Origin: Claveliimonas bilis
GTDB lineage: Bacteria > Bacillota > Clostridia > Lachnospirales > Lachnospiraceae
NCBI RefSeq assembly: GCF_030296775.1
Contig: NZ_AP027742.1
Location: 806,001-870,000 of the forward strand
Reading direction: 5' to 3'
DNA: 64,000 nt
The notes below the pieces were generated by a model. That model was not told the origin of the DNA. It saw nothing but the letters and a program-made list of their open reading frames with translations, and searched no databases. Positions 1 through 64,000 of this stretch are shown here, piece after piece. Within the stretch, counting starts at the first letter, position 1. Each line of letters opens with the position of its first letter. Position numbers and translations under genes: made by a program.

Positions 1-464
1 AGATGAAAAAAAATCAGCTGACAAGAGCGCTTCGGATCGATAAATTTACAGCTGCAGCCCTGGAACTTGTGCTGCAGGAATATTTGTCCGAAGAAAAAGC
101 GCTGCAGCATATCCCGGTGCTGTCCATGATCACACGGAAGCCGGAAGAAGTGAAAAAGGATGCCTCTGCTTTGGTGCGGAAACTGAAAAGGGCACATCTT
201 CCTGCCAGGGTGGAGCTCATATCCTGTCAGTCACAGATCGGGGGAGGTTCTCTTCCGATGGAGAGACTTTCAAGCTATGGGGCAGCGATCCACCCGGAGA
301 AGATCAGTGTGCCGGTATTGGAAGAGAGGATGAGGCATCTGGAAGTTCCGATCATTCCACGGGTTGTAAATGATACCATTCTCATTGACGCCAGAACACT
401 TCAGAAAGGCGACGGTGACCTTCTTGTCCGTCAGCTGAAGGAACAGGAGGTGTTGGAACCGTGA
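1..464 (+). CDS. selA: SelA, L-seryl-tRNA(Sec) selenium transferase, C-terminal fragment (5' end outside window)
   Basis: PLP enzyme that converts Ser-tRNA(Sec) to Sec-tRNA(Sec) using selenophosphate. Only about the last 154 residues are present, against roughly 460 in the family. The Met codon at base 3 aligns inside the chain (ALRIDKFTAAALE is internal SelA sequence), so it is not the start. The C-terminal SelA signature IGGGSLPMERLSSYG is visible. The TGA stop overlaps the GTG start of selB, indicating translational coupling. Confidence 0.9.
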   Translation, partial: MKKNQLTRALRIDKFTAAALELVLQEYLSEEKALQHIPVLSMITRKPEEVKKDASALVRKLKRAHLPARVELISCQSQIGGGSLPMERLSSYGAAIHPEKISVPVLEERMRHLEVPIIPRVVNDTILIDARTLQKGDGDLLVRQLKEQEVLEP

Positions 465-2374
465 AGCACATTATCATAGGAACAGCCGGACATATCGATC
501 ACGGGAAAACGACTCTGATCAAGGCTCTGACCGGAAGAAACACAGACCGGTGGGAAGAAGAGCAGAGACGGGGAATCACCATAGACCTGGGATTTACATG
601 GTTTGACCTGCCGGGAGGAGACCGGGCGGGAATTATTGATGTGCCCGGACATGAACGGTTCATCAACAACATGGTTGCCGGTGTTGTGGGGATGGATATG
701 GTTCTCCTTGTAGTTGCGGCAGATGAAGGGATCATGCCCCAGACAAGAGAACACATGGATATCCTAAGTCTTCTTGGCATTGAAAAAAGTATTATTGTTC
801 TGAATAAATGCGACCTTGTAGACGAAGAGTGGACAGAGCTGGTGGAAGAAGAAATTCGGGAAGAACTGGCAGGAAGCTTTTTGGAAAAAGCGCCGATTGT
901 CCGGGTTTCAGCCGCTACGGGAGCAGGTTTAAAAGAGCTGGTGGATATCATTGAAAAAATAGCGGAGGAAGAGGTGGTGGAAAAGGATACGGCTACCATT
1001 CCCCGCCTTCCCATAGACAGGGCTTTTTCCCTGTCCGGTTTCGGGACAATTATCACCGGAACTCTTCTGTCCGGAACGATCACAAAAGAAGATGTCTTGG
1101 AAATGTATCCCATCGGGAAGACAAGCAAGATACGAAGCATTCAGGTGCACGGTCAGGATGTGGACAAATGCTATGCCGGTCAGCGGGTTGCCATCAACCT
1201 TTCCAATATCAAAAAAAGAGAAATCGGAAGGGGCTGTGTCCTGGCGCCTCCGGGAAGTATGAAAAATACAGACCTTCTGGATGTGAAGATGAATATTCTG
1301 GATTCTTCTATGCGGGTGCTGACAAACCATACCAGACTGCATCTTTTTACCGGAACAAGTGAGATCCTTTGTCGTGCCGTCCTTCTGGACAAGGAAGAAA
1401 TCGGACCGGGCGAGAGCGGCTATGTGCAGCTTAGGCTGGAAGAGGAAATCGCCCTTCGGCGCGGAGATAAGTTTGTTGTACGTTTTTATTCTCCTATGGA
1501 AACAATCGGCGGAGGAGTGGTTCTTGAGCCTAATCCTTCCATTCACAGGCGCTTCCAGGAGCCGGTGATCGAAGATCTCAAAAGAAAGGAATCCGGATCC
1601 ACTGCAGACGTCATTGAAATGCATGTGAAGAATTATAAAGACACGATGATAACCCTGTCAGATCTGGCACGCCTGACAGCTCTCTCCCCGGAAGAAGTGG
1701 AGCAGGATATTGAAGAACTGAAAGAACAGGGGCTTATCCGGACATATGCTTTGAAAAAAGATACTTATGTATGGCATGCAGGAGCGGCAAAGGAAGCAGA
1801 AGAGATACTTCTGAATGCGCTGAAAAAGTATGAGGCGTCGTATCCTTACCGCTATGGCATGAAAAAGGCGGAGATACATACAAATTATTTCCGCAAGATC
1901 AAGCCTAATGTGTTCGATCTCTATATCGGAAGCCTGACGGAAGAAGGGATTCTTGAGAGGGTGGATGAATTTTTATGTACGCCCGGTTATCAGGTAAGAA
2001 AAGACACTCTTTATGACAGGGTATCCGCAGCCCTTATGGGCGCCATGGAGAAGGCCGGATTTGACTTTGTGCGTTACAGCGAGATCCCTGTGGGTAGCGT
2101 GGATCCTGATGTGGAAGATGATATCCGTAATATTCTGCTGGAAGAGGGCAAGATCGTAAAAGTAACGGATGAGATGTACACCCTTTCTTCTTATATGGAA
2201 GAAGCAAAGGAAAAAATCCAGGAAAAACTGAAAGAAGACCCTGTTATCACCATTGCACAGGTGCGTGACATGTTCCAGACCAGCCGTAAAAGCGCAAAAC
2301 CGATCCTGGAGTATATGGACAGTATTAAAGTTACGAAAAAAACAGGCGGAGAAAGTGAGAGGGTGGCATACTGA
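461..2374 (+). CDS. selB: SelB, selenocysteine-specific elongation factor
   Basis: GTPase that delivers Sec-tRNA(Sec) to UGA codons marked by a SECIS hairpin; here the visible client is prdB. 637 aa, normal for SelB. The N-terminal EF-Tu-like G domain shows G1 GHIDHGKT (residues 10-17), G3 DVPGHE (about 60-65) and G4 NKCD (about 115-118). EF-Tu-like beta barrels follow, then C-terminal winged-helix repeats (about 380-637) that bind SECIS RNA. The GTG start overlaps the selA stop, and the stop overlaps the next start (TGATG). Confidence 0.97.
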
Positions 2375-3282
2375 TGAATTTAAAACAATTAGAGGCATTT
2401 GTGGAAGTGGCGGAATCGGAGAGCTTTTCTAAAGCAGCCAAAAAGCTGTTTCTGACCCAGCCTACTGTCAGCGCTCATATTTCTTCACTGGAAAAAGAGC
2501 TGGATGTCCGTGTTTTTGTGCGGAATACAAAAGAAGTAGCTCTCTCGGAAGAAGGGCAGAAACTGTATCGGTATGCAAGACAGATACTGGATCTTACAGA
2601 TGAGATCCGGGAAGAATTTGGGCGGGAGCGCGAAAATGATAAGAAATGTATTGTTATCGCAGCATCTACCATCCCATCTCAGTATCTCCTTCCGGAGATT
2701 CTTGCGAAGTTTAATGAGAAGTACCCGGGAGAGCAGATTAAGCTCTCCGAAATGGACAGCGCTCAAGTGGCGGAACAGGTTGCAGCAGGAAAGGCGGATA
2801 TCGGTTTTACCGGAACTGTGTTGGAAAAGAAACACTGCCAGTACATCCCGTTTTATAAGGACCACCTGGTGATCACTACGCCGGATTTACCGAAATACAG
2901 AGAATTGCAGAAAAGAGAAGAAGAGATTTTCTGGATCCAGGATGAAAAAATGATCATGCGTGAGGAAGGATCCGGGACAAGAAAAGAAGCAGAAAAGCAG
3001 CTTAGGCATCTGGGAATCCGAACGGAAAGACTGAATATCATTGCGAGTATTGCGAATCAGGAAACGATCAAGAAATCCGTTATGCAGGGAATGGGCATTT
3101 CCATTCTTTCCAGCCTGGCAGCTAAAGATGAAGTGGAAGAAGGGCAGATGCTTGCATTTCCGATTCCACAGGCGGATGAGGGAAGAGATATCAACCTGGT
3201 GTATAATAAAAACCGGACTCTTTCCAAATCTGCAGAAAGATTTATTAAGGTGGTAAAGTCTATTTATCACATTAAAAAATAG
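2374..3282 (+). CDS. LysR-family regulator linked to selenium metabolism
   Basis: 302-aa LysR-type regulator. The N-terminal winged HTH (about residues 1-65) contains SFSKAAKKLFLTQPTVSAHI, and a periplasmic-binding-like effector domain follows. Its start overlaps the selB stop by one base, so it is co-translated with the Sec machinery. LysR proteins in this position are a known subfamily tied to selenium-utilisation genes. The effector is unknown. The following aminotransferase/YedE genes are plausible targets (inference). A strong terminator follows. Confidence 0.88.
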   Translation: MNLKQLEAFVEVAESESFSKAAKKLFLTQPTVSAHISSLEKELDVRVFVRNTKEVALSEEGQKLYRYARQILDLTDEIREEFGRERENDKKCIVIAASTIPSQYLLPEILAKFNEKYPGEQIKLSEMDSAQVAEQVAAGKADIGFTGTVLEKKHCQYIPFYKDHLVITTPDLPKYRELQKREEEIFWIQDEKMIMREEGSGTRKEAEKQLRHLGIRTERLNIIASIANQETIKKSVMQGMGISILSSLAAKDEVEEGQMLAFPIPQADEGRDINLVYNKNRTLSKSAERFIKVVKSIYHIKK

Positions 3283-3331
3283 CAGAAGGCAGGGAACAAA
3301 GAGATTGCATTTTCCTGCCGGCAGAGAAAGG

Positions 3332-3406
3332 CAGTATACACACAAATCCAGAATAGAGTATTTATAGAAATTTTCTATAAGGATAGTGTGTGTATTGCTT
3401 TTTTTG
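3332..3406 (+). terminator. Intrinsic terminator after selA-selB-lysR
   Basis: A long stem pairs GCAGTATACACACA..ATCC with GGATAGTGTGTGTATTGC and encloses an AT hairpin (TTATAGAAA/TTTCTATAA). A run of seven T follows (about 3399-3405). Read directly from the sequence. Confidence 0.8.
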
Positions 3407-3449
3407 ATTAGACGGAAGAAAATGCAGACGATATAATAAATACGGTATT

Positions 3450-4619
3450 ATGAAAAGGGGAAAGAAAGTTGGTGGCAATCAAGTGATTTATTTAGATAAT
3501 GCGGCTACAACGATGCAAAAGCCGGAAGAAGTGATTGAAGCGGTTGTACAGGCCATGCATTCTATGGGAAATGCGGGAAGGGGAGCACACAGCGCATCTT
3601 TGGAGGCCTCCAGAACTATTTATGATACAAGGGAACTGCTCTGTCGTTTCTTTGGCGGGACAGATCCAAGAAGACTGGTTTTTACAAGTAATTCTACGGA
3701 AAGCCTTAATATAGCGATCAAAGGACTTTTTGAGCCGGGAGATCATGTGATCACAACAATGCTGGAACACAATTCGGTTCTGCGGCCTCTGTATGAAATG
3801 GAGAAAAGAGGGGTGGAGCTGACGATTATTCCGGCGGACAAAAAAGGTGTGATCGATTACAACGACATAGAAAAGGCAATACGCCCGAATACAAAGGCGG
3901 TTGTCTGCACTCATGGATCCAATCTGACAGGAAATCTGGTGGACATTGAAAGGATCGGAAAGATTACCCGTAAGAATGGACTTCTGCTGGTGGTAGATGC
4001 GTCGCAGACTGCCGGCGTCTTTCCTATTGATGTGGAAAAAATGCAGATCGATGTTCTTTGTTTTACCGGACATAAGGGGCTTCTTGGTCCCCAGGGTACA
4101 GGAGGAATGTATGTGAAAGAGGGCATACAGATAAGACCGCTCAAAAGCGGGGGAAGCGGTGTGCAGACTTACAGTAAAAGCCACCCGGCGGAAATGCCCA
4201 CAGCGCTGGAGGCGGGAACCATGAACGGCCATGGCATCGCAGGCCTTCATGCAGCTGTAGAATATATCCAAAGAACAGGGATCGATCAGATCAGAAAACG
4301 TGAGCAGGAGTGTATGAAGCGGTTCTATGAGGGGGTTATTCAGGTTCCCGGAGTTAAGGTGTACGGGGATTTTGATGATATGAACCGCTGCGCGATTGTA
4401 TCTTTGAATATCGGAGATTACGATTCTTCAGAAGTCAGTGATGAGCTTCTTACAGAGTATAGAATATCTACAAGACCCGGAGCGCACTGTGCGCCTCTTA
4501 TGCATGAAGCATTGGGAACAGTAGAACAGGGGGCAGTGAGATTCAGTTTCTCACATTTTACGACTGATGAAGAAGTGGATACGGCTATAAAGGCTATCCG
4601 CGAACTGGCAGAAGAATGA
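3450..4619 (+). CDS. Class V aminotransferase / cysteine desulfurase-like protein
   Basis: PLP enzyme of the NifS/SufS-like fold in a branch often found with selenium genes. It probably releases sulfur or selenium from cysteine or selenocysteine for the carriers encoded downstream (inference). 389 aa from the ATG at 3450. Seen: N-terminal YLDNAATT, the PLP-lysine motif TGHKG (Lys about 209) and a C-terminal RPGAHCAPL with the likely catalytic Cys. The start is uncertain: ATG 3450 has no ribosome site and lies about 12 bases after a TATAAT at 3432-3437, so an in-frame GTG at 3483 may be used. yedE follows after 45 bases. Confidence 0.85.
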   Translation: MKRGKKVGGNQVIYLDNAATTMQKPEEVIEAVVQAMHSMGNAGRGAHSASLEASRTIYDTRELLCRFFGGTDPRRLVFTSNSTESLNIAIKGLFEPGDHVITTMLEHNSVLRPLYEMEKRGVELTIIPADKKGVIDYNDIEKAIRPNTKAVVCTHGSNLTGNLVDIERIGKITRKNGLLLVVDASQTAGVFPIDVEKMQIDVLCFTGHKGLLGPQGTGGMYVKEGIQIRPLKSGGSGVQTYSKSHPAEMPTALEAGTMNGHGIAGLHAAVEYIQRTGIDQIRKREQECMKRFYEGVIQVPGVKVYGDFDDMNRCAIVSLNIGDYDSSEVSDELLTEYRISTRPGAHCAPLMHEALGTVEQGAVRFSFSHFTTDEEVDTAIKAIRELAEE

Positions 4620-4664
4620 TCTTTTGATCATTTGCGAAGGAAGAGAGTAAAGGAGGAACACACA

Positions 4665-5762
4665 ATGAATTTGTCAGATTCAAAGAAAAAGCTGGCGCTT
4701 GCCGGCGTGGTGTGCGGACTTGTAGCAGCATGTCTGGCGTACTTTGGAAATCCGGCTAATATGGCAATCTGTATTGCCTGCTTTGTCCGGGATACCGCTG
4801 GCGCATTGGGAATGCACCAGGCAGAGGTGGTGCAGTATGCACGGCCTGAAATTATAGGAATTGTATTAGGAGCGTTTATCATTTCCGTAGCAACAAAGGA
4901 GTATCGCTCTACAGCAGGATCTTCTCCAATGATCCGTTTTGTGTTGGGGATTGTTATTATGATCGGTTCCCTGATCTTTTTAGGGTGTCCGCTTCGTATG
5001 GTTATCCGTATGTCTGCAGGCGATTTAAATGCCTGGGTGGCTCTGATCGGTTTTATACTGGGCGTTTCTACCGGAGCGTTTGCCCTGAAGAAAGGATTCA
5101 GCCTTGGGCGCGCTCATGAGACACAGAAATCAAGCGGTGTTGTAATGCCGGCTATCATGGTTGGTATCCTGCTTCTTGCAGTGTGCACAACCCTTCTGAA
5201 GTCCAGCACAAGCGGACCGGGAAGCATGCATGCGCCTATCATTATTTCTCTGATCGGAGGTCTGATCTTCGGCGCGTTTGCACAGAAATCAAGAATGTGT
5301 TTTGCGGGAAGTATAAGAGACGTAGTTCTGATGAAGAATTTTGATCTGCTGACAGTGATCATCGGTTTATTTGTTGTTATGCTTATCTATAATGTGGCTA
5401 CAGGAAATTTCGTACCTGCATTTGACACACCGGGAATCGTGGCTCATTCAGAGCATATCTGGAATATTCTGGGAATGTATGCGGTGGGATTTGCAGCAGT
5501 TCTTGCAGGAGGCTGCCCGCTTCGCCAGCTGATTCTTGCAGGCCAGGGATCATCAGATGCGGCCGTAACTGTACTGGGTCTTTTCTTCGGAGCGGCTCTT
5601 TGCCATAATCTTGGACTTGCTTCCAGTGGAACCGCTCTCAATGCAGAAACGAACGAGATCGTTGCAGGTGCCGTAACACCGGCAGGAAAAGTAGCATGTA
5701 TTATCTGTATTGTAATATGTTTTGTGATTGCTTTTACAAATAAACGTGAGGCCGGAAAATAG
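4665..5762 (+). CDS. yedE: YedE-family putative selenium transporter
   Basis: Integral membrane protein of the YeeE/YedE fold, 365 aa, with many hydrophobic segments and the paired Cys-containing motifs of the family (LGCPLRMVIR near residue 105; GGCPLRQLI near 285). The subfamily with selenium genes is thought to import a selenium compound. The start is ATG 4665, seven bases after AGGAGG; the longer reading frame from 4632 includes the ribosome site and is rejected. It sits between the desulfurase-like gene and the TusA-like and Se/S-carrier-like genes. Confidence 0.9.
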   Translation: MNLSDSKKKLALAGVVCGLVAACLAYFGNPANMAICIACFVRDTAGALGMHQAEVVQYARPEIIGIVLGAFIISVATKEYRSTAGSSPMIRFVLGIVIMIGSLIFLGCPLRMVIRMSAGDLNAWVALIGFILGVSTGAFALKKGFSLGRAHETQKSSGVVMPAIMVGILLLAVCTTLLKSSTSGPGSMHAPIIISLIGGLIFGAFAQKSRMCFAGSIRDVVLMKNFDLLTVIIGLFVVMLIYNVATGNFVPAFDTPGIVAHSEHIWNILGMYAVGFAAVLAGGCPLRQLILAGQGSSDAAVTVLGLFFGAALCHNLGLASSGTALNAETNEIVAGAVTPAGKVACIICIVICFVIAFTNKREAGK

Positions 5763-5809
5763 TTGGAAAAGTATAAAAAATATGATATTCTGAAAAGGAA
5801 GGTAAAAAA

Positions 5810-6013
5810 ATGAAGGAAGTAGATGCAAGAGGTCTTTCCTGTCCGGAACCTTTGATGCTGACAGCAGAAGCGCTGAAAAATGCGTCAGGCCCTGTGAAAG
5901 TCCTGGTGTCAGAACCACATCAGAAAATGAATGTGGAAAAGTTTGCAAAGGATCACGGGAAAAAAGCGGTATCCACAGAGAAGGACGGATGCTTTGAAGT
6001 AGTGATTGAATAA
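5810..6013 (+). CDS. TusA/SirA-like sulfurtransferase domain protein
   Basis: 67-aa single-domain protein with the TusA-family signature DARGLSCPEP (Cys11), the cysteine that carries persulfide or selenide in relatives. It corresponds to the N-terminal half of YedF; the C-terminal half is absent. AAGGAAGG precedes the ATG. Likely role: passing sulfur or selenium from the desulfurase-like enzyme (inference from neighbours and family). Confidence 0.88.
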   Translation: MKEVDARGLSCPEPLMLTAEALKNASGPVKVLVSEPHQKMNVEKFAKDHGKKAVSTEKDGCFEVVIE

Positions 6014-6014
6014 G

Positions 6015-6251
6015 ATGAGAAAAAAAGAATTAAAGCTAATTGTAACATTTCATACAACAGCAGATGCTATGGCAATGGAAAAAGCATGTAAAGATTCCGG
6101 CGCTCCCGGACGCCTGATTCCGGTTCCAAGAGCCATATCGGCCGGGTGCGGTCTGTCATGGTGTGCGGCACTTGAAGACAGAGAAGAGATTCGTTCTGTC
6201 ATGAAGGCGGCAGGGATAGAAGAAGAAGAACTGCATGAATGTATGGTGTAA
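6015..6251 (+). CDS. DUF3343 / putative Se/S carrier-like protein
   Basis: 78-aa protein of the DUF3343 family, which co-occurs with selenium-metabolism genes and is described as a putative Se/S carrier. It resembles late-gene adaptors that read 'FHTTADAMAMEKACK...GAPGRLIPVPR', with SAGCGLSWC holding two cysteines as candidate carrier residues. I chose ATG 6015, one base after the preceding stop; an in-frame TTG at 6006 is possible. It is the last gene before a strong bidirectional terminator. Confidence 0.82.
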   Translation: MRKKELKLIVTFHTTADAMAMEKACKDSGAPGRLIPVPRAISAGCGLSWCAALEDREEIRSVMKAAGIEEEELHECMV

Positions 6252-6310
6252 ACAAAAGAGCTGACAGGAAGGCTGCAGTTTTGCAGTGCCCTCCTGTCAG
6301 CTCTTTTGTT
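6251..6310. terminator. Bidirectional intrinsic terminator
   Basis: Perfect 19-bp arms (AACAAAAGAGCTGACAGGA and its complement) around a 22-base loop, with A and T runs on both sides. It ends the selenium genes on the plus strand and the tetR-like gene on the minus strand. Confidence 0.92.
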
Positions 6311-6341
6311 TACTGACCGTGATCGTCCGTGCGCATTGACG

Positions 6342-6929
6342 TTATATTCCGGTTTTGAAATTGTCGAGTACATGAGGCAAAAGACGGTCGCTGTATTTGG
6401 TCAGGGAAAATTTCCCTTTGAAAAGAGACCAGTCATACAGCAAAGCCCGCTCATACATGGCATAGATATTCATCAGCTCTTCGGCAGTAGAATTGGGGGC
6501 AAACTCCTTATTGTCCAGACCTTCCTGAATGATTTCGGTTACCCATCGGAAATAAAACCGTTTTTTGTCGGACAGAGATTTCTTGTCCTTTGTGATCAGC
6601 TGCGAAGAATACAAATAGGCCAGGAGATGAATATCTACACTTGTTTCGATCATGTAAAACAGTTCGTGGTTTAGAAAGAGAAGCTTATCATATGCGGACA
6701 AATCAGGATCTATCACGTTGGAAAGCTCTTCGTATTTCTGGTCAAAAAGATTGGACAGAGTATTCAAAAGGGCTTCTTTTCCTTTGAAATAGTGGTAGAA
6801 AGTCCCTTTTGAAGTTTTTGACGCATTGATGATTTCCTCTACAGTAGTATTGTCATAGCCGTTTTTGTAAAAAAGGTTCCACGCTGCTTTTACAATACGG
6901 CTTTTTGTTGACTGTCTTTTTTTGGCCAC
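6342..6929 (-). CDS. TetR/AcrR-family transcriptional regulator
   Basis: About 195 aa. The N-terminal TetR HTH is clear: RIVKAAWNLFYKNGYDNTTV, then KGTFYHYFKGKEALL. The C-terminal ligand domain is not assignable. I favour the GTG start at 6929, placed nine bases after AAGGGA; the ATG at 6938 abuts that site and the ATG at 6965 lacks one. It lies between the selenium genes and prdF and could control either (inference). No sigma-54 PrdR-type activator is present in the window. Confidence 0.85.
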   Translation of the reverse strand: MAKKRQSTKSRIVKAAWNLFYKNGYDNTTVEEIINASKTSKGTFYHYFKGKEALLNTLSNLFDQKYEELSNVIDPDLSAYDKLLFLNHELFYMIETSVDIHLLAYLYSSQLITKDKKSLSDKKRFYFRWVTEIIQEGLDNKEFAPNSTAEELMNIYAMYERALLYDWSLFKGKFSLTKYSDRLLPHVLDNFKTGI

Positions 6930-7010
6930 TTTTTTCATTCCCTTCAACATGACGGCAGAATACATAAATCTGCTCCGCGAGTGTACTGTTGGTTACATTT
7001 TAGATGAATA

Positions 7011-7040
7011 AAAAAGAGCGGTGATGAACCGCTCTTTTTT
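7011..7040 (-). terminator. Terminator of prdF
   Basis: AAAAAGAGCGGT / ACCGCTCTTTTT hairpin with a five-base loop just past the prdF stop. The minus-strand transcript ends in a T run. The plus-strand side is also T-rich. Confidence 0.88.
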
Positions 7041-7065
7041 AACTTTCCAATAAAGCCGGAAGTAA

Positions 7066-8100
7066 TTATCCAACCTGGAAGCCGTATTTCAACGGATCTG
7101 TTGGGTCGATCAGGTATGTAGCAACACCTGTCAGGTATGCGCTTCCTGTGATCATTGGGATAACAGCATCGAAATCGCCAACTTTTGTTGTTTCTTTGAT
7201 GCGTCCTTTGAAGAGGCTTCCCATAAAGCTTTCGTAAACGAACTCTTCTCCGACTTTGATCTCTCCCCAGTGATGAAGAGTAGCAAGTTTAGCACTTGTA
7301 CCTGTTCCACATGGTGAACGGTCAGCCATAGCATCACCGAAGATAACAACGTTTCTCAAGTTTGCTTTGTCCGGATTTGGTGTCGGACCATAAAATTCAA
7401 CAAGGTCTACTGTGTCGATGTCAAGCTCTGGGTGCTTAACAGGGATTGTTTTGTTGATTTCATCCAACATTTTCATTCCGAGAGCTGTGTATGCCGGAAC
7501 GGATTTTGCATTGATTTCCCCAATATCAAGTTTTGTTGTGTCAACCAGTGCGAAGAAGCTTCCGCCGAAGGAAATTGTAAATTCGATCTCTTTTCCGTCG
7601 ATGGTAACTTTCTGGTTTTCTTTGTAAACGAAAGCCGGTACGTTTGTAAGTGTAACACTTTCAACTTTTCCGTCTTTTACAACTGCAGTTGTACGGATCA
7701 GTCCTGCAGGAGCTTCCAGAACAACTTCGTTTTCGCCTTCGTGAGATTCAACGAATCCAGCCTCGATAGCTACTGTTACAGCACCGATTGTACAATGTCC
7801 GCACATGTTCAGGTATCCGCCTGTATCCATGAACATAACGCCGAAGGAAGCTTCCGGATTTACAGGTTTGCACAGGAAAGCTCCGAACATATCATGATGT
7901 CCTCTTGGCTCAAACATAAGAGCAGTACGAACATCGTCATAATTTTTCTCCATCCATTTTTTCTTTTCAATCATTGTGTTGCCTTCCGGCTCCGGGAAAC
8001 CACCATATACGATACGGCAGAACTCTCCCTCTGTGTGGGCATCAACAACCTGAAGCTGGCCCTCGAAGCGATCGAAGTTAACGTTAGCTTTTAACTCCAT
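7066..8100 (-). CDS. prdF: Proline racemase PrdF
   Basis: Interconverts L- and D-proline by a two-base, cofactor-free mechanism and so supplies D-proline to the reductase encoded divergently. 344 aa, normal for the family. Both catalytic cysteines are visible: MCGHC (Cys100) and DRSPCGTGT (Cys264). The paired cysteines and the prd context favour proline over hydroxyproline as substrate (inference). The start is backed by AAGGAGGT seven bases upstream of ATG 8100. Divergent from the tRNA-Sec and prdC. Confidence 0.95.
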   Translation of the reverse strand: MELKANVNFDRFEGQLQVVDAHTEGEFCRIVYGGFPEPEGNTMIEKKKWMEKNYDDVRTALMFEPRGHHDMFGAFLCKPVNPEASFGVMFMDTGGYLNMCGHCTIGAVTVAIEAGFVESHEGENEVVLEAPAGLIRTTAVVKDGKVESVTLTNVPAFVYKENQKVTIDGKEIEFTISFGGSFFALVDTTKLDIGEINAKSVPAYTALGMKMLDEINKTIPVKHPELDIDTVDLVEFYGPTPNPDKANLRNVVIFGDAMADRSPCGTGTSAKLATLHHWGEIKVGEEFVYESFMGSLFKGRIKETTKVGDFDAVIPMITGSAYLTGVATYLIDPTDPLKYGFQVG

Positions 8101-8223
8101 ATCTAATACCTCCTTAAAATATAAATGTTTTTCTTCTTATAGAGAGAATCTATAAGTTTTTATAAAAACACGCCGGAAATCCCCATGTTCCCGTTGTGTC
8201 TTATACAGAAAAAGACATAAAAA

Positions 8224-8244
8224 TGACATAAAATTAACGATTAG
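8224..8244. promoter_or_regulatory. Possible operator, near-copy of the adhE Rex-like site
   Basis: A 21-base AT-rich element ending TTAACGATTAG, identical at 19 of 21 positions to bases 36772-36792 in the adhE promoter. It lies in the prdF / tRNA-Sec intergenic region. A redox-responsive operator (Rex type) is possible. The left half-site here is poor, so this is inference. Confidence 0.4.
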
Positions 8245-8357
8245 ACCGTATTCTAGTCCCTCGTCTAGTATGCCGTTCAGTTTATATTAACTATTATGGA
8301 GTAAAAGCCTTGAAAAGTCAATGTTTTTTTGATAATATAAAAGTGTTCAAAAAAGGC

Positions 8358-8386
8358 TTGAATTATAGAGAAACCTGTGCTATTGT
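8358..8386 (+). promoter_or_regulatory. Promoter of the selenocysteine tRNA
   Basis: TTGAAT (8358-8363), 17-base spacer, TATTGT (8381-8386). Predicted start is about 8393, some 16 bases before the mature tRNA 5' end. Confidence 0.6.
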
Positions 8387-8408
8387 TAAGTGGCGCGAAA
8401 GTGAATAT

Positions 8409-8506
8409 GGGGGTAGTTGGGTGACTGGTGTGCCCCCTGGTCTTCAAAACCAGTGTTGGGCGTTAGGAGCGTCCTGGGTGGGTTCGATTCCCACATGCCT
8501 CCGCCA
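8409..8506 (+). tRNA. selC: tRNA-Sec (anticodon UCA)
   Basis: Selenocysteine tRNA, 98 bases including an encoded CCA. Seen: anticodon stem CTGGT/ACCAG around loop CTTCAAA (anticodon TCA, 8444-8446), T stem GTGGG/CCCAC around TTCGATT, a long variable arm (GGGCG/CGTCC), discriminator G and CCA. The acceptor strand GGGGGTAG pairs with ATGCCTCC over seven positions, one a G-U, and has a G/A mismatch at position 8 of the expected 8-bp Sec-type stem. It sits between prdF and prdC, next to the Sec-containing reductase it serves. Confidence 0.93.
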
Positions 8507-8536
8507 GAAAAATAACAATATTCTGTTAAAAATATC

Positions 8537-8589
8537 GCAGAATTTTGATTTGAGAATTTATAGATAAAAACTATCAGTTTCTGCTTTTT
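8537..8589 (+). terminator. Probable weak terminator after tRNA-Sec
   Basis: GCAGAA (8537-8542) pairs with TTCTGC (8579-8584), with a small inner GATA/TATC helix, followed by TTTTT. Weak stem, so read-through into prdC is plausible. Confidence 0.5.
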
Positions 8590-8667
8590 GAAATGAAAAG
8601 GTAAGTAAATAGAATTGGTGGAATCCAATCTGTTTTTGCTTAAAAAAGAAAAAAGGAGAAGAATGTC

Positions 8668-10059
8668 ATGGGAAACGTACAGATTTTATTGCGTCAGCAT
8701 GTAGGAGCACCTTGTGAAGCAATCGTAAAAGCTGGGGACAAGGTGGAAAAAGGTACTCTCATCGCTACTCCGACTGGACTTGGGGCAAACATTTTTTCCA
8801 GTGTTTACGGTGTGGTAGAAGAAGTGACAGCTGACAGCATCATCATCAAACCAGATGATGAGCAGAAAGATGAATTTGTTCCTATCAAGGAAGGAACAAA
8901 ACTGGAAATGGTAAAAGAGGCCGGAATTGTGGGAATGGGCGGAGCTGGATTCCCGACAGGCGTAAAACTGAACATTAACCTGGCAGAAACACCGATGGCT
9001 GAACTGGATCCGGAGATCAATCCGGAGCTTCCGGCAGATTTTAAACTGGAGCACAGCTATATTTTGGTAAATGCTGCAGAGTGTGAGCCGGGACTGGAAC
9101 ATAATATCCAGCAGCTGGAACAGCAGACGGACAAAGTGATCCGCGGCGTAAAATACTGTATGGAGATTACACATGCAGATAAAGCAATCTTTGCAATTAA
9201 GAAGAAACACCACAACGCGATCAAGATTTTGGATGCAGCTTTAAAGAGCGAACCGGATATTTCCATTCATATGCTTGCAGACATCTACCCAATGGGAGAG
9301 GAACGTGCAGTTGTAAGAGAGTGCCTTGGCGTAAACTTAACAACAACACAGCTTCCTTCCGCTGCAAGATCTGTTGTTGTAAATCTTGAAACAGCAGCAA
9401 AGGTTGCAGAGGCTATTGATGAAAGAAAACCTTGCATCAGCAAGAATATGACAGTACGTGGAAAACTGAACGGCGGAAATGGAGCTCATGTATTCATGGA
9501 TGTGCCGATCGGTGTCAGCGTAGGAGAGATGATCGAAAAAGCCGGCGGTATTGACGGTGTATATGGAGAGATCATTATGGGAGGAGCATTCACAGGTAAA
9601 TCTACAGATCTGGATGCACCTACTACAAAGACAACAGGAGGAATCCTGGTAACAGGAGAATTTCCGGATCTTCACGGTGCAAATGTGGGAATCCTTGTCT
9701 GTGCATGCGGCGGAAGCGAAGAGCGTATGCGTGAGATCGCTGCCAAGATGAACGGAAACGTTGTATCTGTATGCAAATGTAAACAGGCAATTGAAAACAA
9801 ACCGGGTGCACCGCTGAAGTGCTTAAGACCAGGCAACTGTCCTGGACAGGTAAAGAACAACCTGCAGTTTAAAAAGGATAATTGTGAATATATTATTATT
9901 GGTAACTGCTCTGACTGTTCCAACACCGTTATGGCGTCAGCACCTAAGATGGGTCTGAAAGTATTCCATCAGACTGACCATGTAATGAGAACAATCGGAC
10001 ATCCTCTTTACAGAACCCTGAAGATTTCCAAAGAGGTAAGCCAGGAGATTGATTTTTAA
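8668..10059 (+). CDS. prdC: PrdC, proline reductase-associated electron transfer protein (RnfC-like)
   Basis: 463 aa. Passes electrons from NADH-linked carriers to D-proline reductase in the cytoplasm. The N-terminal part resembles RnfC: a sandwich hybrid segment (AGDKVEKGTLIATPTG) and a nucleotide-binding GMGGAGFPT loop (residues 89-97). The C-terminal 110 residues are cysteine-rich (LVCACGGS, CKCKQ, CLRPGNCPG, NCSDCS), suited to redox centres. There is no in-frame UGA. First gene of the plus-strand prd set; AAAAGGAGAAG precedes the ATG. Confidence 0.93.
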   Translation: MGNVQILLRQHVGAPCEAIVKAGDKVEKGTLIATPTGLGANIFSSVYGVVEEVTADSIIIKPDDEQKDEFVPIKEGTKLEMVKEAGIVGMGGAGFPTGVKLNINLAETPMAELDPEINPELPADFKLEHSYILVNAAECEPGLEHNIQQLEQQTDKVIRGVKYCMEITHADKAIFAIKKKHHNAIKILDAALKSEPDISIHMLADIYPMGEERAVVRECLGVNLTTTQLPSAARSVVVNLETAAKVAEAIDERKPCISKNMTVRGKLNGGNGAHVFMDVPIGVSVGEMIEKAGGIDGVYGEIIMGGAFTGKSTDLDAPTTKTTGGILVTGEFPDLHGANVGILVCACGGSEERMREIAAKMNGNVVSVCKCKQAIENKPGAPLKCLRPGNCPGQVKNNLQFKKDNCEYIIIGNCSDCSNTVMASAPKMGLKVFHQTDHVMRTIGHPLYRTLKISKEVSQEIDF

Positions 10060-10276
10060 AGATTTTTAAGAAGTACAGGTATTACTGCCGCGGGCAGGGT
10101 CTGTGGAAGACCCCCGATTCTTTCACAGGCTTATGAAAAGATTGAGAGGTATTTTCTCTGCCGGCGGTTGTATATATACACCTTTGTCCGTGCAATGCGC
10201 GGATGGAACAATCTGGATTATTCTCTGAATTTAAAAGAGAGATTCAGAAGTAACAAAAACAAGGAGGGAAAACAAT
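10060..10276 (+). promoter_or_regulatory. prdC-prdA intergenic region with hairpins
   Basis: 217 bases holding two short hairpins (GGGTCT/AGACCC near 10097; TCCGTGC/GCGCGGA near 10190-10206) but no T-run terminator and no convincing sigma-70 or sigma-54 promoter. It could be a leader or processing region for prdA. No function can be assigned. Confidence 0.35.
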
Positions 10277-12130
10277 ATGTCAATCACAGCTGAAACAGCT
10301 AAAGAACATGCTCATGATCCTGCGGTATTGTGTTGCAGAGCCGAAGGCGGCATTACAATCGAACCAGCTAATCTGGAAGATCCGGCAATCTTTGACGATC
10401 TTGTAGATTCAGGATTATTGAACCTGGATGGTTGCCTGACCATCGAAGAAGTTTTAGGTGCAAAATTGAAAGAAACATGCGATTCTCTTTGCCCACTTAC
10501 TGCTGATAAGGTAGAGGGAGCAAAAGCTCCGACAGCACCGGCAGCAGAGGAAGAACCAGAAGAGGAAGCAGCAGCACCTGCACCTGCAGCACCAGTTGCA
10601 GCAGCACCGGTAGCAGGAGGAACATTAAAAATCCATATCGGAGAAGGAAAAGACATTGATCTTGAGATCCCGGTAGGAGCTCTTGGAGCAGGCGGAGCAG
10701 CAGCTGTACCGGTACCGGCAGGCGCAGAAGCAGCAGTTGCAGGCGCAGCACCGGCAGCAGCTGAAGAAGAGAAGGTTGTTAGAAGCCTGACAAGAAAACA
10801 TTACACAATCACAGAGGTTAAGAGAGGACCGGAGACAAAGATCGAAGGAACAACTCTTTACATCCGTGAAGGAATCGAAGCAGATGTTATCGCAGATCAG
10901 GAACTTGTAAAAGATTTCCATCTGGAGATCATTACTCCTGACAAATATCACACATATTCTGAGACAATTATGGATGTTCAGCCGATCGCTACAAAAGAAG
11001 GCGATTCTGACCTTGGAACAGGTGTGACAAGAGTTCTGGACGGCGTTGTTATGATGCTGACAGGTACAGATGAAGGCGGAGTTCAGATCGGTGAATTCGG
11101 ATCATCTGAAGGATACCTGGATGAGAACATTATGTGGAATCGTCCAAGCTGCCCGGATAAAGGCGAGATCTTTATCAAAGGTAACATCGTAATTCAGGAA
11201 AAGACAAACATGGAGCGCCGTGGACCTATGGCTGCACATACAGCTTTTGATATCATCACACAGGAAATCCGTGAAGTCATGAAAGAACTGGATGACAGCC
11301 TTGTTGCAGATACAGAAGAACTGAAACAGGTTCGCCGTCCTGGAAAGAAGAAAGTTGTTATCGTTAAAGAGATCATGGGACAGGGAGCTATGCATGACAA
11401 CTTCATCCTTCCGGTAGAGCCGGTTGGTGTTCTTGGAGCAAGAGCTAACGTTGACTTAGGAAACGTACCTGTTTGTGTATCTCCATTGGAAGTTCTTGAT
11501 GGATGTATCCACGCACTGACATGTATCGGACCTGCATCTAAAGAGATGTCCAGACATTACTGGAGAGAGCCATTGGTTCTTGAGGCTCTTCATGATCCGG
11601 AAGTTGACCTTTGCGGCGTTGTATTCGTAGGAAGCCCACAGATCAATGCTGAAAAATTCTATGTATCCAAACGTGTTGGACACACAGTAGAGATGATGGA
11701 TGCTGACGGAGCTTTCGTTACAACAGAAGGTTTCGGAAACAACCACATCGACTTTGCAAGCCATATCGAGCAGATCGGTATGAGAGGAATCCCGGTAGTA
11801 GGTATGTCCTACTGTGCAGTACAGGGTGCTCTCGTTGTTGGTAACAAGTACATGAACTACATGGTTGACAACAACAAATCAGAGTCCGGTATTGAGAACG
11901 AGGTTCTTGGATGCAATACTCTTTGTGAAGAGGATGCAATCCGTGCACTTGCAATGCTGAAGACAGCTATGGCTGGCGAAGAAGTGAAAGCTGCAGAGAA
12001 GAAGTGGAATCCGAACGTTAAATCTACAAACGTAGAGCTGATCGAAGCTGCATACGGCAAGAAAGTAGATCTCGTTGAAAACGAGCAGTCTCTGCCGATG
12101 AGCCAGAAACGTAAGGAAAAATACGACTAA
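10277..12130 (+). CDS. prdA: PrdA, D-proline reductase proprotein (pyruvoyl subunit precursor)
   Basis: Catalytic subunit precursor of D-proline reductase, which cleaves D-proline to 5-aminovalerate. The family is cut at a cysteine that becomes the pyruvoyl group. 617 aa. Seen: N-terminal domain, an Ala/Pro/Glu-rich hinge (about residues 76-175), then the core. ALTCIGPASKE places the likely processing Cys at residue 416, predicting chains of about 415 and 202 residues. Neighbours are prdC upstream and the 100-aa gene 14 bases downstream. GGAGGG precedes the ATG. Confidence 0.95.
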   Translation: MSITAETAKEHAHDPAVLCCRAEGGITIEPANLEDPAIFDDLVDSGLLNLDGCLTIEEVLGAKLKETCDSLCPLTADKVEGAKAPTAPAAEEEPEEEAAAPAPAAPVAAAPVAGGTLKIHIGEGKDIDLEIPVGALGAGGAAAVPVPAGAEAAVAGAAPAAAEEEKVVRSLTRKHYTITEVKRGPETKIEGTTLYIREGIEADVIADQELVKDFHLEIITPDKYHTYSETIMDVQPIATKEGDSDLGTGVTRVLDGVVMMLTGTDEGGVQIGEFGSSEGYLDENIMWNRPSCPDKGEIFIKGNIVIQEKTNMERRGPMAAHTAFDIITQEIREVMKELDDSLVADTEELKQVRRPGKKKVVIVKEIMGQGAMHDNFILPVEPVGVLGARANVDLGNVPVCVSPLEVLDGCIHALTCIGPASKEMSRHYWREPLVLEALHDPEVDLCGVVFVGSPQINAEKFYVSKRVGHTVEMMDADGAFVTTEGFGNNHIDFASHIEQIGMRGIPVVGMSYCAVQGALVVGNKYMNYMVDNNKSESGIENEVLGCNTLCEEDAIRALAMLKTAMAGEEVKAAEKKWNPNVKSTNVELIEAAYGKKVDLVENEQSLPMSQKRKEKYD

Positions 12131-12144
12131 TCTGAGGCGGTTCA

Positions 12145-12447
12145 ATGAATAACGAACGTTTGCATTATGGTGACAAGATCATTTACATGGAGGGTGTCGT
12201 TGTTGATGTTGATGATTGCAGCATCAGCGTAGACCTGAAAGGAAGGCTTGGTTTCTTAAAAGCCCCGAAGCGGATGTTTATCTGCGACACTGAACCCAAA
12301 GTAGGACAGGAAGTCGGATGGAACATGAGCTTCCCGGAGCAGCTGGGCCCGGAAATAAATGAGAAATATGTCAGCAATATAGAAAAAGAACGGCGCAAAC
12401 AAGAAGAAATGCGCGGGCAAATGGATAATAAGGAGGTTTCAAAATGA
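12145..12447 (+). CDS. Small conserved protein between PrdA and PrdB
   Basis: 100 aa, soluble, with a beta-rich N-terminal part (YGDKIIYMEGVVVDVDD...) and a charged C-terminal tail (ERRKQEEMRGQ). A similar gene sits between prdA and prdB in other proline-reducing clostridia (I recall a CBO2463/CBO2479-type domain name). No function is established. Its stop overlaps the prdB ATG (ATGA), so it is translationally coupled to the Sec subunit. A role in assembly or maturation is a guess. Confidence 0.8.
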   Translation: MNNERLHYGDKIIYMEGVVVDVDDCSISVDLKGRLGFLKAPKRMFICDTEPKVGQEVGWNMSFPEQLGPEINEKYVSNIEKERRKQEEMRGQMDNKEVSK

Positions 12448-13169
12448 GTTTAACGGTTGTTAAAGGTTTACAATCTGAAATTTTCGTTCCTATTACTCCT
12501 CCGGCTGTATGGACTCCTGTAACAAAAGAGCTGAAAGATATGTCTATCGCTCTTGCAACAGCTGCTGGTGTTCATAAGAAAGATCAGGAAAGATTCAATC
12601 TTGCTGGTGACTTCACATGGAGAAAAATAGAGAACACAACACCATCCAGTGAGCTGATGGTTTCACACGGTGGATACGACAACAGTGATGTTAACAAAGA
12701 CATCAACTGTATGTTCCCGATCGACAGAATCCACGAATTAGCTGCAGAAGGATTTATCAGAGCTTGTGCTCCGGTTCATGCAGGATTCATGGGCGGCGGC
12801 GGAAACCAGGAAAAATTCAAAGGTGAAACTGGTCCGGCCATCGCACAGATGTTCAAAGAAGAGGACGTAGATGCAGTTGTCCTCACAGCTGGATGAGGTA
12901 CCTGCCACCGCTCTGCAGTATTGGTGCAGAGAGCGATTGAAGAAGCTGGAATCCCAACAATTATTATTGCAGCTCTTCCTCCGGTTGTTCGTCAGACCGG
13001 TACACCTCGTGCGGTAGCTCCGTTGGTACCTATGGGTGCTAATGCGGGTGGTCCTCACAACGTAGAACAGCAGACACAGATTGTGAAAGCTACACTTGAG
13101 CAGTTAGTAAAGATTTCCACACCTGGAACAATCGTACCGCTGCCATACGAATATGTTGCTAAGATCTAA
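12444..13169 (+). CDS. prdB: PrdB, selenocysteine-containing D-proline reductase subunit
   Basis: Selenoprotein subunit of D-proline reductase. The in-frame TGA at 12894-12896 must be read as Sec151: the frame continues to TAA at 13167-13169 (241 aa), and the context TAG-U-GTCHR matches the PrdB active site (Sec151, Cys154). The SECIS-like hairpin, tRNA-Sec and selB in this window support recoding. A conventional caller would split it at 12896. AAGGAGG precedes the ATG inside the upstream gene. Confidence 0.96.
12911..12931 (+). promoter_or_regulatory. SECIS-like hairpin in prdB
   Basis: CTCTGCA (12911-12917) and TGCAGAG (12925-12931) form a perfect 7-bp stem around the loop GTATTGG. It begins 15 bases after the UGA, within the range where bacterial SECIS elements bind SelB. 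Confidence 0.8.
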
Positions 13170-13215
13170 TATCGGTCTGATATTAATGACAGGCACAATA
13201 TAATATTCAATATGT

Positions 13216-13246
13216 GGGCAGATGTATTTATACATCTGCCCTTTTT
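13216..13246 (+). terminator. Intrinsic terminator between prdB and prdD
   Basis: GGGCAGATGTA TTTA TACATCTGCCC (11-bp perfect stem) then TTTTT. It splits the prd genes into prdC-prdA-100aa-prdB and prdD-prdE transcripts, or attenuates the latter. Confidence 0.9.
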
Positions 13247-13263
13247 AAAAATAGCGTCAGGCC

Positions 13264-13269
13264 TATAAT
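13264..13269 (+). promoter_or_regulatory. Possible -10 box for prdD-prdE
   Basis: TATAAT 18 bases after the terminator T run and 25 bases before the prdD ATG. No good -35 is visible, so an independent promoter is only possible. Confidence 0.35.
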
Positions 13270-13294
13270 CGGCGCTGCTATTGGAGGTGAAACG

Positions 13295-14062
13295 ATGGTA
13301 GGAAATGAGACAGACTTAAGACGCCTGGTGATCAAGGCATTCCATATGACAGATGTGGAATGGGGCGAGCATAATGACATTAATGTAGATGGACATATGA
13401 CTGTCAGTAAAGAGATGATCGATCAGCTTGTAGCTGAAGAGGAACATATTGAGAAGATCGATATCCAGATCATCAAACCGGGCGACCACGACAGATGGAC
13501 GAATACGATCATGGATATCATTCCGATTTCTACAAAAGTTTTAGGGAAGATCGGAGAAGGTATTACACATACAATTACGGGAGTCTATGTGATGCTGACA
13601 GGGGTTGATACTGTCGGAAAGCAGACTCATGAGTTCGGTTCTTCAGAAGGAAATCTGAAGGAGCAGCTTTATCTGAATCGTGCAGGTACACCGGGAGATA
13701 ATGATTACATTATTTCTTTCGACGTTACATTGAAAGAGGGTATGGGACAGGAACGTCCGGGCCCGACGGCAGCACACAGAGCATGTGATAAATTTATCCA
13801 GTCTTATCGTGATAAGCTGAAAAAATTCAAGGGCGACAAGTGTACGGAGCGTCACGAATATCATGATGTAGTAAGACCTGGGAAAAAGAGAGTACTTATT
13901 GTAAAACAGGTAGCCGGACAGGGAGCAATGTATGATACTCATTTGTTTGCAAAAGAACCTTCCGGAGTAGAAGGCGGACGTTCTATTATTGATATGGGCA
14001 ATATGCCGATACTTGTTACGCCAAATGAGTACCGGGACGGAATTATCCGTTCCATGCAGTAG
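13295..14062 (+). CDS. prdD: PrdD, paralogue of the PrdA chain upstream of the cleavage cysteine
   Basis: 255 aa. Collinear with PrdA from about residue 160 to its processing site (RHEY..VVRPGKKRVLIVKQVAGQGAMYD parallels PrdA's RRPGKKKVVIVKEIMGQGAMHD). Function is not firmly known; proposed to be an accessory or structural partner of the reductase. Start ATG 13295 follows GGAGGTGAAACG. The frame is open back to 13214 only across the terminator, so the longer start is rejected. prdE begins 12 bases after its stop. Confidence 0.9.
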   Translation: MVGNETDLRRLVIKAFHMTDVEWGEHNDINVDGHMTVSKEMIDQLVAEEEHIEKIDIQIIKPGDHDRWTNTIMDIIPISTKVLGKIGEGITHTITGVYVMLTGVDTVGKQTHEFGSSEGNLKEQLYLNRAGTPGDNDYIISFDVTLKEGMGQERPGPTAAHRACDKFIQSYRDKLKKFKGDKCTERHEYHDVVRPGKKRVLIVKQVAGQGAMYDTHLFAKEPSGVEGGRSIIDMGNMPILVTPNEYRDGIIRSMQ

Positions 14063-14074
14063 GAGGTGAATGGT

Positions 14075-14551
14075 ATGGGTATTGGACCGTCAACAAAAGA
14101 AACATCTCTTCATCATTTCAGGGATCCACTGCTGGACGTTGTATCCAGTGACACTGATCTTGACCTGATGGGAATCATTATTGTAGGGACACCGGACGAC
14201 AATGAGGACAAGATGCTGGTGGGAACAAGAACTGCTGTCTGGGCAGAAGCGATGCGTGCCGATGGCGTTATCATTTCCTCTGATGGCTGGGGAAACAGCG
14301 ATGTTGATTTTACAAATACATGTGAGCAGCTGGGGACCCGCGGGATTGCAGTGACAGGACTGAATTTCAGCGGAACGGTAGCACAGTTTGTTGTAACAAA
14401 TGACTATCTGGATGGAATTGTGGATATTAACAAGAGCGCAGATGGAACTGAGACAAATGTAGTTGGAGAAAATAATGTAGTAGAACTTGACTGCAGGAAG
14501 GCAACAGCGCTCCTTAAGCTGAAAATGCGAAAAATGGAAGAAAAGAGATAG
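14075..14551 (+). CDS. prdE: PrdE, paralogue of the PrdA chain downstream of the cleavage cysteine
   Basis: 158 aa from ATG 14075, eight bases after AGGAGG; an in-frame GTG at 14066 overlaps the ribosome site. Its first residues MGIGPSTKETSLHHFRDP align with PrdA from Cys416 (CIGPASKEMSRHYWREP), so it replaces the processing Cys with an initiator Met. It lacks the residue that would form a pyruvoyl group. Likely accessory to the reductase; exact role unknown. Confidence 0.9.
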   Translation: MGIGPSTKETSLHHFRDPLLDVVSSDTDLDLMGIIIVGTPDDNEDKMLVGTRTAVWAEAMRADGVIISSDGWGNSDVDFTNTCEQLGTRGIAVTGLNFSGTVAQFVVTNDYLDGIVDINKSADGTETNVVGENNVVELDCRKATALLKLKMRKMEEKR

Positions 14552-14595
14552 CTGTGATTTTTATTATCGTGCAGCTTGAAGAATAAATCTTCATA

Positions 14596-14639
14596 AAAGA
14601 AAAGGCACGACATAAACTTATGTCGTGCCCTTTCTTTTT
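14596..14639. terminator. Bidirectional terminator after prdE and for the minus-strand RNA
   Basis: AAAAGAAAAGGCACGACATAA / TTATGTCGTGCCCTTTCTTTTT with T runs on both strands. It ends prdE on the plus strand and the candidate structured RNA on the minus strand. Confidence 0.9.
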
Positions 14640-14890
14640 GGTATGTCATTGAGAGGTTTTTCCTCGTTGCATTGCAGTTTTGTATATATACAAAGCTGGG
14701 GAAGATCTCCTGTTGGAGAAAAGTATATATAAATTGTAGTTACCCGGGCAGGAACGCTCTTGGGGAAAACGTTCGGCCCTGGATTAACTGCAATAGCAAC
14801 CATTGCTATCATCTTAAACAGCCCTACTTTAAAAATATAGCAGTCTCATCCCTTTGGGAGACCGCCTTTGCTCTCGTTGTTGTTTAAGAT
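14600..14890 (-). ncRNA. Candidate structured non-coding RNA, about 290 nt, family not assigned
   Basis: It has its own promoter (14897-14925) and ends at the terminator at 14596-14639. The predicted 5' end (about 14890) starts exactly at a 10-bp helix: plus-strand TGTTTAAGAT (14881-14890) pairs with ATCTTAAACA (14811-14820), enclosing a GTCTC/GAGAC hairpin. Further helices: ATAGCAA/TTGCTAT (14793-14809), GAACG/CGTTC inside GGGC/GCCC (14746-14779), TCTCC/GGAGA and an AT hairpin near 14680-14695. Reading frames here look non-coding. Compare with Clostridia RNAs such as the raiA motif; I cannot assign it. Confidence 0.6.
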
Positions 14891-14896
14891 GGTTAT

Positions 14897-14925
14897 AATA
14901 TAGCACCAGTTTTTTTGTGTGTCAA
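14897..14925 (-). promoter_or_regulatory. Promoter of the candidate ncRNA
   Basis: On the minus strand TTGACA (14925-14920), 17-base spacer, TATATT (14902-14897). Near-consensus and correctly spaced, with no protein start downstream. Confidence 0.75.
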
Positions 14926-14974
14926 GATTAAAAAGTGTGATTTTGCATAATTTTGCAAAAAAGTATATAAAAAT

Positions 14975-15017
14975 AAATCCACTGCAGGACAAACTTCTTG
15001 TAATGCAGTGGATTTTT
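14975..15017. terminator. Terminator downstream of the YcxB-like gene
   Basis: AAATCCACTGCA / TGCAGTGGATTT hairpin with T-rich sequence on both strands, 24 bases past the minus-strand stop. Confidence 0.75.
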
Positions 15018-15040
15018 GATTTTAAAACGGAGAAAAACCG

Positions 15041-15580
15041 TTACTTATTAAAGGCTGGAGCAATGGGAACCTGCTCGATTTCGGGATGTACATTTAACAT
15101 CCATTCTTTAAAGCTGTCGGCATTGCCTTCAGTGAAACATTCCTTGTCCAGCATAACACCCTCCACACCGTCGGGTGATGTCAGCTTGAAATAGGTTTTG
15201 GCCTCTTCCAGTTTTTTGATGTCGGACCATTCTACCCGGTTGTTCAGTTTCCCGTTGATATGAAGAGAAATATCCTTGTCTCTGACAATGACTTTGCATA
15301 ACCAGTCTTTCTCATTAAAATATTTCTGCCTGGTGAGACGGAATGTTTTGTCGGCGTGCATCCAATGGAAAAAAACGCCCCGGTAAACGGCAACAAAAAT
15401 CAGGAAAGCGCCGATTGTCTGCCATCTTGCGGAAACGTTTACTTTATCGAAATAGATCCACCCGAATACTCCGGCAGCAAAGAGGACGAGATACAGATAG
15501 AAAGTGCGCAGCCTCCAGAATTTTGGAGTGGCCCACTTATCATAACGTTTTCTGTCCATTGTATACTCATTGATAAACAT
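15041..15580 (-). CDS. YcxB-like membrane protein, function unknown
   Basis: 179 aa. A basic N-terminus is followed by two hydrophobic segments (about residues 25-45 and 55-72), then a soluble domain of about 100 residues with the look of the YcxB-like C-terminal domain (SLHINGKLNNRVEWSDIKKL; FKEWMLN). No enzyme motif is seen. Start Met at 15580 or an internal Met (MDRKRY). It has its own terminator and stands apart from the neighbouring transporter genes. Confidence 0.65.
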   Translation of the reverse strand: MFINEYTMDRKRYDKWATPKFWRLRTFYLYLVLFAAGVFGWIYFDKVNVSARWQTIGAFLIFVAVYRGVFFHWMHADKTFRLTRQKYFNEKDWLCKVIVRDKDISLHINGKLNNRVEWSDIKKLEEAKTYFKLTSPDGVEGVMLDKECFTEGNADSFKEWMLNVHPEIEQVPIAPAFNK

Positions 15581-15761
15581 AATTTATTCTCCGTATTTTG
15601 TAAGTCCTATTTTTATAATACATTTTCATAGTCTTTCTTTGCAAAAGCGGTATCTTTTTACAAAGAAAGAGCACAGATTTTTAGTATATAAATGGCCGTC
15701 CCTGGGGATGGCCATTTATAAAGATCATATGTAGAATTTCTTCTTGTTCTATCTGTCTTAT

Positions 15762-16652
15762 TTAAGCAACTCCCGCTTTTTTGTCCTTTACAGCTGCACT
15801 GATCAGTGTATAGGAAGTCCACAGAAGAACAACACAAACCAGGTTGATCAGCCAGAACATCGGAAGAGATGTAACAAGTTTCCATGCAATGAATACACCG
15901 ATACATCCGCCGATTGCGTTACCAACTGTGTGAGGAACATCGTAACGTTTGGTCTTGATAAACTCGATAGAGCAAGCCGGCATCAGACATGCACAGGATC
16001 CCATGAATACTGGGAAAGCTGCAGTTGCATCAACACCGAGCAGAAGGCAGGTAGCCATACAAGGTGCATACAGACCGAAACCGATATCCATCAGAGCGCC
16101 CCACAGGATGTTAAGACCTGCAGCTACGATCAACTGCCAGCCAGTCAGTGTTGTAGCAGTTCCTACAATACCGAACGGTCCCCATCCGGTGTTTTTGCAA
16201 AGCATGATGATTGCAAGTGGAATCATTATAACTCCAAGAGCCCAGCGGATCTTGTTACGAGGCCATTTTGTAACGATTGTTGCGAATCCAAAGGAACCAA
16301 CAGCAGCACATACATACATGATCAAAAGGAACATAGGATCAACATCTACAGAAGCTGTGAAAATGAATGCCTCGAAGATAACCGGGAAGGTATCACCAAC
16401 ATTCAGAGTTCCAGGGATGTTGATATCATCAATCTGGTTAAATAATTTATACATGAATGTGGATGGTGCATAGGAACCACATCCAAGAGTGTCAAGGAAG
16501 TTAGCGATAATACCTACAGCGAAACCGGATGCCCACTGTTTGCCGGTAGCGTTCTTGAGTTCATCCATACGGTTCTTTCCGATATCGACGATAAGTCCGA
16601 TACCTGTTCCGGCTGCCAGAACGCCGAATAAAATCTGAAGAAACAGTAACAT
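15762..16652 (-). CDS. TSUP / TauE-SafE family permease
   Basis: 296 aa with about eight predicted membrane helices and the two-half layout of the TauE/SafE (TSUP) family. These permeases move small anions such as sulfite, sulfoacetate or thiosulfate; the substrate here is unknown. Nearby selenium and sulfur genes make a chalcogen oxyanion possible (inference). Start ATG 16652 is chosen because GGAGGA lies six bases upstream; the ATG at 16667 precedes that site. A hairpin without a T run (15687-15720) lies beyond the stop. Confidence 0.8.
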   Translation of the reverse strand: MLLFLQILFGVLAAGTGIGLIVDIGKNRMDELKNATGKQWASGFAVGIIANFLDTLGCGSYAPSTFMYKLFNQIDDINIPGTLNVGDTFPVIFEAFIFTASVDVDPMFLLIMYVCAAVGSFGFATIVTKWPRNKIRWALGVIMIPLAIIMLCKNTGWGPFGIVGTATTLTGWQLIVAAGLNILWGALMDIGFGLYAPCMATCLLLGVDATAAFPVFMGSCACLMPACSIEFIKTKRYDVPHTVGNAIGGCIGVFIAWKLVTSLPMFWLINLVCVVLLWTSYTLISAAVKDKKAGVA

Positions 16653-16783
16653 AAAATTTTCCTCCAATCTCTAGATAAATAAATACTATAACTTTTACAG
16701 AGATGCCACCCCGATTTGACATCTCCATGTAAACTTAATTTACCATTTTGACAAAAAAAAGTCAATACTTTAAGCATAGAAAG

Positions 16784-16820
16784 AGAGAAATCATTGTAGA
16801 AAATGAACAATGATTTCTCT
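16784..16820 (-). terminator. Hairpin terminator after the NSS transporter gene
   Basis: GAGAAATCATTGT / ACAATGATTTCTC stem, 13 bases past the minus-strand stop, with a moderately T-rich tail. Confidence 0.6.
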
Positions 16821-16832
16821 GTGGTTCCATGT

Positions 16833-18206
16833 TTATTTGATAAATCCGAAAACAGTAAGGAGAATGACGATCATGAAGATAGGTACGACGGCAACGGTCA
16901 ATATCTTATTGTAAAGAGTGACGCGGCCGAATTTTCCGTCATTCGTTACTTCTTTTTCGTAGTTTTTAAATCCCCAGACTTTAGCGATAAATACACATAC
17001 CAGAATACAGCCGATCGGCATCAGGAGATATGCGGTGAAGGTGTCCAGCCAGTCATAGATTCCCAGCATTCCCAGGCCGTTAGCGTCCAACCATGGAAGT
17101 TTTACATTGCTTAAAAGACCAAATCCCAGGGAAACAAAGACGTTCCCGATCGCGATGATAACAGCTGTCAGGATTGTTGCGTTGCGGCGTCCCATTTTCC
17201 GGTTGTCCTCAAAGGTGCGGATCGAAATTTCGAAGAAGCTGAACAGAGAGGAAATTACCGCAAAAAGGATGGCCAGGAAGAAACATACGCCGATGATCCT
17301 GCCGCCAGGCAGCTTTTCAAAAATATCAGTCATTACATTAAATACAAGGCTCGGACCTGCGGATTCGATATCCACGCCGCCGGAAAAGGCAGAGGGGACA
17401 ACGACAAATCCTGCCAGGATCGCTGCGGCGGTATCAAAAGTGGAAACCATGATCGCGTCGCTTTTCAGGTTGTTCTCTTTTGGAATGTTGGCGCCAAGGG
17501 TTACATACAGTCCCCAGCCGATTCCGACTGAGAAGAGAACTTGTGTAGCCGCCTGGGCGAAGGTAGTAAAGCTGAATTTGCTGAAATCAGGAAGAAGATA
17601 ATATTTTACTCCTTCGATAGCATTTTCATTTACAGCCAGTGCCCATATGCTGCAGATGATCAGTAAGGCGAAAAGTACAGGCATCATAACTTTGGCGATT
17701 TTTTCCACTGTATTTGTGATCCCGAAATACAGCATAATGGACACAAATAAAAGGATAAGCGCAGCCCAGATCAAAGGTTCGATAGTAGAGGAAGTGAAAG
17801 TGTCAAAATAAACCTGTTTGTCGGAACCGAAATCTCCGCTGACTATGTATTGGAAAGCGTATTTTGCCACCCAGCCGCCGACAACGACATAATACATATT
17901 TATCATAAGGGTACAGACATTGGCGATCCAGCCGGCGATTCCCCACTTTTTGTTGATGCGCTGGAAAGCGGTAACGGCATCTTTGCCGGTATGGCGCCCT
18001 ATGGCAGTCTCCATCTCTACCATGGGGTGCCCCATCAGTGCTACAACGATGATGTAGACTACTAAGAAAACACCGCCGCCTCCCTGATAGGCAAGGTACG
18101 GAAATCTCCAAATATTTCCCAGGCCGATAGCCGCGCCGGCGGCTACCATGAGATAACCGAAGCGGGAGCCCCATTGACGAGTTTCAGAGTTTGTTTGATT
18201 GCTCAT
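16833..18206 (-). CDS. NSS-family sodium-dependent amino acid/neurotransmitter-type symporter
   Basis: 457 aa, the short bacterial form with about 11-12 membrane helices. The family signature in helix 1 is clear: GAAIGLGNIWRFPYL. Relatives co-transport amino acids with sodium. Substrate unknown; an amino acid feeding Stickland metabolism is possible (inference). AGGAAAGGA lies upstream of ATG 18206. The LysR gene lies upstream on the same strand, with a 246-base gap containing two identical 12-mers. Confidence 0.9.
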   Translation of the reverse strand: MSNQTNSETRQWGSRFGYLMVAAGAAIGLGNIWRFPYLAYQGGGGVFLVVYIIVVALMGHPMVEMETAIGRHTGKDAVTAFQRINKKWGIAGWIANVCTLMINMYYVVVGGWVAKYAFQYIVSGDFGSDKQVYFDTFTSSTIEPLIWAALILLFVSIMLYFGITNTVEKIAKVMMPVLFALLIICSIWALAVNENAIEGVKYYLLPDFSKFSFTTFAQAATQVLFSVGIGWGLYVTLGANIPKENNLKSDAIMVSTFDTAAAILAGFVVVPSAFSGGVDIESAGPSLVFNVMTDIFEKLPGGRIIGVCFFLAILFAVISSLFSFFEISIRTFEDNRKMGRRNATILTAVIIAIGNVFVSLGFGLLSNVKLPWLDANGLGMLGIYDWLDTFTAYLLMPIGCILVCVFIAKVWGFKNYEKEVTNDGKFGRVTLYNKILTVAVVPIFMIVILLTVFGFIK

Positions 18207-18243
18207 AAATACGCATCCTTTCCTACGGGGTGTTTTTCTAATG

Positions 18244-18358
18244 AGTATATCGATATTGTCCGCCCCTTGATATGAGAAGATTTAAAAGCAGGAAAGCGCT
18301 CGTCACAAACAGTGAGAGCGCCTTCATTAGTTTAATCCTCTTCTTTAGTATATCGATA
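18244..18358. promoter_or_regulatory. Paired AGTATATCGATA boxes upstream of the NSS gene
   Basis: The identical 12-mer AGTATATCGATA occurs at 18244-18255 and 18347-18358, 103 bases apart. Its core TATCGATA is palindromic. Between the copies lies a GCGCTC/GAGCGC hairpin (about 18296-18328). Candidate operator pair for the adjacent LysR protein, or a promoter-associated repeat. Confidence 0.45.
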
Positions 18359-18452
18359 CCGGGAGTATAAGTCAATAAAAAGCATTAAAAAAACTAATGG
18401 AAACATTAAAAAATATAATGAAAAATAGTTTTTATATGCTGGATTGCGTAAA

Positions 18453-19325
18453 TCAGTCATCCAGCAGAAAATCTTTTGCATATTCTAAAAATGCCCTGCA
18501 GGCCGGCGAAAGGTCATCGGGAGAAGAGTAAGCCAGTCCCAGCTGCCGGGAAACGGCCGGGGTGATATGCCGGGTTACAAAGTTCCCGTTTTGGCCACGC
18601 AGCAAGAGTCCTGGAAGGATCGTGATACCGAGATTTTGCTCTACCATAGAAAGAACAGAGAATTCGTTGATAGAGACAAAACGAATGTCAGGTCTGATGT
18701 TGTGTTCTTTCAGGACGCGGTGCACATCACTTCCGGGGGCATACTCTGTGATGACAAAGGGAGCTCCGTTCAGCTTTTCTATAGGAAGCGGATCGTAAGC
18801 GGACAGGGGATGACCGGAGGGCAGAACAGCCAGCAGCTCGTCATCCAGAGCAGGGAGAAAATGGTAATGGTGACCGGGCTGATAACTGAGAAAGCCGATG
18901 TCAACGCGGCGTTCTTGGATCCAGTCGGCCAGCTCTCCTTCCAGGCCTTCTGTAATTTTGAACAATATATCGGGATGGCTGCGCTGGAAAGCCTGTATGA
19001 TCCGTGGGATCCAGTGGATAGAGCAGCTCAGATAAGTCCCGATCGTAATGGTGCCGGTCTGGGCACCTTTCAAAGATGCGATTTCCTGGCGTACGACTTC
19101 GTCGGCATTTAAAAGAGCGCGTACGGCTGGAATGAGTGACTGTGCTTCCCGGGTGAGGGCAGTCCCGCTTTTATCCTTGATAAAAAGAGACAATCCCACT
19201 TCCTTTTCCAATGCTTTCATCATCTGGGTTATGCCGGACTGTGTATAGCCAAGCACCTCGCCTGCCCTTGTAAAACTGCCGTAATCATCTACGGCCAGCA
19301 TAACCTTCCATCTTTTGATATTCAT
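18453..19325 (-). CDS. LysR-family transcriptional regulator
   Basis: 290 aa. The N-terminal HTH is clear (DYGSFTRAGEVLGYTQSGIT); an effector-binding domain follows (GTITIGTYLSCSIHWIPRII...). Start ATG 19325 is placed five bases after GAGGA; the ATG at 19337 precedes it. Encoded upstream of the NSS and TSUP transporters on the same strand and divergent from the ribosomal operon, so it probably regulates the transporters (inference). Confidence 0.88.
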   Translation of the reverse strand: MNIKRWKVMLAVDDYGSFTRAGEVLGYTQSGITQMMKALEKEVGLSLFIKDKSGTALTREAQSLIPAVRALLNADEVVRQEIASLKGAQTGTITIGTYLSCSIHWIPRIIQAFQRSHPDILFKITEGLEGELADWIQERRVDIGFLSYQPGHHYHFLPALDDELLAVLPSGHPLSAYDPLPIEKLNGAPFVITEYAPGSDVHRVLKEHNIRPDIRFVSINEFSVLSMVEQNLGITILPGLLLRGQNGNFVTRHITPAVSRQLGLAYSSPDDLSPACRAFLEYAKDFLLDD

Positions 19326-19446
19326 AAAATTCCTCATTTCTGTTGCTTCATATTATATATAGTGTAAAATATAAAGGTGTTTGCTTTCTATGATAATAAA
19401 TAGTAACGGACACCGAGAAAAAATACAAGGAAAATAAAAAAAATAC

Positions 19447-19475
19447 TTGAAAACCGGAAATATATCATATATAAT
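19447..19475 (+). promoter_or_regulatory. Promoter of the ribosomal protein operon
   Basis: TTGAAA (19447-19452), 17-base spacer, TATAAT (19470-19475). Predicted start is about 19482, giving a 240-base leader before rpsJ. Confidence 0.8.
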
Positions 19476-19481
19476 GAAAAA

Positions 19482-19723
19482 GCTGTGACATGATAGCTGT
19501 GAAGCGTGAGGTTGCTGCCGAAGCAAAAACATAAGCCAGGCAGGTTTTCCGTGGAGCGAATGTCAAGTTAGGAAACTGGCGACAAGTCACTGTACGAAAC
19601 TACTATAACAGCTGCTGAAATGCAGTAACAACGTGTGAGTTTCTCACGACACACACGGGAGAGTGTACAGTCACCGCTTGTCGTACTGAAGTGAAAAAGT
19701 ACGAAAAGGAGGCGACTTTTTTT
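19482..19723 (+). promoter_or_regulatory. Structured leader of the S10 operon
   Basis: 242 untranslated bases with a long-range helix: CGACAAG..TCACTGTAC (about 19579-19594) against GTACAGTCACCGCTTGTCG (about 19664-19682), plus inner hairpins such as GTGAG..CTCAC. Its position matches leaders through which ribosomal protein L4 regulates S10 operons in other bacteria. That role here is inference. Confidence 0.55.
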
Positions 19724-20041
19724 ATGGCAAGTCAAGTAATGAGAATCACATTGAAAGCGTATGATCATCAGCTTGTTGATGCATCCGCAAAGAAAATCAT
19801 CGAAACTGTAAAGAAAAATGGAGCGAAGGTGAGCGGACCTGTACCGCTTCCGACAAAGAAGGAAGTAGTGACAATCCTTAGAGCTGTTCACAAATACAAA
19901 GACTCCAGAGAACAGTTTGAGCAGAGAACTCATAAAAGACTGATTGATATCATTACGCCGACCCAGAAGACAGTAGATGCTCTGTCAAGACTGGAAATGC
20001 CGGCTGGTGTTTATATTGATATCAAAATGAAAAACAAATAA
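19724..20041 (+). CDS. rpsJ: 30S ribosomal protein S10
   Basis: 105 aa, full length; also part of transcription antitermination complexes. Start ATG 19724 follows AAGGAGG; upstream in-frame GTG 19691 lies before the ribosome site. The S10 signature is present ([28 protein letters not shown]). First gene of the operon that runs unbroken in strand to rplQ. Confidence 0.97.
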
Positions 20042-20112
20042 GCAGTATTCCTAAAATTTAGGATGAACGTCAAAAAAAGGCGTTCCGCTGTAAATCACAG
20101 GAGGTATTTATA

Positions 20113-20793
20113 ATGAAGAAAGCTATTTTGGCTACAAAAGTTGGAATGACACAGATCTTCAATGAAGACGGCGTTCTGACACCGGTAACTGTGCTTCAGG
20201 CTGGACCATGCGTGGTAACACAGGTTAAGACAGTGGAAAACGATGGATACAGCGCAGTGCAGGTTGGATTCATGGATAAGAAAGATAAGATCATCAACAA
20301 GGACAAGAGCGGTAAGAAAGAAATCGTTCATCGCCATGGTGTGACAAAAGCAGAGCAGGGACATTTTGCAAAAGCTGGTGTTTCCGGCAAGAGATTTGTA
20401 AGAGAGTTCAAGTTTGAGAACGCTGAAGAATATACACTGGCACAGGAAATCAAGGCTGATATCTTTGAGGTTGGTGATAAAGTAGATGCTACAGCAATCT
20501 CCAAAGGTAAAGGATTCCAGGGTGCTATCAAGAGACATGGACAGCACAGAGGACCTATGACACACGGTTCCAAATTCCATCGTCATGCAGGTTCCAATGG
20601 TGCGGCTTCTGATCCGAGCAAGGTGTTTAAAGGAAAGAAAATGCCTGGACAGATGGGAAACAAGAAGATCACGATCCAGAATCTGGAAGTTGTACGCGTA
20701 GATGCTGATAAGAACCTTCTTTTAGTAAAAGGTTCTGTACCGGGACCAAAGAAATCTCTGGTCACAATTAAAGAGACAGTAAAAGCTAACTAG
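20113..20793 (+). CDS. rplC: 50S ribosomal protein L3
   Basis: 226 aa, near the 23S peptidyl transferase region. Starts [16 protein letters not shown] and carries the L3 loop [13 protein letters not shown]. It is slightly longer than the usual ~210 aa, with a Lys-rich insertion around residues 55-70. GGAGG lies 11 bases before ATG. Second gene of the S10 cluster. Confidence 0.97.
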
Positions 20794-20820
20794 GTTTTAC
20801 GAGGAAGGAGGAACACTTAG

Positions 20821-21441
20821 ATGGCAAACGTATCTGTTTACAATATCGAAGGTAAAGAAGTTGGTACGATCGATCTGAACGATGCTGTATTTGGTGTGGA
20901 AGTAAACGAGCACCTGGTACACATGGCGGTTGTAAGCCAGCTTGCAAATAAACGTCAGGGAACACAGAAAGCAAAGACACGTTCCGAAGTTTCCGGCGGC
21001 GGAAGAAAACCATGGAGACAGAAAGGAACCGGTCATGCAAGACAGGGATCCACAAGAGCTCCACAGTGGACAGGAGGCGGAGTTGTATTCGCACCGGTAC
21101 CGAGAGATTATTCATTCAAAATGAATAAAAAAGAAAAGAGAGCGGCTCTGAAATCTGCTCTGTCTGCAAAAGTTGCAGAGAACAAATTCATTGTGATCGA
21201 TGAGATCGCTTTTGAAAACTTTAAGACAAAGAATTTTGCAAACGTATTGAAGAACCTGGATGTAAACAAGGCATTAGTCGTATTGGAAGATGGAAATGTA
21301 AATGCAGAGATCTCTGCAAGAAATATTGCTGATGTAAAAACTGCAAAGACAAATACAATTAATGTGTACGACATCCTGAAATACAACACAGTGATCACAA
21401 CAAAGGCTGCTGTTGCTGCAATCGAGGAGGTGTACGCATAA
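20821..21441 (+). CDS. rplD: 50S ribosomal protein L4
   Basis: 206 aa. L4 lines the exit tunnel and is the classic autoregulator of S10 operons. The tunnel loop is visible ([18 protein letters not shown]). The stop overlaps the rplW ATG by one base (TAATG), so the two are coupled. Confidence 0.97.
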
Positions 21442-21746
21442 TGGCTGATATCAAATATTATGATGTAATCCTTAAACCGGTAATTACAGAAAAGAGCATG
21501 GAGCTGATGGGCGAGAAGAAATATACATTCCTTGTTCATACAGATGCTACAAAAAATCAGATTAAAGAAGCTGTTGAGAAAATGTTCGCCGGAACAAAAG
21601 TAGAAAGCGTAAACACAATGAACAACGGCGGAAAGAAAAAGAGAGTGCGCGGAACCATGCAGTTCGGTACAACCGCTAAGACAAAGAAAGCGATTGTTCA
21701 GCTGACAGAAGAAAGCGCAGATATTGAATTGTTTGAGGGACTGTAA
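21441..21746 (+). CDS. rplW: 50S ribosomal protein L23
   Basis: 101 aa; forms part of the docking site for trigger factor and SRP at the tunnel exit. Motif [15 protein letters not shown] at the N-terminus. A 108-base gap to rplB follows, with a small GC hairpin (TTCCCC/GGGGAA near 21780-21795) but no T run. Confidence 0.96.
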
Positions 21747-21854
21747 AATTTGCTGAAAGCAAAAACAGTACAGGCGTCCATTCCCCGCCGGGGAAGGGAC
21801 AAAGCATACGGACAGAAACCGTGATAATAAACAGTATTGAAAGGAGAAGCAATC

Positions 21855-22697
21855 ATGGGAATCAAAACCTATAACCCATATACGCCTTCCAGAAGACAGA
21901 TGACTGGATCTGATTTCTCTGAAATCACAAAAACAACTCCAGAAAAGTCTCTGCTTGTTTCCAAAAGCAGCCAGGCAGGACGTAATAACCAGGGAAAAAT
22001 TACAGTAAGACACCGCGGAGGCGGAGTTAAGAAAAAATATAGAATCATCGACTTCAAGAGAAGAAAAGATGGTGTTGCAGCAACAGTATTAGGAATCGAG
22101 TATGATCCGAACAGATCTGCAAATATCGCTCTGATCTGCTACGAGGATGGAGAAAAAGCATACATCCTGGCACCGCAGGGATTGACAGACGGTATGAAAG
22201 TCATGAACGGACCGGAAGCAGAGGTAAGAGTAGGAAACTGCCTGCCGCTTTCAGAAATTCCGGTTGGTACACAGATTCACAACATTGAGCTGTATCCTGG
22301 AAAAGGCGGACAGTTGGTACGTTCCGCTGGAAACAGTGCACAGCTGATGGCAAAAGAAGGAAAATACGCAACTTTAAGACTTCCATCTGGTGAAATGAGA
22401 ATGGTTCCGATCATCTGCCGTGCATCTATCGGTGTGGTAGGAAACGGAGATCACAACCTGATCAACATCGGTAAAGCAGGACGTAAGCGTCACATGGGTA
22501 TCCGCCCGACAGTACGTGGTTCTGTTATGAACCCGAACGACCATCCGCACGGTGGTGGTGAAGGTAAGACTGGTATCGGACGTCCGGGTCCGTGTACACC
22601 TTGGGGCAAACCTGCTCTTGGACTTAAGACCCGCAAGAAGAACAAACAGTCTAACAAGCTGATCGTAAGAAGACGTGACGGTAAAGGAATCAAATAA
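21855..22697 (+). CDS. rplB: 50S ribosomal protein L2
   Basis: 280 aa; helps join subunits and supports the peptidyl transferase centre. Starts [18 protein letters not shown]; the C-terminal signature [14 protein letters not shown] is present. ATG 21855 is chosen because AAAGGAG lies just upstream; an in-frame ATG at 21837 precedes it. Confidence 0.97.
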
Positions 22698-22722
22698 ATA
22701 GTTTCACAAGGAGGTAGAACTA

Positions 22723-23004
22723 ATGGCTCGTTCACTTAAAAAAGGACCATTCGCAGACGCAAGCCTGCTGAAGAAGATTGATGCAATGAACGCATCCGGA
22801 GACAAGGCCGTTGTTAAGACATGGTCTCGCCGTTCTACAATCTTCCCGAGCATGGTTGGCCATACAATCGCTGTACATGACGGAAGAAAGCATGTGCCGG
22901 TATATGTAACGGAAGATATGGTTGGACACAAACTGGGAGAGTTTGTTGCAACAAGAACATACAGAGGACACGGAAAAGACGATAAGAAATCTAAAGTCAG
23001 ATAA
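22723..23004 (+). CDS. rpsS: 30S ribosomal protein S19
   Basis: 93 aa, in the 30S head next to S13. Starts [10 protein letters not shown]; signature [27 protein letters not shown] lies nine bases upstream of ATG. Confidence 0.97.
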
Positions 23005-23035
23005 ATAAAGACGTATTTGAAAGGAGGGTTCATCC

Positions 23036-23422
23036 ATGGCAAAAGGACATAGATCCCAAATCAAGAGAGAGAGAAATGCTAACAAGGACACAAGACCTTC
23101 AGCAAAGTTGTCTTACGCAAGGGTTTCTGTTCAGAAAGCATGTTTCGTATTAGATGCCATCAGAGGTAAGGATGTAACAACAGCACTTGGTATTTTGACA
23201 TACAATCCAAGATATGCTTCAAGCTTAATAAAGAAATTATTAGAGTCAGCAATCGCAAACGCTGAGAACAACAACGGAATGAATGCTGAAAACCTTTATA
23301 TTGCAGAGGCTTATGCAAATAAAGGACCAACAATGAAGAGAATCAGACCTAGAGCACAGGGAAGGGCATACAGGATCGAAAAGAGAATGAGCCATATTAC
23401 ACTTGTGCTTGATGAAAGATAA
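23036..23422 (+). CDS. rplV: 50S ribosomal protein L22
   Basis: 128 aa; its beta hairpin lines the exit tunnel ([20 protein letters not shown] is seen). It carries an N-terminal basic extension of about 15 residues beyond the shortest family members. AAAGGAGGG precedes the start. Confidence 0.97.
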
Positions 23423-23432
23423 GGAGGGCATT

Positions 23433-24089
23433 ATGGGACAGAAAGTAAATCCTCATGGCTTGAGAGTCGGCATTATCAAAGATTGGGACTCTAAATGGTA
23501 TGCTGAAAAAGATTTCGCTGACTACCTTGTAGAAGACCATGAAATCAGAACATTTCTGAAGAAGAGATTATACAGCGCAGGAATTTCCAGAATCGAGATC
23601 GAAAGAGCATCTGACCGTGTGAAGATTATCGTTTACACTGCAAAGCCGGGTGTTGTGATCGGTAAGGGCGGTTCCGAGATCGAAAAGGTAAAAGCAGAAC
23701 TTGCTAAGTTTACAGATAAGAAACTGGTTGTAGATATCAAAGAAGTTAAGAGACCGGACAAAGATGCACAGCTGGTAGCAGAGAATATCGCACAGCAGCT
23801 TGAGAACCGTATCTCCTTCAGACGTGCAATGAAATCCTGCATGTCCAGAACAATGAAGGCCGGAGCTCTTGGAGTTAAGACTTCCGTATCCGGACGTCTT
23901 GGCGGAGCAGATATGGCTCGTACAGAATTCTACAGCGAGGGAACTATTCCTCTTCAGACACTGAGAGCAGACATTGACTACGGATTCGCCGAAGCTGATA
24001 CCACATACGGAAAAGTTGGTGTGAAGGTATGGGTATACAAAGGTGAAGTTCTTCCGGAAAAGGCAGCAAAGGAAGGGAGCGATAAATAA
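23433..24089 (+). CDS. rpsC: 30S ribosomal protein S3
   Basis: 218 aa with the KH domain ([17 protein letters not shown]) and mRNA-entry face. Starts [14 protein letters not shown] after AAGGAGGG. The upstream GTG at 23403 lies inside rplV and is rejected. The stop overlaps the rplP start (TAATG). Confidence 0.97.
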
Positions 24090-24526
24090 TGTTAATGCCA
24101 AAAAGAGTAAAACGTCGTAAACAGTTCCGTGGCTCCATGAAAGGAAAAGCACTTCGTGGAAACACACTTTCATATGGTGAATATGGTATCGTTGCAACAG
24201 AGCCTTGCTGGATCAGATCAAACCAGATCGAGGCTGCCCGTATCGCTATGACACGTTATATCAAGCGTGGCGGTAAAGTTTGGATCAAAATATTCCCAGA
24301 TAAACCAGTAACTACGAAACCAGCTGAAACACGTATGGGTTCCGGTAAAGGTACCTTAGAATACTGGGTAGCAGTTGTAAAACCAGGACGCGTAATGTTC
24401 GAGATCGCAGGCGTTCCGGAAGAAGTGGCAAGAGAAGCTCTTCGTCTTGCAACACACAAGTTACCTTGTAAATGTAAAGTCGTTTCTCGCGCAGACTTAG
24501 AAGGCGGTGATAACAGTGAAAATTAA
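24089..24526 (+). CDS. rplP: 50S ribosomal protein L16
   Basis: 145 aa, near the A-site tRNA elbow. [15 protein letters not shown] start is typical of clostridial L16. Signature [19 protein letters not shown] present. The 3' end overlaps rpmC by 11 bases. Confidence 0.97.
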
Positions 24527-24719
24527 TGCATTTGTAGAAGATTTAAGAACAAAATCAGCTGCAGAGCTGAACGAAGAATTAGTAGCTGCTAAAAAGGAGC
24601 TCTTCAATTTAAGATTCCAGAACGCAACAAACCAGTTGGATAACACAAGCAGAATCAAAGAAGTAAGAAAAAATATTGCAAGAATCCAGACTGTAATTAC
24701 AGAAAAGAGCAATGCCTAG
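24516..24719 (+). CDS. rpmC: 50S ribosomal protein L29
   Basis: 67 aa from GTG 24516, nine bases after AAGGCGG; an in-frame GTG at 24507 abuts that site. Helical L29 signature [15 protein letters not shown]. It starts within the end of rplP. Confidence 0.94.
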
Positions 24720-24754
24720 CTTTTTGAGCAAAATGCAGAGAAAGGAGTAACACC

Positions 24755-25009
24755 GTGGAAAGAAATCTTAGAAAAACACGTGTTGGTAAAGTAATCAGCA
24801 ATAAGATGGATAAAACGATCGTAGTTGCTGTAGAAGATAATGTAAAACATCCGCTTTACAACAAAATCGTAAAGAGAACTTATAAATTAAAAGCCCACGA
24901 TGAAGCAAATGAATGCAACATCGGTGACAAGGTAAGAGTTATGGAGACAAGACCGTTATCAAAAGATAAGAGATGGAGACTTGTCGAAGTTATGGAAAAA
25001 GTAAAATAG
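24755..25009 (+). CDS. rpsQ: 30S ribosomal protein S17
   Basis: 84 aa, primary 16S binder with an OB fold. GTG start after AAAGGAG; starts [20 protein letters not shown], the usual family beginning. Confidence 0.96.
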
Positions 25010-25028
25010 TATAAGGAGGGAAACCTGC

Positions 25029-25397
25029 ATGATACAGCAAGAAAGCAGACTGAAAGTAGCAGACAATACAGGTGCGAAAGAGTTACTTTGTATCCGCGTG
25101 CTTGGAGGTTCCACAAGAAGATATGCAAGCATCGGAGACGTGGTAGTTGCAACTGTTAAAGATGCAACACCAGGCGGCGTTGTAAAAAAAGGTGACGTCG
25201 TAAAAGCTGTAGTTGTACGTACTGTAAAAGGTACTCGCCGTAAAGACGGTTCTTATATCCGCTTCGACGAAAATGCTGCTGTTATTATTAAAGATGATAA
25301 AAATCCAAGAGGAACCCGTATCTTCGGGCCAGTAGCAAGGGAGCTCCGTGATAAACAGTTTATGAAAATTGTTTCCCTGGCTCCGGAAGTACTTTAA
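25029..25397 (+). CDS. rplN: 50S ribosomal protein L14
   Basis: 122 aa, subunit-interface protein. Signature [20 protein letters not shown], and [14 protein letters not shown] near the C-terminus. AAGGAGGG precedes the ATG. Confidence 0.97.
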
Positions 25398-25414
25398 GGA
25401 GGTGCGAGAATAAG

Positions 25415-25726
25415 ATGTCAACTATGAAGATCAAAAAAGGCGACATGGTTAAAGTGATTGCCGGTAAAGATAAAGACAAAGAAGGCAAGGTCATCGCTGT
25501 AAATCAGAAAGACGGTACAGTTCTCGTTGAAGGTGTCAACATGCTGACAAAGCACACAAAACCAAGTGTTGCAAATCAGAATGGCGGTATCGTTCATCAG
25601 GAAGGACCTATTGATATATCCAACGTAATGTACATCCATAAAGGAAAAGCTACAAGAGTAGGGTTCAAGATGGATGGAGACAAGAAAGTGCGTGTTGCAA
25701 AATCAACAGGCGAAGTGATTGATTAA
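25415..25726 (+). CDS. rplX: 50S ribosomal protein L24
   Basis: 103 aa, early assembly protein with a KOW motif ([19 protein letters not shown]). I use ATG 25415, about 12 bases after AAGGAGGT; the internal ATG at 25424 is farther than usual from that site. Confidence 0.95.
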
Positions 25727-25749
25727 TTTGAGGAAGGAGGTCCAGTGCT

Positions 25750-26289
25750 TTGAGCAGACTGAAAGAACAGTACCAGAACGAGATCGTTGATGCAATGATC
25801 AAAAAGTTTGGTTATAAAAATATTATGGAAGTGCCGAAACTTGACAAAGTTGTTGTCAATATGGGTGTCGGCGAAGCAAAAGATAATGCAAAAGTTTTAG
25901 AGTCAGCAATCGCTGATATGGAAAAGATCACAGGACAGAAAGCAGTCGTTTGTAAAGCAAAGAAATCCGTGGCTAACTTCAAAGTAAGAGAAGGAATGCC
26001 GATCGGCTGCAAGGTTACATTAAGAGGAGAAAAGATGTACGAGTTCGTTGACCGTCTTGTAAATCTTGCTCTGCCTCGTGTACGTGACTTCAGAGGTGTA
26101 AATCCAAACGCATTTGACGGAAGAGGAAACTATGCTCTTGGTATCAAAGAGCAGCTCATTTTCCCTGAAATTGAGTACGATAAGGTTGACAAAGTCAGAG
26201 GTATGGATGTCATTTTTGTTACAACGGCTAAGACAGACGAAGAGGCTCGCGAGCTGTTAAAACAGTTCAACATGCCGTTTACAAAATAA
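25750..26289 (+). CDS. rplE: 50S ribosomal protein L5
   Basis: 179 aa, 5S rRNA binder. It starts with TTG ([16 protein letters not shown]) after AAGGAGGT; the nearby GTG runs into a stop. Signature [16 protein letters not shown]. The rare TTG start may tune its output. Confidence 0.96.
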
Positions 26290-26300
26290 GGAGGTAAATT

Positions 26301-26486
26301 ATGGCTAAGACAGCAATGAAAATTAAACAGCAGCGTAAGCAGAAATTTTCTACAAGAGAATACAGCCGCTGCAGAATCTGCGGTCGTCCGCATGCATATT
26401 TAAGAAAATATGGAATCTGCCGTGTTTGCTTCCGCGAACTGGCATACAAAGGACAGATCCCAGGTGTGAAGAAGGCAAGTTGGTAA
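26301..26486 (+). CDS. rpsZ: 30S ribosomal protein S14, zinc-binding type Z
   Basis: 61 aa, the short zinc-ribbon form: CRIC (about residues 26-29) and CRVC (about 42-45) give the C-x2-C ... C-x2-C zinc site. A zinc-free paralogue used under zinc starvation is not seen in this window. Confidence 0.96.
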
Positions 26487-26501
26487 AGGAGGAAGCAATC
26501 C

Positions 26502-26903
26502 ATGACAATGAGTGATCCAATTGCAGATATGCTTACAAGAATCCGTAATGCAAATACTGCGAAACATGATACAGTAGATATTCCTGCATCAAAGATGAAA
26601 ATTGCTATTGCTGACATTCTGGTGAATGAAGGATATATCACAAAATATGACATTGTAGAAGACGGAGCATTTAAGACAATCCGTGTGACACTGAAATACG
26701 GTGCAGATAAGAACGAGAAAGTAATTTCCGGTCTGAAGAGAATTTCCAAACCAGGACTTCGTGTTTATGCAAGCAGCGAAGAACTTCCGAAGGTTCTCGG
26801 AGGACTTGGAACAGCGATCATTTCCACAAATCAGGGAGTGATCACAGACAAAGAAGCAAGAAAACTCGGCGTAGGCGGAGAAGTTCTGGCTTTCGTATGG
26901 TAA
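26502..26903 (+). CDS. rpsH: 30S ribosomal protein S8
   Basis: 133 aa, binds the central 16S domain; S8 represses spc operons in other bacteria. Starts [18 protein letters not shown]; ends with the family's EVLAFVW. A 184-base gap with two repeat hairpins follows. Confidence 0.97.
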
Positions 26904-26943
26904 AATTTTGAGACAATTTGCGGGACAGAGGATACACCACAGC

Positions 26944-27019
26944 CACTAGGCTCGTGAAGGGCCTCGCCAAGTGGGCTGGGTGCACTTTCGCACTAAGCTC
27001 GTGAGGATCTCGCTAAGTG
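26944..27019 (+). repeat. Two imperfect hairpin repeats between rpsH and rplF
   Basis: Copy 1 at 26944-26973 and copy 2 at 26991-27019 share CACTA[G/A]GCTCGTGA..CTCGC[C/T]AAGTG. Each has arms CACTnnGC/GCnnAGTG. The arm bases change together (GGC/GCC in copy 1, AGC/GCT in copy 2), which supports an RNA hairpin. Confidence 0.6.
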
Positions 27020-27087
27020 CTCAATGTGACTGAAAACAGAGCAGACAAAGCATCTGCTCCGAAAATTTAAGTTAAGGAGGATATGGT

Positions 27088-27630
27088 ATGTCACGTATAG
27101 GAAGACTGCCAATTACAGTTCCAGCAGGGGTTACTGTTGAAATTGCAGAGAACAACAAAGTGACTGTAAAAGGTCCGAAGGGAACTCTTGAAAAAGAGCT
27201 TCCGGTAGAAATGGAAATCAAGCAGGAGGGAGATCAGATCGTCGTAACAAGACCGAACGATCTGAAGAAAATGAAATCTCTCCATGGTCTGACAAGAACA
27301 CTGATCAACAACATGGTTGTCGGTGTAACAGAAGGATACAAAAAGGTTCTGGAAGTCAACGGTGTTGGTTACAGAGCTGCAAAAGCCGGAAATAAGCTGA
27401 CACTTAGCTTAGGATACTCTCATCCGGTAGAGATGATTGACCCAGAGGGAGTTGAGACTGTTCTGGAAGGACAGAACAAGATCACTGTTCAGGGAATTGA
27501 CAAAGAAAAAGTTGGCCAGTATGCGGCTGAGATCAGAGACAAGAGAAGACCGGAGCCATATAAGGGCAAAGGTATCAAGTATGCTGATGAAGTGATCAGA
27601 CGTAAAGTTGGTAAGACTGGTAAGAAATAA
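27088..27630 (+). CDS. rplF: 50S ribosomal protein L6
   Basis: 180 aa, two-domain protein near the factor-binding site. Starts [15 protein letters not shown]; signature [26 protein letters not shown] precedes the ATG after the repeat-containing gap. Confidence 0.97.
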
Positions 27631-27647
27631 ATAAGGAGAGTGTGAAA

Positions 27648-28016
27648 ATGGTTAGCAAGAAATCAAGAACAGAAGTACGTGTTAAAAAACACAGAAAAAT
27701 CCGTAACCGTTTCAGCGGTACACCTGAATGCCCACGTTTAGCCGTATTCAGAAGTAATAATCATATGTATGCACAGATTATTGACGATGTGGCAGGGAAC
27801 ACTCTGGTTGCAGCTTCCACTCTTCAGAAAGACGTGAAAGCGAACCTGGAAAAGACAAACAACGTTGATGCAGCTGCATATCTTGGAAAAGTAATTGCTG
27901 AGAAGGCACTTGAAAAAGGCATCAAGGAAGTTGTATTTGACAGAGGCGGCTTCATTTACCATGGTAAGGTTCAGGCATTGGCAGATGCAGCTCGTGAAGC
28001 TGGACTGGAATTTTAG
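27648..28016 (+). CDS. rplR: 50S ribosomal protein L18
   Basis: 122 aa, 5S rRNA binder. ATG 27648 lies nine bases after AAGGAG; an in-frame GTG at 27642 is too close to that site. Signature [18 protein letters not shown]. Confidence 0.96.
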
Positions 28017-28031
28017 GAAGGGAGAACACAG

Positions 28032-28541
28032 ATGAGACAGGAACGCATTGATGCTAGTCAGTTTGAATTAGCAGAAAAAGTGGTAGCAATTAAGCGTGTT
28101 ACCAAAGTTGTTAAAGGTGGTCGTAACTTCAAATTCACAGCTTTAGTAGTTGTAGGTGATGGAAACGGCCATGTTGGAGCAGGATTAGGAAAGGCTACCG
28201 AAATTCCGGAAGCAATTCGTAAAGGAAAAGAAGATGCAGCAAAGAATTTGATCTCTGTTGCACTGGATGATCATGGAAGTATTACACATGATCAGATCGG
28301 TAAATTCGGAAGTGCATCCGTACTTCTGAAGACAGCGCCCGAAGGTACTGGAGTTATTGCCGGAGGTCCGGCACGTGCCGTTATCGAGATGGCAGGTATC
28401 AAGAACATCCGTACAAAATCTCTTGGTTCCAACAATAAGCAGAATGTAGTACTTGCTACGATCGAAGGATTGAGAGAAGTAAAAACTCCGGAAAAAGTAT
28501 CTAAGCTTCGTGGAAAATCCATCGAAGAGATCGTAGGCTAA
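28032..28541 (+). CDS. rpsE: 30S ribosomal protein S5
   Basis: 169 aa; accuracy and mRNA helicase-site protein. Signature [28 protein letters not shown] lies upstream of ATG. Confidence 0.97.
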
Positions 28542-28555
28542 GGAGGTAGATGAAA

Positions 28556-28735
28556 GTGGCAGATTTAAAAATCACATTAGTAAAATCTACAATCGGTGCC
28601 GTACCGAAGCATAAGAAGACAGTAGAAGCTTTAGGACTGAAAAAAGTAAACAAGACTGTTGTTTTGCCGGACAATGCAGCAACAAGAGGTATGGTAAAAC
28701 AGGTACAGCATTTAGTAAAAGTAGAGGAAGTTTAA
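28556..28735 (+). CDS. rpmD: 50S ribosomal protein L30
   Basis: 59 aa from GTG 28556, nine bases after AAGGAGG; ATG 28550 is only three bases from that site. Starts [14 protein letters not shown], typical for L30. Confidence 0.94.
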
Positions 28736-28764
28736 TTTAGACTATAGAGTAAGGAGGTGTCATA

Positions 28765-29205
28765 ATGGACTTATCAAACTTAAGACCAGCTGACGGAGCT
28801 AAGCACAGTGATAATTTCAGAAGAGGACGCGGACATGGTTCTGGAAATGGTAAGACTGCCGGAAAGGGACACAAAGGACAGAAAGCTCGTTCAGGCGGCA
28901 CAAGACCGGGATTTGAAGGCGGACAGATGCCATTATACAGAAGAATACCGAAGAGAGGATTCACTAACAGAAATACAAAGACTATCGTTGGAATTAATGT
29001 GAGCGCTCTGGAAGTATTTGATAATGACGCTGTTGTTTCTGTAGAAACATTAAAAGAAGCAGGCATCGTGAAAAACGCAAAAGACGGTGTAAAAATTCTT
29101 GGAAATGGAGAATTAACTAAGAAACTTACAGTGCAGGCCAACGCTTTCAGCGCAGGCGCTGCAGCTAAGATTGAGGCTCTTGGTGGAAAAGCAGAGGTGA
29201 TCTAA
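28765..29205 (+). CDS. rplO: 50S ribosomal protein L15
   Basis: 146 aa, late assembly protein. Starts [14 protein letters not shown]; glycine-rich [20 protein letters not shown] follows. The stop overlaps the secY ATG by one base. Confidence 0.97.
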
Positions 29206-30521
29206 TGTTTAAAACAGTGCGACGGGCATTTCAGATAGAGGATATTCGCAGGAAGATCCTGTACACATTCATGATGCTGATCGTAATCAGAATCGGATCT
29301 GAACTGCCGACACCTGGCGTAGATCCTGACTTTATAAAAGACTTTTTTGCACAAAACACTGGTGAGGCATTTAACTTCTTTAATGCCATCACCGGTGGTT
29401 CATTTGAGCAGATGTCCGTTTTCGCCCTCAGTATTACACCATATATTACATCCTCGATCATTATGCAGCTTCTGACTATTGCAATTCCCAAACTGGAAGA
29501 AATGCATAAAGACGGGGAGGATGGCCGTAAAAAGATTGCAGCGATCACACGGTATCTTACCATTGGACTCTCTTTGATCCAATCTACTGCCATGGCTGTA
29601 GGATTCGGACGTCAGGGACTTTTGGTAGAGTTTAATTTTGTTAATGCTGCAATCGTGGTTTTGACATTGACGGCGGGAAGTGCTTTCCTTATGTGGATTG
29701 GCGAGAGGATCACGGAAAAAGGCGTTGGAAATGGTATTTCCATTGTACTTGTCATTAACATTATTTCTCGTATTCCAAACGATATGTATACGTTGTTTGA
29801 GCAGTTCGTTAAAGGGAAAAGCCTTGCATCAGGCGGACTTGCGGCTTTGATCATTATTGCGATCATTCTGGCCCTTGTTGTCTTTGTCATTTTCCTTCAG
29901 GATGGACAGAGAAGAATTGCAGTACAGTATTCACAGAAAGTCCAGGGAAGAAGAACATTTGGCGGACAGTCTACCTACATTCCGATGAAGGTCAACACAG
30001 CCGGTGTAATTCCGATTATCTTTTCTTCATCGCTGATGCAGACACCAATTCTGATCGCGTCATTTCTGGGAAAAGGTGATGGAAACGGCATCGGAAGTGA
30101 GATTCTCCGCGGATTGAATCAGGCGAATTGGTGCAATCCACAGAATATCAAATATACGTGGGGGTTGCTTGTTTACATTTTATTGACTGTATTTTTTGCT
30201 TATTTTTATACATCCATTACATTTAACCCAATGGAGATTGCGAACAATATGAAAAAGAGCGGCGGTTTCATTCCGGGCATCCGTCCGGGAAGACCAACTG
30301 TGGAGTATCTGACAAAAATATTGAACTATATTATTTTTGTAGGTGCTTGCGGTTTGATCGTCGTACAGGTTGTTCCGATTATCTTTAATGGATGGCTGGG
30401 AGCAAATGTTTCATTCGGCGGTACATCACTGATCATTATTGTCAGTGTAATTCTGGAAACGATCAAACAGATCGAATCACAGATGATGGTCCGCAACTAT
30501 AAGGGATTTTTAAATAACTAG
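29205..30521 (+). CDS. secY: Preprotein translocase subunit SecY
   Basis: 438 aa, ten-helix channel subunit of the SecYEG translocon in the cell membrane. Starts [20 protein letters not shown]; the plug/early-helix region GSELPTPGVDPDF and the helix motif ITPYITSSIIMQLL are seen. Co-translated with rplO. A 136-base gap with a GGCGG/CCGCC hairpin precedes adk. Confidence 0.97.
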   Translation: MFKTVRRAFQIEDIRRKILYTFMMLIVIRIGSELPTPGVDPDFIKDFFAQNTGEAFNFFNAITGGSFEQMSVFALSITPYITSSIIMQLLTIAIPKLEEMHKDGEDGRKKIAAITRYLTIGLSLIQSTAMAVGFGRQGLLVEFNFVNAAIVVLTLTAGSAFLMWIGERITEKGVGNGISIVLVINIISRIPNDMYTLFEQFVKGKSLASGGLAALIIIAIILALVVFVIFLQDGQRRIAVQYSQKVQGRRTFGGQSTYIPMKVNTAGVIPIIFSSSLMQTPILIASFLGKGDGNGIGSEILRGLNQANWCNPQNIKYTWGLLVYILLTVFFAYFYTSITFNPMEIANNMKKSGGFIPGIRPGRPTVEYLTKILNYIIFVGACGLIVVQVVPIIFNGWLGANVSFGGTSLIIIVSVILETIKQIESQMMVRNYKGFLNN

Positions 30522-30657
30522 ATACCCTAAGAGGGACTCTGGCGGTTGGTCTGGAATATTGAATTTCAGGTCAGATCCGCCGGGGTATATTTGCTTTTAA
30601 ACTCGCGGAAGAAATATATTTTCGCGGGTTAAAATGCTATAAGGAGGAGATAAGCCT

Positions 30658-31302
30658 ATGAAGATCATTATGTTAGGTGCGCCTGGTGCCGGAAAAGGGA
30701 CACAGGCAAAAAAAATTGCAGCTAAGTATAATATTCCCCACATTTCCACAGGAGATATTTTCCGTGCAAATATTAAAAACGGTACGGAGCTTGGAAAAAA
30801 AGCTAAGACTTATATGGATCAGGGACTCCTTGTGCCGGATGATCTTGTTGTAGATCTTGTTGTGGACAGAGTAGGTCAGGATGACTGTGAAAGAGGATAT
30901 GTTCTGGATGGATTTCCAAGAACGATCCCGCAGGCGGAAGCGCTTACCAAGGCACTTGCCGATATGGGACAGAAAGTAGACTATGCTATCGATGTGGATG
31001 TACCGGATGAGAATATTGTGCGCCGTATGTCGGGAAGAAGAGCATGTGTGGGATGCGGAGCTACATATCATGTTGTATATGCACCGACGAAAAAAGAAGG
31101 TATCTGTGATACCTGCGGCGGTGAACTGATTCTTAGGGATGATGACAAGCCGGAGACTGTACAGAAGAGACTGAATGTATACCATGAGCAGACACAGCCG
31201 CTGATTGATTATTATACAGAAGCCGGAATTTTAAAGACAGTAGACGGAACTGTGGACATTGATGATGTATTTCAGTCAATTGTAGATATTTTAGGAGCGT
31301 AA
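30658..31302 (+). CDS. adk: Adenylate kinase, zinc-lid type
   Basis: Converts ATP + AMP to 2 ADP. 214 aa. P-loop [10 protein letters not shown] (residues 7-16), AMP-site DGFPRT, and a lid carrying CVGC and CDTC, a four-cysteine structural zinc site usual in Gram-positives. Placed between secY and map, as in most Firmicutes. Confidence 0.97.
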
Positions 31303-31306
31303 ATCT

Positions 31307-32062
31307 ATGTCAATTACGATAAAATCTTCCAGAGAAATTGAGCTGATGACAGAAGCAGGAAGAATTTTGGAAATTGTTCATAACGAACTTGCAAAAGCAC
31401 TGCATCCGGGTATGAGCACTCTTGATATTGACAAACTTGGGGAAGAGGTGATACGCAGCTACGACTGTATCCCCTCCTTCCTGAATTATAACGGGTATCC
31501 GGCATCCATCTGCGTATCAGTAAATGATGAAGTTGTGCACGGGATTCCCAGCCCCCACCGAATCATTCAGGATGGCGATATTGTCAGCCTGGATGCCGGT
31601 GTGATCTATAAGGGGTATCACTCTGACGCTGCGAGAACTCATGCAGTCGGAGAGATAAGTAAAGACGCGGCAAAGCTGATCGAAGTCACGAAACAATCCT
31701 TTTTTGAAGGTATAAAGTATGCAAAAGAAGGCAATCATCTATTTGATATATCTTCTGCCATAGGCCGGTATGCGGAAAGCTTTGGATATGGAGTTGTCAG
31801 AGATCTGTGCGGACATGGCATCGGTACCAGTCTGCATGAAGCTCCGGAAATACCGAACTATGTACAGAAGAGGAAAGGCGTACTGCTGAAAGCAGGCATG
31901 ACCCTTGCTATTGAGCCAATGATCAACGCCGGAACATGGGAAGTGAACTGGATGGATGATGACTGGACAGTCGTGACAAAGGATCATTCCTTATCGGCGC
32001 ATTATGAAAATACTGTGCTGATCACAGAGGGTGAGCCGCAGATACTGACTTTGACGGAATAA
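31307..32062 (+). CDS. map: Methionine aminopeptidase, type I
   Basis: Removes the initiator Met from new proteins. 251 aa. Dinuclear metal ligands in SLDAGVIYKGYHSDAA (two Asp), GHGIG (His) and later Glu residues (AIEPM; ENTVLITEGE). Starts four bases after the adk stop. Confidence 0.96.
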   Translation: MSITIKSSREIELMTEAGRILEIVHNELAKALHPGMSTLDIDKLGEEVIRSYDCIPSFLNYNGYPASICVSVNDEVVHGIPSPHRIIQDGDIVSLDAGVIYKGYHSDAARTHAVGEISKDAAKLIEVTKQSFFEGIKYAKEGNHLFDISSAIGRYAESFGYGVVRDLCGHGIGTSLHEAPEIPNYVQKRKGVLLKAGMTLAIEPMINAGTWEVNWMDDDWTVVTKDHSLSAHYENTVLITEGEPQILTLTE

Positions 32063-32078
32063 GTAAAAGGAGCGGCTG

Positions 32079-32336
32079 ATGGAAAGATATAAGGCGGGAA
32101 TGCTTGCCAGATCACTGGCAGGACATGACGAAGGACAGATATATGTAATAATTGAAAGCGAAGCTTCATATATATATTTAGTGAATGGGAAAAACAGAAC
32201 GCTGGATAGGCCGAAGAAAAAGAAAGCGAAGCATGTCCGCCTGATTCGGGAAGAACACGATATTGCCGGAATAAATGATGCTGGAATACGGAAAATCATA
32301 AAAGAGTTTGTGAAAGAAGGAAAACAGGAGGAATAG
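32079..32336 (+). CDS. KOW-domain RNA-binding protein (L14E-like)
   Basis: 85 aa, basic. An N-terminal KOW/SH3-like segment ([20 protein letters not shown]) precedes a Lys-rich linker ([14 protein letters not shown]). Similar small genes lie between map and infA across Clostridia; role unknown, probably ribosome- or RNA-associated. Five bases separate it from infA. Confidence 0.88.
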
Positions 32337-32341
32337 AGAAA

Positions 32342-32560
32342 ATGTCAAAAGCTGACGTAATTGAAATTGAAGGAACTGTAGTAGAAAAACTGCCGAACGC
32401 AATGTTTCAGGTAGAGCTTGAAAACGGACATCAGGTATTGGCCCACATCAGCGGAAAACTGCGTATGAATTTCATTAAAATCCTTCCGGGTGATAAGGTG
32501 ACACTGGAGCTGTCTCCGTACGACCTTTCAAAGGGAAGAATCATTTGGAGAGATAAGTAA
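32342..32560 (+). CDS. infA: Translation initiation factor IF-1
   Basis: 72 aa, OB-fold protein that occupies the 30S A site at initiation. Starts [20 protein letters not shown], the usual IF-1 beginning, and ends [14 protein letters not shown] lies upstream. Confidence 0.97.
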
Positions 32561-32589
32561 TATTTTTGAGATTTTAAATAAGAAATCTA

Positions 32590-32619
32590 TTGACTTTGCT
32601 TGATGCGTAGTGCTATACT
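32590..32619 (+). promoter_or_regulatory. Internal promoter before rpmJ
   Basis: TTGACT (32590-32595), 18-base spacer, TATACT (32614-32619), about 98 bases before the rpmJ start. It could drive rpmJ and the alpha-operon genes separately from the S10 promoter. Confidence 0.65.
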
Positions 32620-32716
32620 ATATAAGCGCGTTTCTGGGTATTTCTATGCCTTGTTACGGGATGCCCGGAAAATCAGTGCAGGAACAAGCAGGCAATGGAT
32701 GAAAGGAGGATTTGAC

Positions 32717-32830
32717 GTGAAGGTTAGATCATCAGTAAAACCAATTTGCGAAAAATGCAAAGTTATCAAAAGAAAAGGAAGCGTTCGCATTATCTGCGAA
32801 AATCCAAAGCATAAACAGCGTCAGGGCTAA
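32717..32830 (+). CDS. rpmJ: 50S ribosomal protein L36
   Basis: 37 aa with a zinc ribbon ([18 protein letters not shown]). GTG start at 32717, six bases after AAGGAGGA. A longer in-frame reading from 32600 covers the promoter and is rejected. Confidence 0.96.
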
Positions 32831-32840
32831 TACTGAACAC

Positions 32841-32937
32841 TTAGTGAATGCAAGCGGCTACGCGCAGCATAAATTTAGTGAGAAGATTCGTCCCAAGCGT
32901 TAGTGAACGCAAGTCGTCAGACGCAGCGTGAGCTTAG
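32841..32937 (+). repeat. Two 38-base hairpin repeats with compensatory changes
   Basis: Copy 1 at 32841-32878 and copy 2 at 32900-32937 match at 27 of 38 positions. Copy 1 pairs ATGC with GCAT and GCG with CGC; copy 2 pairs ACGC with GCGT and GTC with GAC. The linkers AA and GCA are constant. Matched changes in both helices indicate conserved RNA structure. Confidence 0.6.
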
Positions 32938-32959
32938 GCGCACGGACGTGTAGATCTAT

Positions 32960-33300
32960 GTTAGCAGATTGATAGTTTATGCATTAATTTAGGCGGCTGA
33001 TAGCATGACACACCAGGGTGTGTGTGGAGTGGTCGTGCTATTTAATATACATGAAACACCGACAAGGGCAGTGGTTTCTGCAAGGTGGCTTCTAGTATAT
33101 TGCTTACAATACCGGCGGTCATTGGCCGATTTGAGATCGGTTGCCGGAAAGGGCGTGAATACCGACACGCCTGGGCTGGGATATCGGATAAGATATGAGT
33201 TGTCTTTCTTTATGGAAAGAACGGCTTCACAGAATTCCGGTAGGGTGACAAGAGAAAGAGGTCTGCCCGCAGCCTCAATTTAGGACAATATTAATTTAAA
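32960..33300 (+). ncRNA. Candidate structured leader RNA upstream of rpsM
   Basis: About 340 bases without a convincing gene in a spot where rpmJ and rpsM are usually adjacent. Local helices: ATAGCA..TGCTAT (about 33000-33040), CCGAT/ATCGG nested near CCGGC/GCCGG (about 33112-33157), GGCGTG/CACGCC (about 33160-33180), TCTTTC/GAAAGA (about 33205-33222). Likely a regulatory leader or processed RNA; identity unknown. Confidence 0.45.
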
Positions 33301-33322
33301 GAATCAATGGAGGGAAAATCAC

Positions 33323-33691
33323 ATGGCTCGTATTGCAGGTGTAGACTTACCAAGAGACAAACGTGTTGAAATCGGACTGACATATATTTATGGTATCGGA
33401 AGACCGAGCGCAACTCGTATTTTGAAGGAAGCAGGAGTAGATCCTGATATCCGCTGCAGAGATCTGACAGATGAAGATGTTAAAAAGATCAGTGCAGTAA
33501 TCGATGAAACACAGATGGTAGAGGGTGATCTTAGAAGAGAGATCGCTTTAAATATTAAGAGACTGCAGGAAATCGGATGCTACAGAGGTATCCGTCACAG
33601 AAAAGGACTCCCGGTTCGCGGTCAGAAGACAAAGACTAACGCAAGAACAAGAAAAGGTCCAAAGAGAACAGTTGCAAATAAGAAGAAATAA
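33323..33691 (+). CDS. rpsM: 30S ribosomal protein S13
   Basis: 122 aa, in the 30S head contacting P-site tRNA. Starts [21 protein letters not shown]-terminal [19 protein letters not shown]. First gene of the alpha-operon block; GGAGGG precedes the ATG. Confidence 0.97.
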
Positions 33692-33742
33692 TTTAGTGTT
33701 TGAGTGAAACAATACAAAAATTAAGAAAGTAGGTTAGTTTAA

Positions 33743-34138
33743 ATGGCAAAGAAAGTTACAAAGAAAGTGACAAAAAGACGTGTCAAGAAAAACGTTGAAC
33801 ACGGACAAGCACATATCCAGTCATCTTTTAACAATACAATCGTAACATTAACAGATGCACAGGGAAATGCTCTGTCATGGGCAAGTGCTGGCGGTCTGGG
33901 ATTTAGAGGTTCAAGGAAATCTACTCCATATGCAGCTCAGATGGCAGCAGAGACAGCTGCTAAAGCAGCATTGATTCATGGACTGAAGACAGTAGATGTT
34001 ATGGTAAAAGGACCGGGTTCAGGAAGAGAAGCGGCAATCCGTGCTCTTCAGGCATGTGGAATTGACGTTACAAGCATCAAAGACGTTACTCCGGTACCGC
34101 ATAATGGATGCCGTCCACCGAAACGCAGAAGAGTCTAA
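33743..34138 (+). CDS. rpsK: 30S ribosomal protein S11
   Basis: 131 aa, platform protein. Basic N-terminus ([15 protein letters not shown]), then [17 protein letters not shown]; ends PPKRRRV. The ribosome site is weak (AAAGTAGG). Confidence 0.97.
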
Positions 34139-34156
34139 TTAGGAGGTAAATGAAAA

Positions 34157-34750
34157 ATGGCAGTAAATAGAGTTCCGGTTCTTAAAAGATGCCGTTCACT
34201 TGGCATGGATCCAGTTTATCTTGGAATTGATAAAAAGTCTAACAGACAGCTCAAAAGAGCAAACAGAAAAATGAGCGAGTATGGTCTTCAGCTTCGCGAA
34301 AAACAGAAAGCAAAATTCATCTACGGTGTATTGGAAAAGCCGTTCAGAAATTACTATAAAAAAGCAAAACAGCAGAAGGGTATGACAGGTACAAACCTGA
34401 TGGTTCTTCTGGAGTCAAGACTTGACAATGTAGTATTCCGTATGGGATTTGCAAGAACACGCCGTGAAGCAAGACAGATCGTAGACCACAAACATGTTCT
34501 TGTAAATGGAAAACAGGTAAACATTCCGTCTTATCTTGTGAAGGCCGGAGATGTAATTGAGATCAAAGAAAAATGCAAAGGTTCTCAGAGATATAAAGAC
34601 ATCCTTGAGGTAACAGGCGGACGTCTTGTGCCGGGATGGATCGAAGTAGATCAGGAAGCTTTGAAAGGTACAGTAAAAGAACTGCCGACTCGTGATGAGA
34701 TCGATGTTCCGGTAGATGAAATGCTGATCGTCGAGCTGTATTCTAAATAA
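34157..34750 (+). CDS. rpsD: 30S ribosomal protein S4
   Basis: 197 aa, primary 16S binder and known translational repressor in several bacteria. S4 domain visible ([20 protein letters not shown]). The N-terminus lacks the four-Cys zinc knuckle. A short ATTACC/GGTAAT hairpin (34763-34778) separates it from rpoA. Confidence 0.97.
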
Positions 34751-34807
34751 TTAACTTAGAGAATTACCCTTCGGTAATCCGAACAACCCACAAGGAGGGA
34801 CCGCATA

Positions 34808-35767
34808 GTGTTTGATTTTAATAAACCAAATATTGAAATTACAGAAATATCAGAAGATAAGAGATATGGAAGATTTGTAGTAGAACCTCTGGAAAGAGGA
34901 TATGGTACAACACTTGGTAATTCTCTTAGAAGGATCATGCTTTCTTCTCTTCCTGGAGCTGCAATCAGCCAGGTGAAGATCGACGGAGTGCTGCATGAGT
35001 TCAGTTCTATCCCGGGTGTAAAAGAAGATGTTACTGAGATCATCATGAATCTGAAATCACTGGCAATCAAGAATACGTCCGAGACCGATGAGCCTAAGAC
35101 TGCATATATTGAGTTTGAAGGCGAAGGAGTCGTAACCGGAGCTGATATTCAGGTGGATTCTGACATTGAGATCATGAATCCGGAGACTGTCATTGCTACA
35201 TTAAATGGCGGCGCTGACAGTAAGCTCTATATGGAGCTGACGATCACAAAAGGACGCGGCTATGTAAGTTCTGACAAAAATAAGAGCGAGGAGCTTCCGA
35301 TTGCAGTGATTCCGATCGACTCTATCTATACACCGGTTGAACGTGTCAACCTGTCTGTAGAAAATACTCGTGTCGGACAGATCACTGATTTCGATAAACT
35401 GACATTAGATGTCTGGACAAACGGAACACTTTTTCCGGATGAAGCTGTAAGTCTTGCGGCAAAAGTACTTAGCGAACATTTGAAACTCTTTATCGATCTG
35501 TCTGAAGTAGCGCAGGCTGCAGAAGTAATGATCGAGAAAGAAGATGACGAAAAAGAGAAAGTACTGGAAATGAGCATTGATGAGCTGGAACTTTCCGTAC
35601 GTTCTTACAATTGCCTGAAGAGAGCAGGAATCAATACAGTAGAAGAGCTGACAAACCGTACTCCGGAGGATATGATGAAAGTCCGCAACCTGGGACGCAA
35701 ATCCCTGGAGGAAGTATTAGCAAAATTAAAAGAACTTGGCTTGGAACTGAGCCAAGGAGAGGAGTAG
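34808..35767 (+). CDS. rpoA: RNA polymerase alpha subunit
   Basis: 319 aa. N-terminal assembly domain ([20 protein letters not shown]) and C-terminal DNA- and activator-binding domain ([20 protein letters not shown], about residues 260-310) joined by an acidic linker. GTG start after AAGGAGGG. Confidence 0.97.
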
Positions 35768-35924
35768 AGAGGGCGAAGCCCTCGATGCCGATTGAACTGC
35801 TAATGTTCAAGCGGCTTCCACACTTATTGCCCTGTCTGTCAGTAAGCCCGAAGCGCATGGCAGCGGCATTTGGCTAGTAAGCCCGAAGATGCATAACCAG
35901 ATGTGAAAATGGAGGATATGAAAA
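35764..35924 (+). repeat. rpoA-rplQ spacer with hairpin and 13-base direct repeat
   Basis: Holds GAGGGC/GCCCTC hairpin just past rpoA and the 13-mer AGTAAGCCCGAAG at both 35841-35853 and 35876-35888. No gene is convincing here. Confidence 0.55.
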
Positions 35925-36461
35925 ATGGCAAAATATAGAAAACTTGGCAGAACATCAAGCCAGAGAAAAGCGTTACTTAGAAACCAGGTAACAGCATTGT
36001 TGAATAACGGAAAAATCAGAACAACTGAGGCAAAGGCAAAAGAGATCCGTAAAATGGCAGAAGGTCTGATCGCACTTGCAGTAAAAGAGAAAGATAACTT
36101 TGAAGAAGTTACTGTAAAGGCAAAGGTTGCACGTAAAGACAAAGACGGCAAGAGAGTAAAAGAAGTAGTAGACGGTAAGAAAGTTACAGTATACGACGAA
36201 GTTGAGAAGAAGATCAAAAAAGATATGCCGTCCAGACTTCATGCAAGACGTCAGATGCTGAAAGTTCTTTATCCTGTAAAAGAAGTTCCGAAGACTCCTG
36301 CAGGAAGAAAGAAAAACACAAAAGAAATCGACATGGTTGCAAAACTTTTTGATGAGATCGCACCAAAATATGCAGATCGCAACGGTGGCTACACAAGAAT
36401 CATCAAGATCGGTCAGCGTAAAGGTGACGCAGCTATGGAAGTTCTGATCGAGCTGGTATAA
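35925..36461 (+). CDS. rplQ: 50S ribosomal protein L17, long form
   Basis: 178 aa, against about 115-130 in most bacteria. Starts [20 protein letters not shown]. The extra length is a charged insertion (about residues 58-105, rich in Lys/Asp/Val) between the usual N- and C-terminal parts. Last gene of the ribosomal superoperon. Confidence 0.95.
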
Positions 36462-36507
36462 TCTGTTCGTGAAAAAGGTGAAATATTACTTGCGCTAAGC
36501 AAGGGAG

Positions 36508-36552
36508 AAAACAGGATGAAATCCGAAAACAGAAGGATTTCGTCCTGTTTTT
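36508..36552 (+). terminator. Terminator of the ribosomal superoperon
   Basis: AAAACAGGATGAAATCC pairs with GGATTTCGTCCTGTTTT (one G-U), followed by T-rich sequence. Confidence 0.9.
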
Positions 36553-36770
36553 ATTTAGCAGGAAATCTTTTGGAAGAGAAAGATAAATATTTAACGAAAA
36601 ATTATCGAATAAAATTAAAAAAATCTTTTGTGATTCATTGAGGCATAGAGGCAAGGGAGGTTTTAGAGAAAAAAATAAGTAATAATACACAAAAAAGCTC
36701 ATATAAGCAATGGAAAGTAAGTGTAATGTGCATAAAAACAAGAAAATGATAAAAAAATAACAATTTTATA

Positions 36771-36799
36771 TTGACAAATAATTAACGATTAGGTATACT
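36771..36799 (+). promoter_or_regulatory. adhE promoter with overlapping Rex-like operator
   Basis: TTGACA (36771-36776), 17-base spacer, TATACT (36794-36799). Bases 36771-36788 read TTGACAA-ATAA-TTAACGA, matching the Rex consensus TTGTTAA-N4-TTAACAA at 11 of 14 defined positions and covering the -35 box. Rex would repress when NAD+ is abundant. Confidence 0.7.
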
Positions 36800-36851
36800 A
36801 AACCCATCGAAAAGAAAAGCAAGAAAGACTATTTACACGGAGGATATGAAA

Positions 36852-39473
36852 ATGGCTAAAAAGAAAGAAGAAGCGGTGGTACCAGAAATCGTAGACAGCG
36901 TAGAGAGCCTTGAAGCAAAGATGAAAGCAATGCGCGAGGCACAGAAGATTTTTGCAACCTATACGCAGGAGCAGGTAGATAAGATTTTCTTTGAAGCGGC
37001 AATGGCTGCAAACAAAATGCGTATTCCCCTTGCAAAACAGGCAGTGGAAGAAACAGGGAGAGGCGTTGTAGAAGATAAGGTTATCAAAAATCATTACGCA
37101 GCAGAATATATTTACAATGCATACAAAAATACAAAAACATGCGGCGTGATCGAGGAAGATAAAGCATACGGAATCAAGAAAATTGCAGAGCCGATCGGAC
37201 TTGTCGCTGCAGTTATTCCTACAACGAATCCGACATCAACAGCAATCTTTAAAACATTGATCTGTCTGAAAACAAGAAATGCGATCATTATCAGTCCTCA
37301 TCCGGCAGCAAAAGCTTGTACGATTGCAGCGGCAAAGGTTGTTTTAGAGGCAGCTGTAAAGGCAGGCGCTCCGGAAGGGATTATCGGATGGATTGATACT
37401 CCTTCGCTGGAACTTACAAACACTGTTATGAGGGATGCGGATATCATCCTGGCAACAGGCGGACCGGGAATGGTAAAATCGGCCTACTCCTCCGGAAAGC
37501 CGGCATTAGGTGTAGGCGCCGGAAATACACCAGTCATTATTGATGATACAGCAGATATCAGAAATGCAGTAAACTCTATCATCCATTCCAAAACATTTGA
37601 CAATGGTATGATCTGTGCTTCGGAACAGTCAGTAACTGTACTGGAGAGTGTATATGAAGAAGTGAAGAAAGAATTTGCATACCGCGGATGCTACTTCCTG
37701 AAACCAGGGGAAGAACTGGATAAGGTACGCAAGACTATCATTATCAACGGTGCGCTGAATAATAAAATTCCTGGAAAAAGCGCTTATGAGATTGCACAGC
37801 TGGCAGGTGTTGATGTGCCGGAAAATACAAAAATTCTGATCGGTGAAGTAGAATCTGTTGATATTTCTGAGGAATTTGCACATGAAAAACTTTCGCCGGT
37901 ACTTGCAATGTACAAGGCTAAAACATTTGATGAAGCACTTTCAAAGGCAGAAAGACTTGTTGCAGACGGTGGATACGGACATACAGCAGCCCTTTACGTA
38001 CATCCGGCAGAGACTGAAAAAATTGCAAAACATGCAGCAGCAATGAAAACATGCCGTATTTTGATCAATACACCTTCTTCACAGGGTGGCATTGGTGATC
38101 TTTATAACTTTAAACTGGCGCCTTCTCTTACTCTTGGATGCGGTTCCTGGGGCGGAAACTCCGTATCAGAGAATGTTGGAGTAAAACATCTGATCAACAT
38201 TAAGACAGTTGCCGAGAGGAGAGAAAATATGCTTTGGTTCAGAACACCGGAAAAGGTTTACTTTAAGAAAGGATGTATGCCGGTTGCATTAGATGAGCTG
38301 GGAACAGTAATGCACAAGAAAAAGGCATTCATCGTTACAGATACATTCCTTTATAAGAATGGCTATGTTGCTCCGATCGAAGAAAAATTAGATGAGATGG
38401 GAATCCAGCATACATGCTTCTACGAAGTTGCACCGGACCCGACACTGCAGTGTGCACGCAGAGGTACAGAGCAGATGAGACAGTTTGAGCCGGATACAAT
38501 CATCGCTTTAGGAGGCGGTTCCGCAATGGACGCTGCCAAGATCATGTGGGTAATGTATGAACATCCGGAAGCAAACTTTGAAGATATGGCAATGGATTTC
38601 ATGGATATCCGTAAGAGAGTATATACCTTCCCGAAGATGGGAGAAAAAGCTTACTTTGTAGCGATTCCGACATCTTCCGGTACCGGATCTGAGGTGACGC
38701 CGTTTGCAATCATTACAGATGCAGATACAGGCGTAAAATGGCCTATCGCTGATTATGAATTACTGCCTAATATGGCGATTGTAGACGTAGATAATATGAT
38801 GACACAGCCAAAGGGACTGACAAGCGCATCCGGTATTGATGTTATGACTCATGCGATTGAAGCGTATGTTTCTATTATGGCAACAGACTATACAGACGGA
38901 ATTGCGATGAAGGCAGTTAAGATGGTATTTGATAATCTGCCGTCAGCATATGAAAATGGAGCGAATGATCCTCATGCCCGTGAAATGATGGCAAACGCTT
39001 CCTGTATGGCAGGTATGGCATTTGCAAATGCTTTCCTGGGACTGAACCATTCTATGGCTCATAAACTTGGTGCATTCCATCATCTGCCGCATGGAGTCGC
39101 AAATGCAGTGCTGCTGACAGAAGTTATGCGCTACAATGCAGCGGAAGCTCCGACCAGAATGGGAACATTCTCACAGTATCAGTATCCTCACGCGCTGGCA
39201 AGATATGCAGAGCTTGGACGTTTTGCAGGATGTCAGGGCAAGACAGATCAGGAAGTCTTCGAGAACCTTCTTGCAAAACTGGAAGATCTGAAAGAAAAGA
39301 TCGGTATTAAGAAATCGATTAAAGAATATGGCATCGATGAAAAGTATTTCCTGGATACGCTGGATGAAATGGTAGAACAGGCATTCAATGACCAGTGTAC
39401 CGCAGCAAATCCAAGATATCCATTGATGAAAGAAATGAAAGACATTTATCTTAAATGCTATTATGGCAAATAG
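36852..39473 (+). CDS. adhE: AdhE, bifunctional acetaldehyde/alcohol dehydrogenase
   Basis: Reduces acetyl-CoA to acetaldehyde and then ethanol, oxidising two NADH. 873 aa, full length. N-terminal aldehyde dehydrogenase (to about residue 440) with catalytic Cys in FDNGMICASEQS; C-terminal iron-dependent alcohol dehydrogenase with GGGSAMDAAK and metal-binding histidines (NHSMAHKLGAFHHLPHG). ATG 36852 is eight bases after GGAGG; ATG 36846 is too close. Single-gene transcript. Confidence 0.97.
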   Translation: MAKKKEEAVVPEIVDSVESLEAKMKAMREAQKIFATYTQEQVDKIFFEAAMAANKMRIPLAKQAVEETGRGVVEDKVIKNHYAAEYIYNAYKNTKTCGVIEEDKAYGIKKIAEPIGLVAAVIPTTNPTSTAIFKTLICLKTRNAIIISPHPAAKACTIAAAKVVLEAAVKAGAPEGIIGWIDTPSLELTNTVMRDADIILATGGPGMVKSAYSSGKPALGVGAGNTPVIIDDTADIRNAVNSIIHSKTFDNGMICASEQSVTVLESVYEEVKKEFAYRGCYFLKPGEELDKVRKTIIINGALNNKIPGKSAYEIAQLAGVDVPENTKILIGEVESVDISEEFAHEKLSPVLAMYKAKTFDEALSKAERLVADGGYGHTAALYVHPAETEKIAKHAAAMKTCRILINTPSSQGGIGDLYNFKLAPSLTLGCGSWGGNSVSENVGVKHLINIKTVAERRENMLWFRTPEKVYFKKGCMPVALDELGTVMHKKKAFIVTDTFLYKNGYVAPIEEKLDEMGIQHTCFYEVAPDPTLQCARRGTEQMRQFEPDTIIALGGGSAMDAAKIMWVMYEHPEANFEDMAMDFMDIRKRVYTFPKMGEKAYFVAIPTSSGTGSEVTPFAIITDADTGVKWPIADYELLPNMAIVDVDNMMTQPKGLTSASGIDVMTHAIEAYVSIMATDYTDGIAMKAVKMVFDNLPSAYENGANDPHAREMMANASCMAGMAFANAFLGLNHSMAHKLGAFHHLPHGVANAVLLTEVMRYNAAEAPTRMGTFSQYQYPHALARYAELGRFAGCQGKTDQEVFENLLAKLEDLKEKIGIKKSIKEYGIDEKYFLDTLDEMVEQAFNDQCTAANPRYPLMKEMKDIYLKCYYGK

Positions 39474-39496
39474 TTTTTCTCATAAGTTTTTCTCAC

Positions 39497-39532
39497 AGAA
39501 AGAGGTGTGCCCGGCTGGGTGCACCTCTTTCT
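39497..39532 (+). terminator. Stem-loop terminator after adhE
   Basis: AGAAAGAGGTG / CACCTCTTTCT stem with GC loop, 23 bases past the stop; the T run is short. Confidence 0.65.
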
Positions 39533-39745
39533 ATGGTGTTCGTGTATATGCCGGTTCTTGTAGAAAAAGGAAATAGCACATATTTGAAAATGTTAATTAA
39601 ATAACAATAAAAATAAAAAGAAAAAATAAGTTAAAAAAATATCAAAATGTATTTAAAAATAAAAAAGGCAGGAGTATAATATAGATAACAGGAAAACGGA
39701 ACACTTATAAAGGAGGTAAGCTTATGGATATGGGAAAATGCCCGT

Positions 39746-40363
39746 GTGGAAGAATGTGGGCTGGATATACCTAAGCTACAGAAGGTAGAAAATATAGACG
39801 GAAAATGGGCACTGTTTTTTGAATACAGAGAAGGGAAGACTCTGGAGGAAATGATGAAAGTAGATCCGCAGAATCTGGATAAATATATGGAGGATTTTGT
39901 GGATCTTCAGGTGAAAGTACATTCTAAGAAGGCGCCTATGTTATCCAATATTAAAGATAAACTGCGCCGGCAGATCAACAGCATCAAAGAACTGGATGCA
40001 AGCCAGAGATATGAACTGCTTACCCGTCTTGAAAGCATGCCAAGGCATGATAAGCTTTGCCACGGGGACTTTAATCCAAGTAATATTATTGTAGGCAAAA
40101 ATGGAAAGATGTCAATTGTAGACTGGGCTCATGCAACGATCGGAAATGCCAGCGCTGACGCGGCAATGAGTTATCTGCTTTTTGCCCTGAAGGATCAAAA
40201 GGCAGCAGACCTGTATCTTAAGATGTTCTGCAGAAAGTCAGATATAGCAGTTCAGTATGTGCAGCAGTGGCTGCCTATTGTCGCAGCTGCACAGCTTACA
40301 AAAGACAATGAGCTGGAAAAGGATTTTCTGATGCAGTGGATCGATGTTATGGATTATCAATAA
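39746..40363 (+). CDS. Aminoglycoside phosphotransferase-family kinase, N-terminally truncated
   Basis: C-terminal lobe of an APH/choline-kinase-like protein: catalytic HGDFNPSNI and metal-binding IVDWAHA are seen. The N-terminal ATP-binding lobe (about 60-70 residues) is absent. AAAGGAGG and an ATG at 39724 lead into another frame that stops after 16 codons, while this frame reads W-I-W-E-N-A-R just before GTG 39746. This looks like an internal deletion joining the old start to the middle of the gene. Probably a decaying gene; sequencing error is possible. Confidence 0.7.
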   Translation: MEECGLDIPKLQKVENIDGKWALFFEYREGKTLEEMMKVDPQNLDKYMEDFVDLQVKVHSKKAPMLSNIKDKLRRQINSIKELDASQRYELLTRLESMPRHDKLCHGDFNPSNIIVGKNGKMSIVDWAHATIGNASADAAMSYLLFALKDQKAADLYLKMFCRKSDIAVQYVQQWLPIVAAAQLTKDNELEKDFLMQWIDVMDYQ

Positions 40364-40400
40364 ATTGCTGATAGGGGAAAGCCAAACGCTATAAAAGAGT

Positions 40401-40441
40401 AAAAAGGATGCGTGTCAATTGCGGGACACGCATCCTTTTTC
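40401..40441. terminator. Bidirectional terminator
   Basis: AAAAAGGATGCGTGTC / GACACGCATCCTTTTT, a 15-16-bp stem with A and T runs, between the convergent kinase and 3D-domain genes. Confidence 0.92.
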
Positions 40442-40449
40442 TGAACGGT

Positions 40450-41490
40450 TTAGTTTGCACGATAAACCTCGGCATAATATACACCATATGCAAGAGCAGT
40501 GGCATGGTCACTGACAAAGATATCGATTTTGTTTCCTTTAATCGCACCGCCGGTATCTTCTGCCGTATAGACATGTCCATTGATGATGACCTGTGAACCG
40601 AGAGGAATTACACTTGGATCTACTGCAATTGTACGACCGGCTGTGGGAACCGTACCGCTTGCTGTATGAGAACCGCCCCAGGAACCGGTACAGTAAAAGC
40701 AGGAGCAGTAGTGCGTGATCTTAAAGCGCCCCAGGCTCTGCTTTCCATCGGTGGAAACGTTGGAGCCTCCTGATCCTGATCCGGAAGAGCCCTGCTGGGC
40801 ATCCTGAGCTGCATTCTGCTGCGCCTGACGCGCGGCTTCTTCAGCGGCTTTCTGCTGTGCAAGAAGGGCTTCGGCTTCTTTTGCTGCCTGCAGCTGATCC
40901 TTATATTTTTCCAATTCACTGGATTTGGAAGAAATTTCATTTTCAAGTTCAGTGCGGGTAGCATTTACCTGTTCCTGCATATCAGCCAGTTCTTCCTGCT
41001 GTTTCTTTAAGGTGTCACCTTCTTTTTTGATTTCGTTCTGGGTATCCTCCAGTTCCTGGAGCATTTCCCGGTCATATTCGCTGACATTTTGAATGAAGTC
41101 AGTCTTATTCAGGAAATCAGCCATATCTTCTGCTGAACAAAGCAGTTCAATAAAACTTGTATTTCCCGCCTCGTACATATATTTGATCCGAAGCTTCATT
41201 GCTTCATATTGTTCCTCGCCTCTTGCCTGTGCCTCTTCCATTTTTTCCTGTGTAACTTTCATTGCGGAGCTGGTTTCCTCCATCTTTGAGGAAATATCTT
41301 CCAGTTCGCCGTTAAGAGTATTCAATTTTTTGTTCAGATTATTTAATTCGTTCTCTAATCCATCTGTTTGTTTTTCTAATTCTTCCCTAGAAGGGTCTGC
41401 GTATACCAGAATGCTCGTACACCCCATGACTGTTATGCATCCGGCAAGCAGGCCGACGCGCAGCATGCGTTTTAATCTTGTACTAATCAT
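40450..41490 (-). CDS. Secreted coiled-coil protein with C-terminal 3D domain
   Basis: 346 aa. Signal peptide (MLRVGLLAGCITVMGC..ILVYADP), a long coiled coil (about residues 38-230), an Ala/Gln/Gly/Ser linker, then a 3D domain (about 255-346) with the Asp motif DTGGAIKGNKIDIF. The layout resembles cell-wall hydrolases and their activators; likely a peptidoglycan-cleaving or remodelling enzyme outside the cell. Start ATG 41490 has AAAGGA at good spacing; earlier Mets do not. Confidence 0.85.
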   Translation of the reverse strand: MISTRLKRMLRVGLLAGCITVMGCTSILVYADPSREELEKQTDGLENELNNLNKKLNTLNGELEDISSKMEETSSAMKVTQEKMEEAQARGEEQYEAMKLRIKYMYEAGNTSFIELLCSAEDMADFLNKTDFIQNVSEYDREMLQELEDTQNEIKKEGDTLKKQQEELADMQEQVNATRTELENEISSKSSELEKYKDQLQAAKEAEALLAQQKAAEEAARQAQQNAAQDAQQGSSGSGSGGSNVSTDGKQSLGRFKITHYCSCFYCTGSWGGSHTASGTVPTAGRTIAVDPSVIPLGSQVIINGHVYTAEDTGGAIKGNKIDIFVSDHATALAYGVYYAEVYRAN

Positions 41491-41602
41491 ATACATATCC
41501 TTTCTTTCGGCGAGTGCGTATCTATTATACAACAAATTGCTTTATTACGCAAATTTTGTTATGATAAAACATGAAAAATTTATTATACCGGAGGGGAAAC
41601 AG

Positions 41603-42193
41603 ATGAAGAAATATGAAGAAGAACATTATCTTATGGAAAATATAAAAGACAAAATTTATCCATGGGTAAAGTATGAACTAAGAGACAGCCATGCGCTGAA
41701 CGGGAAAAACATTTCCCAAAAGGATACGCCGCTGATCGCCTTTGCAGGAGAGCTGACGGTTTTGCTGGTTATACAGAGAGGGGAAGATGCATATGAAATC
41801 ATTAAGGACAATATGCTTCCTCCTGACTTCGATATAGAACAGCTTTACTATACAGCCTGTGAAAACCTTGCAAGAGATATAGAATTTGTAGTGTCAAATA
41901 CATGGTACGGAGGGTTTGGCATTGTAGCCGACGGCCATCATGAAGCAAGCTCTCTGTGTCTGCAGCACATCTGGAATGTGTGTGCCGAGAAGCTGGACGA
42001 TGATCTTGTGCTCATGGTGCCTTCCAAGGATCTGGTTTTGTTTGCCCCGGCAAAACAGGAGGAAGTAGTAGGCAAGATGATCGACTTTGGAAAAGAGGCA
42101 TATGAAAGAAGTCAGGACAGAATCAGTACAGAACTTTTGATTTTTACAAAAGACGGAAAGGAACTGCTCGTATATGATAAAATGCAGCACTGA
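41603..42193 (+). CDS. Uncharacterised protein, DUF1444/YtpQ-like or related
   Basis: 196 aa, soluble, no membrane segment. Blocks such as ACENLARDIEF and DLVLMVPSKDLVLFAP recall the YtpQ/DUF1444 group, but the match is by eye only. ATG 41603 follows GGAGGGG. The frame is open far upstream across the divergent gene; that extension is rejected. Its end overlaps the HAD gene region. Confidence 0.6.
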   Translation: MKKYEEEHYLMENIKDKIYPWVKYELRDSHALNGKNISQKDTPLIAFAGELTVLLVIQRGEDAYEIIKDNMLPPDFDIEQLYYTACENLARDIEFVVSNTWYGGFGIVADGHHEASSLCLQHIWNVCAEKLDDDLVLMVPSKDLVLFAPAKQEEVVGKMIDFGKEAYERSQDRISTELLIFTKDGKELLVYDKMQH

Positions 42194-42203
42194 CAGAAAG
42201 AAA

Positions 42204-43046
42204 ATGGGGAAAAAGATCAGGATGATCGCACTCGACCTGGATGGTACTTTGCTTACCAGCGATAAAGTCCTGACGGATCGTACAAAGGATGTTTTAAGGA
42301 GAGCGATCGAACAGGGCATTGTTGTTCTGCCTGCAACAGGGCGTCCCCTCTCCGGCATTCCAAAAGAGGTTATGGAATTTCCGGGAGTGAGGTATGCAGT
42401 TACTGCAAATGGTGCCCGGATCGTGGACAGTTTGGAGGGACGTATTCTTTATGAGGATCAGGTATCCTATGAAAACGGGAAAAAGGTATTGGAAATATGC
42501 GGAAAGTATGACGCACTCCTGGAGGTGTACTATAATGGAGTGGGATATACGGAAGAAAGCGCTCTTAATAGGCTGGGGGACTTTGTACCAAGAGTTCCCA
42601 TGGCTGCATACATACTGAATACGCGTCGGCCCGTTGAAAATGTAACAGAGCTTTTTAACAGGAAGAGGCTGCCTACCGATAAAGTACAGGCCATTTTTTC
42701 TTCGGAGGAGGATTGTAAAAAAGCCTGGAAAGAAGTAGAAGATCATATTCTGGATATTGAGATTACAGGAGCGCTGTGCAATAATATAGAAGTAAATGCC
42801 AAAGGAGTAAATAAAGGCAAAGGGATTTTGATGCTGGGAAAAATTCTTGGCATTGAACGGGAAGAGATCATGGCCTTTGGAGACGGACGGAACGATACGG
42901 CTATGCTGCAGGAAGCCGGATTGGGTATCGCAATGAGCAATGCAGTAGAAGAGGCTAAGGCAGCAGCAGATGAAGTGACTCTGTCAAATGATGAGGAAGG
43001 CGTGGCCGCCGCCATCGAGAAATATGTGCTGGATGGGGATGTGTGA
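42204..43046 (+). CDS. Cof-type HAD-superfamily phosphatase
   Basis: 280 aa. Motif I DLDGTLL (nucleophile Asp), motif II (LPATGRPL), and motif IV FGDGRNDTAMLQEAG; the C2 cap in the middle marks the Cof/YwpJ type that removes phosphate from sugar or cofactor phosphates. Start ATG 42204 is uncertain (MGKKIRMIALDLDG); an ATG at 42174 lies inside the previous gene. Confidence 0.9.
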   Translation: MGKKIRMIALDLDGTLLTSDKVLTDRTKDVLRRAIEQGIVVLPATGRPLSGIPKEVMEFPGVRYAVTANGARIVDSLEGRILYEDQVSYENGKKVLEICGKYDALLEVYYNGVGYTEESALNRLGDFVPRVPMAAYILNTRRPVENVTELFNRKRLPTDKVQAIFSSEEDCKKAWKEVEDHILDIEITGALCNNIEVNAKGVNKGKGILMLGKILGIEREEIMAFGDGRNDTAMLQEAGLGIAMSNAVEEAKAAADEVTLSNDEEGVAAAIEKYVLDGDV

Positions 43047-43082
43047 TGCCGGAAAATGACAAAATGAAAGAGGAGAGCGAAA

Positions 43083-43910
43083 ATGTTAGATGTGATTAAG
43101 GTAATTATCCTTGGGATTGTGGAAGGTATTACAGAGTGGCTTCCGGTCAGCAGTACCGGCCATCTGATTCTGGTGGGAGATATTCTTAAGCCGGATTTAA
43201 GTGATGCTTTTATGGAAATGTTTAATGTTGTCATTCAGCTGGGGGCAATTATGGCAGTTGTAGTTTTGTATTTCCATAAGCTGAATCCATTTTCTCCGAG
43301 AAAGACACAGAAACAGAAAATGCTGACATGGCAGATGTGGATCAAAGTGCTGATCGCTTCTGTCCCGGCAGGAATTGTGGGTGTGCTTTTTAATGACTAC
43401 CTGGATGCTGTTTTCTATAAGCCGCTTCCTGTGGCAGTGATGCTGATCGTATATGGTGTTCTGTTTATTGTTGTGGAAAATAGAAATAAGCATCAGAGAC
43501 CAAAAGTAACTAAAATATCCGAGTTATCTGTGCAGATGCTGCTTTGGATCGGTGTATTTCAGATGCTTGCCCTTATTCCGGGAACATCCAGATCAGGAGC
43601 TACTATCGTAGGGGCATTGATGATTGGAATTTCAAGAAGTACGGCAGCGGAATTTACCTTTTTCCTTGCAATTCCGGCTATGTTTGGTGCAAGTCTTTTG
43701 AAACTGGTGAATTTTGGTCTGTCCTTTACAGCGAAAGAAGCGGGAATGCTTGCTTTGGGATGTCTTGTGTCCTTTGGATTGTCTGTTGTTGCAATTAAAT
43801 TTTTGATGGGTTATATCAAGCAGCATGATTTCAAAATATTCGGTTATTACCGGATAGCGCTGGGTGCTATTATCATTATCGTGTCACTGGTTCAGCTGAT
43901 AATTGCATAA
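43083..43910 (+). CDS. uppP: Undecaprenyl-diphosphatase (bacitracin resistance protein)
   Basis: Recycles the lipid carrier for cell-wall synthesis by dephosphorylating undecaprenyl diphosphate. 275 aa integral membrane protein with EGITEWLPVSSTGH (about residues 14-27) and PGTSRSGATI, the two active-site motifs of the UppP/BacA family. AGAGGAG precedes the ATG. Confidence 0.95.
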   Translation: MLDVIKVIILGIVEGITEWLPVSSTGHLILVGDILKPDLSDAFMEMFNVVIQLGAIMAVVVLYFHKLNPFSPRKTQKQKMLTWQMWIKVLIASVPAGIVGVLFNDYLDAVFYKPLPVAVMLIVYGVLFIVVENRNKHQRPKVTKISELSVQMLLWIGVFQMLALIPGTSRSGATIVGALMIGISRSTAAEFTFFLAIPAMFGASLLKLVNFGLSFTAKEAGMLALGCLVSFGLSVVAIKFLMGYIKQHDFKIFGYYRIALGAIIIIVSLVQLIIA

Positions 43911-44025
43911 GAATCCAAAAAGATACTTGTTTTTTCTTGGTTTCGTGTTAGAATATGTACTAGACTTGAATTTTTATACGCATAAATGATTAAAATAAAT
44001 GGGAATAATCAGGAGGAAAAGGAAT

Positions 44026-44802
44026 ATGAAATGGAAAAAAGTAATCAGTGTAATGTTGGCAGCAGCATGTGTGGCCGGTCTTGCAGCATGCGGCAGCAGT
44101 GATTCATCATCAGAGGGCGGAGACAGCACAGAGGAAAAGGATACTCTTGTTATGGCAACAAATGCGGAATTTCCGCCTTATGAATATTATGAAGGACAGG
44201 ACATCGTAGGAATCGATGTGGATATTGCCAATGCAATTGCAGATGAGCTGGGTATGGAGCTGAAGATCGAGGATATGGCATTTGACTCTATCATTGCTGC
44301 TGTAACAAGCGGAAAAGCTGATTTCGGAGCAGCAGGTATGACGGTGGATCCGGATCGTGAGAAGGAAGTCAACTTTACAGATACTTATGCGGAAGCGACA
44401 CAGGTAATCATTGTAAATGAGGACAGTACGATTGCCGGACCGGACGATCTGGTAGGAAAGAAGATCGGTGTTCAGCTGGGAACAACAGGAGATATGTATG
44501 TATCTGATATCGAAGATGCTACAGTAGAAAGATACAACAAAGGATTTGAGGCAGTGCAGGCTCTGACACAGGATAAGATCGATGCAGTTGTGATCGACGG
44601 TGAGCCGGCTAAGAAGTTTGTTGAGTCCGCAGAAGGAACAAAGATCCTGGACGAGGCATATACACAGGAAGAGTACGCAATTGTTGTGGCAAAGGATAAC
44701 GAAGAGCTGCTTGAGCAGATCAACGGAGCGATCGCAGATCTGAAAGAATCCGGAAAACTGGATGAGATCGTTGCAAAATATATTACTTCAGATGAAGAGT
44801 AA
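44026..44802 (+). CDS. Amino acid ABC transporter substrate-binding lipoprotein
   Basis: 258 aa. Lipoprotein signal with lipobox LAAC (lipidated Cys about 23), acidic linker, then an SBP family 3 domain (MATNAEFPPYEYYEG..GIDVDIANAIADELG). It probably binds a polar amino acid such as cystine, glutamine or arginine; the ligand cannot be read from sequence. ATG 44026 follows AGGAGGAAAAGG. Operon with permease and ATPase. Confidence 0.93.
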   Translation: MKWKKVISVMLAAACVAGLAACGSSDSSSEGGDSTEEKDTLVMATNAEFPPYEYYEGQDIVGIDVDIANAIADELGMELKIEDMAFDSIIAAVTSGKADFGAAGMTVDPDREKEVNFTDTYAEATQVIIVNEDSTIAGPDDLVGKKIGVQLGTTGDMYVSDIEDATVERYNKGFEAVQALTQDKIDAVVIDGEPAKKFVESAEGTKILDEAYTQEEYAIVVAKDNEELLEQINGAIADLKESGKLDEIVAKYITSDEE

Positions 44803-44835
44803 TTCATGATCGGACCAATAGATAAGGTGTAAATT

Positions 44836-45528
44836 ATGTTGCAGGAATGGCAAGAGAAATTTTATTTAAACTTTATAAAAGATGAGCGGTGGAGATTTAT
44901 ATGGGATGGCCTGAAAGTAACGCTTCAGGTAACTTTTCTGGCCGTGCTTATCGGTATTGTTCTGGGACTTCTTGTGGCCATCGTGCGTTCTACGTATGAT
45001 AAGACAGGTAAGCTTCGTATTCTCAATCTGCTCTGCAAGCTGTATCTGACTGTGATCAGGGGAACGCCTGTTGTTGTACAGCTGCTGATCATATATTTCG
45101 TCATCTTTGCCAGTGTTTCAGTTGATAAGATTATTGTGGCGGTGATGGCATTTGGATTTAATTCAGGGGCCTATGTGGCGGAAATATTCCGATCGGGTAT
45201 CATGTCCATTGACAACGGACAGATGGAGGCAGGAAGAAGCCTTGGATTCACATACAGTCAGACAATGTTTTATATTGTAATGCCGCAGGCTTTTAAAAAC
45301 GTCCTGCCGGCGCTTGGAAATGAGTTTATCGTACTTTTAAAAGAGACTTCTGTATCGGGATATATTGCCCTGCAGGATCTCACCAAGGGCGGAGATATTA
45401 TCCGAAGCCAGACATACAGTGCGTTTATGCCTCTGTTTGCAGTCGCACTTATTTACCTTGTTATGGTGCTTATTTTTACTAAGCTGGTAAATATGCTGGA
45501 AAGGAGGCTGAGGAACAGTGACCACTAA
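44836..45528 (+). CDS. Amino acid ABC transporter permease
   Basis: 230 aa, HisM/GlnP type with about five helices and the EAA-type loop ([24 protein letters not shown]). Works with the preceding binding protein and the following ATPase in polar amino acid uptake. Its 3' end overlaps the ATPase gene by 11 bases. Confidence 0.94.
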
Positions 45529-46261
45529 GGAAGATGTATTGATCCGCATTGAGGATGTGCATAAGATATTTGGTGAGCTTCATGCCCTGAATGGTATTTC
45601 CGGAGAAATTAAAAGAGGGGAAGTTGTGGTGATCATCGGTCCTTCCGGTTCCGGCAAATCAACGCTTTTGAGATCTCTGAATCTTTTGGAGGTTCCATCT
45701 AAAGGACATATATATTTTGACGGAGTCGATATTACAGATAAAAAAGTCGATATCAACAAACATCGTCAGAAGATGGGAATGGTGTTCCAGCATTTCAATT
45801 TATTCCCTCATAAGACGATTCTTCAGAATATTACACTTGCACCTGTTAAGCTTCTGAAAAAAGACAAAAAAGAAGCGGAAGAAGAAGCAATGAAACTTCT
45901 GGAGCGAGTAGGGCTGGAAGGAAAGGCAAATGCTTATCCGTCACAGCTGTCCGGAGGACAGAAGCAGAGAATTGCTATTGTGCGTTCTCTGGCTATGAAA
46001 CCGGATGTGATGCTTTTTGATGAGCCTACCTCTGCACTTGATCCGGAGATGGTCGGAGAGGTTTTAGATCTCATGAAGCAGCTGGCAAAAGAGGGAATGA
46101 CAATGGTTGTTGTTACCCATGAGATGGGATTTGCCCGTGAAGTCGGCACGAGAGTCGTTTTTATGGATGAAGGTCAGATCAAGGAAGAGGGAGAACCGGA
46201 GGAGTTTTTCACAAGGCCAAAGGAGCCCAGACTTCAGGAATTTTTATCCAAGATTCTATAA
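45518..46261 (+). CDS. Amino acid ABC transporter ATP-binding protein
   Basis: 247 aa, GlnQ type. Walker [11 protein letters not shown]-loop [11 protein letters not shown], signature LSGGQKQR, Walker [14 protein letters not shown], switch His in VTHEMGF. GTG start within the permease end. Last gene before a strong terminator. Confidence 0.95.
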
Positions 46262-46310
46262 AAAATTTGATCAAAAAAGAGGCAGAGCCGAAAGCGGCGC
46301 TGAAGTATAC

Positions 46311-46340
46311 AGGGCAGGGGAATACCCCCTGCCCTTTTTG
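46311..46340 (+). terminator. Terminator of the amino acid ABC operon
   Basis: AGGGCAGGGG / CCCCTGCCCT stem followed by TTTTT. Confidence 0.93.
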
Positions 46341-46380
46341 TGGTTTTTCTGTTATAATCGGAAAAGAAAAGGAGAAGATC

Positions 46381-48144
46381 ATGAAATACGAACGAATCTA
46401 TGAGGGAACGTTTCTGGAGCGGCCCAATCGGTTTATTGCATATATTGATATAGATGGGAAGAAAGAAACGGTTCATGTAAAGAATACAGGAAGGTGCGCC
46501 GAACTTCTTATACCCGGAACAAAAGTCTACGTACAGAAAGCAGAAAATCCGGAAAGAAAGACAAAGTGGGATCTGATCGCAGTTCTGAAAAAGGACCGCC
46601 TGATCAACATGGACTCCCAGGTGCCGAATGCCGCTGCAAAAGAGTGGATAGAAGGAGGGGGACTGTTTCGGGAACCGGCGCTGATACGCCGGGAATATAC
46701 TTACGGGAAGTCACGGATCGATCTGTATGTGGAGGCGGAAAACAAAAAAATCCTGATCGAGGTAAAGGGAGTGACGCTGGAAGAGGATGGTGTCGTCCGT
46801 TTTCCCGACGCGCCCAGCGACCGGGCAGTGAAGCATGTGGAAGAGCTGGCCGGGGCTGTGAAAGAAGGTTATGAGTGTTATGTGCTTTTTGTCGTGCAGA
46901 TGGAGGGCGTAAAGTTCTTTACTCCCAACCGGGATACCCATCCGGCTTTTTGCAAAGCGCTGAAGGAAGCGGAAAAGGCCGGAGTGAAGGTGATGGCGGT
47001 AGATTGCCATGTGGAAAAGGATAAAATAGAAGTCAAAGGACAGGTTCCGGTTATTCTGGAAGATCCCAGGCTGTATGAAATGAGAGATTCACTTATCTCC
47101 TGGTATCGGGAGAACAGAAGGAAGCTTCCGTGGAGAGAAGATCCAACCCCCTATCATGTATGGATCTCAGAGATTATGCTGCAGCAGACGAGGGTGGAGG
47201 CTGTAAAGCCTTATTACGCAAGATTCCTAAAAGCGCTTCCCACAGTGAAAGATCTGGCGGAAGCAGGAGAGGATACGCTCCTTAAGCTGTGGGAAGGACT
47301 TGGGTATTATAACCGCGTGAGGAATATGCAGAAGGCGGCGCAGCAGATCATGATGGATTTTGACGGGCAATTTCCGGATCACTATGAAGCAATACTTTCT
47401 TTGAAAGGAATCGGAAGCTATACAGCGGGAGCTATCAGTGCTTTTGCATACGGTCTTCCCAAGGCTGCAGTGGATGGGAATGTGCTGCGGGTCTTATCCA
47501 GGATCCTTGGAAGCAGAGAGGATATTATGAAGACTTCTGTCAAAAAACAGATGGAGGAGAAGCTGGAGAAGGTAATCCCGCCTAAGGAAGCCAGTGATTT
47601 TGGGCAGGGACTGATAGAACTTGGAGCCCTGATCTGTCTGCCAAACGGAGAACCGAAATGCCGGGAATGTCCCCTGCAGAAATGGTGCAGCGCATACAGG
47701 GAAGGACTGCAGAGCGAGATTCCGGTGCGCAGAAAACCAAAAGAGAGAAAGAAGGAGAAAAAGACGGTTTTCATTTTCCGGGACGGAGAGAAAGCGGCGA
47801 TCCGTAAAAGACCGAAAAAAGGGCTTCTGGCAGGCTTATATGAGCTTCCAAATGAAAAGGGGCACCTTTCCATGGAGGAAGCGGTTGCCTACAGTAAGAA
47901 GATCGGTCTTACACCTGTACGGGTAAAGGCACTTGGAGAGGCAAAACATATTTTCAGTCATGTGGAGTGGGAGATGACCGGATATTTTATCTGGGTGGAC
48001 GAACTGGAGAAGTCCTGCCGGGAACCTATGCTGTTTGTGAGGCCGGAGGAAGTGGAGAAGGAATATCCTATTCCGTCCGCTTTCGAGAAATATGTGGGCT
48101 ATCTTAATATCCGTCTGGGAAATGACAGATATTCGGAAGAATAA
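46381..48144 (+). CDS. mutY: SfsA-MutY fusion: SfsA-type nuclease domain joined to A/G-specific adenine glycosylase
   Basis: 587 aa in one uninterrupted frame. Residues about 1-230 match SfsA (FLERPNRFIAYI; YGKSRIDLYVE; ILIEVKGVT, a PD-(D/E)xK-like core). Residues about 238-587 match MutY: LPWREDPTPYHVWISEIMLQ, the helix-hairpin-helix LKGIGSYTAGAISAFA with catalytic Asp in AVDGNVLR, the 4Fe-4S loop (C-x6-C-x2-C-x5-C: CLPNGEPKCRECPLQKWC) and a C-terminal Nudix-like domain. MutY removes A opposite 8-oxoG. ATG 46381 follows AAAGGAG; the earlier in-frame ATG 46267 overlaps the terminator. Confidence 0.92.
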   Translation: MKYERIYEGTFLERPNRFIAYIDIDGKKETVHVKNTGRCAELLIPGTKVYVQKAENPERKTKWDLIAVLKKDRLINMDSQVPNAAAKEWIEGGGLFREPALIRREYTYGKSRIDLYVEAENKKILIEVKGVTLEEDGVVRFPDAPSDRAVKHVEELAGAVKEGYECYVLFVVQMEGVKFFTPNRDTHPAFCKALKEAEKAGVKVMAVDCHVEKDKIEVKGQVPVILEDPRLYEMRDSLISWYRENRRKLPWREDPTPYHVWISEIMLQQTRVEAVKPYYARFLKALPTVKDLAEAGEDTLLKLWEGLGYYNRVRNMQKAAQQIMMDFDGQFPDHYEAILSLKGIGSYTAGAISAFAYGLPKAAVDGNVLRVLSRILGSREDIMKTSVKKQMEEKLEKVIPPKEASDFGQGLIELGALICLPNGEPKCRECPLQKWCSAYREGLQSEIPVRRKPKERKKEKKTVFIFRDGEKAAIRKRPKKGLLAGLYELPNEKGHLSMEEAVAYSKKIGLTPVRVKALGEAKHIFSHVEWEMTGYFIWVDELEKSCREPMLFVRPEEVEKEYPIPSAFEKYVGYLNIRLGNDRYSEE

Positions 48145-48173
48145 AAAAGAGTTCCGCATTGGAACTCTTTTCC
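48145..48173. terminator. Bidirectional terminator between mutY and hemerythrin
   Basis: AAAAGAGTTCC / GGAACTCTTTT stem with A and T runs between convergent genes. Confidence 0.9.
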
Positions 48174-48211
48174 TTATTTTCTGTTTCTTTTGTCTCGGGC
48201 TTTACGGGCCT

Positions 48212-48634
48212 TTATAAACGTTCGTTGTTTTCACGCATGAATTTGTATTCGGCAACAGAGCGGTCAAAGCCTTCAATGTGCACATAAAGCCATTCAACTA
48301 CTTTTTCCTGTACTTTTGCAACAAAAGCAGGAGAAGGACCTTCCTCTTCAACTAACATGTCCTGAAGATCAGCGATTGTCTGTTTAAAGATTTCATGCTG
48401 CTCTTTATGTTTCAGGAAACCGGGATACTCAATTTCTCTCTGAAGCTGCTCTTCAGCAGAAAAATGAAAGTTTGTATACTCTTCCAGATAATCCAGAGTT
48501 CTTACCGCAACTGCTTTATCGTTGCTCTGCTCACAGCTTCTTAACACCTCGTTGATTTTTTCGATCAGTTCTTTGTGCTGGGAATCGATCAATTCATTTC
48601 CGGTTACCAGGTTATCACTAAATTCTGCATACAT
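48212..48634 (-). CDS. Bacteriohemerythrin
   Basis: 140-aa four-helix bundle with a di-iron site: His in DSQHKEL, HFSAEE (His and Glu), HKEQH (two His) and HIEGFD (His and Asp). Binds O2 or handles iron/NO stress in anaerobes; exact role here unknown. AAGGAGG precedes the start. Single gene. Confidence 0.93.
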   Translation of the reverse strand: MYAEFSDNLVTGNELIDSQHKELIEKINEVLRSCEQSNDKAVAVRTLDYLEEYTNFHFSAEEQLQREIEYPGFLKHKEQHEIFKQTIADLQDMLVEEEGPSPAFVAKVQEKVVEWLYVHIEGFDRSVAEYKFMRENNERL

Positions 48635-48699
48635 TGTATTTTTCCTCCTTGTATAAAAAGATAAAATTTATAGCAAAGGTTCCCCCTTGTATTTTATGA

Positions 48700-49356
48700 T
48701 CAAATGGGCTGATGTGAAAGTTTGGGCGCTTTTCTGCGTGCAGGCACATACACAAAAGGATAAATGATCCCAGCCATTACCATTGCGGCAAAGACATCCG
48801 TTACGGAATGTTGCTTTAAAAACATTGTTGAAAGAATGATGAGTGTGCCAAAAATGTAAATAAAACCTTTCAGGCGTTTGCGGTTTTTCATTCCTTCGTC
48901 GTGGGCAACAGCAAAAATAACGGACAAAGTATTGAACACATGAATACTGGGCAGAACATTTGTCGGTGTATCCGCTGCATATACAAGGCGTACCAGATCC
49001 GTAAAAATATTGTCCCGCGTCAAGGTATCAGGTCTTAGATCAAGTCCATTGGGAAAGACGGTGCATACAATAAGAAAAATTGTCATTCCCGTAAACATGA
49101 AAGCGCACAGGCGATAAAAGCCCTTTTTATTTGTAAAGAAAAAGTATCCTACTATTACTGCGATAAAGACAAACCAAAGCAGATAGGGTACAATGAAATA
49201 TTCAATAAACGGAATATAGTCATCCAGCGGAGAATGGATCAGGTAATAATCTTTTGATACGTGATTTTCCAGATAGAGAAACCATGGCATGTAGATCAGC
49301 CCGTACAAAAAGACCCATGCGTGGCTGTATTTCTTCAGAAAGCCGGTGATTTTCAT
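48700..49356 (-). CDS. PAP2-family membrane phosphatase
   Basis: 218 aa, about six helices. Motifs near the active site: PSIHVFNT and KQHSVTDVFAA match the second and third phosphatase motifs; the first motif is weak (KKGFYRL). Substrate probably a lipid phosphate. ATG 49356 is nine bases after AAGGGA. Confidence 0.85.
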   Translation of the reverse strand: MKITGFLKKYSHAWVFLYGLIYMPWFLYLENHVSKDYYLIHSPLDDYIPFIEYFIVPYLLWFVFIAVIVGYFFFTNKKGFYRLCAFMFTGMTIFLIVCTVFPNGLDLRPDTLTRDNIFTDLVRLVYAADTPTNVLPSIHVFNTLSVIFAVAHDEGMKNRKRLKGFIYIFGTLIILSTMFLKQHSVTDVFAAMVMAGIIYPFVYVPARRKAPKLSHQPI

Positions 49357-49479
49357 TATAATACTTCCCTTCAGCAATATTATTACAGTTTTTTATTACA
49401 GTTTGCATAGAAATTATATTTTTAATTCACTGGAATTATAACACGAAAAAGTTTAATCAACAAGGCGGTTCACCGTTTC

Positions 49480-50340
49480 TTAATAAAATTCCGCTTCTTT
49501 TTCGAAAATCTGCATATCATAGTGAAGAGAGCCCAGTGTGCGGGCTTTTTCTGTGCGCAAAGTCCATACGGCAACCGGAGTCTGAAAGACCCGGCGGCAG
49601 ATCCATACACTGATCTCCGGCAGATCTTTCAGCTTATAAGAAATAAAGTCCGGCCTTCCCAGAAAATTAAAAAGAAGATGTTTTGCCATGAACTTGAGAA
49701 TATAGGGTTCCCTTGTGGGACTGGCAGTCAGGTTGGAGGAAAGCTGGCCGCGCAGTATGTGAGGGGCGTGAAGGCGAAACCAGTGAAGTCCCATTGTATT
49801 GAAAGACTGGATCAGAAAAGGGCCGTTGTAAGTTTTCAGGATTTCATAAGTCTTTTCGCAGATCCGGACAGAACGTCCGGGTATCTTCAGTTCAATGAGA
49901 AGAGGCACCCTCCCGTCAATGAAGGAGAGAACCTCAGATAACAGAGGGATCTTCTCGGATGTATGCAGCAGAAAAAACTGCTGCAGTTCACTGTATGTAT
50001 AGGACTCGATCCGGCCTGTAACACCACAGAGCCGGTCCAGCGTATCGTCATGGAAAACAGCGACCTGACCGTCCTTTGTCAGGTGGACATCAAGCTCAAT
50101 TCCATAGTGGAGGCGGGCAGCAGCCTTGAAGGCAGCAATAGAATTTTCAGGAATGAGATGACTGGAAGAATGATATCCCCGATGGGCAAATTTTATATTC
50201 TGGTATTGTTCCATTTCTTTTTTCCTGGAAGTTCTTGGAAGTATGGAAAAAAGATAGAGTCCGATCGCAAGGCATGCGATCAGGATAACGACAGCAGCTG
50301 CAAACAAAGGCTTTGGAACAAATACAATAAATGATGGCAT
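49480..50340 (-). CDS. Membrane-anchored glycerophosphodiester phosphodiesterase
   Basis: 286 aa. N-terminal helix (about residues 8-28) anchors a GDPD TIM barrel: FAHRGYHSSS and ENSIAAF, ELDVHLTKDGQVAVFHDDTL, and ELK at the second metal site. Releases glycerol phosphate from phosphodiesters. Start ATG 50340 at good spacing from GGAAAGGA. Followed on the same strand by PAP2; preceded by a lipid kinase, suggesting phospholipid turnover. Confidence 0.9.
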   Translation of the reverse strand: MPSFIVFVPKPLFAAAVVILIACLAIGLYLFSILPRTSRKKEMEQYQNIKFAHRGYHSSSHLIPENSIAAFKAAARLHYGIELDVHLTKDGQVAVFHDDTLDRLCGVTGRIESYTYSELQQFFLLHTSEKIPLLSEVLSFIDGRVPLLIELKIPGRSVRICEKTYEILKTYNGPFLIQSFNTMGLHWFRLHAPHILRGQLSSNLTASPTREPYILKFMAKHLLFNFLGRPDFISYKLKDLPEISVWICRRVFQTPVAVWTLRTEKARTLGSLHYDMQIFEKEAEFY

Positions 50341-50357
50341 AAATTTCACATCCTTTC

Positions 50358-51275
50358 CTATCCGGTAATGACACGGAGTTTTTCCGGTTCAAGGCAGGCG
50401 CGGATCGAGTGCTGTAAAAAGACAGGTTCTCCGTCGGTATGGACCGGGAGAGCAATATCGCCTTCAATCTGCACCTCTTTGCATGTATAAGTATAAACTC
50501 CGTGGAAGCGGGTATGCCATCCTTTGAAGGCAAAGGGCAGCAAAAGAAGCGCTTTGATTCTGGAAATGCCGGAGATTACCATGACATTTAAAAGACCGTC
50601 ACAGGGATCCGCCTCCGGACAGAAACGAAAACCGCCTCCCTCATAGGGGTGGTTCATTGCAACGGTAAAGAAAACCTTTGAAAAGGAAAGGGTTTTTTTG
50701 CCGTCCAGCGTTACCTGCATAGATGCCGGGCGCAGGTGGATCAGCCGGTGAAAGGCGATGGCAGCATAAGTCAGTTTGCCAAGACCGAGCCGGTTGAGTA
50801 TGACTTTCATCCGGGAGATAACAGCCTGATGGCAGATGGCGGCGTCAAACCCCAGTCCGGCGCTTACTGCAAAGCGTTTTGTTCTGTTTTTATAAAAGAG
50901 AAGCCCTACGTTCATGTAGGAATAGGAGGCGGGAGAGAGGATTGCTGCAAGGGCTTTTTGTGGATCACGGGGAAGCGCGAAAGCGCGGGCAAAATCATTG
51001 CTTGAGCCGATGGGAATATACCCCACAGTGACGAGGGAGAGATTTTTTATTCCTCCGATCACCTCATTGATAGTTCCGTCTCCTCCAAGAACAATGATGG
51101 TGTGTTCCTGACCGTCAGAAGTCAGCTTTCGGGTCATGGCAGTAGCGTGGCGCTGATATTTTGTAAAAAACGCCCGGTATGGAACGGAAGATTCTTTCAG
51201 TTTTGGTTCCAACTGTTCCCATACCCTGCCGCCAAGTCCGGAACGGGCGTTGGGATTTATGATAAATGTATACAT
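50358..51275 (-). CDS. Diacylglycerol/lipid kinase family protein (YegS-like)
   Basis: 305 aa. N-terminal IINPNARSGLG and the nucleotide motif VLGGDGTINEVIGG are the DAGK-catalytic signatures; PIGSSNDFARA follows. Likely phosphorylates diacylglycerol or a related lipid. Nine bases-or-so before the GDPD gene, same strand. Confidence 0.93.
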   Translation of the reverse strand: MYTFIINPNARSGLGGRVWEQLEPKLKESSVPYRAFFTKYQRHATAMTRKLTSDGQEHTIIVLGGDGTINEVIGGIKNLSLVTVGYIPIGSSNDFARAFALPRDPQKALAAILSPASYSYMNVGLLFYKNRTKRFAVSAGLGFDAAICHQAVISRMKVILNRLGLGKLTYAAIAFHRLIHLRPASMQVTLDGKKTLSFSKVFFTVAMNHPYEGGGFRFCPEADPCDGLLNVMVISGISRIKALLLLPFAFKGWHTRFHGVYTYTCKEVQIEGDIALPVHTDGEPVFLQHSIRACLEPEKLRVITG

Positions 51276-51459
51276 AGATGTTCTCCCTTCAGATAATATA
51301 AAATTATACCGCGGATGTGCCTGTGAGACAACAAGAGAGATTGCTATTTTAATGACAAGATGTTATATTTAAGGAAGATTCAGATAAAAGACAACTCCTT
51401 ACACTGCAGAAGGCAGGCAGCGAATGAGAGCGGGTCTTTGATTAAGGAGGAAGAATAGA

Positions 51460-52257
51460 ATGATGAAACTGGGATTTATTGGAACAGGAAATATGGCGAC
51501 TGCCATGATGGGAGGTATCCTTGCAAATGGTCTTGCAAAGGCGGATGAGGTGATCGGGGCTGATCCGTCTGAAGCAGGCAGAAACAGAGTTCAGGAGAAG
51601 TACGGTATCCATGTGACAGATGACAATAAAACGGCGGCAGGACAGGCTGATATTCTTGTCCTTTCTGTAAAACCACAGTTTTATGCAGATGTGATCGAGG
51701 GGATCAAAGATGTGATCACAGACAGACATCTCATCATTACCATTGCTCCCGGAAAAACCCTTGCCTGGGTAGAGGAACAGTTTGGAAAGCCGGTAAAGAT
51801 CATACGTACAATGCCAAATACTCCCGCAATGGTTGGAGAGGGAATGACAGCAGTATGCAAAAATAAATATGTAACAGAAGAAGAAATGGAAGAGGCATTG
51901 AAAATTCTCGGAAGCTTTGGAAAAGCAGAAGTGATCCCGGAGTGTCTGATGGATGCAGTGGTCTCTGTAAGCGGAAGTTCACCGGCTTATGTGTTTGTTT
52001 TGATCGAGGCAATGGCGGATGCGGCGGTATCCGGAGGAATGCCAAGAGCACAGGCTTATAAATTTGCGGCCCAGGCGGTAATGGGAAGCGCAAAAATGGT
52101 TCTGGAAACAGGAAAACATCCGGCGGAGCTGAAGGATATGGTGTGTTCGCCGGCAGGTACAACCATCGAAGCAGTGCGGGTGCTGGAGGAGAGAGGATTT
52201 CGCAGTGCAGTGATAGAAGCAATGAAAATATGTGAAGAAATTTCGAAAAGTCTGTAA
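51460..52257 (+). CDS. proC: Pyrroline-5-carboxylate reductase
   Basis: Makes L-proline from pyrroline-5-carboxylate with NAD(P)H. 265 aa. N-terminal Rossmann GFIGTGNMA; SGSSPAYVF and the C-terminal VCSPAGTTIEAVRVLE signature. AAGGAGGA precedes the ATG. With prd genes in the same window the cell can both make and reduce proline. Confidence 0.95.
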   Translation: MMKLGFIGTGNMATAMMGGILANGLAKADEVIGADPSEAGRNRVQEKYGIHVTDDNKTAAGQADILVLSVKPQFYADVIEGIKDVITDRHLIITIAPGKTLAWVEEQFGKPVKIIRTMPNTPAMVGEGMTAVCKNKYVTEEEMEEALKILGSFGKAEVIPECLMDAVVSVSGSSPAYVFVLIEAMADAAVSGGMPRAQAYKFAAQAVMGSAKMVLETGKHPAELKDMVCSPAGTTIEAVRVLEERGFRSAVIEAMKICEEISKSL

Positions 52258-52291
52258 CCCGTATATCAAATAAAGGAGATTAAAAGACAGA

Positions 52292-53227
52292 ATGGAAAAA
52301 AGACAACTGAAGCCGTGGATGGCGGTCATATTTGTACCTGTATTTTGGATAGATATTTTTATCTTGAGCGGATGGTTTGGCCGCTGGTTCGGCGTGTGGG
52401 GGGCACTGATCGGAGAGCTTCTGCTGATCGTTCTTGCAGTGGGAATTGCCGTAGTATTCGGGGCAGATCTTAGGCGGGTCTTCCCTCTGAAGAGGCCGGA
52501 AGCAGCCAAGACGGGAGGCACTATTGTGCTCTGGTTCGGGACGTTCCTGGCAGCTATGGGTATTGTGGGTGTCCTCAGCTATTTCTTTCCACAGCAGATG
52601 ATGGGAGCAGGAGAGGATTTGGGAAGCGTAGTGATGACGCTTCCGGCCTGGTTTTCCCTTTTCCTTGTTGCTCTGACCCCTGCTGTGTGCGAGGAGGTGG
52701 CGTTCCGCGGAGCTTTTCTTGGATGCTTTCGGGGCATAAGAAATAAATGGATCGGTATTCTGCTTGTCTCGGTGGTATTCGGATTGTTCCACGGAAGTGT
52801 CTGGAGAGCCATCCCTACAGCGCTTCTTGGAATTGCAATGGGATATCTTCTGACAGAGACAGATAATATGTTCTATAATATGCTGTTTCATCTTATCAAT
52901 AATGCAGTGCCTATTTTTCTGCTGCTGTTTCTTTCTATGATGCCGTCAGCCGCTGTGGATCAGAGACAGATGGCAGAAGTACAGCAGCAGATGGCAGGGG
53001 GTGTTTCTTTGATGGTAATGGCAGTCTATCTGATGTATTCATCCGGCGCGCCGCTTTTGATCTATATAGGGAATTATCTGATTCACAGAGGACAGCCGGG
53101 GTATACAAAAGGCATATTCCCCAAAGAAAAGAGATGGCAGCTGATTCTTCTGATCATTATCAGTCTTTACCTCCTTCTTATGGGGATACTGCTGATGTTT
53201 CTTTCAACAATTGTTGCTCTGGCGTAG
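52292..53227 (+). CDS. CPBP-family intramembrane metalloprotease
   Basis: 311 aa with about eight helices. Type II CAAX-protease-like motifs: EEVAFRG (about residue 132), FGLFHGS and a later NMLFHLINN. Substrate unknown. AAAGGAG precedes the ATG; 34 bases after proC. Confidence 0.9.
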   Translation: MEKRQLKPWMAVIFVPVFWIDIFILSGWFGRWFGVWGALIGELLLIVLAVGIAVVFGADLRRVFPLKRPEAAKTGGTIVLWFGTFLAAMGIVGVLSYFFPQQMMGAGEDLGSVVMTLPAWFSLFLVALTPAVCEEVAFRGAFLGCFRGIRNKWIGILLVSVVFGLFHGSVWRAIPTALLGIAMGYLLTETDNMFYNMLFHLINNAVPIFLLLFLSMMPSAAVDQRQMAEVQQQMAGGVSLMVMAVYLMYSSGAPLLIYIGNYLIHRGQPGYTKGIFPKEKRWQLILLIIISLYLLLMGILLMFLSTIVALA

Positions 53228-53236
53228 CGCGTTTGG

Positions 53237-54451
53237 TCACAGTGAAAATGGCTGCAGACAGCGGGGAAGGATTCCGTTCATATGTGCAATAGCCGTGCCG
53301 TAATTGGTGATAGGGATGCCGGCGTCTTCCGCGCAGGAGAGCCTGTATTTCATTTCTCTTTCGTTGAGGGTGCATCCGCCGCAGTGGACGATCATGGAAA
53401 AGCCGCTTAAATCAGCGGGAAATTCTGTGCCGCTTGTGAAGGAGAACGTAAGGTCCTTGCATCCGGTGTGCTTCCGAATGAGATTCGGAAGCTTGACTGT
53501 TCCGATATCCTCGCATTGTCTGTGATGGGTACAGCCTTCTGAGATTAAAATGGTATCATCCTCCTTTAAGGAGTCCAAAGCTCTGGCACCGTCTGCCAGA
53601 GTTTTTAAATTTCCTTTGTATCTGGCAAATAAAATAGAAAAAGAGGTGAGAGGAATCTCTTCTGGAACAATTTCGGCGACGTAGGGAAATACCTGGCTGT
53701 CTGTAATGACAAGATCGGGAGTCCTTCCAATAGAAGAAAGTGCGGCAGCAAGTTCTGTTTCACGGACAGTCAGGGCATAAGCGCCGGAATCAAGAATATC
53801 GCGGATGGTCTGCTGCTGCGGCAGGATGAGGCGTCCCTTTGGCGCTGCTTTGTCAATGGGGATGACAAGTATCACCAGACTGGAGGGATGGATCAGATCT
53901 CCTACAATGCGTCTTCCTTTGTCTTCCACAGGAAGGCTGGCGGCAAGCATTTCCTTCAATTCAAAGATCCCCTGCCCATTTCTGGCGCTGATACGGATAG
54001 TATGGATGCTGTCCGGCAAAGAATCTGTCAGAGGGACAGGAGAGTCGAACGAGGAGAGCAGATCACATTTATTTATGGCAAGAATACAGGGAATCTGCTT
54101 CTTTTGTATCTTTTCCAGAATTTTTCCGTCTTCCGGCGTGATACCTTCCAGTGCGTCAATGACAAGGACGGCAATGTCGCAGCGGTTCAGAGCCTGGTGG
54201 GCCTTTTGGATGCGCATAAGGCCAAGCTCTCCGCTGTCATCAAGTCCGGGGGTGTCAATGAGGACGACCGGACCCAGGGGGAGAAGTTCCATGGCTTTCA
54301 TGACAGGATCTGTGGTAGTGCCTTTGATATCGGAAACAATGGCAAGATTTTGGGAAGTTACAGCGTTGATAAGGCTGGATTTTCCGGCGTTGCGCTTTCC
54401 GAAAATGCCGATATGAACGCGCTCGGAGCTGGGGGTGTTGTTTAAGCTCAT
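53237..54451 (-). CDS. hydF: HydF, [FeFe]-hydrogenase maturation GTPase
   Basis: Scaffold that receives the di-iron subcluster and delivers it to hydrogenase. 404 aa. GTPase domain with GKRNAGKSSL, DTPGLDDSGE and NKCD. C-terminal cluster-binding residues CTHHRQ ... HCGGC. Third gene of the minus-strand hydE-hydG-hydF set; 78 bases separate it from hydG, with a GCCGG/CCGGC hairpin. Confidence 0.95.
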   Translation of the reverse strand: MSLNNTPSSERVHIGIFGKRNAGKSSLINAVTSQNLAIVSDIKGTTTDPVMKAMELLPLGPVVLIDTPGLDDSGELGLMRIQKAHQALNRCDIAVLVIDALEGITPEDGKILEKIQKKQIPCILAINKCDLLSSFDSPVPLTDSLPDSIHTIRISARNGQGIFELKEMLAASLPVEDKGRRIVGDLIHPSSLVILVIPIDKAAPKGRLILPQQQTIRDILDSGAYALTVRETELAAALSSIGRTPDLVITDSQVFPYVAEIVPEEIPLTSFSILFARYKGNLKTLADGARALDSLKEDDTILISEGCTHHRQCEDIGTVKLPNLIRKHTGCKDLTFSFTSGTEFPADLSGFSMIVHCGGCTLNEREMKYRLSCAEDAGIPITNYGTAIAHMNGILPRCLQPFSL

Positions 54452-54529
54452 AAAAGTCTCCTTTCGTTAGAGCGGCCGGAGCTTTGTGCAGGCCCCGGCC
54501 CGGATTCAAAAAGGTGTTTCTGATTTTTA

Positions 54530-55951
54530 TTAAAAACGGAAATCACGGCGGTTGTTTTCACGGATCAGGCGGAGATTTTCTTCCACAACAGCCCGTGCCT
54601 TAAGATTCGGTACGTTGAGAATTTCCCGATCGATCAGTTTATCGCCGATGGCTTTTGTTTCAGGGGACGCATAATCCATCAGATATTCTTCCAGAGTCAT
54701 CAGCGCATTTGGATGGCAGCAGTTTTGGATCTGCCCGCTTTTGCAAAGAGACATGAAACGGTCTCCTGTCCGTCCCTCCCGATAACAGGCAGTGCAGAAG
54801 CTGGGAATGTAATCCATTTCCATCAGCCAGCGGACAACTTCATCCAGTGTGCGGGTATCGCTGACATCGAACTGCTCTGAGCGTTCATCTTCCGGCTCCG
54901 GTTCACAGTATCCGCCTACGCTGGTACGGGAACCGCCGCTGATCTGTGAGATGCCAAGATGAAGGACTCTCTCCCGGCACTTCTGGTTTTCGCGGGTGGA
55001 GATGATCATACCGGTGTAGGGAACCGCGATTCGGATACAGGCTACAATCTTGGCGAAGGTATCGTCATCAATCCCGTTATCAAAGGCATCAGCGTCGATA
55101 TCGTCTGCATGACGAAGGCGTGGGACGCTGATCGTATGAGGACCGACACCGAAAGCAGCTTCCAGATGTTCCGCATGCATAAGAAGTCCTGTAAATTCAT
55201 AACGGTATTTGTCCAATCCAAAAAGAACGCCGATTCCCACATCGTCGATGCCGCCCTCCATGGCTCTGTCCATTGCGGTAGTGTGGTAATCGTAGTCATG
55301 TTTCGGACCGGTAGGGTGGAGCTCCAGATAACTTTTTTTATGGTAAGTTTCCTGGAACAGGATATAAGTGCCGATGCCGGCTTCCTTCAGAAGGCGGTAA
55401 TTATCTACCGTTGTAGCGGCAATGTTGATATTGACGCGCCGGATGGCCCCGTTCTTATGCTTGATGCTGTAAATGGTATTAATACTGTCCAGATAATAAT
55501 CCATGGTATTGTGCACCGGATCCTCGCCTGCTTCCAGAGCCAGACGTTTGTGCCCCATATCCTGCAGCGCAATGACTTCCCGCCGGATTTCTTCCTGGGT
55601 CAGTTTTTTCCTTGCAATATGTTTATTCTTCATATGATAAGGGCAGTAGGTACATCCGTTAATGCAGTAGTTGGATAAGTACAAGGGGGCAAACATAACA
55701 ATACGGTTGCCGTAAAAATCTTTTTTGATCTGTTCGGCCAGCTTGTAAATTTCCTGATTTTTTTCTTCAATATCGCAGTCCAGAAGAACCGCTGCCTCGC
55801 GGTGGGACAGTCCTTTACGCTTTTTGGCCTTTTCGATAATGGAATCGATCAGTGCCTCATTGTGCTTGTTTTCTTCAGCGTAGGCAAGCGTGGTGAGGAT
55901 TTCCTCGTGGTTGATAAAATCATCTGGACATTTTGAGTTTACGTCATACAT
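54530..55951 (-). CDS. hydG: HydG, [FeFe]-hydrogenase maturase (tyrosine lyase, radical SAM)
   Basis: Cleaves tyrosine to supply CO and cyanide ligands for the H cluster. 473 aa. Radical SAM motif CINGCTYC (C-x3-C-x2-C) and a C-terminal second cluster site with CTACYREGRTG ... CKSGQIQNCC. ATG 55951 follows GGAGGAAAG; the longer frame to 55990 includes that site. 42 bases after hydE. Confidence 0.96.
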   Translation of the reverse strand: MYDVNSKCPDDFINHEEILTTLAYAEENKHNEALIDSIIEKAKKRKGLSHREAAVLLDCDIEEKNQEIYKLAEQIKKDFYGNRIVMFAPLYLSNYCINGCTYCPYHMKNKHIARKKLTQEEIRREVIALQDMGHKRLALEAGEDPVHNTMDYYLDSINTIYSIKHKNGAIRRVNINIAATTVDNYRLLKEAGIGTYILFQETYHKKSYLELHPTGPKHDYDYHTTAMDRAMEGGIDDVGIGVLFGLDKYRYEFTGLLMHAEHLEAAFGVGPHTISVPRLRHADDIDADAFDNGIDDDTFAKIVACIRIAVPYTGMIISTRENQKCRERVLHLGISQISGGSRTSVGGYCEPEPEDERSEQFDVSDTRTLDEVVRWLMEMDYIPSFCTACYREGRTGDRFMSLCKSGQIQNCCHPNALMTLEEYLMDYASPETKAIGDKLIDREILNVPNLKARAVVEENLRLIRENNRRDFRF

Positions 55952-55993
55952 TTTTCTTTCCTCCGTTATCGCAAGTTTTATACACCGCATTGA

Positions 55994-57049
55994 TCAGGAA
56001 ATGTTCAAAGAATCTCCGCGGTGTGTCAGAATATGATAACCGACTGCCTCCATACGCTTTTCCAGCTTTTCTTTTCCCTCTGCAGCCTCCTCGCCGTCAG
56101 ACAGTTTATTGTCGTAAAGGGAATAATCTTTTCGGTGGGTTTTCGGAGAGAGATTGGGCATAACAACATTTGCACCGGCCAGGATTCCAAGTTCTCTTCC
56201 GTTCTCCTGGATTGTACCAAGAGCGGTGGTGGCAGGAAGAAGAACCTTTGGGAGCATCAGGCGGAGAAGTCCCAGCATAAACAGGGTCAGCTCCAGGGTG
56301 CCGGCAGGTTCCTTGGCAAATACGGTATCCCGGTGAGGGATAAAAGGCCCGATCCCTACCATATGAGGATTCAGCTTCTTGATAAACAGCATGTCATCGG
56401 CCAGATTTTCCACGCTCTGGAAAGGAGAACCTACCATAAAACCAGTGCCTACCTGATATCCGATGGCCTTCAGGTCCCACAGGCAGGCCTGCCGGGATGA
56501 AGAGCTAAGACAGGCCGGATGAAGCCGGGCATAGTGACCGGCGTCAAAGGTCTCATGACGGAGAAGATAGCGGTCTGCTCCTGCGTCAAAAAAGGCCTGA
56601 TAGGAATGATGGGCCTTCTCTCCGATAGAGAGGGTCACGGCACAGTCCGGCCACAGGTCTTTGATCTGAGAAATCAGATGTACCATGCGGTCATCTGTGA
56701 ACCAGCCGTCCTCACCCCCCTGGAGTACGAAAGTGCGGAACCCCAGGGAATAGCCTTCCCGGCAGCAGGAGAGTATCTCCTCTTCAGTGAGACGGTAGCG
56801 GTACACATTGCGGTTGCTTTTTTGAATGCCGCAGTAATAACAGTCGTTTTTACAGTAGTTTGTAAATTCGATCAGGCCGCGGATATAGACGCTGTGTCCG
56901 TAATGGTGATGCCGCACTTCTCTTGACAGGGCAAAAAGATAAGAGGCATCCTCTGTGGTTCGGTTTGTGATCAGATGGATCCACTCGTCCCTGGACAGAG
57001 TATGAGTCTGATGCAGTTTGTCGATCAGCAGGCGATTGGTCTGTTTCAT
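55994..57049 (-). CDS. hydE: HydE, [FeFe]-hydrogenase maturase (radical SAM)
   Basis: Radical SAM enzyme acting on the iron-cysteine synthon from HydG. 351 aa. Motif CKNDCYYCG (C-x3-C-x2-C), then GGEDGWF, typical of HydE/BioB relatives. ATG 57049 lies downstream of TTTAGGAGG; the longer frame to 57130 runs through the leader hairpins and is rejected. Heads hydE-hydG-hydF; no hydrogenase structural gene is in the window. Confidence 0.94.
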   Translation of the reverse strand: MKQTNRLLIDKLHQTHTLSRDEWIHLITNRTTEDASYLFALSREVRHHHYGHSVYIRGLIEFTNYCKNDCYYCGIQKSNRNVYRYRLTEEEILSCCREGYSLGFRTFVLQGGEDGWFTDDRMVHLISQIKDLWPDCAVTLSIGEKAHHSYQAFFDAGADRYLLRHETFDAGHYARLHPACLSSSSRQACLWDLKAIGYQVGTGFMVGSPFQSVENLADDMLFIKKLNPHMVGIGPFIPHRDTVFAKEPAGTLELTLFMLGLLRLMLPKVLLPATTALGTIQENGRELGILAGANVVMPNLSPKTHRKDYSLYDNKLSDGEEAAEGKEKLEKRMEAVGYHILTHRGDSLNIS

Positions 57050-57067
57050 CTGTGCGTTTAACCTCCT

Positions 57068-57146
57068 AAAAAAACCTGCACCGATGGCGCAGGCAAAAGG
57101 CGGGAGATTCCATCTCCCTTCTTGATTCATGCTGGAAGCGCCTTTT
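57068..57146 (-). promoter_or_regulatory. Riboswitch-like leader and attenuator upstream of hydE
   Basis: On the minus strand, P1 of 8 bp (57146-57139 with 57102-57095) encloses hairpin P2 of 7 bp (57118-57112 with 57108-57102) and a short P3 (57138-57135 with 57121-57118). It is followed by CCTGCGCCATCGGTGCAGG and seven T (57093-57068), directly upstream of the ribosome site. Layout fits a three-way junction plus transcription terminator; ligand unknown. Confidence 0.55.
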
Positions 57147-57254
57147 TACTTAGGTGTTACCCTTTGTAATCAGTACGGTATTTCTGATATTGTATCATGT
57201 AAGGAGGAAAATGGGAATACTTTACAGAAACTTTACAAGATATGCGCAGTAGAA

Positions 57255-57285
57255 TTGACAAACCCCATTTATACTGGAGTATAAT
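57255..57285 (+). promoter_or_regulatory. Promoter of the MFS gene
   Basis: TTGACA (57255-57260) and TATAAT (57280-57285), spacing 19 bases, longer than ideal. About 70 bases before the start codon. Confidence 0.55.
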
Positions 57286-57354
57286 AGTTAAAGTGCGCTG
57301 TAATTTAATTGCGAAAAGGAAAATGCCCGACAGGGCAGGGAAAAGGAGAAAACA

Positions 57355-58596
57355 ATGAAACAAAAACAAAAATATACCTCTCTGGAAAAAGCCTGGATTT
57401 TGTATGATGTTGGAAACTCGGCGTTTGTACTTCTGGTTTCAACGATCATTCCTATCTATTTCAATTACTTGTCAGAATCTGCAGGCCTTTCTTCTGTGAC
57501 TTATCTTGCATACTGGGGTTATGCGGCCTCTGTCGCCACTTTGGCAGTTGCTTTTATCGGGCCTGTTTTTGGTGCAGTGGCCGACACTAAAAACTATAAA
57601 AAGAAAATTTTTCTTGTTACTGTGCTGGTGGGCGTGATCGGCTGTATTGCCATGGGGATCGCTGCCACATGGCTGGGATTTCTGGTGATCTTTGTGATCG
57701 CCAAGATCGGCTATTCTGCAAGTCTTGTGTTTTATGATTCTATGCTTCACGATGTGACAACGCCGGAAAGACTGGATGAGGTTTCTTCCCAGGGATATGC
57801 CTGGGGATATATCGGAAGCTGTATTCCCTTTATCATCAGTCTTGGGATTGTGCTGGGAGCAGAACCTCTCGGCCTTTCCATGCAGACGGCGATGGGGATT
57901 TCTTTTGCCGTAGTGGCGGTGTGGTGGATTGTTTCGTCTCTTCCGCTGCTGAAAAACTACCGCCAGATCCATTATGTGGAAAATACGCCCGGACTTGTGG
58001 GGAAAAGTTTTCGGAGACTTTGGGAGACATTAAAAGGCATGAAAGATGACCGGAAGATTCTACTGTATCTTCTCGCGTATTTCTTTTATATTGACGGCGT
58101 TTACACGATCATAGAGATGGCTACCGCATATGGAACGGCATTGGGACTGGATACCACAGGGCTTCTTCTGGCGCTTCTTGTCACTCAGATCGTGGCCTTT
58201 CCATCGGCGATTGCCTTTGGAAAGTTTACGGAAAAATACCCGTCCGAAAATCTGATCACCATCTGTATCCTGGCCTATACGGCCATTGCGGTATATGCAC
58301 TGTTTTTAAACAGCCAGCTGCAGTTCTGGATTTTGGCAGTATGTGTGGGATTGTTCCAGGGAGGCATACAGGCGCTGTCCCGCTCCCATTTTGCAAAATT
58401 AATTCCGCCCCAGAAATCAGGGGAATATTTTGGGATTATGGATATCTGCGGAAAAGGAGCTTCCTTTATCGGAACTGCCCTGGTAGGATTTGTTTCACAG
58501 GTCACGGGCAGCACAAACCAGGGCGTTGCCGTTCTGGCGGTGGTTTTTGTAGTGGGATTGGTTTTATTCCGCGTTTCTGTACGAATAAAAAAATAG
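57355..58596 (+). CDS. MFS transporter, UMF1/Atg22-like
   Basis: 413 aa, twelve predicted helices. Opening KAWILYDVGNSAFVLLVSTI and GPVFGAVADTKNYKKK are typical of the UMF1 branch related to vacuolar Atg22. Probably exports or releases small metabolites such as amino acids. AAGGAG precedes the ATG; followed after 51 bases by the NrdG-like gene. Confidence 0.88.
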   Translation: MKQKQKYTSLEKAWILYDVGNSAFVLLVSTIIPIYFNYLSESAGLSSVTYLAYWGYAASVATLAVAFIGPVFGAVADTKNYKKKIFLVTVLVGVIGCIAMGIAATWLGFLVIFVIAKIGYSASLVFYDSMLHDVTTPERLDEVSSQGYAWGYIGSCIPFIISLGIVLGAEPLGLSMQTAMGISFAVVAVWWIVSSLPLLKNYRQIHYVENTPGLVGKSFRRLWETLKGMKDDRKILLYLLAYFFYIDGVYTIIEMATAYGTALGLDTTGLLLALLVTQIVAFPSAIAFGKFTEKYPSENLITICILAYTAIAVYALFLNSQLQFWILAVCVGLFQGGIQALSRSHFAKLIPPQKSGEYFGIMDICGKGASFIGTALVGFVSQVTGSTNQGVAVLAVVFVVGLVLFRVSVRIKK

Positions 58597-58647
58597 TAAT
58601 CTCTACCTGCCTGTGATAGAATAAAATAAAAGCAGGAGATGAGAGAT

Positions 58648-59340
58648 ATGATAATACAAGGATTGCAGAAATTAACATTGCTGGACTATCCCGGAAAGGT
58701 TGCCTGCACCATATTTACGGCAGGATGTAATTTCAGGTGTCCGTTTTGCCACAATGCCTCCCTTGTGATCGATACATCAGCGAATGAGACTATACCGGAA
58801 GAGGAGATTTTCCGATTTCTCACCAAACGCCAGGGGATCCTTGACGGCGTGTGCATCAGCGGCGGAGAGCCATTGATACAGGACGGGATCGAAGAATTTA
58901 TCCGGCAGATCAAAGAGATGGGATATGATGTGAAACTGGACACCAACGGGAGCTTTCCGGATAAGCTGATCCGGCTTGTGGAAGCTGGACTGATCGATTA
59001 TGTGGCTATGGATATTAAAAATTCCCAGGAGCATTATGGGAGAACTATCGGGATAGAAGATTATGATATCAGAGATGTACATAGAAGTGTCAAATATCTG
59101 ATGTCAGGAAAAGTGCCGTATGAATTTCGAACGACTGTTGTGCGGGAATTTCACCAAAGGTCGGATTTCGCTTCCATTGGGCGGTGGATCCGGGGAGCCA
59201 GGGAGTATTATCTTCAGCAGTTTGTAGATTCCGGCGATCTGATCCGCCCCGGACTGCACGGCTATAATAAAGAAATTATGGAGCAGGCCCTGGAGGTTGT
59301 GAAAAAGGATGTAGAATCCGCAAAACTGCGCGGTTTATAG
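58648..59340 (+). CDS. Anaerobic ribonucleotide reductase activating protein (NrdG2-type radical SAM)
   Basis: 230 aa. Radical SAM motif CNFRCPFCHN (C-x3-C-x2-C) and GGEP. Generates the glycyl radical on NrdD encoded next. The longer NrdG2 form is adapted to such NrdD proteins. ATG 58648 sits eight bases after GGAGA; ATG 58639 abuts it. The spacing to nrdD contains a separate nrdD promoter. Confidence 0.9.
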   Translation: MIIQGLQKLTLLDYPGKVACTIFTAGCNFRCPFCHNASLVIDTSANETIPEEEIFRFLTKRQGILDGVCISGGEPLIQDGIEEFIRQIKEMGYDVKLDTNGSFPDKLIRLVEAGLIDYVAMDIKNSQEHYGRTIGIEDYDIRDVHRSVKYLMSGKVPYEFRTTVVREFHQRSDFASIGRWIRGAREYYLQQFVDSGDLIRPGLHGYNKEIMEQALEVVKKDVESAKLRGL

Positions 59341-59361
59341 AAAATATGAGGGAACATAATA

Positions 59362-59405
59362 ACAACATGTTGTGAAGAAGACGAAAAGTGTGCACAACAT
59401 GTTGT
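59362..59405 (+). promoter_or_regulatory. Tandem NrdR-like boxes upstream of nrdD
   Basis: The palindrome ACAACATGTTGT occurs at 59362-59373 and 59394-59405, centres 32 bases apart (about three helical turns). It matches the inner 12 positions of the NrdR consensus at about ten. Flanking bases also make the pair an inverted repeat (17-base arms), which could act as a hairpin terminator for the preceding gene. Confidence 0.7.
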
Positions 59406-59414
59406 TATTTTATA

Positions 59415-59444
59415 TTGACTCTTACGGAGATAAGGTGGTATGAT
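59415..59444 (+). promoter_or_regulatory. nrdD promoter
   Basis: TTGACT (59415-59420), 18-base spacer, TATGAT (59439-59444), directly after the tandem palindromes. Confidence 0.7.
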
Positions 59445-59487
59445 AGAAGAACCAGCACAAAAGAAAAATAAAAGGGGAGGTCATTTC

Positions 59488-61857
59488 ATGTATCAGGTAG
59501 TAAAAAGAGACGGACAGATCGCGGAATTTGATATTGCCAAGATCAGTATCGCCATCACAAAAGCGTTTGAAGCACAGAACAGGCAGTATCATCCGTCCAT
59601 CATAGATATGCTGTCGCTGAAGGTGACGGCGGACTTTGAGCCGAAGATCAAAAAGGATCTGATCCAGGTAGAGGACATTCAGGACAGTGTAGAGCAGGTG
59701 CTTGTCCAGGCAGGTTACGGCGATGTGGCAAAAGGATATATCCTGTATCGTAAAAATCGGGAAAAAATCCGTAATCTCAAATCGACCATGTTGGATTATA
59801 AGGAAATTGTTGATAATTATGTTAATGTTTCCGACTGGCGTGTGAAAGAAAATTCTACAGTAACTTATTCTGTGGGAGGTCTGATCTTAAGCAATTCGGG
59901 AGCGATCACGGCAAATTACTGGCTGTCGGAAATCTATGATGAGGAGATCGGGCAGGCTCACAGAAATGCGGATATTCATCTTCATGACCTTTCCATGTTG
60001 ACCGGATACTGTGCAGGATGGTCGCTGAAGCAGCTGATCCAGGAAGGGTTGGGAGGAATACCGGGAAAAATTTCCTCTTCTCCTGCAAAGCATTTGAGCG
60101 TTCTTTGCAACCAGATGGTAAACTTCCTGGGAATCATGCAGAATGAATGGGCCGGCGCGCAGGCATTCTCTTCTTTCGATACTTATCTGGCACCGTTTGT
60201 CAAAGTAGATAATTTAAGCTATGACAGTGTGAAAAAGTGTATAGAATCGTTTATTTACGGAGTAAATACGCCGTCCAGATGGGGTACGCAGGCACCGTTT
60301 TCCAATATTACTCTGGACTGGACTGTTCCGAATGACCTTGCCAATCTTCCGGCGATTGTGGGCGGCAAGGACATGGATTTTACATACGGAGACTGTAAGA
60401 AAGAGATGGATATGATCAATAAGGCGTTCATTGAGATCATGATCGAGGGAGATGCTCACGGACGCGGATTCCAGTATCCGATCCCGACTTACTCCATCAC
60501 CAGTGATTTTGACTGGTCTGATACGGAAAATAACCGTCTTCTCTTTGAGATGACAGCAAAATACGGAACACCATACTTCTCTAACTACATTAACAGTGAT
60601 ATGGAGCCGAGCGATGTAAGAAGCATGTGCTGCCGTCTGCGTCTTGATCTTCGTGAGCTTCGCAAGAAGTCAGGCGGATTTTTCGGAAGCGGAGAAAGTA
60701 CGGGATCCATTGGAGTTGTGACCATCAACATGCCAAGGATCGCTTACCAGTCTGAAAACGAAGAAGAGTTTATGAGCCGTCTGGACCGGCTGATGGATAT
60801 TTCTGCCCGCTCTTTGCATGTAAAGAGACAGGTTATTACCCAGCTTCTGGAAGGCGGACTGTATCCGTATACAAAACGTTATCTTGGAACATTTGACAAT
60901 CATTTCTCCACGATCGGACTTGTGGGAATGAATGAAGCCGGACTCAACGCAAAATGGATCGGCAAGGACATGACTCATAAGGAAACACAGGAATTTTCAA
61001 AGAGAGTTCTTAATCATATGAGAGAAAGACTGTCAGGATATCAGGAAGAATACGGCGATCTTTATAATCTGGAAGCAACACCGGCAGAGTCAACCGCTTA
61101 CCGGTTTGCGAAACATGATGTGGAGCAGTTCCCGGATATCATTACAGCGGCAGAGGACTGCGGCACGCCATATTACACCAACAGTTCTCATCTGCCTGTG
61201 GGATATACAGAAGATATTTTTGACGCTCTGGACATTCAGGATGATCTGCAGACACTGTACACATCAGGAACCGTGTTCCATGCGTTCCTGGGAGAGAAGC
61301 TTCCTTCCTGGAAGTCAGCCGCTTCTCTGGTACGTAAGATAGCAGAAAATTACAAACTGCCTTATTATACAATGTCACCGACTTACTCTATCTGTAAGGA
61401 TCACGGTTATATTTCGGGCGAGCACTATACTTGTCCGGAGTGCGGCAATGTAACAGAAGTTTACAGCCGTATTACAGGATACTACCGTCCGGTTCAGAAC
61501 TGGAATGACGGAAAGGCACAGGAATTTAAGGATCGTAAAGTATATGACTTGAGTCATTCTCACTTCCATGTAAAATCCAAGGCAGGAGAAAAGATCGATG
61601 AGGTCATGAAGGCAGAGGCGGATGCACCGAGAAAGCTTCTGTTTACAACAAAGACCTGTCCTAACTGCAAGATAGCCAAGAATGCACTGGAAGAGGCCCA
61701 TGTGGATTATGAGGTGATCGATGCGGAGGAAAATAAAGATCTGGCAAAGAAATATGGGATCATGTCTGCGCCGACCCTTGTGCTTGTAGGAAAAGACGGT
61801 GTGCAGAAGCTTACAAACGCATCCAATATTAAGAAATATACGGAAGAAAACGAATAG
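59488..61857 (+). CDS. nrdD: Anaerobic (class III) ribonucleoside-triphosphate reductase with C-terminal redoxin domain
   Basis: Makes dNTPs without oxygen. 789 aa. ATP-cone at residues about 1-95 (VVKRDGQIAEFDIAKI), the ten-stranded catalytic barrel, CPEC zinc ligands, and the glycyl-radical loop RITGYYRPVQNWNDGK (Gly in RITGY). The last about 75 residues are a fused glutaredoxin/NrdH-like domain with active-site CPNC. ATG 59488 follows AGGGGAGG; an in-frame ATG at 59440 lies inside the -10 box. Confidence 0.95.
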   Translation: MYQVVKRDGQIAEFDIAKISIAITKAFEAQNRQYHPSIIDMLSLKVTADFEPKIKKDLIQVEDIQDSVEQVLVQAGYGDVAKGYILYRKNREKIRNLKSTMLDYKEIVDNYVNVSDWRVKENSTVTYSVGGLILSNSGAITANYWLSEIYDEEIGQAHRNADIHLHDLSMLTGYCAGWSLKQLIQEGLGGIPGKISSSPAKHLSVLCNQMVNFLGIMQNEWAGAQAFSSFDTYLAPFVKVDNLSYDSVKKCIESFIYGVNTPSRWGTQAPFSNITLDWTVPNDLANLPAIVGGKDMDFTYGDCKKEMDMINKAFIEIMIEGDAHGRGFQYPIPTYSITSDFDWSDTENNRLLFEMTAKYGTPYFSNYINSDMEPSDVRSMCCRLRLDLRELRKKSGGFFGSGESTGSIGVVTINMPRIAYQSENEEEFMSRLDRLMDISARSLHVKRQVITQLLEGGLYPYTKRYLGTFDNHFSTIGLVGMNEAGLNAKWIGKDMTHKETQEFSKRVLNHMRERLSGYQEEYGDLYNLEATPAESTAYRFAKHDVEQFPDIITAAEDCGTPYYTNSSHLPVGYTEDIFDALDIQDDLQTLYTSGTVFHAFLGEKLPSWKSAASLVRKIAENYKLPYYTMSPTYSICKDHGYISGEHYTCPECGNVTEVYSRITGYYRPVQNWNDGKAQEFKDRKVYDLSHSHFHVKSKAGEKIDEVMKAEADAPRKLLFTTKTCPNCKIAKNALEEAHVDYEVIDAEENKDLAKKYGIMSAPTLVLVGKDGVQKLTNASNIKKYTEENE

Positions 61858-61884
61858 ATTGACGTTTCGTATGGAAGTGTAAAA

Positions 61885-61925
61885 AGCGCCCGGCTATGAA
61901 AAGTAGCCGGGCGTATTCGTTTTAT
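61885..61925. terminator. Bidirectional terminator
   Basis: CGCCCGGCTA / TAGCCGGGCG stem with A and T runs, between convergent nrdD and GNAT genes. Confidence 0.9.
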
Positions 61926-61948
61926 ACAATTTTTTAAAATTTCTGCCA

Positions 61949-62413
61949 TTAGGATAACTTATCCTTGATCATCTGATAATAGGGCAGTTCTTCATATCCG
62001 AGCCGCTCATACAGAGAAATTGCTCTGGTGTTCTCGTGGGTTACTTCCAGACGGATACGCCGTGCCTGCGGATATTCTTTTTCCAGCCACTGAAAAACTT
62101 CAGTGCCGTATCCCTTTCCCCTGGCATTACTTTTGAAAAAAAGTTCATCAAACCATACCTGGATGCCGCCTGCTTCGTTGTTCCAGGTGATAGCCAGATT
62201 AGCATATCCGGTAATCCTTTCTGCCGACGACTGATCTGTCTCTTCCAGAACAAGGATCCTTGCGAGAGGACTTTTCTCTATTGCCGCTGTGATGGTCCGG
62301 TGAAAATTTTCTTCAGGGACTGTGTGAAGGCAGGCAGGACTTCCGTAAAATTCTTTCATCATTGCGACAACTTCTTCCCTGTCAGCCTCGGTAATGTCTC
62401 TGATCATCAGCAT
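61949..62413 (-). CDS. GNAT-family N-acetyltransferase
   Basis: 154 aa. Acetyl-CoA binding motif KSNARGKGYGTEVF (R-G-x-G-Y-G type), then AISLYERLGYEEL. Substrate unknown. AAGGAGGG precedes ATG 62413. Confidence 0.92.
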   Translation of the reverse strand: MLMIRDITEADREEVVAMMKEFYGSPACLHTVPEENFHRTITAAIEKSPLARILVLEETDQSSAERITGYANLAITWNNEAGGIQVWFDELFFKSNARGKGYGTEVFQWLEKEYPQARRIRLEVTHENTRAISLYERLGYEELPYYQMIKDKLS

Positions 62414-62487
62414 TGATAAACCCTCCTTTTGCTTTGTGGGTTCATCATATCATGAGAAGCAAAGGAAAGCAACCTGTATAACCCCAT

Positions 62488-63087
62488 CTACATAAGCCCA
62501 TCGAGATAAGTTGTCAGAAGACGCCGTATATTTCCCTCAAAATCAGCATCTCCATTCTTCAGGCACCACTCGAATACATTGCCGATTACGATAATACGGA
62601 TATCCGTGGTGACTTCCTCCAGAGGGTGCTTTAAGTGGAGAATACCAGCGTCGATCGCCCTCTGCAGATAGTGCTGGACAGTAACGATAGGATAGGGACG
62701 CTCTGTTCGGATATCAGGATTTAAAGACTGATTTTTTGGTGTGTAATAGTTTGATACAAAATCAAGGCCAAGCTCGCGGCAGTAGTGGGCATAATTTAAA
62801 TAAACATGGATAATGGCCGTCTTGGCTTCTTCGGCGTTGGCAGGAAGCTCAAGACAATCGGGATCGATACTTGGCTGTTCTTCAATATAGTAAGATAAAA
62901 GATCATCCTTTGTTTTAAAATGGTGATAGAAACTACCGTTGGAAACGCCTGCTTCTTCACATATATTTTTTATAGACAAGCCTTCATATCCCTTTTTTCT
63001 AAGGATTGTTTTGGCAGCCTGAAAGATTCGGTCTTTTGTTTCTTTTGATTTTAACTGCTGTTTGGATAACTCCTCTGTTTTTACCAT
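62488..63087 (-). CDS. TetR/AcrR-family transcriptional regulator
   Basis: 199 aa. HTH: IFQAAKTILRKKGYEGLSIK, then ICEEAGVSNGSFYHHFKTKD. The ligand domain is not identifiable. Target unknown; nearest genes are the GNAT downstream and tex, divergent. Confidence 0.92.
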   Translation of the reverse strand: MVKTEELSKQQLKSKETKDRIFQAAKTILRKKGYEGLSIKNICEEAGVSNGSFYHHFKTKDDLLSYYIEEQPSIDPDCLELPANAEEAKTAIIHVYLNYAHYCRELGLDFVSNYYTPKNQSLNPDIRTERPYPIVTVQHYLQRAIDAGILHLKHPLEEVTTDIRIIVIGNVFEWCLKNGDADFEGNIRRLLTTYLDGLM

Positions 63088-63263
63088 AGCGATACATCCC
63101 CTTTATCTGTTTATAAAAGCGATTATACCATATTTCCATAGGGGCTTCAAGAAAACAGAGTGAACTCGGTATTTTCCTTTGATGATTCCTTTCATTGCAT
63201 AACCGGATGTTTTCCAGTATAATAATCCTGCAGATAAGCACCACAAAGAAAGGATTGTAACAT

Positions 63264-64000
63264 ATGGATATTAATCAGAGAATTACGGAGGAATTGGGAG
63301 TAAAAAGATGGCAGGTAGATGCAGCCATCAAGCTGATTGATGAAGGCAATACCATTCCGTTTATCGCAAGATACAGAAAAGAAGCAACAGGGACGCTTGA
63401 TGATGAACAGCTTCGCCGGCTGCACGAAAGGCTGCAGTACCTTAGGGGATTGGAAGAGAAAAAGGAGCAGGTGCTCTCCAGTATTGAGGAACAGGGAAAA
63501 CTGACGGAAGAACTGAAAAAGCAGATTCTTGAGGCAGAGACAATGGTGGTGGTAGAGGATTTATATCGTCCTTACCGCCCTAAGAGAAGGACAAGGGCAA
63601 CCATTGCCAAAGAAAAAGGCCTGGAAGGCCTGGCTGCCCTTATTACACTTCAGAATCTGAATATGTCTCTTGAGGAGGCAGCGCAGGAATATGTAAATCC
63701 GGAAAAGGAAGTAAAGAATGCAGAGGAAGCTATTGCCGGAGCAAAGGATATTATTGCGGAAAATATTTCGGACGAAGCAGATTTCAGAAGTCATATCCGT
63801 AAGATCACCATGCAGAAAGGGAAGCTGATTTCCAAGGCAAAGGACGAAAATGCGCAGTCTGTATATGAAATGTATTATGATTTTGAGGAACCTGTAACAA
63901 GACTTGCGGGACACCGGATTCTGGCTTTGAACCGGGGAGAAAAAGAAAAATACATTACGGTTAAGATTGAGGCTCCGGAGGAAGATATTCTGCGCTACCT
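63264..64000 (+). CDS. tex: Tex, S1-domain RNA-binding transcription accessory protein (5' part)
   Basis: First about 245 residues of a protein of about 720 aa; the rest is beyond the window. The N-terminal Tex signature is clear (NTIPFIARYRKEATGTLDDEQ; VVVEDLYRPYRPKRRTRA). Binds nucleic acid and ribosome-related complexes; precise role unsettled. AAAGGATT is a weak ribosome site. Confidence 0.94.
   Translation, partial: MDINQRITEELGVKRWQVDAAIKLIDEGNTIPFIARYRKEATGTLDDEQLRRLHERLQYLRGLEEKKEQVLSSIEEQGKLTEELKKQILEAETMVVVEDLYRPYRPKRRTRATIAKEKGLEGLAALITLQNLNMSLEEAAQEYVNPEKEVKNAEEAIAGAKDIIAENISDEADFRSHIRKITMQKGKLISKAKDENAQSVYEMYYDFEEPVTRLAGHRILALNRGEKEKYITVKIEAPEEDILRY

Follow-up and report, generated by a model that had tools for sequence, protein, structure and literature searches.

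To our knowledge, post-transcriptional regulation is little mapped in the Lachnospiraceae, a major gut family. Among the described RNAs that invite comparison with the locus examined here, 6S RNA forms one long hairpin with a central bubble. For the raiA motif, PMC11706538 reports eight base-paired regions and two pseudoknots. Regulatory RNAs that act through C-rich motifs are a second point of reference, the UCCC principle being stated in PMC3861533 and the C-rich regions of RoxS being treated in PMC5419742. Finally, a comparative-genomics study of gut bacteria lists 3161 candidate structured RNAs (Fremin and Bhatt, 2021; PMC8040213).

We analysed a window of 64,000 nucleotides of the Claveliimonas bilis genome. 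Judged from its sequence, the minus strand from 14890 to about 14596 carries a self-standing gene whose product would be a conserved and folded RNA some 290 bases long. The family is real, conserved and, in what we searched (the candidate lists of Fremin and Bhatt (2021) aside), undescribed. It would be a new family of a known kind, the function of which we infer below.

Promoter, fold and ends of the RNA gene

The features of the locus, all on the minus strand, are as follows.

14897 to 14925, minus: promoter of sigma-A type, TTGACA-17-TATATT with an extended -10 TG (from sequence; conserved in relatives)
14596 to 14890, minus: predicted full-length RNA, about 295 nt (5' end placed from the promoter; fold z and homologues)
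14881 to 14890, minus: 5' arm of P0, the closing helix of the 5' domain (fold)
14831 to 14866, minus: 5' hairpin with a U-rich stretch behind it (19 of 21 aligned sequences have 5 or more T in the next 8 bases)
14811 to 14820, minus: 3' arm of P0 (fold)
14640 to 14801, minus: conserved 162-nt core with P1, P2, P3 and the 3' tail, model R1 (alignment, fold)
14786 to 14801, minus: 5' arm of P1 (consensus structure)
14743 to 14782, minus: P2 hairpin (two-sided changes in one or more relatives at 14 of 15 consensus pairs)
14759 to 14769, minus: P2 loop motif UUUUCCCCAAG (predicted unpaired probability of CCCC 0.94, averaged over 64 transcripts)
14683 to 14731, minus: P3 arm and apical hairpin (predicted fold)
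14692 to 14703, minus: internal-loop motif UUCCCCAGCUUU (predicted unpaired probability of CCCC 0.81, averaged over 63)
14666 to 14679, minus: 3' arm of P1 (consensus structure)
14653 to 14665, minus: GAGG-AAAAA-CCUC mini-hairpin, which can hide part of the tail (fold)
14639 to 14658, minus: almost invariant 3' tail AACCUCUCAAUGACAUACCA, a candidate pairing site (relatives)
14596 to 14637, minus: terminator hairpin, probably bidirectional and probably also closing the prd operon on the plus strand

An earlier sequence-only reading had claimed a near-consensus promoter with a transcript starting on the first base of a closing helix, and both points hold at the level of sequence: TTGACA-17-TATATT at 14925-14897 has 11 of 12 matches plus the extended TG, and 14890 is the seventh base past the -10 box and opens a 10-bp helix. 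The promoter is kept in 66 relatives, with at least 10 of 12 matches in 65, TG in 64 and a spacing of 17 in 62, the last two counts being biased because the picker favours both features. After three of the 66 upstream segments were dropped as too short, a score of at least 11/13 was reached in 61 of 63 relatives versus 7 of 315 shuffles. At the other end, the strong terminator that had been proposed is present as a hairpin at 14637-14596, but a simple scan scored it for the plus strand only, and we therefore read it as bidirectional.

The full RNA folds at -104.5 kcal/mol versus -63.5 +/- 4.6 for shuffled sequences (z -8.85; none of 200 shuffles as low), and the 162-nt core on its own reaches a z of -7.0. 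The several nested hairpins anticipated for this RNA are recovered as a multibranched core and the 10-bp closing helix P0, in which ATCTTAAACA (14890-14881) pairs with TGTTTAAGAT (14820-14811). In the consensus fold of the core, P1 encloses P2 and P3, and the tail follows. Covariation was assessed on the MAFFT alignment A1, which holds 50 of 53 non-redundant cores (L012 and L050, with reduced cores, and L067, with an insertion, were omitted), one of 67 distinct sequences (L037) having been dropped where its contig ends in the core. In this alignment 94.1% of cells pair versus 88.7% after shuffling, and 18 of 32 core pairs show two-sided changes in some sequence. Covariation scores 0.248, versus 0.157 +/- 0.006 for shuffled and at most 0.097 for slid versions; because the structure was derived from the tested alignment itself, the comparison with slid versions is biased in its favour. 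Support comes mainly from P2, where 14 of 15 pairs show two-sided changes (one member, L062, being misaligned there), as compared with three pairs in P1 and one in P3. The sequence-only reading had proposed BLASTN and covariation as checks on a structured RNA gene; the homologues found and the strong covariation of P2 support such a gene.

Two departures from the core layout were observed among the omitted sequences. Hespellia stercorisuis (L067:7288-7515) has an insertion of about 65 nt in the P3 apical hairpin, and in two loci (L012:1413-1520 and L050:5657-5764, the latter from a Hespellia MAG) the core is cut down to 108 nt, the P3 arm being absent and the P2 loop and the tail kept.

Conservation is uneven along the core. 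It is high in the tail (99.8%, partly by selection, since every member of A1 has the exact 20-mer), the UUCCCCAGCUUU loop (97%), P3 (97%), P1 (92%) and the loop of P2 (91%), but falls to 70% in the P2 stem and 60% in P3b, so that the motifs exceed the P2 stem. One genome (G257), which the tail-inclusive model recovered although it lacks an exact copy of the 20-mer, has another base at the first position there and still carries CCTCTCAATGACATACC. By prediction the tail is partly paired, with unpaired probabilities of 0.34 for CCUCUC and 0.60 for AAUGACAUACC, the value over the whole transcript being 0.38 (64 transcripts). CCUCUC is often paired with GAGG, and the GAGG-AAAAA-CCUC mini-hairpin is absent from some relatives (for example L009, L010 and L028). 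A switch between the tail and the 5' strand of P1 looked possible in the consensus by eye, was seemingly not kept in L057 and L011, and was set aside.

The 5' domain varies in length from 1 to 183 nt by predicted start and often consists of P0 around the GGCGGUUUCC hairpin; in another Claveliimonas bilis sequence (L017) it is almost identical to that of the window. RNAalifold on a 5'-domain alignment (A2, 21 of 24 selected sequences) returned the hairpin only, and P0 appeared in single folds.

Relatives, distribution and database searches

Blastn against 98 related genomes gave matches in 12, counting the window's own; most cover the 3' two thirds of the RNA, and one (L013) is apparently a chance match. 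The tail 20-mer occurs in 63 genome stretches, from Dorea, Faecalicatena, Claveliimonas, Sellimonas, Hespellia, Muricomes, Coprococcus comes and others as well as uncultured or unspecified MAGs, and in 31 of 397 same-family genomes, the reversed control giving 0. It had no match in viral contigs, and a phage origin was rejected on that ground. Covariance model R1, built on 50 sequences, found the RNA in 32 of the 397 same-family genomes, the window's own included, with one match in each. In a sample of 246 genomes of the order (same-family genomes included, under stricter filters), only the window's own genome matches. Under laxer filters the RNA is present in 5 of 9 other genomes labelled as the same genus and absent from the other 4, one of which is 82% complete. 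As far as we searched, the RNA thus appears only in Lachnospiraceae and unassigned MAGs.

No Rfam family fits the RNA, in line with the alternative, raised at the outset, that it might be something new. At gathering scores, Rfam matches only an S10 leader and a tRNA-Sec in the whole window, and six S10 leaders and one tRNA-Sec in 20 relatives' loci. Permissive searches of the region (E up to 5) and of one relative (L049) gave only matches far below threshold, including sau-5971 (Staphylococcus) and rli40 (Listeria). The tail sequence and its complement are absent from the literature text searched. The RNA is not described in the titles and abstract openings of the matches listed for small or structured RNAs of Lachnospiraceae or Dorea, nor in those for proline reductase with sRNA and for gut Clostridia with sRNA, and the excerpt of PMC6429828 does not mention Lachnospiraceae or Dorea.

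Candidate modes of action

We tentatively prefer, at a probability of roughly 45%, the reading of this RNA as an Hfq-independent regulator that acts in trans as an antisense RNA on several mRNAs through its C-rich motifs. The RNA would be transcribed from its own promoter and fold into a 5' domain and a three-helix core from which two CCCC motifs and a 3' tail rich in C and U are presented. Motifs and tail alike would pair in trans with the Shine-Dalgarno regions of several mRNAs and block their translation, as UCCC does in S. aureus RNAIII and the Rsa RNAs and C-rich regions do in RoxS/RsaE. Expression, pairing, targets and direction of effect are all inferred. Two features expected of a trans-acting sRNA of the C-rich-motif type are found here, namely C-rich motifs that are conserved and predicted to be unpaired, and a promoter and terminator belonging to the RNA gene, the latter by sequence only. 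Hfq (PF17209) had no match in 16 genomes, 5 of 14 controls being matched. On the 154 genes of the RNA loci, AAAACCUCUCAAU pairs better at start regions than inside genes (-1.47 kcal/mol versus -1.40 for the lowest of 30 shuffles) and is the only element to beat all 30 shuffles, narrowly; on these genes the start-region preference of the two CCCC motifs is no greater than that of base-matched shuffles, and the same holds for the tail's 3' half. Taken together, these observations lead us to favour antisense action over a role within a ribonucleoprotein.

Against this reading stand the frequent pairing of CCUCUC with GAGG in the predicted folds and the outcome of a search for targets of the tail. 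Near-complements (17-mer, up to 3 mismatches, the RNA itself excluded) number 86 in 12 genomes; the reversed control gives 76, and two congeners exceed theirs (G005, 18 versus 5; G009, 14 versus 7). Among near-complement sites common to several genomes (17 stretches examined), none is a convincing target. Shared sites lie mostly inside coding regions of near relatives; the one common to three genera (G279, G238 and G014) is in a near-identical gene, which we take to be integrase-like, and a possible gene start with a shared site, in a presumably truA-like gene, occurs in two congeners only. Across the loci, a single site complements 11-12 bases of the tail, and it belongs to one locus represented by two copies. 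We also rejected the idea that the tail pairs with rRNA or some other fixed RNA, as no near-complement is repeated (up to 3 mismatches; three sites besides the RNA in its own genome).

A tail that is almost invariant and has no conserved complement could equally be a protein site. The RNA may accordingly be read as a structured, perhaps abundant, housekeeping-type component of a ribonucleoprotein, its tail and C-rich internal loop serving as protein-binding sites as in 6S or raiA/ModT; this is the main rival to antisense action, though one that we hold to be rather unlikely. It would account for the near-consensus and conserved promoter, the single match in each of 32 genomes, a tail without conserved complement at start regions and the 97% conservation of the internal-loop motif, but it sits poorly with so narrow a distribution, which misses all but one genome of the order sample and four of nine congeners, and with C-rich motifs that suit antisense action. 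Somewhat more doubtful is a wider proposal, that of a new class of strongly transcribed structured RNA in Hfq-less gut Lachnospiraceae, which would work as a global regulator or ribonucleoprotein through the tail and the two C-rich sites while a 5' attenuator sets the ratio of two isoforms.

The genomic neighbourhood raises a further reading. Genes of the prd operon lie near the RNA in 46 of 64 loci, in convergent orientation in 39 (36 of them within 2 kb) and co-directionally in 7, where the RNA follows prd; at the remaining 18 no prd gene is in the stretch, several of these stretches being cut near the RNA. Other frequent neighbours are a TauE-like gene (33 loci; that of the window is below the Pfam cut-off), a YcxB-like gene (20 loci) and S10-operon ribosomal-protein genes, named from sequence. 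Of the seven flipped loci, six still have the YcxB-like or TauE-like gene on the other side, suggesting a self-contained gene that was turned round, perhaps once. Full-length PrdA is encoded by 28 of 32 RNA-positive versus 15 of 365 RNA-negative genomes (Fisher p 6e-28, ancestry uncorrected). The 7 flips in 46 loci and the four RNA-bearing genomes without full-length PrdA argue that the RNA is not an untranslated region. A prd leader, 3' UTR or antisense element was rejected, orientation and position not being fixed, and the flipped orientation, although possibly a single event, argues against any cis element.

In the window itself PrdA, PrdB, PrdC and PrdD were identified. A tRNA-Sec (RF01852, 8409-8502, plus strand, 63.8 bits) immediately precedes prdC where the D-proline reductase operon begins, and prdB (12444-13169, plus) has an in-frame TGA which, read as selenocysteine, yields a PrdB match (TIGR04483, 408 bits). 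Within the operon, 12145-12447 (plus) encodes a 100-aa CBO2463/CBO2479-domain protein (NF041553), the cluster of which recurs in 28 of 64 loci. At 13214-14551 (plus), PrdD precedes a distinct ORF that aligns with the C-terminal part of PrdA (153 bits over profile positions 415-567, short of the cut-off), and the two look like a split PrdA-like pair. Further along are a LysR regulator (18453-19337, minus), for which the best NCBIfam model is the selenium-metabolism LysR, below cut-off at 123.6 of 250 bits, and an S10-Clostridia ribosomal protein leader (RF03136, 19491-19585, plus, 90.2 bits), which 6 of 20 loci from relatives also have close to the RNA.

That the RNA specifically regulates D-proline reductase or the fermentation of amino acids (Stickland), tied to the neighbouring prd operon, we consider improbable, despite the proximity and the PrdA association just given and a tail that scores more than 2 sd above shuffles at the starts of 3 of 14 neighbour families (prdC 3.1, prdA/D/E 2.4, L3 2.4). 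The association is uncorrected for shared ancestry, and it has exceptions both ways: four of the 32 RNA-bearing genomes lack full-length PrdA (G257 among these is only 68% complete), and 15 genomes with PrdA lack the RNA even under laxer filters. Moreover, the tail is above the shuffled mean in all 14 families, and a general Shine-Dalgarno affinity may therefore explain the start-region excess. The frequent D-proline reductase neighbourhood nevertheless makes a link to amino-acid fermentation testable.

We likewise give little credence to a scheme of two products, in which the 5' hairpin and U-rich stretch would end a short transcript, read-through would give the full RNA and the 5' domain would be an attenuator. 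The U-rich stretch is of the type seen at terminators, and 19 of the 21 5' domains in the alignment have at least 5 T in the 8 bases past the hairpin, but the stretch is interrupted in the window's own RNA, and in 14 of 66 relatives the 5' domain measures 12 nt or less by predicted start, the core being kept without it.

A coding or dual-function RNA, with a frame through P1-P2 open in many relatives, is very improbable: 38 of 66 relatives have an ATG, GTG or TTG ahead of the frame, a stop recurs at codon 23 and the frame is kept to CAATT in 47 of 61, but it is lost there in 14 of 61, a Shine-Dalgarno-like site occurs in 1 of 66, P2 varies as a helix and the window's ORF has no Pfam match, so that a peptide, with start, Shine-Dalgarno and frame not consistently kept, was rejected. 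No credible protein had been expected, and neither the 64-aa ORF inside the RNA (14618-14812) nor a 71-aa ORF on the opposite strand matches Pfam at E up to 0.1, the scan having covered these two; an 81-aa ORF (14404-14649) begins in the tail and runs beyond the terminator.

Comparison with described RNAs

The covarying core and almost invariant tail offer an entry point, providing a model for annotation and sites to mutate. The sequence-only reading had suggested raiA as one known class to which the RNA might belong, an identity that found no support, the region having no Rfam match at gathering scores or at E up to 5. RaiA (RF03072) was rejected for this RNA after searches of the window, its own genome and 98 relatives all came back empty, although, as no positive control matched, its absence from the 98 relatives is not established. 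The RNA resembles the raiA motif/ModT in being a conserved structured RNA of similar size from Bacillota; three core helices are predicted for it, a count that leaves pseudoknots aside, against the eight paired regions and two pseudoknots described for raiA. 6S RNA (RF00013) was rejected because the genome's single match lies elsewhere (C1:1052606-1052788), and while the core is similar in size to 6S, it is multibranched. With the candidates of Fremin and Bhatt (2021), the RNA shares its origin as a comparative-genomics prediction from gut bacteria.

RoxS/RsaE, RNAIII and the other UCCC or C-rich sRNAs of Gram-positive bacteria are the systems on which our preferred antisense reading is modelled. 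The RNA stands apart from RoxS/RsaE and RNAIII by its multibranched core, its almost invariant tail, the lack of an Rfam match above threshold and its restriction, in the genomes searched, to Lachnospiraceae and unassigned MAGs. Like the Gram-positive C-rich sRNAs, it has a promoter and a terminator of its own, and like RoxS/RsaE and RNAIII it has conserved C-rich loops that are predicted to be accessible and could meet Shine-Dalgarno sequences.
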